DNA of 41,050 bases, from NCBI RefSeq assembly GCF_900110215.1, contig NZ_FOCX01000027.1, forward strand, positions 1 to 41,050. Direction: 5' to 3'. This document shows, in pieces, positions 1-41,050 of this stretch (positions are counted from its first letter, which is position 1; every line of letters begins with the position of its first letter). Source of the stretch: Halorientalis persicus (GTDB taxonomy: Archaea > Halobacteriota > Halobacteria > Halobacteriales > Haloarculaceae). A program made the translations under genes and the position numbers. A model generated the notes under the pieces. The model did not search any database and was not told the origin of the DNA. It was given only the letters and a program-made list of their open reading frames with translations.

Positions 1-269
1 AGTTGGATCACAGTTTCGTCAACCGCAACGTGATCCGGTTGGCGTCCGTCTTGGGGCTGTAGATCGGCCTTGTGAACCCAGTTATGAACGGTGGATCGTG
101 CGCGGTGGACACCGAATACCTCAAGAAACGAAACAGTATTCGATAGCGATAGACCAGCCAGATGTAACTGAATACTGAGTTTCATCAGCAGTCGCGGTGT
201 CGCTTCTCGCTCCACAAACTCTAACTCGATCTGGTCTAAACAGCCGTTGAGGCGGTCGGTTTTTGGCAT
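1..269 (-). CDS. IS6-family transposase, N-terminal part (runs off window)
   Basis: The minus strand reads MPKTDRLNGCLDQIELEFVE from an ATG at 269 and stays open to the window edge, giving about 89 residues. The text (LNGC, an EFVERE segment, LHLAGLSLSNTVSFLE, RSTVHNWVHKADLQP, then HVAVDET) matches what I recall of the N-terminal helix-turn-helix and first catalytic Asp region of haloarchaeal IS6-type DDE transposases. VDET would supply the first Asp; the rest of the triad lies outside. The frame is intact as far as visible, so the element may be active. The outer end of the IS should lie somewhere between 270 and 336, but I could not place the terminal repeat without the other end. It sits directly upstream of the DUF5786-like gene and may affect its promoter. 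Confidence 0.75.
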   Translation of the reverse strand, partial: MPKTDRLNGCLDQIELEFVEREATPRLLMKLSIQLHLAGLSLSNTVSFLEVFGVHRARSTVHNWVHKADLQPQDGRQPDHVAVDETVIQ

Positions 270-336
270 AGAGCACTAAAAACCGCTCCCGCCTCACTTT
301 TCAATCTTATCTGAACACCGCCGTGTGTAATACTGT

Positions 337-528
337 ATGGGTTTTGGGAGCTACGATGAGTCGGAACAACGGAACCAGGAGATCGAAACAGACGATGGCG
401 ATTCCGAAAGCGTCAGCGTTCACGAACACGAACACGACGGCGACGTCGAATACGAGATCGATGCGTCGACCGATACGCTTCTCGACGAACTACAGAAAAT
501 CAAAGACCACACTGAAACGACCGAGTGA
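337..528 (+). CDS. Small acidic haloarchaeal protein, DUF5786-like
   Basis: This 63-residue protein begins MGFGSYDESEQ and ends with DELQKIKDHTETTE. The MGFGSYDESEQ start, an acidic low-complexity middle rich in Asp, Glu and His, and a C-terminal short helix (TLLDELQKIKD) are the hallmarks I recall for DUF5786, a conserved small family of haloarchaea with no known function. It has no membrane segment or signal peptide and is probably cytosolic. A TATA-like CTTATC at about 306-311 lies 25-30 bases before the ATG, consistent with a leaderless transcript. An overlapping reading in another frame (323-565) lacks haloarchaeal codon bias and was left out. The gene stands alone between the IS fragment and the tfs-like pseudogene. 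Confidence 0.8.
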   Translation: MGFGSYDESEQRNQEIETDDGDSESVSVHEHEHDGDVEYEIDASTDTLLDELQKIKDHTETTE

Positions 529-651
529 GTCTCATCCTCGGACGCAGATCTTTCCCTCTGTTTAGGGCTGACACATCGGACAAGCGGTTACTCGAGAGTC
601 TGATCTGGCGGTCTGGACATCTGTACGCGGCGGGGGTCGCGAGATGCGCCG

Positions 652-969
652 TCAGGACTCGCGCCACTTGTGGCCGCACTCGTCGCAGGTGAACAGCCGA
701 ACCTCGTAGGAGCCGCCCGGCTTCGGCAGCATCTCGTAGTAGGCCCAGTCGCTGTCGCAGTCAGCCGCCGGGCAGGGCTCCTCCATCGTCTCGGTGGTGT
801 CCTGGGTCGCGTCGGCCACGTCCGGTGCCCCGTCGTCCCCCTGTCCATCCTGGGTCGTCATCGCCGCTTCCGCCTGCGAGTCCCGCGGCTCCTCGTTCTC
901 ACAGGATCGACACACCTACCTGTCCCCCTCTGTGTGCATCAGCGAACCACACTCGCCACAGAATTGTAT
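652..969 (-). pseudogene. TFS-type transcription elongation factor, decayed copy
   Basis: Read from 969 the minus strand gives xQFCGECGSLMHTEGDR-stop-VCRSCEN, followed by an open frame ending CDECGHKWRES. This is the two-zinc-ribbon layout of archaeal TFS (RPB9/TFIIS-like): N-ribbon CxxC...CxxC split by the stop, then a C-ribbon with CPAADC and CDEC. Two lesions are visible. The expected start is ATA (967-969) rather than ATG, and codon 18 is TAG (916-918) where I recall Trp in haloarchaeal relatives. Both are single G-to-A changes. A GTG directly after the stop (913-915) could start an 87-residue product lacking half of the N-ribbon. The acidic Asp-Glu pair at the hairpin tip that drives RNA cleavage in canonical TFS is not present (GGSYEV instead). 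The rest of the frame is well preserved, so the decay looks recent, or the short form is made. Confidence 0.75.
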
Positions 970-1123
970 TTAGTGTAGCATATACGGGCGTCGGATATCT
1001 GTGTTAACTTCCGATCCGTCGATTTCAGGCAACTCCTCATGCTAACTGCGCTTAGTTATCGATGGCTCGACAACCCAGCGGGCAGGTTCGTCAGGTTCCC
1101 GAGCGCTGAGAAACAGACTCCGA

Positions 1124-1130
1124 TTTAATA
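1124..1130 (+). promoter_or_regulatory. TATA-like box of the universal stress protein gene
   Basis: TTTAATA ends 26 bases before the ATG at 1156, the spacing expected for a leaderless haloarchaeal transcript. No Shine-Dalgarno motif is seen between it and the ATG. Confidence 0.5.
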
Positions 1131-1155
1131 GCATTCCGCGATAACGTCAACCTGA

Positions 1156-1605
1156 ATGTACGATCGGATCCTACTTTCGACGGACGGTTCGGTTGCGTCT
1201 GAACAGGCTGAAGCGCACGCGCTCGACCTCGCAGCCACGCATGACGCCGTCCTTCACGTCCTCTACGTCGTCGACGAGGACGTCGTGACTGCCTACAGCG
1301 GCGACGAGTACGTCGACGAAGCCGAAGGCCCCGAACACGGTCTCGAAGAACACGGTGAGGAGACACTGTCGGCGCTCCGAAGCCGGGCATCGGATGCCGG
1401 CGTCGACATCGAGACGGCGTTGCAACACGGTCGCCCCGCCGAGGCCATCGTCTCCTACGCCGACGATCACGACACGGACCTACTCGTACTCGGCACCAAA
1501 CGTCGACCCGAAGAATATCGCGCGCTACTCGGGAGTGTTACCGACCGCGTCCTCCGACTGACCACCCGCCCGGCGACTGTCGTGAAGACCGAAGTCACCG
1601 AGTAG
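1156..1605 (+). CDS. Universal stress protein, UspA domain
   Basis: A single-domain UspA protein of 149 residues. It opens with MYDRILLSTDGSVASEQA, the beta1-loop-alpha1 signature with the conserved Asp and Ser, and ends with LLVLGTKRRP...LLGSVTDRVL...PATVVKTE. The nucleotide-loop pattern G-x2-G-x9-G-S/T is only partly kept: the second Gly is Arg (GTKR), while the later GS is present, so ATP binding is uncertain. Haloarchaeal genomes carry many such paralogs, usually linked to stress responses. The gene is monocistronic with a TATA-like box 26-32 bases upstream. Length is normal for the family. Confidence 0.9.
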   Translation: MYDRILLSTDGSVASEQAEAHALDLAATHDAVLHVLYVVDEDVVTAYSGDEYVDEAEGPEHGLEEHGEETLSALRSRASDAGVDIETALQHGRPAEAIVSYADDHDTDLLVLGTKRRPEEYRALLGSVTDRVLRLTTRPATVVKTEVTE

Positions 1606-1838
1606 CGACAGTCTGGCCGGTAGCGACCGTCACAGATGTGGGGCAAGCCGTGACAGTGTACTGCATATCTCGTCGGGCCCCAGAGACGTGACCACGAGAT
1701 GATCGGATTGCCTGTCCACTTTGGAAACCGCCGGACGGCGGCGGGGTGGTTTTCGGGTAGGGTGTAATTGCCTTCGAGATTGCGTTTACCTCGGGTTCGG
1801 ACAGGCCAAGAAATCGCAAGACTGCGGAAGGGGAAGGA
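1606..1838. other. Intergenic, no gene recognised
   Basis: This stretch lies between the stress protein stop and the 3' end of the minus-strand tRNA-Glu. Open frames here show no haloarchaeal codon bias and no recognisable family. Confidence 0.5.
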
Positions 1839-1913
1839 TGCTCCGACAGGGATTCGAACCCTGGTCATTGCCGTGAGAGGGCAATATGATTGGCCGGACT
1901 ACACCATCGGAGC
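1839..1913 (-). tRNA. tRNA-Glu (anticodon CTC)
   Basis: On the minus strand a 75-base cloverleaf can be folded. The acceptor stem is GCTCCGA pairing with TCGGAGC, with discriminator A. The anticodon stem is TTGCC/GGCAA around loop CTCTCAC, giving anticodon CTC. The T-arm contains GGTTCGAATCC. The CCA end is not encoded. The anticodon reads GAG, a very common Glu codon in haloarchaea. No intron is apparent. The gene stands alone with no rRNA nearby. Confidence 0.93.
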
Positions 1914-2420
1914 GCGCGTTATCGGCTTCGGGCATCCCGCACGCCCTCGGCGCGTCTACTCCACGGTAACCGCGAGTTGTGTTTAACAGTTCCGTTTTCG
2001 GACCACCGTGGTCCGGGATACCAACCGTCCGTCGGCACAGGCCCACAGCAAAGCGTCGGCGCGAACCGTGTTCGAATGCCGTCTTCCTGCCGGGTACTAC
2101 CGGTCGCAGTCCGAATCCAGGGGGTATCCGGAGTGAACGGGAAACCGGTCGGTACCGTGGTGGAGCCGTTCGGCCCGCGTCGGGACCCAGTTCGTGGGTA
2201 AGCGCCGACTGATCGGCCCGTTTCACGCGAAAATGCTCACACTGGACACTCACGTAGGGATACAGGTGGTTGTGGCGTGGGACGGCCGAGTGAGGATCGG
2301 CCAGTCGAGGGGGTCGGCGACTCCTGGGGCGGACCGCCACCGTCGAGCGGTGCGATTCTCGACGGGCGGTGGAGCCTGTGACGCTGCGTGGCCGACGAGG
2401 CAACCACGAAAGGGAACACT
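1914..2420. other. 507-base intergenic region with a perfect 8-1-8 dyad
   Basis: No open frame here resembles a protein. The only structure I see is the inverted repeat at 1999-2015, described separately. The region must hold the promoters of tRNA-Glu (minus) and the DUF6230-like gene (plus), but no convincing TATA box stands at the expected distance for either. Confidence 0.5.
1999..2015. repeat. Perfect dyad CGGACCAC-c-GTGGTCCG
   Basis: Eight-base arms are separated by one base and match exactly. It lies about 85 bases upstream of tRNA-Glu and about 400 bases upstream of the DUF6230-like gene. It is not followed by a T tract, which argues against a simple terminator. It could be an operator or part of an RNA hairpin. 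Confidence 0.5.
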
Positions 2421-3062
2421 ATGTACGACAAATCACTACTGGCAAAGAGTACCGGCGTCTCCCTGGGCGTGGTCGCGGTCATCGGCCTGCTCTTTCTGAG
2501 TACCGGGACGGGACTGGCTGTCCCGATCGCGGGTATCGGCGGATTCACCATCGAGGCCGACAGCATCGAGGGCGACGACCTGGTCCTCTACCCCGACGTG
2601 GTCGAGCGGGACCAGGGATCTGACGCGCCGCAGGCGATCATGGAACTCCAGGCCAACCGCATCGAAGGGATGCGACTCGTCAAGACCATCGACCTCGGCG
2701 GCGTGTCGCTGGACACCCTCGACGGGACTGCCCGGATCCTGATCGAGTCCGGTGGCACCGTCGAGACCGATCAGATTCTCATTCGATCCCCGGGATTGAA
2801 CGCGAGCGAGGCGAGTTTCAGCGGGCTCCGGATGACTGGCTCCGACTCCGAGGATATCACCGAGACGTTTCAGGTGACGGCCCCATCCGAGCCGGTCGAG
2901 GGAAAGACGGTCGACATCGATGGCGGTGAGAATCCCGGGATCGAGATGACCGACGTCGAGATTCACGCGACCTATCTGGCGACCAACCAGATCACCCTGC
3001 CGGACATGGAACTGCGCGTGCAGTACGACGCCGACGGCGACGGCGAGTACGAGTTCGGCTAG
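2421..3062 (+). CDS. DUF6230-like exported or membrane-anchored protein
   Basis: A 213-residue protein starting MYDKSLLAKSTGVSLG. An N-terminal hydrophobic segment (about residues 9-32, GVVAVIGLLFLSTGTGLAV) can act as an uncleaved anchor or signal. The rest is a beta-rich, Gly- and Asp-rich domain with IAGIGGFTIEAD, LYPDV, GTVETDQILI and a closing MELRVQYDADGDGEYE. This layout matches what I recall of DUF6230, a family shared by haloarchaea and actinomycetes, function unknown. I chose the ATG at 2421; an earlier in-frame GTG-type start (2388) would add 11 residues lacking in relatives. The partner membrane protein I associate with this family (DUF6114) is not next to it; the following gene is convergent. 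Confidence 0.7.
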   Translation: MYDKSLLAKSTGVSLGVVAVIGLLFLSTGTGLAVPIAGIGGFTIEADSIEGDDLVLYPDVVERDQGSDAPQAIMELQANRIEGMRLVKTIDLGGVSLDTLDGTARILIESGGTVETDQILIRSPGLNASEASFSGLRMTGSDSEDITETFQVTAPSEPVEGKTVDIDGGENPGIEMTDVEIHATYLATNQITLPDMELRVQYDADGDGEYEFG

Positions 3063-3122
3063 CTCACCGGTCGCGAGGCGTCCCGTTCGCGCGGGTCGTG
3101 GGACTGGCCCCGTCGGTCCCGC

Positions 3123-4334
3123 TCACTCGTCGTCGAACGGCGACCCGGCAGCGTCCGGTTCGTGGCCTTTGAGGCTGATGATGTTCTCGCGTCCGACGCG
3201 TAGCTTGCTGATGTACTCGTCGTCTTCCATGTCCGAGAGGAGCATACTGACTTTCGACTTCGACCAGCCGGTCTCGTCGACGATGTTGGCCTGTTTCATC
3301 CGCCCGCCGTTGTCTTCGAGCAGTGAGAGCACCCGATCCTCGTCGGTCAGCAACTCCTCGTCGGGGACCGGTGACTCCGGTTCCGGTTCGGTCCCGGCCG
3401 TATCCTCGGTCTCGGGCTCTGCCGTGGCACCGGCGGCCGGGCCGTCCGTGTCGTCCGGTTCGGTCGTCGCCGACCCGAACATCCCCGTCCGCCAGGCGAT
3501 GCCCGCGCCGACACCGACGGCGACGACCAACACGCCAACGAGAACGAGCGGCAGGAGGCCACTGCCCTCGTTCGAGACCTGCTCTGGGGTGTCCGTGGTC
3601 GTCGCCACCCCGCCGCCGTTACCGAGCGTGCTCGGCTCGCCGGTCGTGAACACGACCTGTGGGTTGTCGTCGGCGAACGACTGCGGGCCGGCCCAGCTGA
3701 CGGACGCCGTGTCGCCGCTGCTCGTGCTGTCGGGTCGGGGGGCTGTCCGGTCCGTCAGCAAGGAGAGGTCGGGGCCGGCCTCGAAGACGAGTCGTTGCGT
3801 CTCCCCGACGTAGAACTCGCCCTGGAACACGTCGCCGACGGTCACGCTGTCGTCGGCCACCTGCGCGAAGTTCGTCCACAGGAACGACATCTCGACGACG
3901 CCGGTGTTGCCCTGCGGGTTCAGCCCGGCCGTCCGCCGGAAGTTCACGGCGGTCATGTTCCGGTTGGTCGCGTCGCTGCCGGCCGCCGTCAGCCCTCGCG
4001 CGCTCTGCTGAAAGTTCCGCCAGAGGTCGGTCTCCTGGGTCTCGAAGGTTTCGGCGTACTCCTGGAAGTTCGCTTGCTGGGTGCTGTTCTGCAGGACACC
4101 GGTGAAGTGCTTGAACGTCCACCGCGCCGTACCGTTCGCGTACACGGTGACGACGAACCGCGTCGACTCGAACTGCTGTGGCGTCGCGAGGGCCCGCCCG
4201 TCGTCGGCCTGTGTCCCAGCGCCGTCGACGGCGGTCGCCCCACCGCCCCCCGACGGAGCGGCGACCACACCCTGTCCGAGGACGCCCCCGGCCAGCAGGA
4301 GACAGACGAAAGCGAACGAGAGCGGACGAGACAT
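3123..4334 (-). CDS. Membrane-anchored winged-helix regulator (DUF7345/DUF7343-like)
   Basis: A 403-residue protein. Residues 1-26 form a signal peptide (SFAFVCLLLAGGVLGQGVVA). Residues about 50-235 form an extracellular beta-rich domain (RFVVTVYANGTARWTF, VVEMSFLWTNFAQV, FQGEFYVGE). Residues 260-280 form one transmembrane helix (LPLVLVGVLVVAVGVGAGIAW). An acidic Pro/Glu/Thr linker follows, then a cytosolic winged helix at about 328-390 (DRVLSLLEDNGGRMKQANIV...GWSKSKVSMLLSDME). The topology suggests a one-component sensor: the outside domain senses something and the inside wHTH binds DNA or RNA polymerase. I recall this architecture as common in haloarchaea but of unknown ligand. A TATA-like box (TTTTTATG on the minus strand, about 4361-4368) sits some 28 bases before the ATG. 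Confidence 0.85.
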   Translation of the reverse strand: MSRPLSFAFVCLLLAGGVLGQGVVAAPSGGGGATAVDGAGTQADDGRALATPQQFESTRFVVTVYANGTARWTFKHFTGVLQNSTQQANFQEYAETFETQETDLWRNFQQSARGLTAAGSDATNRNMTAVNFRRTAGLNPQGNTGVVEMSFLWTNFAQVADDSVTVGDVFQGEFYVGETQRLVFEAGPDLSLLTDRTAPRPDSTSSGDTASVSWAGPQSFADDNPQVVFTTGEPSTLGNGGGVATTTDTPEQVSNEGSGLLPLVLVGVLVVAVGVGAGIAWRTGMFGSATTEPDDTDGPAAGATAEPETEDTAGTEPEPESPVPDEELLTDEDRVLSLLEDNGGRMKQANIVDETGWSKSKVSMLLSDMEDDEYISKLRVGRENIISLKGHEPDAAGSPFDDE

Positions 4335-4471
4335 CTAGTGGAGAAAGAACCCCCGCACTGCATAAAAACACTGTGTCTGACCCAACTTCGACGGTACCGA
4401 CACGTCAGTAGACCCACCGCTTTCCGGTGGTTAGCCGATCACGGCCCGGCTTCGGGCTGCGGTCCACGTCC

Positions 4472-5215
4472 TCAGGGAGCCAGCCGGTTTTTCCGGTTTT
4501 TCATGTGCTCGTCGTAGTACTCGAATGTGATCGGGCACCAGTCGGACGCCAGGTCGAGGATGCTCTCGGTCAGTTCCCGTATCTCCCACTGGGCATCCGC
4601 CGCCGCCCGCATATCCGCTACGTGCATCAACATCCGGACGTTCATCGACATGACCATGTTGACCTCGGTGCCGATGGGGAGGACGAACCGGGCGTCCTCG
4701 GGCGGCATCCCGAGGTCGAGCAGTTCCTGATACGACTCGACCGCGTCACCGACGGCCTCCCGAAACACTTCCTCGCGCTTGTCGGCAGTCTCCTCGCCCA
4801 CCGCGCCGCTCTGCTGGTTGCGACCGACCCAGTCTGGATCGGTCGCCGACGGCGGGGTGACGACCAGCTCGCCGTCACGCACGTCGTCCGGGTCCACGTC
4901 GTCGAAGGAGACGTACCGCATCGAGCGAACGTCGAACGAGACGTGTCGGTGTCGGGTGATCTGTGCCATACAGGAGCGGCTGATCCCCTTCACCGCGAAG
5001 GTGGCCTGCGGATGTTCGAAGGGGCCGAAGTGGCCGTGGTCCATCAGGTGGCCGATCAGGGTCTCCATCTTGCCTTCGGTGGTCTCTCCCTCAACCGTCG
5101 CCATGATCTCTTCGAACGTCTGATCCTCGACGAACTCCTCCATGTAGTCGTTGCGCGCGCCCTTGCAGATGAGACGCTCCGGGTCCTGCGTGGCTTCGAT
5201 TAGTTCGACTTCCAT
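4472..5215 (-). CDS. thyX: FAD-dependent thymidylate synthase ThyX
   Basis: ThyX methylates dUMP to dTMP using methylenetetrahydrofolate, with FAD and NADPH doing the reduction, so no dihydrofolate is formed. The 247-residue protein carries the family signature RHRHVSFDVRSMRY (residues 88-101, pattern RHRxxSxxxxSxRY), preceded by HGHFGPFEHPQATFAVKGIS and followed by GTEVNMVMSMNVRMLMHVADMR, the helix with dUMP- and FAD-contacting Arg residues. I chose the ATG at 5215 because the upstream 47 codons are Arg/Ser-rich and unlike the family. A TTTTATC-type box at about 5246-5252 stands some 31-37 bases upstream. It acts in the cytosol as a homotetramer. The gene is monocistronic. Confidence 0.95.
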   Translation of the reverse strand: MEVELIEATQDPERLICKGARNDYMEEFVEDQTFEEIMATVEGETTEGKMETLIGHLMDHGHFGPFEHPQATFAVKGISRSCMAQITRHRHVSFDVRSMRYVSFDDVDPDDVRDGELVVTPPSATDPDWVGRNQQSGAVGEETADKREEVFREAVGDAVESYQELLDLGMPPEDARFVLPIGTEVNMVMSMNVRMLMHVADMRAAADAQWEIRELTESILDLASDWCPITFEYYDEHMKNRKNRLAP

Positions 5216-5306
5216 GTCAACTTGTGTTGGTCGTGGTCTGCCTCCGATAAAACGCTTCCTTCGCTTTCTCGTACTGTCTCTTTCCCTCGGTAACGAACTT
5301 GTACTC

Positions 5307-5489
5307 CTACCCCGGGACCGGTTCACCGATGGACTCGAAGAAAACCTCGGTTCCATCGGCTGTCAACATCACTCTCCCGTGCCGGAACGAGGGTGAAACC
5401 GGCGTCGAATCGAAGAGTCGATGAATCATCACCCAGTGCTGTGCCAGTCGCTGGAAAGGTTCACCACAGTTCGGACAATCGGTTCCCAT
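5307..5489 (-). CDS. 60-residue zinc-finger micro-protein
   Basis: The protein starts MGTDCPNCGEPFQRLAQHW and contains one C2H2-like finger: C-x2-C-x9-H-x4-H, from CPNC to HWVMIH. The tail is beta-like (VMLTADGTEVFFESIG). CPNCGEPFQRLAQHW resembles the opening of some haloarchaeal proteins that continue into homing-endonuclease-like domains, so this may be either a genuine small regulator or a truncated relative. A longer reading starts at 5576, but the ATG at 5489 is preferred because a TTTATC box (5514-5519, minus strand) lies 25-30 bases ahead of it, the usual leaderless spacing. Function unknown. Confidence 0.5.
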   Translation of the reverse strand: MGTDCPNCGEPFQRLAQHWVMIHRLFDSTPVSPSFRHGRVMLTADGTEVFFESIGEPVPG

Positions 5490-5513
5490 ACCGTGTCTCG
5501 TCCCGGTTTTACT

Positions 5514-5519
5514 GATAAA
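5514..5519 (-). promoter_or_regulatory. TATA-like box deciding the zinc-finger start
   Basis: TTTATC on the minus strand, 25-30 bases ahead of the ATG at 5489. It supports the shorter 60-residue product over the 89-residue reading that would overlap the divergent cupin start. Confidence 0.5.
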
Positions 5520-5574
5520 TTCACCCCCAGGCAACGTCACTGGGTTCTTGTCGATAGCAGTCGTTGATTCCGAC

Positions 5575-5913
5575 ATGGGCTACCAGAAAGCTTCAACCGA
5601 GGACGTGGAATCAGTGATCGACGACGAGTACGGCGGGATGTGGTTCCTGAAGGAAGCGCTGAACACCGACGAGGTGGGCGTGACCGTGATGCGACTGGAA
5701 CCCGGCTCGAAAGGCAAGCCACACGACCACGGCGAGGACGGCCAGGAAGAGGTCTACTGCGTCGTCGACGGTGCGGTCGTCGTCGAGTTCGACGGCGAGA
5801 CGGTGACGCTGAGCGAGGACGAAGCGGTCCGGGTCGATCCGGACCAGCGCCGCCAGATCAGAAACGAGAGCGACGAGCTGGCGCGGCTGGTGCTCGTCGG
5901 CGCGCCGATCTAG
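5575..5913 (+). CDS. Small cupin-domain protein
   Basis: A 112-residue single cupin. It shows the two cupin motifs: G(x)5HxH-like (PGSKGKPHDHGEDGQEEVYCVVDG) and the second strand pair (EDEAVRVDPDQRRQIRNES) in which the usual final His is replaced, since QRRQIRN holds no His. Metal ligands from motif 1 (HDH and Glu) are present. The start MGYQKASTEDVESVIDDEYGGMWFL is like other haloarchaeal cupins of unknown substrate. The family includes sugar isomerases, dioxygenases and storage-type binding proteins, so no reaction is assigned. It ends in a CTAG shared with the convergent KaiC-like gene, a four-base overlap. Confidence 0.85.
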   Translation: MGYQKASTEDVESVIDDEYGGMWFLKEALNTDEVGVTVMRLEPGSKGKPHDHGEDGQEEVYCVVDGAVVVEFDGETVTLSEDEAVRVDPDQRRQIRNESDELARLVLVGAPI

Positions 5914-6578
5914 AGGTCCGTCCAGTCCGTGGGACCGTCGGTCAGCCCCATGACGCGGGCCTCGCGGCCGGCCTCGCCGTCGCGGACCTCGATCAGGCCG
6001 TCGAAGGCCTGTTTGATGACCTGGAGGGTCTGGTCGTCGTGGGCACCGCTGTCGATGGTGAACACGCCGATGTAGCCCGCGGCGTCCAGCCGCGAGGAGA
6101 GGACGTGACAGAACTTGAATACGGTCTCGCGGTTCGTGTAGGTGAGCATCGTCGACAGCGAGATGAGGGCCATCCGGCCTTCTTCAGCGCCCGCACCGTG
6201 GAGCGCTTCCAGACACTTCGTGATCCCGATCCCGATGCCGGTCAGGTCCCCAGGTGAGGAGACCTTGTGAACGTACAGGCCGGGCGGGGTGTCGCCGTCG
6301 GCGAGGCCGCCACCCGATCCCTCGGCACGGCAGTCGACGACGCCCAGCTGAAGGTTGTTGACGCCGGCGACGCGGTCGCGGTAGTCCTCGACGATGGTCT
6401 CTGCGCTGTCGCTCGTCGAGACGACGAGTGCGCCGTCGTCGTTTCGCGACCCCTCGGCCAGGATCTCCATCGCGAGGCTCTCTTTCCCGGTCATCGCCGG
6501 GCCAGCGATCAGGATGCTGGTTCCCGGGCGGACCTCCGACACTGCCTCAGTTTCCAGAACAGATGATAGGTCGTACAT
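5910..6578 (-). CDS. KaiC/RecA-like ATPase-fold signalling protein
   Basis: This 222-residue RecA-fold protein of the KaiC/Rad55-like group has a Walker A motif GPAMTGKES (residues 26-34) and the downstream strand-helix pattern of the family (LVVSTSDSAETIVEDYRDR, then STMLTYTNRETVFKFCHVLSSRL). The Walker B position is unusual: RMALISLSTML (135-145) has Ile where I recall Asp in KaiC-like relatives (CLDSLSTLL-type), and no catalytic Glu is evident. It may bind but not hydrolyse ATP. Its ATG overlaps the stop of the HalX response regulator (TAATG), so the two are translationally coupled and probably form one signalling unit. No DNA-binding domain is seen. Confidence 0.8.
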   Translation of the reverse strand: MYDLSSVLETEAVSEVRPGTSILIAGPAMTGKESLAMEILAEGSRNDDGALVVSTSDSAETIVEDYRDRVAGVNNLQLGVVDCRAEGSGGGLADGDTPPGLYVHKVSSPGDLTGIGIGITKCLEALHGAGAEEGRMALISLSTMLTYTNRETVFKFCHVLSSRLDAAGYIGVFTIDSGAHDDQTLQVIKQAFDGLIEVRDGEAGREARVMGLTDGPTDWTDL

Positions 6579-7162
6579 TACGTATCCTCACTCCCGCCGA
6601 TCTGCTGAATCGCCGTGATGAAGTCGGCGTCGTCCTCGACACCGCCCATCGTCTGAGAGAGTCCGTCCTGCAGGTCGGCGATCCGGTTCTGTAACTGTGC
6701 GTATTCGTCGCTCTCTGCCAGTTCCGCGCCACTCTTTGCCGTCTCCAGCGTGGCCTGCTTCTCCACCAGTGCGTAGTACTTCTGGAGCAGGCGGTCGTAG
6801 GTCGATCGTTCGAGGAGTTTCTCGACGGTCTCGATGAGCTCCTCGCTCCTGATCGGTTTGCTGAGATAGGCGTCGAACCCCATCTCCAGAATGTCGAAGT
6901 CGGGTTCGACGGCCGTCACCATCGCCACCCGACAGCCCAACTCCCGCTCCCGAATGCGTTCGAGCACCTCGTCGCCCGACAGCCCTGGCATCATCCGGTC
7001 GAGCAGAACCACGTCTACCTCCTCGTCGAGTTTGTCGAGCCCCTCGTCACCGTCCCCCGCGATCCGCACCTCGTAGTCGTCGGCGAGCCAGAGATTGTAG
7101 GTCTCGGCGACGTCGGGCTCGTCCTCGACGATGAGCACGACAGGTGCTGCTGAATCAGTCAT
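6578..7162 (-). CDS. HalX-type response regulator
   Basis: A 194-residue protein with an N-terminal receiver domain and a C-terminal HalX coiled-coil domain. Receiver residues are complete: Glu13-Asp14 acidic pocket, Asp55 phospho-acceptor in VVLLDRMMPGLSG, Thr83-type switch in MVTAVEP and Lys102 in LSKPI. Residues about 118-172 (STYDRLLQKYYALVEKQATLE...LQNRIADLQDGL) are the HalX helix-rich region. It lacks a DNA-binding domain, so output is probably by protein contact. I chose the ATG at 7162 (MTDSAAPVVLIVEDE); six further upstream codons do not fit. It is the first gene of a two-gene operon with the KaiC-like ATPase. No kinase is adjacent; the nearest in the window is at 11198-12910. Confidence 0.93.
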   Translation of the reverse strand: MTDSAAPVVLIVEDEPDVAETYNLWLADDYEVRIAGDGDEGLDKLDEEVDVVLLDRMMPGLSGDEVLERIRERELGCRVAMVTAVEPDFDILEMGFDAYLSKPIRSEELIETVEKLLERSTYDRLLQKYYALVEKQATLETAKSGAELAESDEYAQLQNRIADLQDGLSQTMGGVEDDADFITAIQQIGGSEDT

Positions 7163-7322
7163 CTGCGCTCTTGTACGCACTTACCATTCCTCATACATAG
7201 CCCTGTGGGTCGATACTCACACCTGATACCGATCCGTGGCTCTCCGTAGACCAACCAGACGCCTGTCAGGTCGTGTCAGCCTGAAGCGACACGCAAAAGC
7301 CGCCGCTCGCAGAACCGGGGAT

Positions 7323-7901
7323 ATGATCGTCAACCTCGCTCGTGGCGTCCGCGCGTTCACGAGCAACGTCTTCCTCGTGGACGGCGAGCGCACAGTGATC
7401 GTCGACGCCGGCAACGAGTTCGACGTCGTCGACGCGGCCCGCGAACACGTCGACGACGTGGACGCCCTCGTGATGACACACACCCACCCCGACCACGTCG
7501 GTAACCTCCCGGACATCGTCGCCGCGTTCGACGTGGACGTCTGGGGCTACGACACGAACCAGTCCGGCGTCGACCACGCCATCGACGACGAGGGAACCGT
7601 GACGCTGGGCGACCACGACTACCGCGCGCTCCACACCCCTGGCCACAAGGACGACCACCTCTGCTTTTACTCGGAGACCGCCAGCACGCTGTTCGCCGGC
7701 GACCTGATCTTCGCCAACGGTGGCTTCGGCCGTACCGACCTCGCCGAGGGGAATCGCGAGGTTCTCATCGACAGTATCGAACGCGTCCGCTCGGTCGTTC
7801 CCGAAACCCTCGGTGAGATGCACACCGGTCACGGCCCCAGCGTCCAGACCAACCCCTACCAGGACATCGAACTCGCCGCGCAGGCCGCCCGGATGGGCTG
7901 A
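7323..7901 (+). CDS. Metallo-beta-lactamase-fold hydrolase
   Basis: A 192-residue MBL-fold protein. The metal-binding signature HTHPDH is at residues 53-58, followed by the later ligands in LHTPGHKDDHLCF, FAGDLIF and MHTGHGP. This is the glyoxalase II-like subgroup in overall shape, but it is shorter than full glyoxalase II and lacks its C-terminal helical substrate domain. The substrate could be a thioester, lactone or similar; the sequence does not decide. The ATG at 7323 is chosen over upstream Arg-rich codons; CAAAAG (about 7291-7296) is a weak TATA-like box at leaderless distance. Its stop ends one base before the convergent stop of the next gene. Confidence 0.88.
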   Translation: MIVNLARGVRAFTSNVFLVDGERTVIVDAGNEFDVVDAAREHVDDVDALVMTHTHPDHVGNLPDIVAAFDVDVWGYDTNQSGVDHAIDDEGTVTLGDHDYRALHTPGHKDDHLCFYSETASTLFAGDLIFANGGFGRTDLAEGNREVLIDSIERVRSVVPETLGEMHTGHGPSVQTNPYQDIELAAQAARMG

Positions 7902-8702
7902 CTACTCCGCCGTAGCCAGCAGTTCCTCGTACCCGCGCTCGTAGGCGCTCGCCACCGCGGACGGGTCCTCCCGTTCATCGCTCGACAGCGCTGGGAGCGG
8001 TGCCGACCCCACCGGATCGATCAGGTCGACGACACCCGGCACGCGTTCCTCCAGTTGTCCCTCCTCGGGTCCGCCACTGGTGATCGAACAGGCCTTCCGA
8101 TACCGCTGGCCCTCGTAGATCCGAACGCGGGCCGGTTCCACGACGGCCACGGCGTCGGGTTCGAACTCACGGAGCGGTCGGGCCACGTCGCCGTAGGACT
8201 CGACCACGGCACGCTCTCGCTCCTCGATTCGCCGGGCGATGCCGTCCAGCGCGACCAGATGGAGGTTCCCCATGATCTCGTTCAGTTCGGGGAGCGACGA
8301 GACGTGCACCGCTTCCTCCAGCGGGAGGCACTTCCGGACTTCCGCCGGGATTTCGACGGTGTCGTTGACGACGTAGTTCTCGGCCACGCGGTCGACGACG
8401 AACTCCCGGTCAGTCTGGCCGAGCATTCCCGCCCCCTCGCCCGGTGACGGCCGCCAGAGCCGGTGGATCGGGTTGATATCCTCCGGATCGAGATCTCCGG
8501 GGCTGGCCGCGGCCAGGCGCTTGGCATCCTTCCCGAACAGGCGGCCCTGCTCGACGGCGTGGCGGTAGTCGTCGTGGTGGAACCAGTGGTCGTTGCCGGC
8601 ACGCGGCTTGAATCCAACCGCGTCGAGGTGATCGAGTAGACCGACGGTGAAGGTGGTCTTGCCGGCGTCGACCCGATCCGCGCCAGCGACGAGCAGTTTC
8701 AT
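7902..8702 (-). CDS. Predicted P-loop ATPase/GTPase
   Basis: The 266-residue protein opens with MKLLVAGADRVDAGKTTFTV, a deviant Walker A of the form GADRVDAGKTT as seen in a family of archaeal predicted P-loop ATPases/GTPases. Later blocks include FKPRAGNDHWFHHDDY, a QGRLFGKDAKRLA segment and INPIHRLWRP, which look like substrate-contact regions. The deviant P-loop and the 'GFKPRAGND' stretch recall SIMIBI-class proteins such as dethiobiotin synthetase, but no pathway neighbour supports that. It overlaps the upstream DUF5827-like gene by four bases (ATGA), so the pair is one operon. Confidence 0.75.
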   Translation of the reverse strand: MKLLVAGADRVDAGKTTFTVGLLDHLDAVGFKPRAGNDHWFHHDDYRHAVEQGRLFGKDAKRLAAASPGDLDPEDINPIHRLWRPSPGEGAGMLGQTDREFVVDRVAENYVVNDTVEIPAEVRKCLPLEEAVHVSSLPELNEIMGNLHLVALDGIARRIEERERAVVESYGDVARPLREFEPDAVAVVEPARVRIYEGQRYRKACSITSGGPEEGQLEERVPGVVDLIDPVGSAPLPALSSDEREDPSAVASAYERGYEELLATAE

Positions 8703-9013
8703 TCGCCGTCGGCGTCTGCCCCGTCAGTTTCGCCGGCGGGCGTCTCACCGGTCGCCAGCCCGTAGTGGCCGGGCTCGTCGTCGTCGGCTGGCTCGGCGAA
8801 CACGAAGGCCTCGCTGTTGTCGAGCATCCACGGGATGGTCCAGTCGAGCAGGATATCCTCGGTGGCCGGGTCGAGTTCCTGCCCCGGTTCCAGGCCCTGG
8901 AACAGGCGGGCGATTTCGTAGACGGTGTACATCTCGTCGTCGTCGAGCACTTCGTCGGGATCGCGGAACTCCAGAGACCGCAGATCGTCGAATTCGGATT
9001 TCGGAACGGGCAT
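8699..9013 (-). CDS. Conserved haloarchaeal protein, DUF5827-like
   Basis: A 104-residue acidic cytosolic protein starting MPVPKSEFDDLRSLEFRDPD. The central segment (MYTVYEIARLFQGLEPG...DILLDWTIPWMLDN) looks alpha-helical and compact, with a disordered acidic C-terminal tail. It resembles DUF5827 as I recall it, a haloarchaea-specific family without a known role. The last codons overlap the start of the P-loop ATPase by four bases, so the two are probably translated together and may work together. Confidence 0.75.
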   Translation of the reverse strand: MPVPKSEFDDLRSLEFRDPDEVLDDDEMYTVYEIARLFQGLEPGQELDPATEDILLDWTIPWMLDNSEAFVFAEPADDDEPGHYGLATGETPAGETDGADADGE

Positions 9014-9142
9014 ACTCGCTGGTTCGCACCGACGGGCCTAAACCCCCCGGAACTGGGCCGGCGATCCACGCCGCTTCGATCCGTGGTCCGTGGTGTGCAA
9101 TCAGCCGAAACTGGTATTGAGACGGCGCTGTTTCGGGGGTGT

Positions 9143-10327
9143 ATGCCAGACTCCGACCGATTCGGCGACGACCGCGTCAACGACATCTATCGCCGCGGGA
9201 TGTTGGAGGACGAGACCACGGACTTCCCGGTCTCTTACGCGGACCTCCGGAAGGCCGCCCACGCGGCCATGAGCGAGGAGGGCCGTGCCTACGTCCACGG
9301 CGGCGCGGGAAGCGACGAGACCTTCGAGCGAAACAAGGACTTCTCGCCGTGGCGGATCGTCCCCAAGATGCTCCGGGGCGTCGAGTCACGCGACCTCTCG
9401 ACGGAGATCGCCGGCGTCGACTTCGACGTGCCGATCGCGCTGACGCCACTGGGCGTCCAGTCGTTGCTCCACGACTCGGCGGAGATCGGCACGGCACAGG
9501 GGGCCGCCGAGATGGACGTGCCGCTCATCCTCAGCTCGCTCTCGACGGAACCGATGGAGGACGTGGCCGAGGCGCTGGGCGACACGCCGAAGATGTTCCA
9601 GTTCTACTGGTCCTCGGACGACGCCATCGCCAAGAGCTTCCTCGACCGTGCCGAGCAGGCCGGCTACGACGCTATCGTCGTCACCGTCGACGCGCCCATC
9701 CTGGGCTGGCGCGAGCGCCTGATCGAACGCGGCTACTACCCCTTCCTCGAAGGCGAGGGTGTGGGCAACTACTTCTCCGATCCGGAGTTCCGCTCTCAGC
9801 TCGATCAGCCGCCCGAGGACGATCCCTCGGCGGCGGTCGAGCACTTCCTCGACGTCTTCGGCGACTCCAGCCTCACGTGGGAAGACCTCCAGTTCGTCCA
9901 CGACAACACCGACCTCCCGGTCCTCATCAAGGGCATCCTCGACCCCGAGGACGCACGGCTGGCCATCGAACACGGCGCGGACGGCATCGGTGTCTCCACC
10001 CACGGCGGCCGCCAGGTCGACGGATCGATCTCGGCCATCGAGGCCCTGCCGGCCGTCGCCGAGGAAGTCGACGGCGAAGTGCCGATCACGTTCGACAGCG
10101 GCGTCCGGCGGGCATCCGACGCGTTCAAGGCCATCGCGCTGGGTGCCGACGCCGTGTTGCTCGGCCGACCCTACGCCTACTCGCTGGCGGTCGACGGGGC
10201 CGACGGCGTCGAGACCTACCTGCGGAACTTCATCGCGGAGTTCGACCTGACGATGGGGCTGTCGGGCTGTCGCACCGTCGACGAGATCACCCGGGACCGG
10301 CTCCGCCACGAGTCCGAGTTGCACTGA
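9143..10327 (+). CDS. FMN-dependent alpha-hydroxyacid oxidase/dehydrogenase (lactate monooxygenase-like)
   Basis: A 394-residue TIM-barrel flavoprotein of the glycolate oxidase/lactate 2-monooxygenase family. Visible signatures are AYVHGGAGSDETFERN (N-terminal, replacing the usual AxxYxxGGA), IALTPLGVQSLLHDSAE, the barrel Lys in VLIKGIL, the catalytic His-Gly-Gly-Arg in STHGGRQVDG (about 285-294, His287), FDSGVRR and GADAVLLGRPY (FMN phosphate). These enzymes oxidise L-2-hydroxy acids; whether this one passes electrons to oxygen or a carrier cannot be told. The ATG at 9143 is chosen because the upstream frame belongs to antisense sequence of the neighbour. It is monocistronic and transcribed away from the DUF5827-like operon. 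Confidence 0.9.
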   Translation: MPDSDRFGDDRVNDIYRRGMLEDETTDFPVSYADLRKAAHAAMSEEGRAYVHGGAGSDETFERNKDFSPWRIVPKMLRGVESRDLSTEIAGVDFDVPIALTPLGVQSLLHDSAEIGTAQGAAEMDVPLILSSLSTEPMEDVAEALGDTPKMFQFYWSSDDAIAKSFLDRAEQAGYDAIVVTVDAPILGWRERLIERGYYPFLEGEGVGNYFSDPEFRSQLDQPPEDDPSAAVEHFLDVFGDSSLTWEDLQFVHDNTDLPVLIKGILDPEDARLAIEHGADGIGVSTHGGRQVDGSISAIEALPAVAEEVDGEVPITFDSGVRRASDAFKAIALGADAVLLGRPYAYSLAVDGADGVETYLRNFIAEFDLTMGLSGCRTVDEITRDRLRHESELH

Positions 10328-10450
10328 ACGCCGGCAGATTCGCGATCTCCCGAGCCCGGCCTCGCGCAGTTCGGCCCCGCGGCGATCCGCTCTCGCGACG
10401 AGCCTGCCGCTGACGGGTCGAGCGGCGAAAGAAAAGCGTGGATTGGCGAC

Positions 10451-11062
10451 TTACTCGTGCTTCGAGACGGTCTGCTGGTACTGTTCTGCGACGTTGTCCC
10501 AGTCGACCACGTCGAAGAACCCGTCGATGAAGCTGCCGCGGTCCGGGCCGTAGTCGTAGTAGTAGGAGTGCTCCCAGACGTCCAGCGCCAGGATCGGGTG
10601 GGAACCCCAGAGCGCGCCCTGGTCGTGCTTGTCGACCGGGACGTTTCGCAGCTGCTTCGCGACGGGGTCGTAGACCAGCAGCGCCCAGCCGCCAGCGGCC
10701 GACGCGGCCGCCTTGAACTCGCCCTTCCAGCCCTCGTAGGAGCCGAAGTCCTCCTCGATACGGTCGGCGAGTTCACCCGACGGCTCGCCGCCGCCGTTGG
10801 GGTCCATGTTCTCCCAGAACAGCGTGTGCAGATAGTGGCCACAGCCGTTGTGGGTCACGTTGCCCATGGCAGCCGCGGAGCCGCTGAAGTCACCGCTCTC
10901 GCGGTTCTCTGCGAGTGTCTCCTCGGCGCTCTCGAGGCCGTTCACGTAGCCCTGATGGTGGGTGTCGTGATGCCATTCGAGCACCTGTTCGCTGATCGAC
11001 GGCTCCAGCGCGTCGTAGTCGTACGGAAGCGGTGGCAGTTCGGGGTTAGATCTCTCGGGCAT
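10451..11062 (-). CDS. sod: Superoxide dismutase, Mn/Fe family
   Basis: This enzyme dismutates superoxide to oxygen and hydrogen peroxide in the cytosol. The 203-residue protein has the four metal ligands expected of the Fe/Mn fold: His31 (in EWHHDTHHQGYV), His79 (YLHTLFW), Asp161 and His165 (DVWEHSYYYDYG). GGWALLVYDP and WGSHPILALDVWEH are the C-terminal domain signatures. Haloarchaeal members generally use Mn. Unlike most genes here it has a clear Shine-Dalgarno motif and so a leadered mRNA. A CTTTAA-type box at about 11103-11110 could be its promoter. A minus-strand kinase gene lies upstream but is separated by 135 bases. Confidence 0.96.
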   Translation of the reverse strand: MPERSNPELPPLPYDYDALEPSISEQVLEWHHDTHHQGYVNGLESAEETLAENRESGDFSGSAAAMGNVTHNGCGHYLHTLFWENMDPNGGGEPSGELADRIEEDFGSYEGWKGEFKAAASAAGGWALLVYDPVAKQLRNVPVDKHDQGALWGSHPILALDVWEHSYYYDYGPDRGSFIDGFFDVVDWDNVAEQYQQTVSKHE

Positions 11063-11070
11063 ATGTAATT

Positions 11071-11077
11071 CTCCTCC
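11071..11077 (-). promoter_or_regulatory. Strong Shine-Dalgarno site of sod
   Basis: GGAGGAG on the minus strand stands eight bases ahead of the sod ATG. Most other starts in this window are leaderless, so this gene is translated by a different initiation route, which fixes the start at 11062. Confidence 0.7.
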
Positions 11078-11197
11078 AGCACGATAGTCGGCTGGCTACC
11101 TGTTAAAGGTTTAGAAGGCGGGTGATATCGTGCAAAATTCGGCCGATATGTAACCGTTCGCGGCTAGGGCGGAGTGCCACGCGGTCGACGCCAGTCG

Positions 11198-12910
11198 TCA
11201 CTCGCTCGACACAGGGGCCGGTGCTTCGATCACCGGCACTGCCAGCCGAATGGTCGTGCCCGACTCGTCGGACTCGACGATCGTGACCGTTCCGCCGAGC
11301 CGTTCGATGCCCCAGGAGACGAGCCACAGGCCCAGCCCGCTCGAGTGCTGGAGCGGCGTCTCCTCCTTCGTTCGGAGGACCGACCGCTCCTCGGCGGGGA
11401 TTCCGGGGCCGTTGTCGACGACGTCGACGATCGCTTCGTCGCCCTCGATCCGGGCGTCGACCCGGACAAACGGTTCGTCGCTGTCGTTGTGTTCGGCGGC
11501 GTTTTCCAGCAGGTTCCGGAGGACGGCTCCCAGCGGTCGGTCGCAGGCAGCGTTTCCTTCGGGGGGCGATGCCTCGAAGGCCACCTCCGGGTAGGTCTCC
11601 CGTGCGCGGTCGATTTCGAGGTCGACGACCTGCGAGAGGGGAATCGGCTCGTCGTCGCCGTCGTCTTCCTCGTCGAGGATGCGGTCGATCTCCCGGGCCT
11701 TGTCGCCGAGGGTGACCATGCGCATGGCCTTCTCCTGGATGCGGTCGACGGCCTCCCCGTCGTCGAGGCGGTCGGCGTAGCCGTAGATGACGTTCATCTC
11801 GTTGCGGAGATTGTGTCGGAGGACGCGATTCAGTACGTCCAGTTGCTGGACGCGGTTGCGGCGGTCGGTCACGTCGTGGATCGAGACGATATGGCCGTCC
11901 GTGCCGTCGACCGTCGATCCCAGATCGGTCTCGCTGAGTTCGTAGTAGCGAACTCCGTCTTGCTGCTCGATCTCGATGGTCTCGGTGGCTCCGTCCTCCA
12001 GCTCCGAGTATGCCGGCAGGAGCGCCGACACCGGTTGTTCGACGGCGTCCTCGCGCGAACAGTCCAGAATGTCCGCGGCCCGTGGATTGCAGTCGATCAC
12101 CGTGTCGTCGTCATCGACGACGATCACGCCGTCGTCCATGCTCTCGACGACCGAATCCCGGGCGACCCGACTGGAGACCGGGACGGCGTCGAGAAACCGG
12201 AACTGCGACAGGGCGGCCAGTCCCGCCGCCCCGGAGATGACGAACATGAACGGCGTCGGGTCGAAGTTCGTCAGCGACAGGTCCGTGCCCGTCAGCAGGA
12301 CGATCGGGAAGTATTCGGTGGCGTAGACGACGTTTCCGACCCACGGCGCGAGGACGGTCACGAGCAGGGCGGCCGCCTGCCCCCGGTACAGTGACCGACT
12401 GCTGACCGCCAGCTGGAGCACGTGGAAGGTCCCGGCCGCCAGCAGCGCGTACGCGTAGGTGATGAATATCCAGAACCAGGGGCCCCGCTGTGCGTCGACG
12501 AGTGCGATGTCGCCGTACCGCCGCACGGCCCGATCGGCGTACAGCAGGTGGTGTGCGTCGTTGGTCGCCAGCAAGAGCAGCGTCGCGATCGGAACGACCC
12601 CGAGCAGTGCCAGCATCCGGCGCGAGACGTACTCCTCGCGGCTCGTGTACTCCAGGGCGAAGACGAGCCACGCTGGCGGGAGGACGACGGAGCCGAGCCA
12701 CTCCAGGTTGTGCAGGAGCAGTCGTCGGCCGGAATCGAGCGTGAAGAGGCCGATCGCGGAGGTGACGACCCACCACGTGCCGGCGCCCATCATCGCCGCG
12801 AACGGCGTCGCGCCGGGTTTGGGCCGCTGTCGCAACGCCAGCAGGGTCAGCGCGGCGGACGCTGTGATCGTCCCCCAGATGAGCACGAACGAGACGTGAG
12901 AGACCGCCAT
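11198..12910 (-). CDS. Sensor histidine kinase, 7TM-PAS-HisKA-HATPase
   Basis: A 570-residue kinase. Residues 1-235 hold seven hydrophobic helices in the arrangement of the histidine-kinase N-terminal 7TM domain (LIWGTITASAALTLLAL, WWVVTSAIGLF, WLVFALEYTSR, and so on). A PAS domain follows at about 250-350 (VARDSVVESMDDGVIVVDDD, DVTDR). The phospho-acceptor is His366 in VLRHNLRNEMNVI. The ATP lid shows Asn466/Asn470 (LRNLLENAAEH), DNGPGI (499-504) and the G2 box SSGLGLWL (523-530). All catalytic boxes are intact. No response regulator is adjacent, so it is an orphan kinase; the HalX regulator at 6578 is a possible but unproven partner. The ligand is unknown. Confidence 0.93.
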   Translation of the reverse strand: MAVSHVSFVLIWGTITASAALTLLALRQRPKPGATPFAAMMGAGTWWVVTSAIGLFTLDSGRRLLLHNLEWLGSVVLPPAWLVFALEYTSREEYVSRRMLALLGVVPIATLLLLATNDAHHLLYADRAVRRYGDIALVDAQRGPWFWIFITYAYALLAAGTFHVLQLAVSSRSLYRGQAAALLVTVLAPWVGNVVYATEYFPIVLLTGTDLSLTNFDPTPFMFVISGAAGLAALSQFRFLDAVPVSSRVARDSVVESMDDGVIVVDDDDTVIDCNPRAADILDCSREDAVEQPVSALLPAYSELEDGATETIEIEQQDGVRYYELSETDLGSTVDGTDGHIVSIHDVTDRRNRVQQLDVLNRVLRHNLRNEMNVIYGYADRLDDGEAVDRIQEKAMRMVTLGDKAREIDRILDEEDDGDDEPIPLSQVVDLEIDRARETYPEVAFEASPPEGNAACDRPLGAVLRNLLENAAEHNDSDEPFVRVDARIEGDEAIVDVVDNGPGIPAEERSVLRTKEETPLQHSSGLGLWLVSWGIERLGGTVTIVESDESGTTIRLAVPVIEAPAPVSSE

Positions 12911-13005
12911 AATCCCGACTCCCGCGTACCTCGTGTGTCTGTCGACATAAAGACAACCGGTGGCGTCCGCGGGTCACGCGCGGACGGCTCCGCCGCACCC
13001 CGGTT

Positions 13006-14430
13006 TCACGCGTCGCCACGAGCGCGCTCGAACATCTCGATGGCCTGCTCGCGCCGTTCACCGTGGTCCACGATGGGTGCGGGATAGTCCGGGGCGACCT
13101 GCTGGCGCTGGGTCGGCGAGAGAGTGTGCCAGTCGTGGATCGACGCCGGATCGACCCCCTGGAGTTCCGGGACGTACGTCGTGATGTATTCTGCCTCCGG
13201 GTCGTAGCGTTCCCCCTGTGTCGTGGGGTTGAAGATTCGGAAGTACGGCTGGGCGTCGGTCCCCGTCGAGGCGGCCCACTGCCAGCCCCCGTTGTCGTTG
13301 GCCGTGTCGTGATCGACCAGTTGCTTCCGGAACCAGTCGTAGCCGTGTCGCCAGTCCAGCAGGAGGTCCTTCGTCAGGAAGGAGGCGACGATCATGCGCA
13401 CCCGGTTGTGCATGAACGCCTCCTCGCGCAACTGGCGCATCCCCGCGTCGACGATGGGGTAGCCCGTCTCGCCGTCCTTCCAGGCCTGCAGTGCCTCCGG
13501 ATCGTCGCGCCAGTCGATCGCCCGCTCGTACTCCTTGTAGTTGTCCGTGACCACCTCGGGATTGTAGAAGAGCACCTGCGTGTAGAACTCACGCCAGGCC
13601 AGTTGATCCTGGAACTCCGCGACCGACTCGGCCGCCTCGCTTCCCTCCTGAACCTCGAACTTCGCGGCCTCTGTCTCCTCGTACACCTCGCGAATACCGA
13701 TGGTACCCCACTTGAGGTGAGCCGAGAGCCGGGCGGTACAGTCGTCGGCGGGGTAGTCGCGGCGCTCGCCGTAGCGGTAGATGCCGTCGGTACAGAAGTC
13801 GGTGAGTCGATCGCGTGCGGCCGCGGGACTGGCCGGCGGTACGTCCGCCTCCGGCTCGTCGAAACCCAGCTCCGAGAGGGTGGGGAGGGGTTCGTCGTCG
13901 GACACGTCGGCCAACTCGTCGCCGGTGGGCGCGTCGAAGGGATCGGGCTTCGGTCGGTCGTGCCACTTCTTCGAGAAGTAGGTGAACACCTGGTAGGGAT
14001 CACCGTCGTTCGTGGTGATCGCGCCGGGTTCGTGGAAGACGGCGTCGTGGACGCTCTCGCGTGTCACGTCGGCGTCGGCCAGGGCCTGCCGGACCGCGGC
14101 GTCGCGTTCGGTCGCCAGCCCGGAGTAGTCCTTGCACCAGGTGACGCCCTCGGCGTCGAATGCGTCGGCGAGGGCCGGGAGGACCTCGCGGGGATCGCCC
14201 TGCCGGACGAGCAGGTCGCTCCCGCGGTCGCGGTACCACTCTCTGAGCGAGGTCAGCGCGTCGAGCATGAACGCGACCCGGGGCGGCCCGGCGTGGGCGA
14301 GTACGTCACGGTCGAAGACGAACACGGGCACGACACCCGGGGTATCGTCGTCGGCCGCGGCGGTCGCGGCCGCCCGAAGGCCGGCGTTGTCAGCGCCCCG
14401 CAGGTCCCGCCGGTGCCAGTGAATGCGCAT
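13006..14430 (-). CDS. phr: DNA photolyase (cryptochrome/photolyase family)
   Basis: A 474-residue flavoprotein that uses blue light and reduced FAD to split pyrimidine dimers. The N-terminal antenna domain starts MRIHWHRRDLRGADNAGL. The FAD-binding domain shows LAWREFYTQVLFYNP, GYPIVDAGMRQL, WMHNR-like FMHNRVRMIVASFLTKDLLLDW and NGGWQWAASTGTDAQPYFRI (about 380-399), all typical of class I CPD photolyases. I start at the ATG at 14430; the longer frame adds 28 unsupported residues. Haloarchaea live under strong sunlight and depend on such repair. The gene is the downstream neighbour of a Gln-rich lipoprotein gene but separated by 80 bases. Confidence 0.95.
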   Translation of the reverse strand: MRIHWHRRDLRGADNAGLRAAATAAADDDTPGVVPVFVFDRDVLAHAGPPRVAFMLDALTSLREWYRDRGSDLLVRQGDPREVLPALADAFDAEGVTWCKDYSGLATERDAAVRQALADADVTRESVHDAVFHEPGAITTNDGDPYQVFTYFSKKWHDRPKPDPFDAPTGDELADVSDDEPLPTLSELGFDEPEADVPPASPAAARDRLTDFCTDGIYRYGERRDYPADDCTARLSAHLKWGTIGIREVYEETEAAKFEVQEGSEAAESVAEFQDQLAWREFYTQVLFYNPEVVTDNYKEYERAIDWRDDPEALQAWKDGETGYPIVDAGMRQLREEAFMHNRVRMIVASFLTKDLLLDWRHGYDWFRKQLVDHDTANDNGGWQWAASTGTDAQPYFRIFNPTTQGERYDPEAEYITTYVPELQGVDPASIHDWHTLSPTQRQQVAPDYPAPIVDHGERREQAIEMFERARGDA

Positions 14431-14510
14431 ACAACCTGTAGGGGTGGCCCCGTTCAAAAGCCCCCGCCCAACCAGTGGGGCACGCAACCGATCGACGCGA
14501 GCCGTGGCCC

Positions 14511-15065
14511 TCACTCGGCGGGTGTTCCGGTCGTTTCACCGGGGGACACCTGCCCCTGTGCCTGCGCCCGCGCCTGCTCGAACGTCGCCTCGGCGAACAG
14601 CGAACCGACCGCCGCCATCGAGAGCGAGTCGATCAGCGCCGCCGGCGTGCCGGAGACGAGCAACACGCCGAACGATTCCACGGAGTCCTCGACGGTCAGG
14701 GTCGAGTCACCCTGAATTTCGGACTGGAACGACGAGATCCCCTCGCCGTACAGTTCCTCCTGCGTGCTTCGGAGCTGCTGTTGGGCCTCCGACTGGCTGA
14801 GATCACCGCTCTGTACCTGTGACTGGATCTGGATCTGCTGTTGTTGCAGTTGCTGTTGGGCCTCCTGTCCGAGTTGAAGCTGGAGCGTCACCGTCGCACT
14901 CCCCGAGGCCTGTCCGTCGGACCCGTCCTCGGTTGCCGTCCCGTCGGTTGGTGTTCCGTCGGTCGGTGTCCCGTCCGACTGGAGGGCGTTACACCCGGCG
15001 ATCGAGAGTGCCGTTCCAGTTCCGGCGAGCTGCATGAAGCGTCTGCGGTTCGTGTTCGGGGACAT
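14511..15065 (-). CDS. Gln-rich Tat lipoprotein
   Basis: A 184-residue exported protein. NRRRFMQLAGTGTALSIAGC (residues 6-25) combines a twin-arginine motif with a lipobox ending at Cys25, so it should be folded, exported by Tat and lipid-anchored. A linker with the tandem repeat TPTDG follows. Residues about 65-110 are extremely Gln-rich (EAQQQLQQQQIQIQSQVQS, SQSEAQQQL) and probably form an amphipathic helix or coiled coil. The C-terminal half (STLTVEDSVESFGVLLVSGT) looks like a compact domain with no family I recognise. The minus-strand start at 15065 gives the signal exactly at the N-terminus. Function unknown. Confidence 0.85.
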   Translation of the reverse strand: MSPNTNRRRFMQLAGTGTALSIAGCNALQSDGTPTDGTPTDGTATEDGSDGQASGSATVTLQLQLGQEAQQQLQQQQIQIQSQVQSGDLSQSEAQQQLRSTQEELYGEGISSFQSEIQGDSTLTVEDSVESFGVLLVSGTPAALIDSLSMAAVGSLFAEATFEQARAQAQGQVSPGETTGTPAE

Positions 15066-15248
15066 CGGTCCGTCGTTCACGGAAGACAGCAAAAAGGACT
15101 GGCTTTCGTGCATCTTCCATTTCGCTGGTATTTCCCTCTCGTCGAGCAAGTATGGCCGCCTGTGGGTGCCGGAACGGCGGCGGTGTACCTGTTGGGTCTC
15201 ACGAATAACGACACAAACCCTTTTCGGGCCGGTAGCGAACGACGGGGT

Positions 15249-16016
15249 ATGCACGACGAGTTCGACCTGAGTGGACGTGTCGCCGTCGTCACGGGCGGGA
15301 GCCGCGGCATCGGGCGGGCCATCGCGGAAGGACTGGCCGGCGCTGGTGCGTCGGTCGTCCCCGCGTCCCGGACGGCCGAGGACGTGGAGACCGTCGCGGC
15401 GACCATCCGCGAGGCCGGCGGCGAGGCCCACGCCGCGACGGTGGACGTGACCGACGAGGACAGCGTCTCGGCGCTGTTCGACGAGGCAGTCGACGTCTTC
15501 GGCGGCGTTGACGTGGTCGTCAACAACGCTGGCGTCAACCCGGACCCGGCGCTCGGGCCGCCAGAGCGCGTCGACCTCGAAGACGGATTCGACTTCACGG
15601 TCGACGTGAACCTCCGCGGGGCCTTCGCGTGTGCGCAGGCGAGCGCGAACCAGCTGGCAGACGGTGGTGGCAGTCTCATCAACGTCGCCAGCGTCGGCGG
15701 GCTGGTCGGACTCCCGCGCCAGCATCCCTACGTCGCCTCCAAGCACGGACTGGTGGGGCTGACCAAGAGCATGGCGCTGGACTGGGCCCCCGAGGTACGG
15801 GTCAACGCCATCGCGCCGGGCTACGTCGCGACCGACCTCATCGAGGAGGCGATGGAAAACGAGGACATCCGCCAGTCACTGCTGGACCGAACGCCCCTGG
15901 AGCGGTTCGCCGAGCCCGAGGAGATCGCCGGCCCGGCCGTGTTCCTGGCCAGCGACGCCGCGAGCTACGTCACCGGCTCGGTGCTGTCGGTCGACGGCGG
16001 CTGGACGAGCCGCTAG
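15249..16016 (+). CDS. Short-chain dehydrogenase/reductase (FabG-like)
   Basis: A 255-residue classical SDR. The cofactor motif is TGGSRGIGRAIAEGLAGAG (TGxxxGxG); NNAG is at about 92-95, the catalytic Ser lies in INVASVGG and the Tyr-Lys pair in HPYVASKHGLVGLTKS; VNAIAPGYVATDL and the C-terminal SVDGGWTSR complete the family pattern. No acidic residue directly follows the second strand (VVPASRTAEDVE), which favours NADP. Substrates of FabG-like SDRs include 3-oxoacyl or 3-hydroxyacyl-CoA. Its position just upstream of an enoyl-CoA hydratase, an ABC importer and an acyl-CoA ligase suggests a 3-hydroxyacyl-CoA dehydrogenase-like step, which is an inference. Confidence 0.92.
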   Translation: MHDEFDLSGRVAVVTGGSRGIGRAIAEGLAGAGASVVPASRTAEDVETVAATIREAGGEAHAATVDVTDEDSVSALFDEAVDVFGGVDVVVNNAGVNPDPALGPPERVDLEDGFDFTVDVNLRGAFACAQASANQLADGGGSLINVASVGGLVGLPRQHPYVASKHGLVGLTKSMALDWAPEVRVNAIAPGYVATDLIEEAMENEDIRQSLLDRTPLERFAEPEEIAGPAVFLASDAASYVTGSVLSVDGGWTSR

Positions 16017-16047
16017 CTGGGGCCGTCACGGTCGAACAGGCCTGAAA

Positions 16048-16066
16048 TTACAATGTTAGCCCTAAC
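16048..16066. promoter_or_regulatory. TTACAATGT plus GTTAG-CC-CTAAC dyad before the hydratase gene
   Basis: Between the SDR and hydratase genes lies TTACAATGT (16048-16056), running into a perfect dyad GTTAG-cc-CTAAC (16055-16066). The nine-base TTACAATGT recurs at 17004-17012, just ahead of the transporter binding-protein gene. It may be an operator shared by the two transcription units. Confidence 0.35.
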
Positions 16067-16136
16067 CCACCAGCTGTGAACCACTGGTAGCCGATGCGGT
16101 AATCTTTTGAACGGGTGGGCCGACAGGGGTCGTAGT

Positions 16137-16928
16137 ATGTCGGACGAATCAGTGCTTTTCGACGTCGAGGACGGTATCGCAACAGTGACGCTGAACGAAC
16201 CGGATATGCGCAACGCGCTGACCGGTGACGTGGCCGAGGGGATCGTCGACGCCATGGATCGGGTCGACGAGTCCGACGCCCGCTGTGTGGTCGTCACGGG
16301 CGCGGGCGGCTCGTTCTCGGCTGGTGGTGACATCAACGCCATGCTCGAGGGCCTCCACGGGGAAGTCCAGCCCTACGAGAAAGTCCAGAACATCAACGAC
16401 ACCTCGGAGGCGCTCACCCGGGTGCACGAGTGTGAACTGCCGGTGATCGCCAAGATCGACGGCACCTGTTTCGGCGCGGGTGCGAACCTGGCCATCGCCT
16501 GTGACGTACAGGTCGCCAGCGAGAACTCCCGGATCAGCTTCGGGTTCCGGCAGGTCGGGCTCGCGGTCGACACGGGGACCTCCTATTTCCTGCCGCGGAT
16601 CGTCGGCCAGAACAAGGCCCAGGAACTCGTCCTGACCGGCGAGATGCTCGACGCCGAGGAAGCCGAAGACGTCGGTCTGTTCACCCAGGTCTACGACGAG
16701 GACGAGTTCGAGGACGAAGCCGCCGAGTACGTCGACCGGATCGCCACCGGTCCGACGGTCGCCCTGAAAACCTCGAAGCGGCTCATCCGGCAGGGACTCA
16801 ACAGCGACCTCGATCAGGCCATGACCAACGAGGCCGCGGGCCAGGCGCAAGTCTTCGAAACGCACGACCACGAGGAGGGTGCCACGGCGTTTATGGAGGG
16901 TCGGGACCCTGATTTTGAAGGCCGGTAA
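16137..16928 (+). CDS. Enoyl-CoA hydratase/isomerase family protein
   Basis: A 263-residue crotonase-fold protein. It hydrates enoyl-CoA or carries out a related CoA-thioester reaction. Seen are LNEPDMRNALTGDV (N-terminal strand), the oxyanion-hole segment GAGGSFSAGGDINAM, and IDGTCFGAGANLAIACDVQVA with RISFGFRQVGLAVDTGTSYFLPRIVG. The first catalytic Glu position (usually in the GCAxGGGxELA/AExxxGL region) holds Gln/Val here (FRQVGLAVD), while Asp in VDTG aligns near the second acidic position. That resembles hydratase-isomerase members using Asp rather than a strict two-Glu hydratase. The start MSDESVLFD at 16137 follows a TATA-like TCTTTTGA. Confidence 0.9.
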   Translation: MSDESVLFDVEDGIATVTLNEPDMRNALTGDVAEGIVDAMDRVDESDARCVVVTGAGGSFSAGGDINAMLEGLHGEVQPYEKVQNINDTSEALTRVHECELPVIAKIDGTCFGAGANLAIACDVQVASENSRISFGFRQVGLAVDTGTSYFLPRIVGQNKAQELVLTGEMLDAEEAEDVGLFTQVYDEDEFEDEAAEYVDRIATGPTVALKTSKRLIRQGLNSDLDQAMTNEAAGQAQVFETHDHEEGATAFMEGRDPDFEGR

Positions 16929-16935
16929 TACGAGG

Positions 16936-17025
16936 CCTTTTATATTAGCTTCGGATTTCCTGTTGTACCGCCAACAAACGCCACGAACATTTATTACCCT
17001 CGTTTACAATGTGGTGACAGACACC
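16936..17025 (+). promoter_or_regulatory. Promoter region of the Liv-type transporter operon
   Basis: Two TATA-like boxes are visible: TTTTATATTA at 16938-16947 and TTTATTA at 16990-16996. The second stands about 30 bases before the ATG at 17026 and would give a leaderless mRNA. The first would give a leader of about 50 bases. TTACAATGT (17004-17012) lies between the second box and the start, a good position for repression. Confidence 0.5.
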
Positions 17026-18402
17026 ATGGTTAACGATGGAAGTAGTAGCGGTGCAGGAAGCGCCAATGGTAGCAAAGAAATCGGGGATGAATACAATGGA
17101 AATAAATCGAAACTCAATCGTCGGCGGTTCATTCAGGCAGCCGGTGTGGGGGCGGCCGCGACGGGGTTCGCGGGTTGTCTCGGCGGTGGCCCCGGGGAAT
17201 CGAGCGAAGGGATTCCGAGCGAGGTGACGCTGGGCGTACTCGCCCCGGCACCGGAGAACAACCCGATCGGTGCTGCGATCGCCAACTCGGCGGAGCTGGC
17301 CGCCCAGCAGATCAACAACAGCGACGAACTGCTCGGCGCAGCCGACAACGTCACCGCCTCGATCAAGAATACAGAGGAGAGCCCGTCGACGGGGCGGCAG
17401 CGCTATCGTGAACTGACGCTGGACGAGGGCGCACACATGACGACGGGTGTGTTCACGAGCGAGGTCTTGCTCCAGCTCATGGACCCAATCGCACAGCAAA
17501 AGACGGTCCATATGACGACCGGTGCGGCGTCCCCGAAGGCCAGCAATCAGGTCAACGAGAACTACGAGAAGTACAAGTACCACTTCCGGACCGGCCCGGT
17601 CAACGGGTATCATCTGGGGCAGAACATGGTCGACTTCCTCGAGGCGAAAAGCAGCGACCTCGGCTGGGAGTCGGTGGCGCTGCTGGTCGAGAATTACGAG
17701 TGGACCAATCCGGTTCAGAAAGCGATCGACGACCACATCGGTGACCTGGATGTCGACGTGGTGATGGAAGAACGGTACGCGTCCGGGACCTCGAACTTCG
17801 GTCCGGTCTACGACTCCGTCGAGGAATCCGGTGCCGACGCAGCCTTCGTCGCGATGGCCCACACGGGGACGCCCGCAATCGTCCAGTGGGCCGAGGACCA
17901 GCGGCCCTTCGAGTTCGGCGGGATCCACGTCCTCTCGCAGTTGCCGGCCTACTACGGCATGACCAACGGGGCCTGTCGCTACACGATCACCCAGAACACC
18001 GCGACGCCCCAGAGCGACCTCACGGACAAGACGATGCCGTACGTCGAATCCTACAACGAAGCGTACGATGCCTACCCGGTCTACACCGGCTATATCACCT
18101 TCGACGCGATCATGCAGTGGGCCACCGTCGCGACCGAACGCGGCACGGTCAACGCAGACGAAGTCGTCACGGGACTCGAAGAGAGTTCCTACACCGGCAC
18201 CGCCGGTAGCCTCGACTACTACGGCCCGGACCACGAGTACGCACACGACATCAAATACAATTTCTCGGCCGACAGCCGGCCGGACGAGGGTGTCAACCCC
18301 GTCTTCCAGCAGTGGCAGGAGACTGACGGCAGCGGCTCGCAGGAAGTTCTCCACCCGAGCTACGTCTCGACGACGGACTACACGGCTCCACCCTGGGTGT
18401 AA
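17026..18402 (+). CDS. Liv-type ABC transporter substrate-binding lipoprotein
   Basis: A 458-residue binding protein of the branched-chain-amino-acid (type I periplasmic-binding) family. A long N-tail (Gly/Ser/Asn-rich, about 30 residues) precedes the Tat lipoprotein signal NRRRFIQAAGVGAAATGFAGC. The mature part shows the family pattern: VTLGVLAPAPENNPIGAAIANSAELAAQQIN, GRQRYRELTLDEG, HMTTGAASPKASN, SVALLVENYEWTNPVQKAI and TGYITFDAIMQWA. It binds ligand outside the membrane and delivers it to the two permeases encoded next. In this family ligands range from Leu/Ile/Val to aromatic acids, urea and amides; the sequence alone does not choose. Confidence 0.92.
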   Translation: MVNDGSSSGAGSANGSKEIGDEYNGNKSKLNRRRFIQAAGVGAAATGFAGCLGGGPGESSEGIPSEVTLGVLAPAPENNPIGAAIANSAELAAQQINNSDELLGAADNVTASIKNTEESPSTGRQRYRELTLDEGAHMTTGVFTSEVLLQLMDPIAQQKTVHMTTGAASPKASNQVNENYEKYKYHFRTGPVNGYHLGQNMVDFLEAKSSDLGWESVALLVENYEWTNPVQKAIDDHIGDLDVDVVMEERYASGTSNFGPVYDSVEESGADAAFVAMAHTGTPAIVQWAEDQRPFEFGGIHVLSQLPAYYGMTNGACRYTITQNTATPQSDLTDKTMPYVESYNEAYDAYPVYTGYITFDAIMQWATVATERGTVNADEVVTGLEESSYTGTAGSLDYYGPDHEYAHDIKYNFSADSRPDEGVNPVFQQWQETDGSGSQEVLHPSYVSTTDYTAPPWV

Positions 18403-18435
18403 CGCCGACAGGTTTTCTCAGATCATATTTCACAC

Positions 18436-19305
18436 ATGGTAAATCTATCAGTCATATCCACGATCATCGTACAGGCAGCGATGATCAGCGCCCTGTACGC
18501 GCTGATCGCCATCGGATTCACCCTCATCTTCGGTGTCGGGGGTGTCCTGAACCTCGCCCACGGGGCCACGATCACGATGGGCGCGTTCTCGGCGTACTAC
18601 GCCGGCCAGTTCGGCCTCGGCGTTCCAGGGGCGGTTCTGGCCTCGGTCACGATCCCGGCCCTGTTCGCCGGGGTGCTGTACCTCGGGATGGTGAAACGAC
18701 TCGAAGACGAACCGATCATGGTGATGATCACCACGCTCGTAGTGAGCGTCGTCATCGAACAGGCCATCGTGGTCTTCGAGGGCACGACCAGTCGGGCGCT
18801 CCCGCCGCTCATTCAGGGGCAGTTCTCGATCGCCGGCTCCACGTTCCAGAACCTGCTGGGCGCGATGTTCGTCGTCTCGTGGCTCCTCATCGGCCTACTG
18901 TTCCTGTTCGTCAACTACACCAAGACCGGCAAGGGCATCCTCGCGGTCAGTATGAGCCACAAGGGGGCGTCCCTTGTCGGCATCAAGAGCAGTCGCATCA
19001 ACCTGATCACGTGGATCATCGCGGGCGCGTTCGCCGGCATCGCCGGCCTGTTCCTGGGATCCTGGCTGACTGCCGACTTCGCCATGGGGCAGGCACAACT
19101 GGTGCTTTCATTCTCCATCGTCGTCGTCGGCGGTATCGGCTCGATCCGCGGGAGCGTCATCGGTGCGTACCTGATCGGCTTCCTCGAGATCGCGACGACG
19201 AATCTCGTCTCGTCCAGCCTCCAGGGGCTGGCACCCCTCGTCGTTCTCGTGGTCGTACTGCTCGTGAAACCAGAAGGGCTCTTCGGCCGGGAGTTCACGG
19301 AGTGA
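18436..19305 (+). CDS. Liv-type ABC transporter permease 1 (LivH-like)
   Basis: A 289-residue integral membrane protein with about eight hydrophobic helices. SALYALIAIGFTLIFGVGGVLNLAHGATITMGAF is the LivH N-terminal signature (shown in parts: IGFTLIFGVGGVLNLAHG). The cytoplasmic coupling region KTGKGILAVSMSHKGASLVGI matches the EAA-like loop where ATPases dock. VVVGGIGSIRGSVIGAYLIG is the conserved late segment. It forms a heterodimer with the next gene product. The gene begins 33 bases after the binding protein stop. Confidence 0.93.
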   Translation: MVNLSVISTIIVQAAMISALYALIAIGFTLIFGVGGVLNLAHGATITMGAFSAYYAGQFGLGVPGAVLASVTIPALFAGVLYLGMVKRLEDEPIMVMITTLVVSVVIEQAIVVFEGTTSRALPPLIQGQFSIAGSTFQNLLGAMFVVSWLLIGLLFLFVNYTKTGKGILAVSMSHKGASLVGIKSSRINLITWIIAGAFAGIAGLFLGSWLTADFAMGQAQLVLSFSIVVVGGIGSIRGSVIGAYLIGFLEIATTNLVSSSLQGLAPLVVLVVVLLVKPEGLFGREFTE

Positions 19306-19309
19306 TACA

Positions 19310-20509
19310 ATGAGTGACAAATCAACCTCTCGACTACGTCTGCTGCTCGGGCAACTGAACCCGCTTGGATTACCGTTGCGACAGAAGATCGGCGTGCTCG
19401 GACTGGCGTTCCTCATCGCGTTGCCGCTGCTGGTCTCGCTCCCGGTCGTCGGGCAGTTCGTGGTGCTGATCCTGCCGGCCAGTTCGTGGGAACTCGGGTT
19501 GTACAACGTGGCGGCCGCACTGTTCTTCGCCATGTTCGCGATGAGCTGGGACGCCGTCTCCGGCTACACCGGCGAGATCAGCTTCGGTCACGGCCTGTTT
19601 TTCGCCGTCGGGGGCTACACCTCGGCGATGCTGAACATGGGCCACGGGTTCTCGCCCTGGATCTCCGTCCTCGGTGGTGTCCTGCTGGCTGCCATCGCCG
19701 GGGTCATGATCGGTGTGCCGGCCCTCCGTATCGAGGGCCCGTACCTGTCGCTGGTGACCCTGGTCGCACCGCTCATCCTGCTCCAGGTGTTCATCTTCAT
19801 GAGCGACATCTTCGGCGGCGAGCAGGGACTCGGTAACCCCGAAAACCTGGTTGGCCTGGGCTTCGTGAGCAACTACTTCCTCGCGCTCGGCCTGTTCGTC
19901 GCCATCTTCACGTTGCTGTGGGCACTCACCCGCTCGAACACGGGGTCGATCCTCACTGCGATCCGCGAAGACGAAGACGCCGTGTCGGCCGCGGGCTTGA
20001 GCAAGGCGAAGTTCAAGATCTTCGCGTTCGTCCTCAGCGGTGCGATCGGTGGTCTCGCCGGCGCGGCCTACGTCCACACGCCGGTCGGCTCGCCGACGCC
20101 CTCGGAGCTGATGTCGGTCATCGTCAACGTCGAGGTCATCATCGCGGCCGTGCTGGGCGGAATGGGAACCATCGTCGGAGCCGCGGTCGGCGGCCTCTTC
20201 GTCGCCATGTTGCCCGACTACCTGAACCTCGTCGAGTTCACCGTCCCGGTGATCGGGAAGTCCATCTCGTCGATGTCTTTCTTCCTGTTCGCCATCGTGA
20301 CGCTCTTCCTGTTGAACATCTTCCCCGGCGGCGTCCTCCGCTGGGGCATCGCGCTGGGCCGGCGCGCGACCGGCCGCGACGGCGGTGACGAAGGCATGGC
20401 GGCCGACGGTGGCCAATCCCCCGAGGACGCCGGCACAAACCCGGTCGCACAGACAATGGAACGCTACCAGGAGTACTACGACAATATGTTCGGAGGTGAC
20501 GACGAATGA
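19310..20509 (+). CDS. Liv-type ABC transporter permease 2 (LivM-like)
   Basis: A 399-residue permease with around nine to ten hydrophobic helices. SWDAVSGYTGEISFGHGLFFAVGGY is the LivM signature region (about residues 81-105), and the coupling loop reads AIREDEDAVSAAGLSKAKFKIFAFV. VIIAAVLGGMGTIVGAAVGG is the conserved late segment. A polar acidic C-terminal tail of about 50 residues (RRATGRDGGDEGMAADGG to NMFGGDDE) is longer than usual and probably disordered in the cytosol. It starts four bases after the LivH-like stop and its own stop overlaps the next ATPase start by four bases. Confidence 0.93.
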   Translation: MSDKSTSRLRLLLGQLNPLGLPLRQKIGVLGLAFLIALPLLVSLPVVGQFVVLILPASSWELGLYNVAAALFFAMFAMSWDAVSGYTGEISFGHGLFFAVGGYTSAMLNMGHGFSPWISVLGGVLLAAIAGVMIGVPALRIEGPYLSLVTLVAPLILLQVFIFMSDIFGGEQGLGNPENLVGLGFVSNYFLALGLFVAIFTLLWALTRSNTGSILTAIREDEDAVSAAGLSKAKFKIFAFVLSGAIGGLAGAAYVHTPVGSPTPSELMSVIVNVEVIIAAVLGGMGTIVGAAVGGLFVAMLPDYLNLVEFTVPVIGKSISSMSFFLFAIVTLFLLNIFPGGVLRWGIALGRRATGRDGGDEGMAADGGQSPEDAGTNPVAQTMERYQEYYDNMFGGDDE

Positions 20510-21306
20510 GTACCGACACGAGGGCAGACGAGGCGGCGTCCGCGACGACCGACAACGAGGTCGGGCCCGACGACGGCATCCTCGCCGTCGAAAGCCTGCG
20601 CAAGGAGTTCGGCGGCCTCGTGGCCGTCGACGACCTCTCCTTCGCGGTGCAGGAAGAGGAGATTCTGGGCTTTATCGGCCCCAACGGCGCGGGCAAGTCG
20701 ACGACGTTCAACTGCGTGACGGGCACGTACCCCCCGACCGACGGCACCGTCTGGTACAAGGGCGAAGAGGTGACCGGCACGCCGCCACACGAGATGGTCA
20801 AACGCGGGATGGCACGGACCTTCCAGTCGTTCGCGCCACTCGAAGACCGCAGCGTCCTGAAAAACGTCGCGCTCTCGATGATGGACGACAAGCTCGTCAC
20901 GATGGACGGCCTGCTGGGCGAGTTCCACGACGAAGCGCGAGCGATCTGCGAGCGCGTCGGGCTCGGTGACCGGCTCTACCAGACGCCCGCAGAACTCCCC
21001 CACGCCGGGATGCTCCGGCTGGAACTCGGCCGGGCACTCGGCACCGACCCCGACCTCCTGCTGGTCGACGAGCCCTTCGCGGGCCTCTCCGGGCCGGAGG
21101 TCGAGAGCGTCTCCGATCTCCTGCTCGAACTGCGCGACGAAGGCATGACGCTCGTCGTCGTCGACCACAATATGCGCGGACTCTTGCAACTGATCGACCG
21201 CGCCATCGTGATCAACTTTGGGTCACTGCTCGCGGAGGGCTCGCCCGACGAAATCACCGACAATCCCGAGGTTCAGGAGGCCTATCTCGGAGGTGGTCTC
21301 GAATGA
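20506..21306 (+). CDS. Liv-type ABC transporter ATPase 1 (LivG-like)
   Basis: A 266-residue ABC ATPase. Walker A is GPNGAGKST (58-66), Walker B LLLVDEP (184-190, Asp188-Glu189) and the switch His lies in VVVDHNM. The signature helix is odd: LPHAGMLRLELGRAL (164-178) replaces the LPYGQQRRLEIARAL form I recall for LivG, with Ala at the invariant Gly position and Met for Gln. Since LivG pairs with LivF and LivF here is canonical, the transporter may have one weakened ATP site, as in asymmetric ABC systems. The first 22 residues are an extra acidic tail. ATGA overlaps tie it to both neighbours. Confidence 0.92.
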   Translation: MSTDTRADEAASATTDNEVGPDDGILAVESLRKEFGGLVAVDDLSFAVQEEEILGFIGPNGAGKSTTFNCVTGTYPPTDGTVWYKGEEVTGTPPHEMVKRGMARTFQSFAPLEDRSVLKNVALSMMDDKLVTMDGLLGEFHDEARAICERVGLGDRLYQTPAELPHAGMLRLELGRALGTDPDLLLVDEPFAGLSGPEVESVSDLLLELRDEGMTLVVVDHNMRGLLQLIDRAIVINFGSLLAEGSPDEITDNPEVQEAYLGGGLE

Positions 21307-22055
21307 GTTCCGACGCCGGGAGTCCCGAGGCGGCAGTCGGCTCCCAAACCGGCGGCGACTCGATCCTCTCCATCGGCGACGTGCACGTCTCCTACGGGAA
21401 GGTGCAGGCGCTCAACGGCGTCGATCTGGAGATCGGGACGGGTGAGTTGATTTCAGTTATCGGCCCCAACGGCGCGGGCAAATCGACGCTGGCAAACTCC
21501 ATCTCCGGATTCCTGCCCTACGATGGATCGATCTCCTACCAGGGTGACGAGGTCAGCGAGAACGACCCCGAGACACTCGTCGAGCGCGGGCTCATCCAGT
21601 GTACCGAGAAGCGGGACCTGTTCGGGTTCATGTCCGTCGAGGACAACCTCGACCTGGGTACGTACGTCCGTGGCGACTACGAGGAACGCCTGGAGTTCGT
21701 CTACGACCTGTTCCCGACGCTCGAAGAGCGCAAGGACCAGCACGCACACACGATGTCCGGCGGGGAACAGCAGATGCTCGCCATCGGCCGCGCGCTGATG
21801 AGCGACCCCGAACTGCTGGTGCTGGACGAACCGACGCTCGGGCTCGCGCCGGTCATCCTCGACGACATCAGCGAGGGCATCGACCGCATCCAGGAGGAAG
21901 GCGTCACTATCCTGCTCTGTGAGCAGAACGTCACCTTCGCGATGAACCACGCCGACCGGATCAACCTGCTCGAAAACGGCGAGGTCGTCCGCCAGGGCTC
22001 GCCCGAGGAACTCCGCGACGACGACTACATCCGCGAGTCCTACCTCGGCGGATAG
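21303..22055 (+). CDS. Liv-type ABC transporter ATPase 2 (LivF-like)
   Basis: A 250-residue ABC ATPase with canonical motifs: GPNGAGKST (54-62), signature MSGGEQQMLAIGRAL (151-165), Walker B LLVLDEPTLGLAPVI (171-185) and a switch region ILLCEQNVTFAM, in which the usual His is Gln, as is normal for LivF (VEQN). It pairs with the LivG-like subunit below the membrane. It starts in a four-base overlap with the previous gene and is the last gene of the transporter operon; the ligase gene follows after 143 bases with its own promoter. Confidence 0.94.
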   Translation: MSSDAGSPEAAVGSQTGGDSILSIGDVHVSYGKVQALNGVDLEIGTGELISVIGPNGAGKSTLANSISGFLPYDGSISYQGDEVSENDPETLVERGLIQCTEKRDLFGFMSVEDNLDLGTYVRGDYEERLEFVYDLFPTLEERKDQHAHTMSGGEQQMLAIGRALMSDPELLVLDEPTLGLAPVILDDISEGIDRIQEEGVTILLCEQNVTFAMNHADRINLLENGEVVRQGSPEELRDDDYIRESYLGG

Positions 22056-22165
22056 ACCCTCCCTTGCCCGCGACGCCGCTTCCGTTGTAAGCTCCACCGC
22101 CCCACTCGGTACCGTTGTTAGGTATTGACACTATATGGCGAAACGATGGTGGAGGATAAGACAAC

Positions 22166-22173
22166 TATTTTAA
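22166..22173 (+). promoter_or_regulatory. TATA-like box of the acyl-CoA ligase gene
   Basis: TATTTTAA lies 26-33 bases before the ATG at 22199, so the ligase is probably transcribed on its own as a leaderless mRNA, though read-through from the transporter operon remains possible. Confidence 0.55.
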
Positions 22174-22198
22174 TCACGTCAGCCGTTGGTGTCGACTG

Positions 22199-23761
22199 AT
22201 GACAAACCTCGTAAACGACGTAGCCGAGACGGTCGCAGAACACCCCGCCCAGACCGCGATCTCGTTCCGGGATACCGAGATTTCCTACGAGGGGTTCTGG
22301 CACCGGACCGGACAACTCGCGGCCGCACTGCGTGACGCGGGTGTCGAGCCCGGCGACCGCGTGGGCGTCTACCTGCCGAACCTCCCACAGTTCGTCACCT
22401 CCTACTACGGTGTCCTCCGGGCCGGCGGGGCCGTCGTGCCGATGAACCCCCAGTACAAGGCCCGCGAGATCAGCCACATGCTGGAAGACAGCGAGGCCAA
22501 AGCCGTCGTCGCGCTGGCCGATCTGGTCCCGTTCGTCCGGGAAGTCCAGGACGATACGAACGTCGAGCAGATCGTCAGCGTCGGCGGTGACGCCGAGGGC
22601 GCGACCGAATTCGACGCCTTCCTCGCCGACGAGCCGATGGAGACCGTCGAGCGCGACGACGAGGACGTTGCCGCCCAGCCCTACACCAGCGGGACGACGG
22701 GCACGCCGAAAGGCGTCATCCTGACCCACCGCAACCTCGGGTGGATGAGCCGGCACGCCGGCGACGTGATGGAAGAGGACTACGGCCCCGAGGACAAACT
22801 GCTCGGCGTCCTTCCCCTGTTCCACATCTACGGCATGACCGTCGTGATGAACGCCGGGCTCTACAACGGGTCGACCTACTACCCGCTGCCCGAGTGGGAC
22901 GCCGAGACGGCGATGGGGCTGATCCAGTCCGAGGAGCTGACCATCATGCACGGGGTGCCCGCGATGTACAACGACATCATCAACCACCCCAATGCGGGCG
23001 ACTACGACTTCTCCAGCCTGCGCTTCGTCAACTCCGGCGGCAGCAGCTGTCCGGTCGAGGTCATCAACCGCTTCGAGGAGATCTTCGGCGTCGAACTGTA
23101 CGAGGGCTACGGCCTGACCGAGACCAGCCCGATCACGCACGCCAACCGGCCCGGCGCGCGCCGGAAGGGCTCGATCGGTCAGCCGATCCCCGGCGTCGAC
23201 GCCAAGATCGTGAACGAGGACTTCGAGGAGATGCCCCGCGTCGAGGAAGGCCCGATCGACGAGGAAGAAGTCGACCTCGACGAGATCGTCGGTGAGGTCG
23301 TCGTCTCCGGCCCGAACGTCATGAAGGGCTACCACGACCGCCCCGGCGCGAACGAGGAGGCGTTCACCGAGGTCGACGGCAAGACGTGGTTCCACACCGA
23401 GGACCTGGGCTACTGGGACGAGGACGACTACTTCTACGTCATCGACCGCGAGAAACACATGATCGTCACGGGCGGGTACAACGTCTACCCGCGCGAGGTC
23501 GAGGAACTCCTCTTCGAGCACGAGGACGTGGCCGACGCCGCGGTCGTCGGCATCCCGGACGAACGCCGCGGCGAGACGGTCAAGGCCTTCGTCGTGCCCA
23601 GGCCCGACGCCGACGTGACCCCCGAGGAGATCAAGGAGTACTGCCTGGAGCACATGGCCGAGTACAAACACCCCCGCGAGGTCGAGTTCGTCGAGGAACT
23701 CCCCCGCACCACGACCGGCAAGGTCCAGAAGTTCGAACTCCGCGAGCGCGACGAGGACTGA
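22199..23761 (+). CDS. Acyl-CoA ligase (AMP-forming, ANL superfamily)
   Basis: A 520-residue enzyme that activates a carboxylic acid with ATP to an acyl-adenylate and then the CoA thioester. Motifs in order: P-loop YTSGTTGTPKG (162-172), LPLFHIYGM, NSGGSSCPVEVINRF, YEGYGLTETSP (A5), the hinge region with VIDREKHMIVTGGYNVYPRE, and the C-terminal catalytic Lys in RTTTGKVQKFELRE. This is the long/medium-chain fatty-acid or aryl-acid type of ligase. Following the Liv-type importer, and with a hydratase and SDR just upstream, it most likely activates the imported acid. Length is normal. The start MTNLVNDVAETVAEHP is preceded by a TATA-like box. Confidence 0.93.
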   Translation: MTNLVNDVAETVAEHPAQTAISFRDTEISYEGFWHRTGQLAAALRDAGVEPGDRVGVYLPNLPQFVTSYYGVLRAGGAVVPMNPQYKAREISHMLEDSEAKAVVALADLVPFVREVQDDTNVEQIVSVGGDAEGATEFDAFLADEPMETVERDDEDVAAQPYTSGTTGTPKGVILTHRNLGWMSRHAGDVMEEDYGPEDKLLGVLPLFHIYGMTVVMNAGLYNGSTYYPLPEWDAETAMGLIQSEELTIMHGVPAMYNDIINHPNAGDYDFSSLRFVNSGGSSCPVEVINRFEEIFGVELYEGYGLTETSPITHANRPGARRKGSIGQPIPGVDAKIVNEDFEEMPRVEEGPIDEEEVDLDEIVGEVVVSGPNVMKGYHDRPGANEEAFTEVDGKTWFHTEDLGYWDEDDYFYVIDREKHMIVTGGYNVYPREVEELLFEHEDVADAAVVGIPDERRGETVKAFVVPRPDADVTPEEIKEYCLEHMAEYKHPREVEFVEELPRTTTGKVQKFELRERDED

Positions 23762-23774
23762 GACGCCGCCGCGG

Positions 23775-24053
23775 TCACGCCCGCGGTTTCTCCCGCTGTC
23801 GGCTGGCACTGACGTGCTCGATAGCCGACGCCACGAGTTCGTCCCGGCGGCCGTGGACCCGTTCGCGCAGGACGGTCAGCCGGTACTGGACGCGTTCGAG
23901 CCGGCCCTGATCGGGCATCCGCTCCTTCTCGGTCGCGAGGTACCACAACTGGTCGGCGAGGTCGTCCAGTTCGTCCTCCAGCCCGGTCTCCGGCGGGGTC
24001 TCGATGGCGTCCAGCAGCGCCCGGTTGGCGGCTTCGAGGTGCTCCCGTGTCAT
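23775..24053 (-). CDS. Small helical protein, DUF7553-like
   Basis: A 92-residue charged protein starting MTREHLEAANRALLDAIETP. It is predicted nearly all-helical (LDDLADQLWYLATEKE, RLERVQYRLTVLRERV), consistent with a helical hairpin or short coiled coil. This pattern resembles DUF7553 as I recall it, a small haloarchaeal family without assigned role. The ATG at 24053 is chosen; the longer frame adds nine residues. It is convergent with the acyl-CoA ligase (13 bases between stops). Confidence 0.7.
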   Translation of the reverse strand: MTREHLEAANRALLDAIETPPETGLEDELDDLADQLWYLATEKERMPDQGRLERVQYRLTVLRERVHGRRDELVASAIEHVSASRQREKPRA

Positions 24054-24123
24054 ATGTTCGGGTCGTGTCCGCAGCCCCAAAAGCGGCTCTCACCGAGAGT
24101 ATCGCGTGCCCGCCGACCGCGTC

Positions 24124-24270
24124 TCAGGGGACGGTCCCCCGGCGGAACGCTTCGCGCGTGATCGCCTCGCCACAGACGACACAGCCGTTGGCGACGAGGA
24201 GCCGCCGGACGGGTTCGTCGACGACCGTCCGCTCCCCGCAGTGTGGGCACTCGAACACGATGTCGGTCAT
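24124..24270 (-). CDS. 48-residue zinc-ribbon protein
   Basis: MTDIVFECPHCGERTVVDEP, ending EAITREAFRRGTVP. Two Cys pairs (CPHC at 8-11 and CVVC about 20 residues later) make a single zinc ribbon. Haloarchaeal genomes hold many such mini-proteins, the 'mu-protein' class, whose partners are mostly unknown; it resembles DUF7560. A TTTTAG-type box on the minus strand (about 24296-24302) lies 26-32 bases before the ATG. The gene is too short for many gene callers but the codon use and ribbon are convincing. Confidence 0.7.
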   Translation of the reverse strand: MTDIVFECPHCGERTVVDEPVRRLLVANGCVVCGEAITREAFRRGTVP

Positions 24271-24318
24271 CGCCACTCGCTTCGACGACTGCGGGACTAA
24301 AACGCGGGCCACAATGCT

Positions 24319-24627
24319 GTGGGGAAGGAGGGGTCGGGGGCCGGCCACTGTCACCGGCCCTTTAAACCACCGCGAATTTTTGATCGGGAAGCTACCGGCG
24401 GCCGGGCCGAACCGCAAGCCGACGCGTTCGCGTCGGGGGCGGTCGACGGCGACGAACTGGAGGCGGCCGTCGAGGCGGTCGGCTACGACACCGAGACCAT
24501 CGCCCGCCGCGAGGACGTCCTGGAGGACGTGGCCAGCGTCTACGAACTCGACTTCCGCCCCTACGGCGGCACGCTCATCCAAGAGGACGGCAACGAGGAG
24601 GGCACGACCGAAGCGGACGCCTGGTAG
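24319..24627 (+). CDS. Hypothetical acidic protein with unresolved 5' end
   Basis: From about 24382 the frame has strong haloarchaeal codon bias and reads DREATGGRAEPQADAF, then VDGDELEAAVEAVGYDTETI and VYELDFRPYGGTLIQED. I do not recognise the family. The only upstream in-frame start is a GTG at 24319, but the first 20 codons (KEGSGAGHCHRPFKPPR) do not look coding, and a TTTAAA box at 24361-24366 would place the transcript start near 24390, where no ATG, GTG or TTG lies in frame. The gene may be a remnant that lost its N-terminus, or may use a rare start. It ends immediately before the convergent HPP gene. Confidence 0.45.
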   Translation: MGKEGSGAGHCHRPFKPPRIFDREATGGRAEPQADAFASGAVDGDELEAAVEAVGYDTETIARREDVLEDVASVYELDFRPYGGTLIQEDGNEEGTTEADAW

Positions 24628-25149
24628 CTACCCCATCACGGCGTCGACCAACCGCTTGCCGCCGAGGTGGACGAGGTACAGCAGCGTGACGGAGACGGCG
24701 ATGAAGGCGGCGTCTTCGAGCGTCGAGAGCAGGCCGAGCGAGACGATCAGCGTCGTCGCGCAGGCCGGCGCGTGTTCGGTGCCGGTCGCGCGCATCCCCG
24801 CCGTCGTCAGGACGACCGAGACCACGGCGCTCGTGATGAGCCGGAACTGCCCCGCGGAGTAGGCGGGCTCGGCCGGGACGATCGCCAGCCCGCTGGCGAT
24901 GGTGTGGTAGGCGATCAGGCCGGCGACGATGCCGATCAGGTGGCCACCGATCACGCGCCGGCCCGTCTGGATCTCCGTGTGGACCGTCGCGAGCAGGTAC
25001 GCCGTGGGGCCGAGGCTCGGGAAGACGAAGGCCTCGCCGGTCACCCACGCTAGCGTTCCGGTCACGACGAGCAAGACGCCGGCGTAGCCGGCATCGACGA
25101 GTGGGCGTGCACGCGCGAACGCGGCCCAGCCGAACGACGACTCTCGCAT
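24628..25149 (-). CDS. HPP-family integral membrane protein
   Basis: A 173-residue protein with four to five hydrophobic helices. FVFPSLGPTAYLLATVHT and GRRVIGGHLIGIVAGLIAY match the HPP family core (the P-S-L/F-G-P and GH-IG-AG pattern); HAPACATTLIVSLGLL and AFIAVSVTLLYLVHL are later helices. Some HPP proteins of cyanobacteria and plants have been tied to nitrite transport, but the family as a whole is poorly characterised and no nitrogen genes are near. A GATAAA-type box (25174-25181) lies 25-32 bases upstream of the ATG. It is convergent with the hypothetical gene, with no spacing. Confidence 0.85.
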   Translation of the reverse strand: MRESSFGWAAFARARPLVDAGYAGVLLVVTGTLAWVTGEAFVFPSLGPTAYLLATVHTEIQTGRRVIGGHLIGIVAGLIAYHTIASGLAIVPAEPAYSAGQFRLITSAVVSVVLTTAGMRATGTEHAPACATTLIVSLGLLSTLEDAAFIAVSVTLLYLVHLGGKRLVDAVMG

Positions 25150-25225
25150 CCGTCGCCCACTGGCCCGGTCACGGGTTTATCACTGACGAACCGAATCGGC
25201 GAAAACTGGGCGGTCGGTCGGTTTA

Positions 25226-26176
25226 CTAGTCAAGTACGATGTCGGCGAACGCCGGCGCACCGTTCTCGTACTCGGGGGACTCCTCGGAGTCACGGAACCG
25301 TCGGACGCTCTCGACGACCTCCGTAACGTCGGTGGCGTGTGCGATGCCGTCGATGTTCTTTCGCTCTGCCTCCTCCGCGAGGGCCTCCTGGAAGGGCAGG
25401 AAGGGGTAGATCACGCAGGGCGTGCCCGCGACGACCGTGTCCGCGATCGAGGAGAAGCCGGTACAGACGACGACGTCCGCGGCTCCGGTGTAGGGCGTCA
25501 TCGCCGGCGTGATGTCCCAGTCGTCGTCGGTGACCGACCGGACGTCCAGCCCGTCGGCCTCCAGTCGCTCCCGAATCTCGTCGAAGTTCTCCCCGTGCGT
25601 GCCGGGGTTGATCAGCACGTCGAAGGGTTCGACCTCTTCCTCGACCTCGCCGTCCTGAGCGAGCGGGCCGACCCGGGTGATCCCCTCGGGGTCGGGTTCG
25701 TCGGCCCACAGCGACGTGACGATGATCCCCTCGGCGAACTGCAGCGAGATCTCGTTGTAGATCTTCAAAGGACCTCGCCAGACCGGGTCCAGCAGGTCCT
25801 CGGTCAGGTGGTCGATCCGGTAGAACTCGATGCCCAGTTTCGCCGCCGCCAGGCCGGCGAACACGTCGTCGGTCACCAGTTTGTCGGGGTCTTCTTCCTT
25901 CAGCCACTGGTAGACCTCCCGCATCCGCCGGGCCGCCGAGGGGATCAGATCGAAGGCGGTGTGTTCCAGAAACTCCAGGGGCGTACTCCCTTCGACCGTC
26001 ACCGTGGTGAGATCGGGGTGGTCGTAGCCGTTGATCTCGACGAACTTCTTGCCCTTGCCGCCGCCGGCCATCGCGACCTCGACGCCGCGGGACTGGAGTT
26101 CGTTCGCGACCGGGATACTCCTGGCCGCGTGCCCCGCGCCGTCACACCAGTAGACGATTGCGACTTTCTCGGTCAT
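25226..26176 (-). CDS. GT-B glycosyltransferase (MurG/GT28-like)
   Basis: A 316-residue protein starting MTEKVAIVYWCDGAGHAARS. The GAGHAARSIPVANEL start matches the acceptor-side glycine loop plus helix of GT28-like enzymes, and ADVVVCTGFSSIADTVVAGT followed by PCVIYPFLPFQEALAEE is the C-terminal nucleotide-sugar-binding region. The protein has no membrane helix, so it would work on the cytoplasmic face using a sugar nucleotide and a lipid or polymer acceptor. The start at 26176 is supported by an AATAAA-type box 23-28 bases ahead. It is divergent from the alkaline-phosphatase-fold gene and likely shares its task. Confidence 0.82.
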   Translation of the reverse strand: MTEKVAIVYWCDGAGHAARSIPVANELQSRGVEVAMAGGGKGKKFVEINGYDHPDLTTVTVEGSTPLEFLEHTAFDLIPSAARRMREVYQWLKEEDPDKLVTDDVFAGLAAAKLGIEFYRIDHLTEDLLDPVWRGPLKIYNEISLQFAEGIIVTSLWADEPDPEGITRVGPLAQDGEVEEEVEPFDVLINPGTHGENFDEIRERLEADGLDVRSVTDDDWDITPAMTPYTGAADVVVCTGFSSIADTVVAGTPCVIYPFLPFQEALAEEAERKNIDGIAHATDVTEVVESVRRFRDSEESPEYENGAPAFADIVLD

Positions 26177-26275
26177 ACCCGACTCAAGACCCCTGCCGAA
26201 TAAATCGGATGTGGTCTCCGATCCGGCATCGATCGAAGTCACAGTTACTAATACGCCCCCGATGTGGCATCCGCC
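26177..26275. promoter_or_regulatory. Divergent promoter between glycosyltransferase and AlkP-fold genes
   Basis: In 99 bases there is a TATA-like element for each strand: TTTATT (26199-26204, minus) and TTACTAATA (26245-26253, plus). Each is about 23-31 bases from its start codon. Both genes can thus be leaderless and may be controlled together by a factor binding between the boxes. Confidence 0.55.
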
Positions 26276-27640
26276 ATGGAAGACGTTGCTACGGGACGAA
26301 AGAACGTCGTGTTCCTCGTTCTGGACTCACTGCGGAAGGATCGGACCTCCGTCTACAACGAGGACGTCGACTTCACGGGCCACCTGCAGGAGCTCGCGGA
26401 CTCGGGCGTCGTGTTCGAGGACGCCGTCACGCAGGCCCCGTGGACGCTCCCGTCGCACGCGTCGATGTTCACCGGCGAGTACCCCTGGGACCACGGCACG
26501 ACCCACGCCAGAAGTTACTTCGACGGCCGGGACACGTTCGTCACGGAGTTCGACAGCGCAGGGTACTCGACCGCGGCAATCACCCCGAACGTCTGGATCA
26601 CGCCACACAAGGGCATGACCGACGATTTCCACCACGTCGAGAACTTCCTCGGGAAGGCCGACAACCAGCTGAGCGTCACGCTCTCGAAACTCGGGACGAA
26701 ACTGTTCAACACACTCGGCGACGGCACGCGTCGCGTGCTGGGCCGCCAGCTCGACCGGATCTTCCGGTTGTTCGGCGTCGACGACTCTAACAAGTCCGAG
26801 GAGACGGTGGAAGCGGTCGAGGGGTACCTCGACGACCGGGGCGAGGACGGGGAGGACTTCTTCCTCTACGTCAACCTGATGGAGCCACACGAGCCGTACC
26901 ATCCCCCGACGTCCTACAAGGACCGCCACGGGGTGACCGACGAGTCGAAGATCCCACACCGGCAGAAGGATATGTTCACGAAAGACGACATCGACTTCGG
27001 CGAACTCCGGAAGGTCTACGACGCCTCCGTGGACTACACGGACGACCTCGTGGGGCGGGTCGTCGACGCGCTGGAAGCCAACGACCTCGACGACGACACC
27101 GTCGTGGTCGTGGTGTCGGACCACGGGCAGGCGCTGGGCGAAGACGGCGAGCAGTTCGGCCACCAGTTCACCGTCTCCGAACCGGTCGTGAACACGGTGT
27201 TGCTGGTCGATCACCCGGACCTCGATCCCGGCAGCGAGGACCAGCCGATCGAACTCCGGAAGCTCCACGAACTGGTGCCATACTACGCCGGCATCGCGGA
27301 CCGTCCCGAGGATGTTTTCAGTGAGACGGTGAAAGGCGGCATCGAGTACCCCGAGAACTTCACCGGGTACATCCCACGGGATCGCTGGGACGAGTACTAC
27401 CGGAAGCTCAGGTACGCCAAACGCGACGGGCGGAAAGTCGTCAAGTCGGTCGGCGAGGACGGCGAGGCACGATACGAGGCCTCCGATCTCGCAACCGACA
27501 CGGAAATCGAGGTTCCCGACGACCTCAAAGCGGCAGTCGACGGGGTCGGATCGGCCGAGACCGCGGGCGGGGACGCCGATCACGATCACGAGATGGTCGA
27601 GGAAGTCGAACAGCGGCTCGAAGAACTGGGCTACAAGTAA
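26276..27640 (+). CDS. Alkaline-phosphatase-fold 'sulfatase-like' hydrolase or transferase with Thr nucleophile
   Basis: A 454-residue cytosolic-looking protein of the sulfatase/alkaline phosphatase superfamily. Metal-binding Asp17 lies in VVFLVLDSLRKD, and Asp282-His283 in VVVVVSDHGQALGED with His296 in FGHQF. At the catalytic position the sequence is WTLPSH (56-61): Thr57 where sulfatases carry the Cys/Ser that becomes formylglycine, and His61 in place of Arg. Phosphoglycerol and phosphoethanolamine transferases and phosphodiesterases of this fold use Thr, so a phospho-transfer or phosphohydrolase role is more likely than sulfate removal. No signal peptide is seen. The C-terminal 80 residues are acidic and His/Asp-rich (DADHDHEMVEEVEQRLEEL). 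Confidence 0.82.
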   Translation: MEDVATGRKNVVFLVLDSLRKDRTSVYNEDVDFTGHLQELADSGVVFEDAVTQAPWTLPSHASMFTGEYPWDHGTTHARSYFDGRDTFVTEFDSAGYSTAAITPNVWITPHKGMTDDFHHVENFLGKADNQLSVTLSKLGTKLFNTLGDGTRRVLGRQLDRIFRLFGVDDSNKSEETVEAVEGYLDDRGEDGEDFFLYVNLMEPHEPYHPPTSYKDRHGVTDESKIPHRQKDMFTKDDIDFGELRKVYDASVDYTDDLVGRVVDALEANDLDDDTVVVVVSDHGQALGEDGEQFGHQFTVSEPVVNTVLLVDHPDLDPGSEDQPIELRKLHELVPYYAGIADRPEDVFSETVKGGIEYPENFTGYIPRDRWDEYYRKLRYAKRDGRKVVKSVGEDGEARYEASDLATDTEIEVPDDLKAAVDGVGSAETAGGDADHDHEMVEEVEQRLEELGYK

Positions 27641-27798
27641 CCGAGACGACGAGAGATGCACGGACCTACACAGTCGACCGGATCGCGACGACGCGAGTGT
27701 CGGCCCGATAGTCACCGGACTCCGATCCGGCAGGCGTCGGGACGGGTGCGCGTCACGGCCGAACCGGAATCGTGGGTGAAGACCCACGGGGGGCGTCG

Positions 27799-28824
27799 AT
27801 GCGACTTCCGATAAGCATCGGCTGGAAGGGCGCGGCCTGGTTCGGCGTCACCGGGGTGTTGTTTGCGGGACTGCTCTATCTGGCGGACCTCGGTGAGTTC
27901 CTGTCGTCGATCGGCCGTGCCGATCCCACCTTCTTCGCGATCGCCATCGCCGTTGGGTTCTCGTCGCTGCTGGTCTGGGCGCTCGTCTGGCACCGGTACT
28001 TCCGACGGATGGCGATCGAGACGACGCTCTCACGAACCGTCCGGATGTTCCTGACGGGCCACTTCCTGAACTCGATCACCCCGCTCGGGCAGTTCGGCGG
28101 CGAACCGATCATGGCCTACATCGTCTCGGACAACACCGACACCGACTACGAGACCTCACTGGCGTGTGTGATCTCGGCCGACATCCTGAACGCCACGCCG
28201 TTTTTCACCTTCACGCTCGGCGGACTCCTGTATCTCGCCGTGTTCGGGTCGCTAGAGGGGTTGCTCGTCGACATCGCGATTCTCTCGGTCTTGATCGTCC
28301 TCGTCGGCGGGCTGGTCGCGTACCTGCTGTGGTCCGACAACAGCGCGCTCGGGACCGCCGTGAACCGACTCCTGACCGCCGTCGGGGGCCGGTTCGACCG
28401 CGCCGAATCCCTCGTCCGATCGCTGCAAGAGCGAGTCGACCGGATCGAGGAGGCCTTCCAGGAGGCTGGCAGCGACCCCGGATTCCTGCTGACGACCGCC
28501 GGCGTCTCACACCTCGCGATCGTCGCACAGATCGTCTCGCTGTACTTCGTCTTCCTGTCGATCGGTATCGAGCCCGATTTCGTTCCGCTGTACCTCATCG
28601 TGAACCTCTCGGTCATCGCGACGCTGTCGCCGACCCCCGGCGGGTCGGGGACGTACGAGGTCGCGTTCTCGGCGCTGGTGACGCTGTTTTTCCCGGTCGA
28701 GCTGGCGACGGCAGTGACGGCCGCCGTCCTCTTCCGCCTCACGACTTACTGGCCGGGGTTGCTCGTCGGGTACGTGTCCATGCTGACGCTGCGGAGCAGC
28801 CCGACGCCGGACGGGGCCGAGTAG
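27799..28824 (+). CDS. Flippase-like UPF0104/LPG-synthase-TM family membrane protein
   Basis: A 341-residue protein with about eight hydrophobic helices, starting MRLPISIGWKGAAWFGVTGV. GHFLNSITPLGQFGGEPIMAY and TLSPTPGGSGTYEVAF are the two family signature loops of the UPF0104/lysylphosphatidylglycerol-synthase transmembrane domain. Archaeal members include AglD-type proteins in S-layer glycosylation and putative lipid flippases. Lying behind the AlkP-fold gene (158 bases gap) and the divergent glycosyltransferase, it may flip or modify the lipid-linked product. I use the ATG at 27799; a further upstream GTG-type start adds nine residues. Confidence 0.87.
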   Translation: MRLPISIGWKGAAWFGVTGVLFAGLLYLADLGEFLSSIGRADPTFFAIAIAVGFSSLLVWALVWHRYFRRMAIETTLSRTVRMFLTGHFLNSITPLGQFGGEPIMAYIVSDNTDTDYETSLACVISADILNATPFFTFTLGGLLYLAVFGSLEGLLVDIAILSVLIVLVGGLVAYLLWSDNSALGTAVNRLLTAVGGRFDRAESLVRSLQERVDRIEEAFQEAGSDPGFLLTTAGVSHLAIVAQIVSLYFVFLSIGIEPDFVPLYLIVNLSVIATLSPTPGGSGTYEVAFSALVTLFFPVELATAVTAAVLFRLTTYWPGLLVGYVSMLTLRSSPTPDGAE

Positions 28825-28846
28825 CGGTTCGTCATTCTGCACACTC

Positions 28847-29680
28847 TCATCCGAGCGCCTCCGGATAGGACTCGGGCACGCCAAAGCCCGCGGTGCGCAA
28901 CCGCTCGTGACCGTCGGTGAGTCGGTCGACCCACTGCTGGCCGGCGTCGGTGAGCGCCGTCGCGGCGTACCGGATCGGTTGCCCTCGGACCGTCCGGTCG
29001 TCGAGGTCGTAAGCGGCCCGGGCGTAACTGTCGGCCCGATCAGGTGAGGAGAAGTCGATCCGGTCGGACAGGGTGACGTAGGGGAGGTCGCGCTCGACGG
29101 CCATGTTGCGGTAGACGAAGGCCGCGTCGAGGTCACCCCGTTCGAGGACGTTCGCCAGATCCGTCTCGGGCAGGATGCGAGCGTTGCCCAGCGCTCGGTC
29201 GGCGTCGAGCAGGTCGTCCCGCGCGGCCAGATCGAGCGCCATCACCGTCCGGTAGCCCAGCGGGTCGACAGCCGGATCGGTCCGCCCGACGGCGACGGTC
29301 GACCGCTGGACGGCGCTCGTCCAGTCGTCGCGGATAGCGTCCGCGTGCCCGGATTCGGGGTTGTACGCCACCACGAGCGCGTTCGTCGCGAAGGCCGTCA
29401 CCGTCGTCGCGATCCCCTCGAACAGTCGCGGGTCGGCCAGTGCGACCGCGTCCGGATCTCGGAGTCCGTCCCGGATCAACTGCCGCACGGCGACGCTCCC
29501 GTGGGCCTCGACCGTCGCACCGGGTACCTGCGAGGCGACACTCAACAGACTCCCCGCGACGAGCGCCGACGGCCGCTCGTCCGCGGAGTCAGTCACCACA
29601 CCGTACACCGCCGCGCCGAGTCCACCCGCGACGGCCGTGCCACCGAGCCCCGCGAGGAGATTCCGACGTGTCAGATTCAT
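28847..29680 (-). CDS. Tat-exported molybdate/tungstate-type binding protein
   Basis: A 277-residue protein with a twin-arginine signal (NLTRRNLLAGLGGTAVAGGLGAA, shown to 20 as TRRNLLAGLGGTAVAGGLGA), followed by a type II periplasmic-binding fold: ALVAGSLLSVASQVPGATVEA, VALADPRLFEGIATT, ATNALVVAYNPES, ILPETDLANVLERGDLDAAF and VYRNMAVERDLPYVTL. This is the ModA/WtpA-like oxyanion-binding pattern. The usual ModB/ModC permease and ATPase genes are not adjacent, so the protein either serves a transporter elsewhere or is a sensor. No lipobox Cys is seen, so it may stay anchored through an uncleaved signal. The start at 29680 puts RR at residues 5-6. Confidence 0.82.
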   Translation of the reverse strand: MNLTRRNLLAGLGGTAVAGGLGAAVYGVVTDSADERPSALVAGSLLSVASQVPGATVEAHGSVAVRQLIRDGLRDPDAVALADPRLFEGIATTVTAFATNALVVAYNPESGHADAIRDDWTSAVQRSTVAVGRTDPAVDPLGYRTVMALDLAARDDLLDADRALGNARILPETDLANVLERGDLDAAFVYRNMAVERDLPYVTLSDRIDFSSPDRADSYARAAYDLDDRTVRGQPIRYAATALTDAGQQWVDRLTDGHERLRTAGFGVPESYPEALG

Positions 29681-29822
29681 CGGCTTCTGTGTTGGGAGAT
29701 AGTAACTGCGATCGGTCACGCTAGCTCTACTTCGTGGTTGAATATCGTTTCGGACGCGGCATAAGTATGTCCCCGAACGCCGCCAGCGCACCGCGTTCCC
29801 GGAGCCTGGAAACACCCGCCCG

Positions 29823-29829
29823 TTTATAT
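29823..29829 (+). promoter_or_regulatory. TATA-like box of the small membrane protein gene
   Basis: TTTATAT ends 26 bases before the ATG at 29855. This supports the ATG over the upstream GTG at 29846 as the start of a leaderless mRNA. Confidence 0.55.
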
Positions 29830-29854
29830 TCGGGATCGGATCGCAGTGAGCAGT

Positions 29855-30181
29855 ATGTACGGGAGCATGACCCTCCTGACCGCCGCGAAGGCGGTGACGT
29901 TGCTGTTCGGCGGGATACTCACATTGCTGTCGCTACGGGCCTATCGACGGACTGGATCGCCGGCTCTCCGGGCGCTGACCGTCGGTATCGGGCTCCTCAC
30001 TTCGGGTGCGATCCTCGGCGGTGCCCTCCACCAGCTACTGGGACTGCCACTGAAGACGAGCGCGACGCTCCAGAGCGTGTTCACTGCTATCGGGTTCGGT
30101 GTCCTCACGTACTCGCTGTACACGAAATCCCCGGCCCCGTCGCGCGACCGCCGGTCGGGTCATCAGCCGGGCGACGACTGA
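29855..30181 (+). CDS. Small three-helix membrane protein, DUF7521-like
   Basis: A 108-residue protein with three hydrophobic helices (KAVTLLFGGILTLLSLRAY, LRALTVGIGLLTSGAILGGAL, SVFTAIGFGVLTYSLYT) and a short charged C-terminal tail. The layout matches DUF7521, a haloarchaeal membrane family often found beside a winged-helix regulator, as is the case here with the convergent PadR-like gene 113 bases on. Function unknown. Confidence 0.72.
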   Translation: MYGSMTLLTAAKAVTLLFGGILTLLSLRAYRRTGSPALRALTVGIGLLTSGAILGGALHQLLGLPLKTSATLQSVFTAIGFGVLTYSLYTKSPAPSRDRRSGHQPGDD

Positions 30182-30294
30182 CGGAAGACGGGACTGGAAG
30201 GAGCGGCATCGAGCGTGTGAGCGGCCCGCGAACCCCGAAATCGAGGCATCTCGAAGTGTGTCTCTGGGCACCGGACCGCCGTGGAAACCGACTG

Positions 30295-30618
30295 TCAGTC
30301 CAGCAGTCCGTTCAGGGCGTCGGCGTGGGTCTGCAGGAGCGACAGGCCGTCGGCGGTCAGCGTGTACCGGTTCGTCCGCTTGTCGATCTCGCCGCGTTCG
30401 ACGAGCCCGAAGTCGACCAGTTCGTCGAGGTTCGGGTAGAGCCGGCCGTGGTTCACGTCGTCGTCGTATCGGTCTTCGAGCCGGCGTTTGATAGCCAGCC
30501 CGTAACTGTCCTCGTCGCTCGACTCCAGTCGTCGCAGGACGATGAGCACGTCGCGCTGAAACGCACTCAGGTCCGCGTACGTTACCTCGGCCGTGGTACT
30601 AGATTTGGATTCGGTCAT
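30295..30618 (-). CDS. PadR-family winged-helix transcription regulator
   Basis: A 107-residue wHTH protein. LSAFQRDVLIVLRRLESSDE, DSYGLAIKRRLEDRYDDDVN and HGRLYPNLDELVDFGLVERG are the three helices and GRLYPxL recognition region of PadR, with the wing in DKRTNRYTLTADGLSLL. The C-terminal dimerisation helix is short. It probably represses neighbouring genes, such as the small membrane protein or the DUF4129/DUF58 operon that starts 336 bases upstream on the other strand; dyad sequences in the gap are candidate operators. Confidence 0.88.
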   Translation of the reverse strand: MTESKSSTTAEVTYADLSAFQRDVLIVLRRLESSDEDSYGLAIKRRLEDRYDDDVNHGRLYPNLDELVDFGLVERGEIDKRTNRYTLTADGLSLLQTHADALNGLLD

Positions 30619-30953
30619 CTGAGATCACTCGGCCCACCGTCGATACCGCAACCGTTCGCCCACCCACACAGGGTCGGCCCCGTCGAGCACCGTGTCGTTC
30701 GCTCGTCGAACTCGGTTGCGGACCGCCCGGGTCCGTCACGCGGCGACTAACCGCCTGTATCAACAGCCCTGTTGGTAATACACTTAATTGTTACCACAAC
30801 GACCGTCGATACACCCCACCTGTGTCAAATCGCTGGCTCGGCTGTTTCGAATCCTTCAAATGGAAGCGTATTGACAATCCTGTCCAAAAGCTAGCCATGA
30901 CTCACACCCCTCCACTCTCGGGATAGTCCCCACTCCATACTGCGTTGGTCCCC
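30619..30953. other. 335-base divergent control region (PadR / DUF58 operon)
   Basis: No protein gene fits here. It holds two overlapping dyads at 30761-30795 and an A/T-rich centre ACTTAATTG (30782-30790) that could serve as a TATA box in either direction. A nine-codon open frame at 30897-30926 (ATG to TAG) is probably accidental. Confidence 0.5.
30761..30795. repeat. Overlapping dyads CAACAG-cc-CTGTTG and GGTAA-n12-TTACC
   Basis: The first dyad (30761-30774) has perfect six-base arms. The second (arms 30774-30778 and 30791-30795) brackets the A/T-rich ACTTAATTG. Such symmetry around a TATA-like centre in a divergent region is typical of an operator. It does not match the ATGT-n8-ACAT pattern known for bacterial PadR, so the cognate factor is open. 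Confidence 0.5.
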
Positions 30954-31688
30954 ATGAAACGACGACTCACCGGCCTCCACGACCGCTTGCTGTCAGCCCT
31001 TGCTCTCAGCCTCAGCGTCGTGCTTCTGGGCGTCGTCGCAGCAACCCTCAAACCCTCGATTTCGACGACCGCCGCACCCACTCCGCCAACATCCGGCTCC
31101 GGCTCCGACTTCTCCTTACTCGCGCTCCTTTACCGCCTCATCAACGCCGTGCTCTCGGCTTTCGGCATCTCACTCGAACGTCCCTCCGGTCAGGCCTCCG
31201 GCAGCTCCATCCTCAACTTCGTATTCGTCATCCTCCAGACCATCTACCAGTACCGTCTCACCATCATCACAAGCATCGGCCTCCTCGTTATCCTCGGCCT
31301 CCTCTATCAGTACCGCCACCACCTTGCCCTGCGCGTCCGCCAGTCGCCGGACGACACATCCAATACAACCTCACCATCCACGGACACTGACGGCCAGCGC
31401 AACTCGTGGCCGCCGACCCCAGACTCGGACGCAGACTCCGTACAGGAAGCGTGGGTCAGGATGATTCGCCACGTCGACGACACCGTCGACGAACCGGCCT
31501 CGCGAACACCAACCGAATGGCAAGCCATCGCGATCTCCCACGGCTTACCCGCCGACCTCGTCGAAACGATCACCGCAACGTTCCGCGCCATCCAGTACGG
31601 CCCAACCACCGAAACAGCTTCCCACCGCGACCGCGTGCAGACCGCGCTGTCGGCCCTCGAAACCCATCAGGAAGCCACCGATGAGTAA
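30954..31688 (+). CDS. DUF4129 membrane protein
   Basis: A 244-residue protein. The N-terminal hydrophobic helix (ALALSLSVVLLGVVAATL), a Ser/Pro/Thr-rich outside loop and a second helix (TIITSIGLLVILGLLYQY) are followed by a cytoplasmic DUF4129 domain (about 165-240): SVQEAWVRMIRHVDDTV, RTPTEWQAIAISHGLPADLV and ETITATFRAIQYGP. The family is normally encoded with DUF58, a transglutaminase-like protein and a MoxR ATPase. The ATG at 30954 is used; an upstream TTG adds three residues. It overlaps the next gene by eight bases. Codon use is less G/C-biased at third positions than in the flanking genes. Confidence 0.8.
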   Translation: MKRRLTGLHDRLLSALALSLSVVLLGVVAATLKPSISTTAAPTPPTSGSGSDFSLLALLYRLINAVLSAFGISLERPSGQASGSSILNFVFVILQTIYQYRLTIITSIGLLVILGLLYQYRHHLALRVRQSPDDTSNTTSPSTDTDGQRNSWPPTPDSDADSVQEAWVRMIRHVDDTVDEPASRTPTEWQAIAISHGLPADLVETITATFRAIQYGPTTETASHRDRVQTALSALETHQEATDE

Positions 31689-32304
31689 CCTCCCGCTCTC
31701 GCGAACAAGCATTCGCGGCTGGGGCACCCTCCTCGGAGGACTCCTTGCCCTCACAGCGGCCCTCGTCATCCTGGCCGCCGCCATCAACCCTGCACTCCTC
31801 GGTCCCCTCCAGCATCCCCGCGCTGACCGCTTGGTCATCACGGGCTTTCTCATAGTCGCCATGCTCGCTGTGCCACTCCTCTTCCCCCTGTACTTCGAGC
31901 CCGCAGACGACGATACGGACGCCTACGAGCCGGAGGCAACACCCGACATCCCGTACGCAGGAACAGACATCGAGCCACTGACCAGGCACCCGCTGGCCGG
32001 CGCTCGCGCCACGGCCAGCGAGCAAGACGAAATCCATGACCGACTCCGGACTGCGGCCATCACCATGATTCACCGGCACACAGCCGACACGAGAGACGAG
32101 GCGAGCGCCCGCGTCGACCGTGGAGACTGGACGCAGAACGCAGCCGCCGCGTGGTTCCTCGGCGAAACGCCACCGCCGCGGTCGATCCGGTTCTACAGGC
32201 GACTTTCCGACGGTCTCGCCTTCCGGCACGGCGCTCGCGAGACAATTCACGAGATCGTCGCCTACGAACAATCCCACACTGGCACGCAGGAGGACGCCAC
32301 ATGA
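31681..32304 (+). CDS. DUF7269-like membrane protein
   Basis: A 207-residue protein with two N-terminal transmembrane helices (GGLLALTAALVILAAAINPA and LVITGFLIVAMLAVPLLFPL) and a soluble part (about 75-207) with IHDRLRTAAITMIHRHT, DWTQNAAAAWFLGETP and RSIRFYRRLSDGLAF. It matches the position and shape of DUF7269 in the haloarchaeal DUF4129-DUF58 cluster. It overlaps the genes on both sides (eight bases before, four after), so it is co-translated. Function unknown; probably a scaffold or partner of the DUF58 protein. Confidence 0.7.
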   Translation: MSNLPLSRTSIRGWGTLLGGLLALTAALVILAAAINPALLGPLQHPRADRLVITGFLIVAMLAVPLLFPLYFEPADDDTDAYEPEATPDIPYAGTDIEPLTRHPLAGARATASEQDEIHDRLRTAAITMIHRHTADTRDEASARVDRGDWTQNAAAAWFLGETPPPRSIRFYRRLSDGLAFRHGARETIHEIVAYEQSHTGTQEDAT

Positions 32305-33578
32305 CGTCGGTTGAGCGGACCCACCGCTGGCGGACCGCCTTCGGATTCGCCCTCTTCACCACGACGGCTGGCCTGTACCTCAGGTCCCCGGCAGTGTTTC
32401 TCGCCTCGATCCTTGGTGTCGCGTACGCTGGCTACCCGCTGTTCGTCAGCCCACCACCCGTCGACGTCGCGCTCTCCCGAACGGTTACAGATGCAACACC
32501 CAACCACGGTGACAACGTAACGGTCACCGTCACCATCACGAACACCGGCCAGCGGTTGCTTCCCGATCTTCGAATCATCGATGGCGTTCCGGCGCTGTTG
32601 ACGGTCGTCGACGGGACGCCACGGCATACGGCCACGCTACGACCGGGAGCGTCGACGACGTTCCGGTATACGGTCGCAGCGAAGCACGGCAGTCACCGGT
32701 TCACGCCAGCAACGGTGATCGCTCACGATATTAGCGGGGGGACGCGGGTCGAGACGGAGGTAGCGGCTGGCAAGCAGACGACTGTGCGTGAGAAACTGGA
32801 CTGTTCGGTCGACCTTCGGGAGTTCCGGCTGCGCCAGGAGGCGCGACAGTATTCTGGACAGACGCCTGCGGATGCGAGTGGAACGGGGCTGGAATTCCAG
32901 CAGATGCGCGCGTACCAGCGGGGTGACCCGGTGAATCGAATCGACTGGAAGCGGTACGCTCGAACTGGTGATCTGACGACAGTCGAGTTCCGGGAAGAAC
33001 AGCGGACCGCCGTCGTATTGTGTCTCGACGCCCGCCCGGAAGCAGTTCGAGCAGCAGCGGGGACAGACCCACATGCAGTTGCGTACTGTGTCGCCGCTGC
33101 CCAGAAAGTTCTCGCAGCGCTCGAACAGCAACACGAGCAAGTTGGCGTCGCGATCTTTGGGACTGATTTCGACTGGCGCGCGCCACGCGCAAGCCAACAG
33201 CAGTACGCTCACATCGACCAGCTTCTACGCGCCCACGAGTACGAGCAGCCAACCCCGGTCGACGACACAACGACATCCGCAGGCCTGGACATCCAGCAGT
33301 TGCTGGGGCAGACGCAGGGGGCACTCGAGGTGATAGTGTTCTCGCCGCTCCTCGATGCGTTCGGGGAGACAGCAGCACAGCAGTTAGCCGCGCGTGGACA
33401 CGCCGTGACGGTGATTAGCCCGGACGTGACAACTGACCGGACGGTGGGTGCGGAATTCGTTCGGGTGGAGCGAGCGAACCGCGTCCAAGTACTACGGAAG
33501 CAGGGAGTTCCGGTTGCGGACTGGTCGCCGGAAGACCCACTGGTGTGGCCAGTGCGGGCCCACGGAGGGAGAGCCTGA
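32301..33578 (+). CDS. DUF58 domain protein with N-terminal membrane hairpin
   Basis: A 425-residue protein. Two helices near the N-terminus (FGFALFTTTAGLYLRS, VFLASILGVAYAGYPLFV) anchor it. A CARDB/adhesion-like beta domain follows (NHGDNVTVTVTITNTGQRLL). The DUF58 signature lies in RAYQRGDPVNRIDWKRYART, then a von Willebrand-like Rossmann part (AVVLCLDARPEAV...VAIFGTDFDW...VIVFSPLLDAFG), in which the metal-site MIDAS Ser residues are replaced (DARPE instead of DxSxS). MoxR-type AAA ATPases usually act on DUF58/VWA proteins as chaperones, but none is encoded nearby. ATGA and TGATG overlaps tie it into the operon. Confidence 0.87.
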   Translation: MTSVERTHRWRTAFGFALFTTTAGLYLRSPAVFLASILGVAYAGYPLFVSPPPVDVALSRTVTDATPNHGDNVTVTVTITNTGQRLLPDLRIIDGVPALLTVVDGTPRHTATLRPGASTTFRYTVAAKHGSHRFTPATVIAHDISGGTRVETEVAAGKQTTVREKLDCSVDLREFRLRQEARQYSGQTPADASGTGLEFQQMRAYQRGDPVNRIDWKRYARTGDLTTVEFREEQRTAVVLCLDARPEAVRAAAGTDPHAVAYCVAAAQKVLAALEQQHEQVGVAIFGTDFDWRAPRASQQQYAHIDQLLRAHEYEQPTPVDDTTTSAGLDIQQLLGQTQGALEVIVFSPLLDAFGETAAQQLAARGHAVTVISPDVTTDRTVGAEFVRVERANRVQVLRKQGVPVADWSPEDPLVWPVRAHGGRA

Positions 33579-34303
33579 TGGGTGAGTCGGCTCTCGCGAA
33601 ACAACCGGCGTACGCGGGGAGCGTGCTCGCTGTAGTCGCGGCGGCGTGTGTAACTGGTGTGCTGGCGAGTCAGCCGCTCCAGGTGTCGATTGCTGGAATA
33701 GAAGCTGTTGGTGCGCTCCTGTTGTTAGGGAGTGGACTGGTTCGTCGCCGGGGTCATCATGTCGTTGGCGGCGTGTCCGTCGTCGCTGGCAGTGGCTTGA
33801 TCTGTCTCTCACTGGGATTGAGTCTAGTGGTTCCGGGCAGGTTGTTCGAGCGAATCGTACTTCTCGGGGGCGTGCTCGCGATGGCGTTCGTGACACTCAG
33901 TGTGCTTCCACTTAAGCAGTCGTGGGCGCGTGGTTTCAACGGGATTGGGGTTGGGCTATTTAGTTGTAGTCTCGTCTTCCTGGCGTGGATTTCGACGCCG
34001 AGCAGCCTGCAGATACTGCTGGGTGTTGGGCTAACTATCGTCACCTGGGATATGGCTAGGTACGCAATTACGCTCGGGGAAGATGTCGGGCGGAGTGCGC
34101 GGACGTACTCGGTGACAGGTATGCACTTCAGTGGGAGTCTGGGCGTCGGACTGACAGCAGGCAGTGTCGCAGCCGCGGGAAGTCGGATCACGTTGCCCGC
34201 TGTTCCGATTGCAGCGCTCGCGTTGTTCTTGAGTGCAGTTCTGATATTGTTGTTCGTGGTGTTTCTCGGAGATACTGCTTGGTTATCAGGTCGCGAGGAG
34301 TAG
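33578..34303 (+). CDS. DUF7519-like multi-pass membrane protein
   Basis: A 241-residue protein with seven to eight hydrophobic helices and little else (VLAVVAAACVTGVLAS, GALLLLGSGLVRRRGHHVVG, LICLSLGLSLVVPG, LSAVLILLFVVFLGDTAWL). It takes the place that DUF7519 holds at the end of this haloarchaeal cluster. Its start overlaps the DUF58 stop (TGATG). Codons such as ATA, TTA, GTA and ACT, rare in the neighbours, are frequent here, so the operon looks either foreign or weakly expressed. Function unknown; a membrane partner of DUF58 is likely. Confidence 0.72.
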   Translation: MGESALAKQPAYAGSVLAVVAAACVTGVLASQPLQVSIAGIEAVGALLLLGSGLVRRRGHHVVGGVSVVAGSGLICLSLGLSLVVPGRLFERIVLLGGVLAMAFVTLSVLPLKQSWARGFNGIGVGLFSCSLVFLAWISTPSSLQILLGVGLTIVTWDMARYAITLGEDVGRSARTYSVTGMHFSGSLGVGLTAGSVAAAGSRITLPAVPIAALALFLSAVLILLFVVFLGDTAWLSGREE

Positions 34304-34410
34304 CCCGCAGTCCGGGGAGGTACATATCTCACGACGGAGTTGGCAGGATGTGGGTGTTGCTCACGCTCCCCGGCGTCGTATCTCGCGAGGTGACTGTGAA
34401 ATGAGAATGA

Positions 34411-34420
34411 ATTTTAAGTA
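34411..34420 (+). promoter_or_regulatory. TATA-like box of the small wHTH gene
   Basis: ATTTTAAGTA lies 22-31 bases before the ATG at 34442, consistent with leaderless transcription. Confidence 0.5.
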
Positions 34421-34441
34421 GCCCGTCATTACGACACGACG

Positions 34442-34720
34442 ATGCAGCCGCCCCTGGCTTCCTGGATGACGCCCGTCGACCGCGACGTGCTGGAGTTGCT
34501 CCGGAACGGGAACGAGCGGGAGCTCGTCCTCACTCCGGGCGTGATCGCGGCCAACACCGACTGGAAACGACAGACCGTCCGCGAGCATCTCCTCCAGCTC
34601 ACGGACGAACGACTCGTCGAGTACGCCGACGAGGCCCGCGCCCTCTACCAGTTGACCGACCGCGGCCGGCGATACCTCCGTGGCGATCTCGCAGTCGAGG
34701 CGCTCGAAGCCGACGACTGA
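34442..34720 (+). CDS. Small winged-helix DNA-binding protein (phage-repressor-like)
   Basis: A 92-residue wHTH: WMTPVDRDVLELLRNGNERE, GVIAANTDWKRQTVREHLLQ and DERLVEYADEARALYQLTDR, ending GRRYLRGDL. This start (PxDxxILELL) and layout are those of the haloarchaeal PhiH1-repressor-like/MarR-like mini-regulators. It has no ligand domain. It stands alone after the DUF58 operon and before a membrane protein gene, either of which it might control. Confidence 0.82.
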   Translation: MQPPLASWMTPVDRDVLELLRNGNERELVLTPGVIAANTDWKRQTVREHLLQLTDERLVEYADEARALYQLTDRGRRYLRGDLAVEALEADD

Positions 34721-34756
34721 CTCGCAACTACTCGGCCGGTATCCGAAAGAAAGGAG

Positions 34757-34765
34757 TTCATAAGA
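34757..34765 (+). promoter_or_regulatory. TATA-like box of the gene at 34791
   Basis: TTCATAAGA, 26-34 bases before the ATG at 34791. Confidence 0.4.
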
Positions 34766-34790
34766 GCCTCGGGGTTATCGCCGAACGGAC

Positions 34791-35591
34791 ATGATCGAGC
34801 CCCTCCTGCGACTGGTCCTCGGCGTCGGTATCAGCGTCCTCGCGGTGCTGGTCGCGCTCCCGGTGACGCTCGCACTCGCGCGGGCCTTCCGGCGAACCCT
34901 CGGCGGCAGTACCGTCCGTCGCGTCTGTGACCGGATCGGCGGTGACGGCTGGACCTTCGAACTCGCCGACAAGGTCGAGACTGCCATCATCGGCGGACTG
35001 ATCGGTGGCGTCGTATTCGCCAGTCTCAGCCCCGCCATCGGCCCCGTGATGTACGACTTCCACGTCCAGAGCGGGATCGTCGACAGACCCGCTCCCGACG
35101 TCGAGGTCCACGAGCTGGAAGTCCCCGACCGGGAACTGCAGGAGCGGTACAACCTCAGCGTGGGCAACTACACCGCCTACGAACTCGAACTCGCCAATCC
35201 GGACCAGCGGACGCTCCGGAACTTCGATCTCAACGCCCGATTCCCGGGCTGTGTCGAACGCTCGGCGCTCGGGGTGACCAACTTCGGCACCGCCGTCGTC
35301 TCCAACGAGACTCAGGAGGTGCGAGTCGGCGAGTACACCAACCGCTCGGCCAACGCCACCTGCTACGGCGCGGTCTCCGTCGATGAGTTCGCGCCCGGCA
35401 AGGCCGCCCACGTCACCTTCGTCGTCGACGAGAACGCCTCGGTCAACCGCACCCGCCTCTACGACGCCCCCGAGTCAGAGTCCGTCCTGCTCGCTGACTC
35501 GTTCTCCTGGGAGTACAACGGCCGCAGCTACTCCGATCCGGCCGACGTGACCCACGAATCCGTGGTGGCGAACCGGACGCGGCGGACCTGA
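34791..35591 (+). CDS. Hypothetical membrane protein with extracellular beta domain
   Basis: A 266-residue protein. Helix 1 is at the N-terminus (VLGVGISVLAVLVALPVTLA) and helix 2 at about residues 66-86 (IIGGLIGGVVFASLSPAIG). The remaining 180 residues are probably outside the cell: they carry several N-glycosylation sequons (NLS, NYT, NRS, NAS, NRT) and two or three Cys (FPGCVERS, ATCYGAV), which could form a disulfide. The domain reads like a beta sandwich (VEVHELEVPDRELQERYNLS). I do not recognise the family. It is monocistronic. Confidence 0.75.
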   Translation: MIEPLLRLVLGVGISVLAVLVALPVTLALARAFRRTLGGSTVRRVCDRIGGDGWTFELADKVETAIIGGLIGGVVFASLSPAIGPVMYDFHVQSGIVDRPAPDVEVHELEVPDRELQERYNLSVGNYTAYELELANPDQRTLRNFDLNARFPGCVERSALGVTNFGTAVVSNETQEVRVGEYTNRSANATCYGAVSVDEFAPGKAAHVTFVVDENASVNRTRLYDAPESESVLLADSFSWEYNGRSYSDPADVTHESVVANRTRRT

Positions 35592-35634
35592 ACTCGACGA
35601 ACGAACGTGACAGGACGATCTGTCAGGACGGCTG

Positions 35635-35641
35635 TATTTTA
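35635..35641 (+). promoter_or_regulatory. TATA-like box of the lipoprotein gene
   Basis: TATTTTA ends 26 bases before the GTG at 35667 and supports that non-ATG start. Confidence 0.5.
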
Positions 35642-35666
35642 GTCGAACCGTCGACTCTCGCGAGCC

Positions 35667-36317
35667 GTGAACCGTCGTCAGTACCTCGCAGCGGTCGGTG
35701 CCCTCGCCACGGTCGGGTGTCTGAACGCCGACGAACCGGAACCCGATACACCCGACAGCAACGGTGCGACGCCGCCACGGGTCAGCACCGACGCCTCGAC
35801 CGAACAGCCCGCCCGCAGTTCGACCTGCACCGTCGAGAACGGTACCGACCGGGTTGCGGCGAAGCCGATAACGTTCCGCGATTTCGCCCCCGACGATGCG
35901 GGCGTGGTGCTCGAGGCGACGGTCAATGGCCGGGTGCAGGCGACCGTCGACGAGGACCCCGACGACGCCAGCGTCGCCGTCCCCAACGAGAGCGATCAGG
36001 TGTTCATGGTGTTCCGCATTCGGCTCCACAACCCCGCTGACCACCCAGTTCCACTGAACCGTTTCTGGCTCATGAAATCGCACGAGACCGCTGGATCCAC
36101 CGGAAACTGGTACGCCCCCACCTCACACGACCTCCCAGAAGCGGGACGGATCGAGGGCGGCGACACGGTCGGCTACTGGGAAGAGCGGCTCATCCCCGAA
36201 TCCGCGACGAGAGGGCTCGTGACCGTCAATTCGGCGGCGTACGACGACACTCTCGTCGGTGCGACCTTCACGTGCGACGAATCGCTCGATATCGGTGTCG
36301 TCGAGTCCAGCGACTAG
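35667..36317 (+). CDS. Tat lipoprotein, DUF4352-like domain
   Basis: A 216-residue exported protein starting with GTG: MNRRQYLAAVGALATVGCLN holds both the twin-arginine motif (NRRQYL) and the lipobox ending in Cys18. A Pro/Asp/Thr-rich linker (residues 19-55) follows, and then a beta-sandwich domain (VFMVFRIRLHNPADHPVPLN, GGDTVGYWEERLIPESA) with the pattern of DUF4352-type immunoglobulin-like lipoprotein domains. It would sit on the outer face of the membrane. Role unknown. Confidence 0.85.
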   Translation: MNRRQYLAAVGALATVGCLNADEPEPDTPDSNGATPPRVSTDASTEQPARSSTCTVENGTDRVAAKPITFRDFAPDDAGVVLEATVNGRVQATVDEDPDDASVAVPNESDQVFMVFRIRLHNPADHPVPLNRFWLMKSHETAGSTGNWYAPTSHDLPEAGRIEGGDTVGYWEERLIPESATRGLVTVNSAAYDDTLVGATFTCDESLDIGVVESSD

Positions 36318-36391
36318 AACGCACCCGCCCGTTCGTCCCGCGTCACTCCAGGACAGCGCCAGAAGCGGGATATCGAACCACGACTCCCCTC

Positions 36392-36461
36392 GTTCAAATC
36401 CCACCCGAGACTCTTTGTCCTCGTGAGACTCGGACAAAAGAGCCAGGGGTGGGATTTGAAC
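36392..36461. repeat. Nested inverted repeat beside tRNA-Thr, copying its T-arm
   Basis: Outer arms match exactly over 15 bases: GTTCAAATCCCACCC at 36392-36406 against its complement at 36447-36461, which is the T-arm of the tRNA. Inner arms CTCTTTGTCC (36411-36420) and GGACAAAAGAG (36432-36442) match with one extra A. A direct repeat GAGACTC occurs at 36407-36413 and 36425-36431. On the tRNA strand the inner hairpin begins right after the tRNA 3' end. Confidence 0.8.
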
Positions 36462-36514
36462 CCACGAACTCCCGATTACAAGTCGGGTGCTTGGACCGCC
36501 CAAGCTCCCCTGGC
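36441..36514 (-). tRNA. tRNA-Thr (anticodon TGT)
   Basis: The minus strand folds into a 74-base cloverleaf. The acceptor is GCCAGGG pairing with CCCTGGC, with discriminator T(U). The anticodon stem is CCCGA/TCGGG around loop CTTGTAA, giving anticodon TGT, and the T-arm is GGGTTCAAATCCC. CCA is not encoded and no intron is seen. The anticodon reads ACA. The 3' side abuts a nested inverted repeat. Confidence 0.93.
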
Positions 36515-36531
36515 ACACCTCCAGGTAGCGC

Positions 36532-37035
36532 CTACCCCTTTGAGTGATTATCGCTTTCCACCGACTTCTCCAGTTGCACTCGATGCGGATCGTAGCCCTG
36601 TCGCCGGTAGAACCGACGCGCCGCCTCGTTGGCCGCCAGCACCTCCAACTTCACCGCGTCGACTCCGCGCACCGCCAGTTTCTCCTCCGCGACCCCGATC
36701 AACTCCCCGCCGATTCCCCGGTCGCGGTACTCGGGGCGGACGTACAGGTTCTCGATGGTTCCCCGTGTCGACGTCGTCGCAAGCAGTTCACTCCCCGCGC
36801 TGAACATGACGAATCCCAGCACGGCCCCCGGCTCGGCGTCGAACTCGTCGTCGGGTTCGGCGACGGCGACGTAGAGGCCGTCGGCGACGATGGCCCGGCG
36901 GACGTTCTCGCCGATGGTGTCGCGGTTCTCGGCCGCCCGGAGGTGCGAGCCGACATCGCGCTGTTCCTCGGCGAGGTCGACCCAGAGGTCGGCGATGGCG
37001 TCGGCCGCGTCCGTGTCCGGGCGTTCGACGTTCAC
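36532..37035 (-). CDS. GNAT-family N-acetyltransferase
   Basis: A 167-residue acetyl-CoA-dependent acyltransferase. IENLYVRPEYRDRGIGGELI carries the acetyl-CoA pyrophosphate loop (R-D-R-G-I-G), followed by AVKLEVLAANEAARRFYRRQ and GYDPHRVQLEK, the standard motif B. The target is unknown. It begins with GTG inside the stop of pgk (TAGTG), so it is the second gene of a pgk operon. The gene ends 18 bases before tRNA-Thr, also on the minus strand. Confidence 0.9.
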   Translation of the reverse strand: MNVERPDTDAADAIADLWVDLAEEQRDVGSHLRAAENRDTIGENVRRAIVADGLYVAVAEPDDEFDAEPGAVLGFVMFSAGSELLATTSTRGTIENLYVRPEYRDRGIGGELIGVAEEKLAVRGVDAVKLEVLAANEAARRFYRRQGYDPHRVQLEKSVESDNHSKG

Positions 37036-38225
37036 TACTCGCGCAGCACCTCGACCGCCGGCAGTTCATCGCCGGTGAGCAACCGGAGGGCCGCGCCCCC
37101 GCCGGTACTGACGTGATCGAAGCCCTCGATTCCCAGCTGACGCAGTGAGGCCGCCGTGTCGCCGCCGCCGACGATGCTGTACTCGGCGTTGGCCGCCGCG
37201 CCGAATATCTCGCGGGTCCCGTGGGCGAACCGCTCCTCTTCGAACACGCCCGGTGGACCGTTCAGGATGGCCGTCCCGGCAGTCTCGAACACGTCCGCGT
37301 AGGCGGCCGCAGTGTCCGATCCCACGTCCAGCGCCGGCGCGTCGACGGGTAACTCGTCGATGCCGACTTCGACGCGTTCGCCGTCGCGCTCGACGGCCAC
37401 GTCCTCGGGGACGTGGATCTTCTCGCCGTACTCGGAAAGGAGCGCCTCGGCCTGCTCGACGGCCGTGGCGTCGCGGTCGGTGATGGCGTCCATCGACGGC
37501 TCGCCGATATCGACGCCGCTTGCCGCGAGGAAGGCGTTCCCGGTCATCCCGCTGGTGAGGATCTCGTCGGCCAGTCCGCGTTCGAGGACGCTCTCGGCCA
37601 CGTCGAAGGCGTCGGCGATCTTCGCGCCGCCGAGCGCGTACACGCGCGGCCGCGGCGTGTCCTCGATGTTGCTGAGCACGTCGAGTTCCCGTTCCATGAC
37701 CCGGCCGGCGTAGCTGTCGACCCGCATCGGCAGGCCGACGATGGAGGGCTGTGAGCGGTGTGCGGCCGCGAACGCGTCGTTGACGAACGCGTCGACGACC
37801 GGGGTCAGCCGGTCGACGAGGAACGTCTCGGCGGCCTCCGCGGGCGGGAACTCCATATACTCCTCGCTGTAGAAGCGCGTGTTCTCCAGCAGGACCGCCT
37901 CGCCCGAATCGAGGGCCGCGATGGCGTCGCGAGCGTCCGTCGAGAAGGTGGCGTCGCAGTAGGTTATCGGGTGGTCGAGCAGTTCGCCGAGGCGGTCGGC
38001 GTGGTCTTCGAGCGTGGCGAACTCGTCGCCACCGGGCCGGCCCTGGTGGGCGAGGACGGCGAGTTTCCCGCCACGGTCGAGCAGTTCCTGCAGCGTGCCG
38101 ACGTGCGCGTGCAGCCGGGCGTCGTCGGCGAGACGTCCGTCCTCGTCCAACGGGCTGTTGATGTCAACGCGCACCCCCACCGTCGTGCCGTCGACGGCGA
38201 GGTCGTCAAGCGTCGGTATCCCCAT
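37035..38225 (-). CDS. pgk: Phosphoglycerate kinase
   Basis: This enzyme interconverts 1,3-bisphosphoglycerate plus ADP and 3-phosphoglycerate plus ATP in central carbon metabolism. The 396-residue protein has the N-terminal VRVDINSPLDEDG (substrate-binding, equivalent to VRVDFNVP), LAHQGRPGG, LLENTRFYSEE, DAFVNDAFAAAHRSQPSIVG, ALGGAKIADAF, the nucleotide site in LNGPPGVFEEERFAHGT, and SIVGGGDTAASLR with HVSTGGGAALRLLTGDELPA. This is a normal archaeal enzyme. GAGGGGAG just before the ATG may act as a Shine-Dalgarno, and an A/T-rich element lies about 25 bases upstream. It is translationally coupled to the GNAT gene. Confidence 0.97.
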   Translation of the reverse strand: MGIPTLDDLAVDGTTVGVRVDINSPLDEDGRLADDARLHAHVGTLQELLDRGGKLAVLAHQGRPGGDEFATLEDHADRLGELLDHPITYCDATFSTDARDAIAALDSGEAVLLENTRFYSEEYMEFPPAEAAETFLVDRLTPVVDAFVNDAFAAAHRSQPSIVGLPMRVDSYAGRVMERELDVLSNIEDTPRPRVYALGGAKIADAFDVAESVLERGLADEILTSGMTGNAFLAASGVDIGEPSMDAITDRDATAVEQAEALLSEYGEKIHVPEDVAVERDGERVEVGIDELPVDAPALDVGSDTAAAYADVFETAGTAILNGPPGVFEEERFAHGTREIFGAAANAEYSIVGGGDTAASLRQLGIEGFDHVSTGGGAALRLLTGDELPAVEVLRE

Positions 38226-38313
38226 GCTCCCCTCTCCCGCTCGGTGGAGGATATGTGTTTTGTTGTGGGGTCGGCCGAATGGGGACGTGACGGTTCGTCC
38301 GTCGGCGAGAGCG

Positions 38314-38883
38314 CTAGACGTTCTTGCAGTCGCTACAGACGAGCTGGCCGTTGAACGTCGAGAGATCGCGGCTCAGCGACCCACACAGCTCACAGATCCC
38401 CTGGTTCGAGTACTCTTCGTCCGTCGCCGCGCCCTCGGCCGTCGCCGTCACCGCCTCGACCGTAGCCCGTTCCGTCTCCACCCGCTCGCTCTCGATCCCG
38501 GGATCGAGCGTCGAGGCCGTTACCACGTCGTGTTCGGTGATCACACCAGCCAGTTCGTCACCCTCCATCACGAGGAGGTGGCGCGAATCCGTTCCGGACA
38601 TCCGGTCGGTCGCCGCCGCCAGCGACTCACCGGGGCCGACCGTCGGCGCATTGTTCTGCATCACGTCCGCGACGGTCACCGAGTCGAGGTCGCCCCGCTC
38701 GACCGCCGTCTCCAGCACGTCACGCTGGGTGACCATCCCGATGGGGTCGGTCCCGCGCAACACGACGACCGTCTCGACGTCCTCTTCGAGCATCAGCGCG
38801 GCCGTCTCCGCGAGCCCGTCACCCTCGCTCGCGCCGACGTAGTCCCGTCGCATCACCTGTCCGACCGTCACGTTGCCGTTCAT
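38314..38883 (-). CDS. CBS-domain pair fused to a C-terminal zinc ribbon
   Basis: A 189-residue protein. Two CBS motifs (about 5-60 and 68-125: VGQVMRRDYVGASEGDGLAE...IGMVTQRDVLE; VADVMQNNAPTVGPGESL...AGVITEHDVV) form a Bateman module that usually binds an adenosine nucleotide. A linker follows, then a four-Cys zinc ribbon (CELCGSLSRDLSTFNGQLVC, SDC). Fusion to a ribbon suggests docking to nucleic acid or another protein. The ATG at 38883 is used; TTTTAGA lies 25-31 bases upstream. Role unknown. Confidence 0.9.
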   Translation of the reverse strand: MNGNVTVGQVMRRDYVGASEGDGLAETAALMLEEDVETVVVLRGTDPIGMVTQRDVLETAVERGDLDSVTVADVMQNNAPTVGPGESLAAATDRMSGTDSRHLLVMEGDELAGVITEHDVVTASTLDPGIESERVETERATVEAVTATAEGAATDEEYSNQGICELCGSLSRDLSTFNGQLVCSDCKNV

Positions 38884-38983
38884 GTCATACACTATCACAC
38901 ACGGTGTCTAAAAGCTACCTGCACCACGCTTAATACCGCTCGTGTCCTACCTCCGAGTCCTTCGGCGATTCCTGCGACGGGGC

Positions 38984-39745
38984 TCAGAAGTCCAGTTCCA
39001 CGTCCGCGCCGGTCGCGCGGCACTCCTCCAGGGCGTGTTTCGCGGCCATCCCAGCGTTCTGGGCCGTCCGTCCGCGACCGACGCCCACTTTGAGGTCAAC
39101 GTCGACGGCCTCGTGGACGTGGTCGATAGCGTCACGATAGTCGTCGGCGTCGAGGTCCGGACAGACCGCGATGACGTTGTCACCGCCGACGAAAAATGAC
39201 AGCGAGCCGTGCGCCTGGCGCATATACCGCATCAACTCGGCGTAGCCCTGTTCGATGTGGATGAACGTGTCGAACTCGTTGAGCTCGTCCGTGTACTTAC
39301 CCGTCGCGTCGTTCACGTCGAAGTGGGCGATCTGCACGTCCGCCTCGGTCCGGAACTCCTCGTCGATGGTCCGGCCTCGCAGAATCTCCCGACGGTGTTC
39401 GTCCTGGGCGCTCCCGGCGTCCTGGAGTTCGCTCGTGGCGTCACCCAGTGCTTTGGCCGGCGTCGTGCCCGTCGCGACGGCCATGCTCATCGTCACGGGG
39501 TAGCGATTGCCGACCGATTCCTGAATCATCGCGTGGTCGTCCACGTCGAGCCCGTTGGTCACCGCGATCATATTGTCGAACCTGGAGAAGAAGACGTAGC
39601 CGTTCCGGTTCCCGAACAACTGTGAGAGGTCGGCATACAGCCGGGATTGGAGCGTCTGCAGGTCGACCTCGCGTCGCGGCTCCGGAGTAACCGTCCAGGG
39701 GCCGTAGTTGTCGATCTGGACGTGGGTCACCTGCGTGTTCGTCAC
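38984..39745 (-). CDS. gch3: GTP cyclohydrolase III (archaeal type)
   Basis: A 253-residue enzyme that opens the ring of GTP to give 2-amino-5-formylamino-6-ribosylamino-4(3H)-pyrimidinone phosphate, the first step of archaeal riboflavin/F420 synthesis. The text VTHVQIDNYGPWTVTPEPRR, LQTLQSRLYADLSQLFGNRN and SFFVGGDNVIAVCPDLDADD shows the duplicated cyclase-like GGDN/FDNM motifs and is typical of archaeal ArfA proteins. The start is a GTG at 39745. It is monocistronic on the minus strand. Confidence 0.93.
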   Translation of the reverse strand: MTNTQVTHVQIDNYGPWTVTPEPRREVDLQTLQSRLYADLSQLFGNRNGYVFFSRFDNMIAVTNGLDVDDHAMIQESVGNRYPVTMSMAVATGTTPAKALGDATSELQDAGSAQDEHRREILRGRTIDEEFRTEADVQIAHFDVNDATGKYTDELNEFDTFIHIEQGYAELMRYMRQAHGSLSFFVGGDNVIAVCPDLDADDYRDAIDHVHEAVDVDLKVGVGRGRTAQNAGMAAKHALEECRATGADVELDF

Positions 39746-39808
39746 AGTGACGATGGCTTGGCCCCGACCCGCTATTTGTCTTTGGTTCCGACAGTTATCT
39801 CCGCGGCT

Positions 39809-40186
39809 TCAGGGCTCCTCGTCGAGCCGTTCGGTCAGTCGCGGGCCGCCCGTGTACTCGACGGTCCCGAGCCGAGAATCGAACGTGACGACTCCTGTCT
39901 CGGTCAGCCGCGGCAGGTGTCGCTGATAGATGTCTGCCCGCGCTCGCTGGCGGTCGGTCGGTACCGCCTCTCCCTCGCCTGCGGCCGTGTCTGTCCCCTC
40001 GCCGTGGGCCGCCGACGCTGCGACGGCGGCCGCCAGGTCGTCGACGGGCATCGCCTCCCCCGCGTTCCTGAGCTGTCGGAGTATCCGTCGGCGCGCCGGC
40101 GACGCGAGCAGGCTATCCACCACGTCTGGCGGTAGCTCCAGGTCCCCCTCGCCGCTGGATCTCGTGTTCACTGTATGGGTGGCCAT
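39809..40186 (-). CDS. DUF7344-like winged-helix regulator
   Basis: A 125-residue cytosolic protein. LPPDVVDSLLASPARRRILR is the start of the wHTH; DIYQRHLPRLTETGVVTFDS and TVEYTGGPRLTERL form the recognition-helix region and wing. An Ala/Gly/Glu insert (AAVAASAAHGEGTDTAAGEG) lies between helices. This resembles the DUF7344 group of haloarchaeal regulators. The ATG at 40186 is preferred over a longer Arg-rich frame; ATACTTG at about 40219-40226 could be its TATA box. Confidence 0.82.
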   Translation of the reverse strand: MATHTVNTRSSGEGDLELPPDVVDSLLASPARRRILRQLRNAGEAMPVDDLAAAVAASAAHGEGTDTAAGEGEAVPTDRQRARADIYQRHLPRLTETGVVTFDSRLGTVEYTGGPRLTERLDEEP

Positions 40187-40284
40187 GGCTCGTCGTAGAG
40201 CTACGCCACCCCCGCACAAGTATGTGTCGCGGTGACACACCGCTCGACCAGGGGTTTCGACTGGGGAAAATCGGTCGGTGGCCC

Positions 40285-40581
40285 TCAAGCGAGTTCGTAG
40301 GGCCAGTACCCCGCATCGCGCATGGACTGTCCGACGACCCGGTGGAAGTGCGGGAAGTCCTCGAACTCCTCCTGGTCGACGTTCTCGAAGATGTCGGCCA
40401 CGCTGACGACCGTCTCGTAGTCGATCCGGATGGGCTCGTCGCCGAACTCCTCGACGAACTCCTCCTGGGAGAGGGGGAAGTCCTCGTCCTCGTCGATCTT
40501 CTTGGCGAGGATCGCCTGCCCGTACTTGCGGCGTCCCTCGCTACCCTCGTCGCCGTCGGGATCGTGGGGCCAGTCGCTCAT
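40285..40581 (-). CDS. DUF5785 family protein
   Basis: A 98-residue acidic protein starting MSDWPHDPDGDEGSEGRRKY, with GQAILAKKIDEDEDFPLS, DEPIRIDYETVVSVADIFEN and FHRVVGQSMRDAGYWPYEL. These match what I recall of DUF5785, a haloarchaea-specific cytosolic family of unknown function. The start is the ATG at 40581; an upstream frame is Arg-rich. GCTTTTG (about 40605-40612) is a weak TATA-like element. The IS5-type element begins 123 bases upstream. Confidence 0.88.
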   Translation of the reverse strand: MSDWPHDPDGDEGSEGRRKYGQAILAKKIDEDEDFPLSQEEFVEEFGDEPIRIDYETVVSVADIFENVDQEEFEDFPHFHRVVGQSMRDAGYWPYELA

Positions 40582-40704
40582 ACCACACGCTCGGGCCGAA
40601 CCACGCAAAAGCGTTACTCTCCGCGCTCGCCCCCGCACACGCCGAACCGGTCGCCGCGGGCTACCGGCGGATCACGAACACCGCAATCCCGAGTATAAGT
40701 AGTC

Positions 40705-41050
40705 GGCTCTATTGAATCACTAGACAGCGTCGGTGTAGGTCGGTAAATCAAAGGAGTTGAAGCGGGTGAGTGGTAGTTTGGATGAACATCACCACCCGCT
40801 TCACCGAGGAGATGGTGTCGCTGGCAAAAAGTTATTGCGACAATCCCGATGAAGCTGCCGCCCCGGAAGGCGGCGGCAGCTTCGCAGAGTACGCGATGAT
40901 TTCCCTCCACGGGCTACGGATTTTCCTCGATGAGACCTACAAGATGACCATCGACCGGCTGGAGGTGATGCGACCAATTCTGGAGATTATTGGACTTGAG
41001 CCCGACGATCTCCCACATCCATCGACGTTGAATAAGTGGCTTGATAGAAT
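40705..41050 (+). mobile_element. IS5-type insertion sequence, left end (runs off window)
   Basis: GGCTCTATTGAATC at 40705-40718 looks like the inverted-repeat end of IS903-group IS5 elements (GGCTTTGTTGAA-type, from memory). It stands 64 bases before the transposase ATG. The other end, and so the target duplication, lies outside the window. Confidence 0.55.
40782..41050 (+). CDS. IS5-family transposase, N-terminal part
   Basis: About 89 residues are visible, from MNITTRFTEEMVSLAKSYC to HPSTLNKWLDRI, in an open frame to the edge. EAAAPEGGGSFAEYAMISLH, RIFLDETYKMTIDRLEVM and PDDLPHPSTLNKWLDR resemble the N-terminal helical domain of haloarchaeal IS5-type DDE transposases that continue with a first Asp after the STL...WR segment. 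No lesion is seen so far. It is preceded by AAAGGAGTTGA, about 20 bases ahead. Confidence 0.7.
   Translation, partial: MNITTRFTEEMVSLAKSYCDNPDEAAAPEGGGSFAEYAMISLHGLRIFLDETYKMTIDRLEVMRPILEIIGLEPDDLPHPSTLNKWLDR

Follow-up and report, generated by a model that had tools for sequence, protein, structure and literature searches.

In the present work we analysed a 41,050-nucleotide stretch of Halorientalis persicus DNA (contig NZ_FOCX01000027.1), referred to here as the window, and specifically a block of three genes for a glycosyltransferase (GT), an enzyme of the alkaline phosphatase (AlkP) fold and a flippase-like membrane protein. The features of the block are as follows.

25226..26176, minus strand: GT-B glycosyltransferase (GT1/GT28-like, MJ1255-related), 316 aa; from the ORF, a 14-orthologue alignment and an AlphaFold model
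26177..26275, no strand: divergent spacer between GT and AlkP, 99 bases; probable promoter region
26199..26204, minus strand: TATA-like TTTATT, centre about 26 bases upstream of the GT ATG; putative promoter element
26245..26253, plus strand: TATA-like TTACTAATA, centre 27 bases upstream of the AlkP ATG; putative promoter element
26276..27640, plus strand: AlkP-fold (PF00884) enzyme, 454 aa; Thr57 at the nucleophile position, C-terminal RLxxLGY tail
27799..28824, plus strand: UPF0104 / LPG_synthase_TM (TIGR00374) flippase-like membrane protein, 341 aa

The three proteins of the block

The ORF positions and the 99-base divergent spacer are exactly as the first-pass annotation of this DNA had given them. 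The GT starts at the ATG at 26176, with M1 invariant in all 14 aligned orthologues, and AlkP at the ATG at 26276. Across 13 haloarchaeal loci (the window and 12 named loci, without L104, L110 and L113, and with L114 uncounted, its spacer facing an RGP gene) the spacer measures 95-143 bases. In nine of these loci the 40 bases preceding the AlkP ATG contain TTACTAA, and in all 13 they contain CTAA; the 40 bases preceding the GT ATG contain TTTAT or TTATAT, at a variable distance, in 12. A defence system was also considered and rejected, since the three proteins gave no PADLOC match at E 0.01.

No curated family matched the window GT above its own cut-off. The nearest curated relative is the MJ1255/VC2487 family (TIGR00661; 25.3 bits, cut-off 195.9, E 8.1e-6), yet by that model the GT is not a member. 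Its AlphaFold model (mean pLDDT 88.3) has a GT-B fold, and the best VIA match was the yeast sterol glucosyltransferase UGT51 (5gl5_A, Z 25.2, rmsd 3.1, 306 aligned). GT-B enzymes were among the best 50 Foldseek matches, where MurG (7d1i_B) held rank 50 with E 1.5e-11, below GT1-type enzymes among the matches listed. No GT28 profile matched the window GT at E 0.01, and a nanohaloarchaeal relative reached 20.4 bits for Glyco_tran_28_C, for which the cut-off is 22. A search of solved structures with the GT sequence gave nothing significant, and one with a GT profile found a UDP-glycosyltransferase at E 0.01. Of the earlier description of this protein as MurG/GT28-like, the GT-B fold stands, and the likeness to MurG is a broad one.

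The AlkP protein scores 130.5 bits with the Pfam Sulfatase family (PF00884; cut-off 25), and its WTLPSH motif holds a threonine, Thr57, that all 16 aligned block proteins share without exception (L104 was left out for a run of N), which agrees with the Thr-type AlkP-fold enzyme proposed at first pass. Among 19 relatives at a greater distance, 18 also have threonine at the nucleophile position, and the putative metal and nucleophile residues are invariant among the aligned block proteins. In formylglycine sulfatases (S1) the Cys or Ser of the motif C/S-x-P-x-R is converted to formylglycine; this class was rejected because Thr57-Leu-Pro-Ser-His takes the place of Cys/Ser at the nucleophile position in 16/16 block proteins. 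LtaS/EptA-type enzymes, which are active outside the membrane, have a Thr nucleophile with D, D, H and H counterparts of D17/D282/H283/H296 of the window AlkP. A secreted enzyme of this type agrees with the Thr position, but was rejected because no hydrophobic segment that might serve as membrane anchor or export signal was found in any of the 33 AlkP proteins examined, the window AlkP among them (a segment being a 19-residue window with a mean hydropathy of at least 1.6, judged by hydropathy alone). Judging from its sequence, the window enzyme looks cytosolic. EptA-type models and structures gave weaker sequence matches than sulfatases.

The model of AlkP is of modest confidence (pLDDT 65.9). 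It matches sulfatases and lipoteichoic acid synthase equally well, with VIA hits to the sulfatase 8di0_B (Z 25.5, rmsd 4.2, 354 aligned) and the lipoteichoic acid synthase 4uop_B (Z 25.2, rmsd 3.7, 331 aligned); Z was 25.2 for LtaP and 23.5 for LtaS.

The third protein has seven hydrophobic segments and lies above both curated cut-offs (PF03706, 148.1 bits against 33.4; TIGR00374, 119.3 against 43.2), and its sequence found nothing significant among solved structures. Its earlier assignment as a UPF0104-type membrane protein is confirmed and accords with the published prediction, in the accessible text of PMC5898192, that UPF0104 proteins are flippases.

Conservation and distribution of the block

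All 14 haloarchaeal genomes in which a close orthologue of the GT was found, representing four family codes, keep the three genes together in the same order and orientation, and the flanks of the block differ among them. Linkage was also found in 16/16 named loci, whose genomes are partly the same as the 14. The gene calls came from a rough script that over-extended some starts and missed the GT of L035 and L083, which a separate search found to be present. The first-pass annotation had held that a lack of such linkage in other genomes would refute its proposal; the linkage was there in 14/14. The block is a real, conserved envelope module whose components are all of known kinds. No description of it was found among titles and abstract openings, in a literature set with poor coverage of subscription papers.

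In the window, the genes flanking the block (for an ABC transporter, an acyl-CoA ligase, an HPP-family protein and a WtpA-like protein) are unrelated to it, as might be expected if three unrelated housekeeping genes were neighbours by accident. The order and orientation kept in 14/14 genomes with four family codes and different flanks, and the occurrence of nanohaloarchaeal versions, argue so strongly against this that we consider an accident extremely improbable and, because the block is conserved, regard it as refuted. In one of the 14 genomes (G336) the flippase match contains an in-frame TGA.

A GT4 gene is added to the block in nine of the 14 carriers and is absent from the window's own block. 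Orthologues of this GT4 (at least 54% identity) were found in 17 of 50 genomes, in every case within 4.5 kb of a flippase match, and among curated families it comes closest to alpha-monoglucosyl-diacylglycerol synthase (1.3e-24) and GlcNAc-phosphatidylglycerol synthase (6.8e-19), with both matches far below cut-off. In two of the 14 genomes (G041 and G043) the AlkP and flippase genes are separated by an RGP gene. The GT4 of most orthologous blocks, the nanohaloarchaeal copies and the family of AlkP-flippase pairs had been missed at first pass.

In 27 of 58 genomes an AlkP gene adjoins a flippase gene, where chance would give 0.47 such pairs; the count was read by hand from search listings, and the chance estimate, like the Fisher value computed with it, ignores relatedness. 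A related AlkP-flippase pair, the W pair, is present in 21 of 52 other genomes and in none of the 14 block carriers, the searches behind this comparison having used different E thresholds. It may be that the block replaces this commoner pair, since the two did not occur together in these genomes. The exclusion holds for the W pair and not for the W-type AlkP alone, because one carrier (G007) retains such an AlkP (L088), with no flippase match nearby.

Versions of the block, with an RGP-type nucleotide-sugar mutase, were found in three of 28 genomes of the nanohaloarchaeal phylum. One of these loci (L125) has no AlkP within its 20 kb, and the AlkP of another (L124) is interrupted by runs of N. 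In the GT tree the haloarchaeal copies are nested inside the nanohaloarchaeal ones. A transfer from nanohaloarchaea to haloarchaea was not accepted as the direction, since an alternative topology holding six of the eight nanohaloarchaeal GT rows together was not rejected (AU p 0.092) and the RGP tree was indecisive. Could the block be a portable surface-decoration pathway, shared horizontally by nanohaloarchaeal ectosymbionts and haloarchaea? Its fullest set would comprise MurG/UGT-like GTs, GT4, AlkP, the UPF0104 flippase, the RGP-type mutase and DUF2070, although no single locus read has them all, and its product would be a furanose-containing, sulfated or phosphorylated lipid-linked saccharide governing partner recognition or avoidance. 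Taken in full, with product, partner recognition and replacement of the W pair, we think this unlikely. Other members of the nanohaloarchaeal phylum have been described, in the published text available, as unable to make most of their own lipids, and the block is a candidate means by which a symbiont could decorate a membrane built of lipids that it perhaps does not synthesise.

Proposed decoration of a surface saccharide

Among haloarchaeal AlkP-core proteins we found experimental assignments only for Agl30 and Agl31 of Halobacterium (VNG1056C/VNG1057C), both of which are sulfotransferases of the N-linked glycan according to the accessible text of PMC11980604. The same text describes Agl31 as soluble and as sulfating the N-linked tetrasaccharide, in its authors' view on the lipid-linked precursor; VNG1063H, the third AlkP-core gene of that cluster, had no role in glycan sulfation. 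Does the block then make a dolichol-phosphate-linked glycan for N-glycosylation, used by an AglB encoded elsewhere? UPF0104 domains occur in AglD and in N-glycosylation neighbourhoods (PMC5898192, in the part available), AlkP-core genes are present in aglB neighbourhoods, and 12 of the 14 carriers have an STT3/AglB match. In these 12, however, the block and the match occupy different contigs or are separated by no less than about 100 kb, and the GT4 partner resembles membrane-glycolipid synthases. In addition, the block AlkPs and the W pair form a clade (FastTree support 0.995, midpoint root) which excludes 31 aglB-neighbourhood AlkPs; these, from other genomes, stand in for Agl30/Agl31, which are themselves absent from the tree, and come from neighbourhoods partly picked for nearby AlkP matches and thus not a random sample. 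The tree left out L081 (a run of N) and six of 39 matches shorter than 381 aa, and for two of its 33 AGL-labelled rows (locus L090) proximity to aglB is not established. We therefore consider a role in N-glycosylation improbable. The separate pathway proposed at first pass, on the grounds that no AglB adjoins the block, fits the distance from STT3/AglB in the 12 carriers, which is consistent with separateness but does not prove it. As the block clade stands apart from the sampled aglB-neighbourhood AlkPs, a sulfotransferase assignment is one by analogy.

Our preferred reading, to which we give an even chance, is that the three genes encode the core of a conserved pathway assembling a lipid-carried surface saccharide, which receives an anionic decoration and is then flipped. 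The GT-B enzyme would add a sugar to a membrane lipid carrier at the cytoplasmic face, with the help of GT4 in most orthologous blocks though not in the window's. Soluble AlkP would next place an anionic group on the saccharide, with Thr57 either acting as the nucleophile or contributing to the site that binds the group, and the UPF0104 protein would move the completed molecule to the outer leaflet or assist in moving it. Because AlkP seems to be cytosolic, and Agl30/Agl31 are sulfotransferases of which Agl31 is soluble, we favour decoration at the cytoplasmic face before flipping, and sulfate, modelled on Agl31, is a first guess at the group. The substrates, sulfate over phosphate, the order of steps and the direction of flipping are what we infer.

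Perhaps what AlkP attaches to the saccharide is instead a phospho-group, be it phosphoglycerol, phosphatidyl or phosphoethanolamine, which would make the block an archaeal analogue of YpfP/LtaA/LtaS. The Thr nucleophile position with D17/D282/H283/H296, the VIA matches to LtaP and LtaS, and the combination of GT-B enzyme, flippase and AlkP all suggest this, as does the description of the genus Halorutilus, in which 'one phospholipid chromatographically identical to' S-DGD-1 is mentioned (PMC10134839, part of the text). We nevertheless hold it to be a rather doubtful alternative, since extracytoplasmic LtaS/EptA enzymes differ from the 33 AlkP proteins in the matter of hydrophobic segments, EptA-type sequence matches are weaker than those to sulfatases and the characterised haloarchaeal AlkP-core proteins transfer sulfate (PMC11980604, in the part available). 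The first-pass interpretation is thus partly supported: its conserved linkage stands, its 'phosphate-decorated' product was a guess, and the carrier may be a membrane lipid, dolichol phosphate or an S-layer precursor. It is also conceivable, though improbable, that AlkP is a hydrolase acting on a lipid-linked or nucleotide-sugar intermediate, from which it strips phosphate or sulfate so that the GT or the flippase can proceed. Its nearest families are mostly hydrolases, but it has Thr instead of the formylglycine-type Cys/Ser, and the haloarchaeal AlkP-core proteins of known function add sulfate rather than remove it.

As to the lipids of carriers, Halorutilus salinus has the block, with GT4 and RGP, and is reported to be without glycolipids (PMC10134839, in the text available), which counts against a lipid-linked saccharide. 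For Halonotius, a glycolipid that is chromatographically indistinguishable from S-DGD-1 has been described (PMC6719526, in part). Synthesis of the S-DGD sulfolipid as sole role of the block was not accepted, because an S-DGD-1-like glycolipid is found in Halonotius and reportedly none in Halorutilus. Halorientalis, Halonotius, Halopenitus and Halohasta are not mentioned in the accessible part of a lipidome study (PMC10704169).

In the literature surveyed, much of it available in part, few genes beyond N-glycosylation have been assigned to the assembly, decoration and flipping of haloarchaeal sugar-lipids. The fixed partnership of a GT, a soluble AlkP and a flippase, with GT4 in most carriers, offers a compact, genetically testable cassette, and bears on whether sulfotransfer by AlkP-fold enzymes reaches beyond N-glycosylation.

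Comparison with known systems

YpfP-LtaA-LtaS is the pathway for the lipoteichoic acid anchor and polymer of Gram-positive bacteria. Both it and the block combine a GT-B glycolipid synthase, a flippase and an AlkP-fold Thr enzyme, but the block's flippase is of another family, its AlkP has no membrane domain or signal, and there is no evidence of a polymer. Other UPF0104/arCOG00899 proteins, such as the C-terminal domain of AglD and the flippase domain of MprF, share PF03706/TIGR00374 with the window protein and also adjoin glycosyltransferases; the window protein, in contrast, stands alone and is partnered with AlkP, whereas PMC5898192, as far as its text is available, describes other neighbourhoods and does not contain the term 'alkaline phosphatase' in its main text. 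Also close in kind are Agl30 and Agl31, haloarchaeal AlkP-core proteins that act on a surface saccharide, Agl31 being soluble as the window AlkP is predicted to be; their genes, however, lie in the aglB cluster, whereas the block lies away from STT3/AglB in the 12 carriers with such a match and the window AlkP falls in another clade than the AlkPs from aglB neighbourhoods of other genomes.

Conserved linkage of the three genes

The first-pass annotation had read a GT-B glycosyltransferase (GT), an AlkP-fold enzyme (AlkP) and a UPF0104 flippase-like protein as one envelope module, and we found that the three genes stay together in other haloarchaea. The source genome is haloarchaeal (4.87 Mb, 121 contigs), and the gene starts of the block in the window were set by orthologue alignments:

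25226-26176, minus strand: GT gene, ORF
26276-27640, plus strand: AlkP gene, ORF
27799-28824, plus strand: flippase-like gene, ORF

A search of 392 genomes sampled from the order (E 1e-30 or better) gave a GT relative in 94, with a gap in identity: 14 genomes held it at 65-100% and all others at about 41% or less. AlkP (66-100%) and flippase (63-100%) adjoin the GT in every one of the 14, divergent from it and in identical order. Among 16 named loci, several of which come from these same genomes so that the two sets of counts are not independent, GT, AlkP and flippase were present in 16, a fourth gene (GT4) in 12 and an RGP-type nucleotide-sugar mutase (RGP) in three; in genomes G041 and G043 the RGP gene sits between AlkP and flippase. 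GT4 follows the GT in nine of the 14 carriers. It does not do so in the window's genus, where GT4 matches at E 1e-60 are only 38-39% identical. GT4 orthologues (at least 54% identity) occurred in 17 of 50 genomes searched, all 17 within 4.5 kb of a flippase match.

The 99-base spacer between GT and AlkP contains one TATA-like element about 26-27 bases ahead of each ATG. Of the 13 haloarchaeal loci compared, nine have TTACTAA ahead of the AlkP ATG, and 12 have TTTAT or TTATAT, at variable distance, ahead of the GT ATG. From sequence, we infer the pattern expected of two divergent leaderless promoters. An HPP-family membrane protein gene (PF04982; 24628-25149) adjoins the GT gene in the window and in loci L035 and L037; it was not seen in the remaining block loci read and, being so confined, is probably just a local neighbour. 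A WtpA-like substrate-binding protein gene (28847-29815) lies convergent after the block, as it does in L035, L036 and L037; it scores 3.8e-31 on the tungstate WtpA model, under that model's cut-off.

Nanohaloarchaeal versions and a wider AlkP-flippase pair

The block is also found in Candidatus Nanosalina J07AB43 (GT 47%, AlkP 43%, flippase 41%, RGP 70%), with a flippase frame shorter than the haloarchaeal ones, and in a MAG of the nanohaloarchaeal phylum (GT 61%, second GT 33%, AlkP 47%, flippase 46%, RGP 73%, GT4 53%). In that phylum, 3 of 28 genomes had the GT at E 1e-20. A second Nanosalina locus holds GTs, flippase, RGP, DUF2070 and an AlkP broken by runs of N. Locus L125 (G417) has GTs, flippase, RGP and DUF2070, and no AlkP was found in its 20 kb; an FkbM-type methyltransferase gene (10367-11155) lies there between GT and RGP genes. 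DUF2070 also adjoins the block in L083-L085, of one haloarchaeal genus code (family checked on the L084 copy). In the GT tree the haloarchaeal block groups with six of eight nanohaloarchaeal copies (100/100); a topology that keeps six of the eight nanohaloarchaeal rows together was not rejected (AU p 0.092), and transfer may have run in either direction. An RGP occurs in 45 of the 50 haloarchaeal genomes searched for it; the protein hits PF03214 as well as solved structures that carry the names transglycosylase and UDP-arabinopyranose mutase. The two block copies, of L038 and L039, lie closer to the RGP of nanohaloarchaea (branch 100/100 in a midpoint-rooted tree) than to the haloarchaeal RGP encoded elsewhere in the genome.

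Among 58 relatives read by hand, an AlkP match lies within 3 kb of a flippase match in 27 (six block carriers and 21 of the 52 others), where chance alone would give 0.47 neighbouring pairs. The pair in those 21 genomes, here called W, is more distant (AlkP about 34-39%, flippase about 28-35%) and was found in none of the 14 block carriers (Fisher p 0.003, which ignores relatedness). Within the window's genus, W is carried by G001, G004 and G006, the block by G000, G002, G003 and G007, and neither of them by G005; G007 additionally retains a W-type AlkP with no flippase nearby. The AlkP tree (FastTree, midpoint root) unites block and nanohaloarchaeal proteins (1.0) as sister to W (1.0) in a joint clade (0.995), outside which fall 31 AlkPs sampled from neighbourhoods of the N-glycosylation gene aglB. 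This fits one AlkP-flippase partnership in two versions. Another rearrangement of the same parts is seen in L055 (G057, 6022-9760), where a GT4 gene and a distant relative of the GT flank a flippase-like gene immediately on either side, and the closest AlkP (28%) is about 5 kb off.

Predicted activities and proposed role

In profile searches the flippase-like protein exceeded the cut-offs of PF03706 and TIGR00374, and AlkP that of PF00884. AlkP residues D17, T57, H205, D282, H283 and H296, by analogy with the superfamily the putative metal ligands and nucleophile, are unchanged in 16 of 16 aligned block proteins. In a wider set of 33, the Thr is kept in 14 of 14 block proteins and 18 of 19 others, and the remaining five residues in all. 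Since no hydrophobic segment was found in any of these 33 proteins, the window's included, AlkP is probably cytosolic. The AlkP model (pLDDT 65.9) had carbohydrate sulfatases and phosphonate monoester hydrolases as its best Foldseek matches. VIA-align placed sulfatase 8di0_B (Z 25.5, rmsd 4.2, 354 aligned) and lipoteichoic acid synthase 4uop_B (Z 25.2, rmsd 3.7, 331 aligned) equally, so the fold favours neither sulfate nor phosphate. A GT-B fold is seen in the GT model (pLDDT 88.3), whose top VIA match is sterol glucosyltransferase 5gl5_A (Z 25.2, rmsd 3.1, 306 aligned), level with the next few matches.

UPF0104 proteins are predicted flippases in archaeal glycosylation (PMC5898192). VNG1056C and VNG1057C (Agl30 and Agl31) are AlkP-core sulfotransferases of the Halobacterium N-linked tetrasaccharide, with Agl31 soluble, and the authors argue that the sugar is modified while still linked to dolichol phosphate (PMC11980604). 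Combined with the predicted cytosolic AlkP, this favours by analogy a scheme in which AlkP would decorate a saccharide at the cytoplasmic face, ahead of flipping; sulfate would be a first guess for the added group. The kinship of GT4 to diacylglycerol glycosyltransferases in profile searches and the GT match to a sterol glucosyltransferase point to a membrane lipid as acceptor. Halorutilus, reported without glycolipids (PMC10134839), points away from it; the genus description in that paper lists one phospholipid that runs like S-DGD-1 and merits re-examination. Other points count against the sulfate and lipid reading. Sulfate is proposed by analogy alone; of the AlkP-core genes in the Halobacterium cluster, the third had no role in glycan sulfation (PMC11980604); the block AlkPs form another clade than those sampled near aglB; the lipid evidence is in conflict; and the GT4 and GT leads are under curated cut-offs.

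Related partnerships elsewhere

Of 13 loci examined in other haloarchaea, nine (L051, L053, L056 and L092-L097) have a distant GT relative (about 34-39% identity) beside a gene of the beta-RFAP synthase family, a second conserved, unexplained partnership of this GT family; the L053 copy has 151 bits on TIGR00144 (cut-off 113.5), yet is below the equivalog cut-off. Of 17 haloarchaeal aglB neighbourhoods read (L089, L126-L142; a non-random sample), 15 contain AlkP-core genes, in most cases between one and four. Several of the encoded proteins have Ser at the position equivalent to Thr57 and most end in an LGY-type tail; they are candidates for further sulfotransferases like Agl30 and Agl31.
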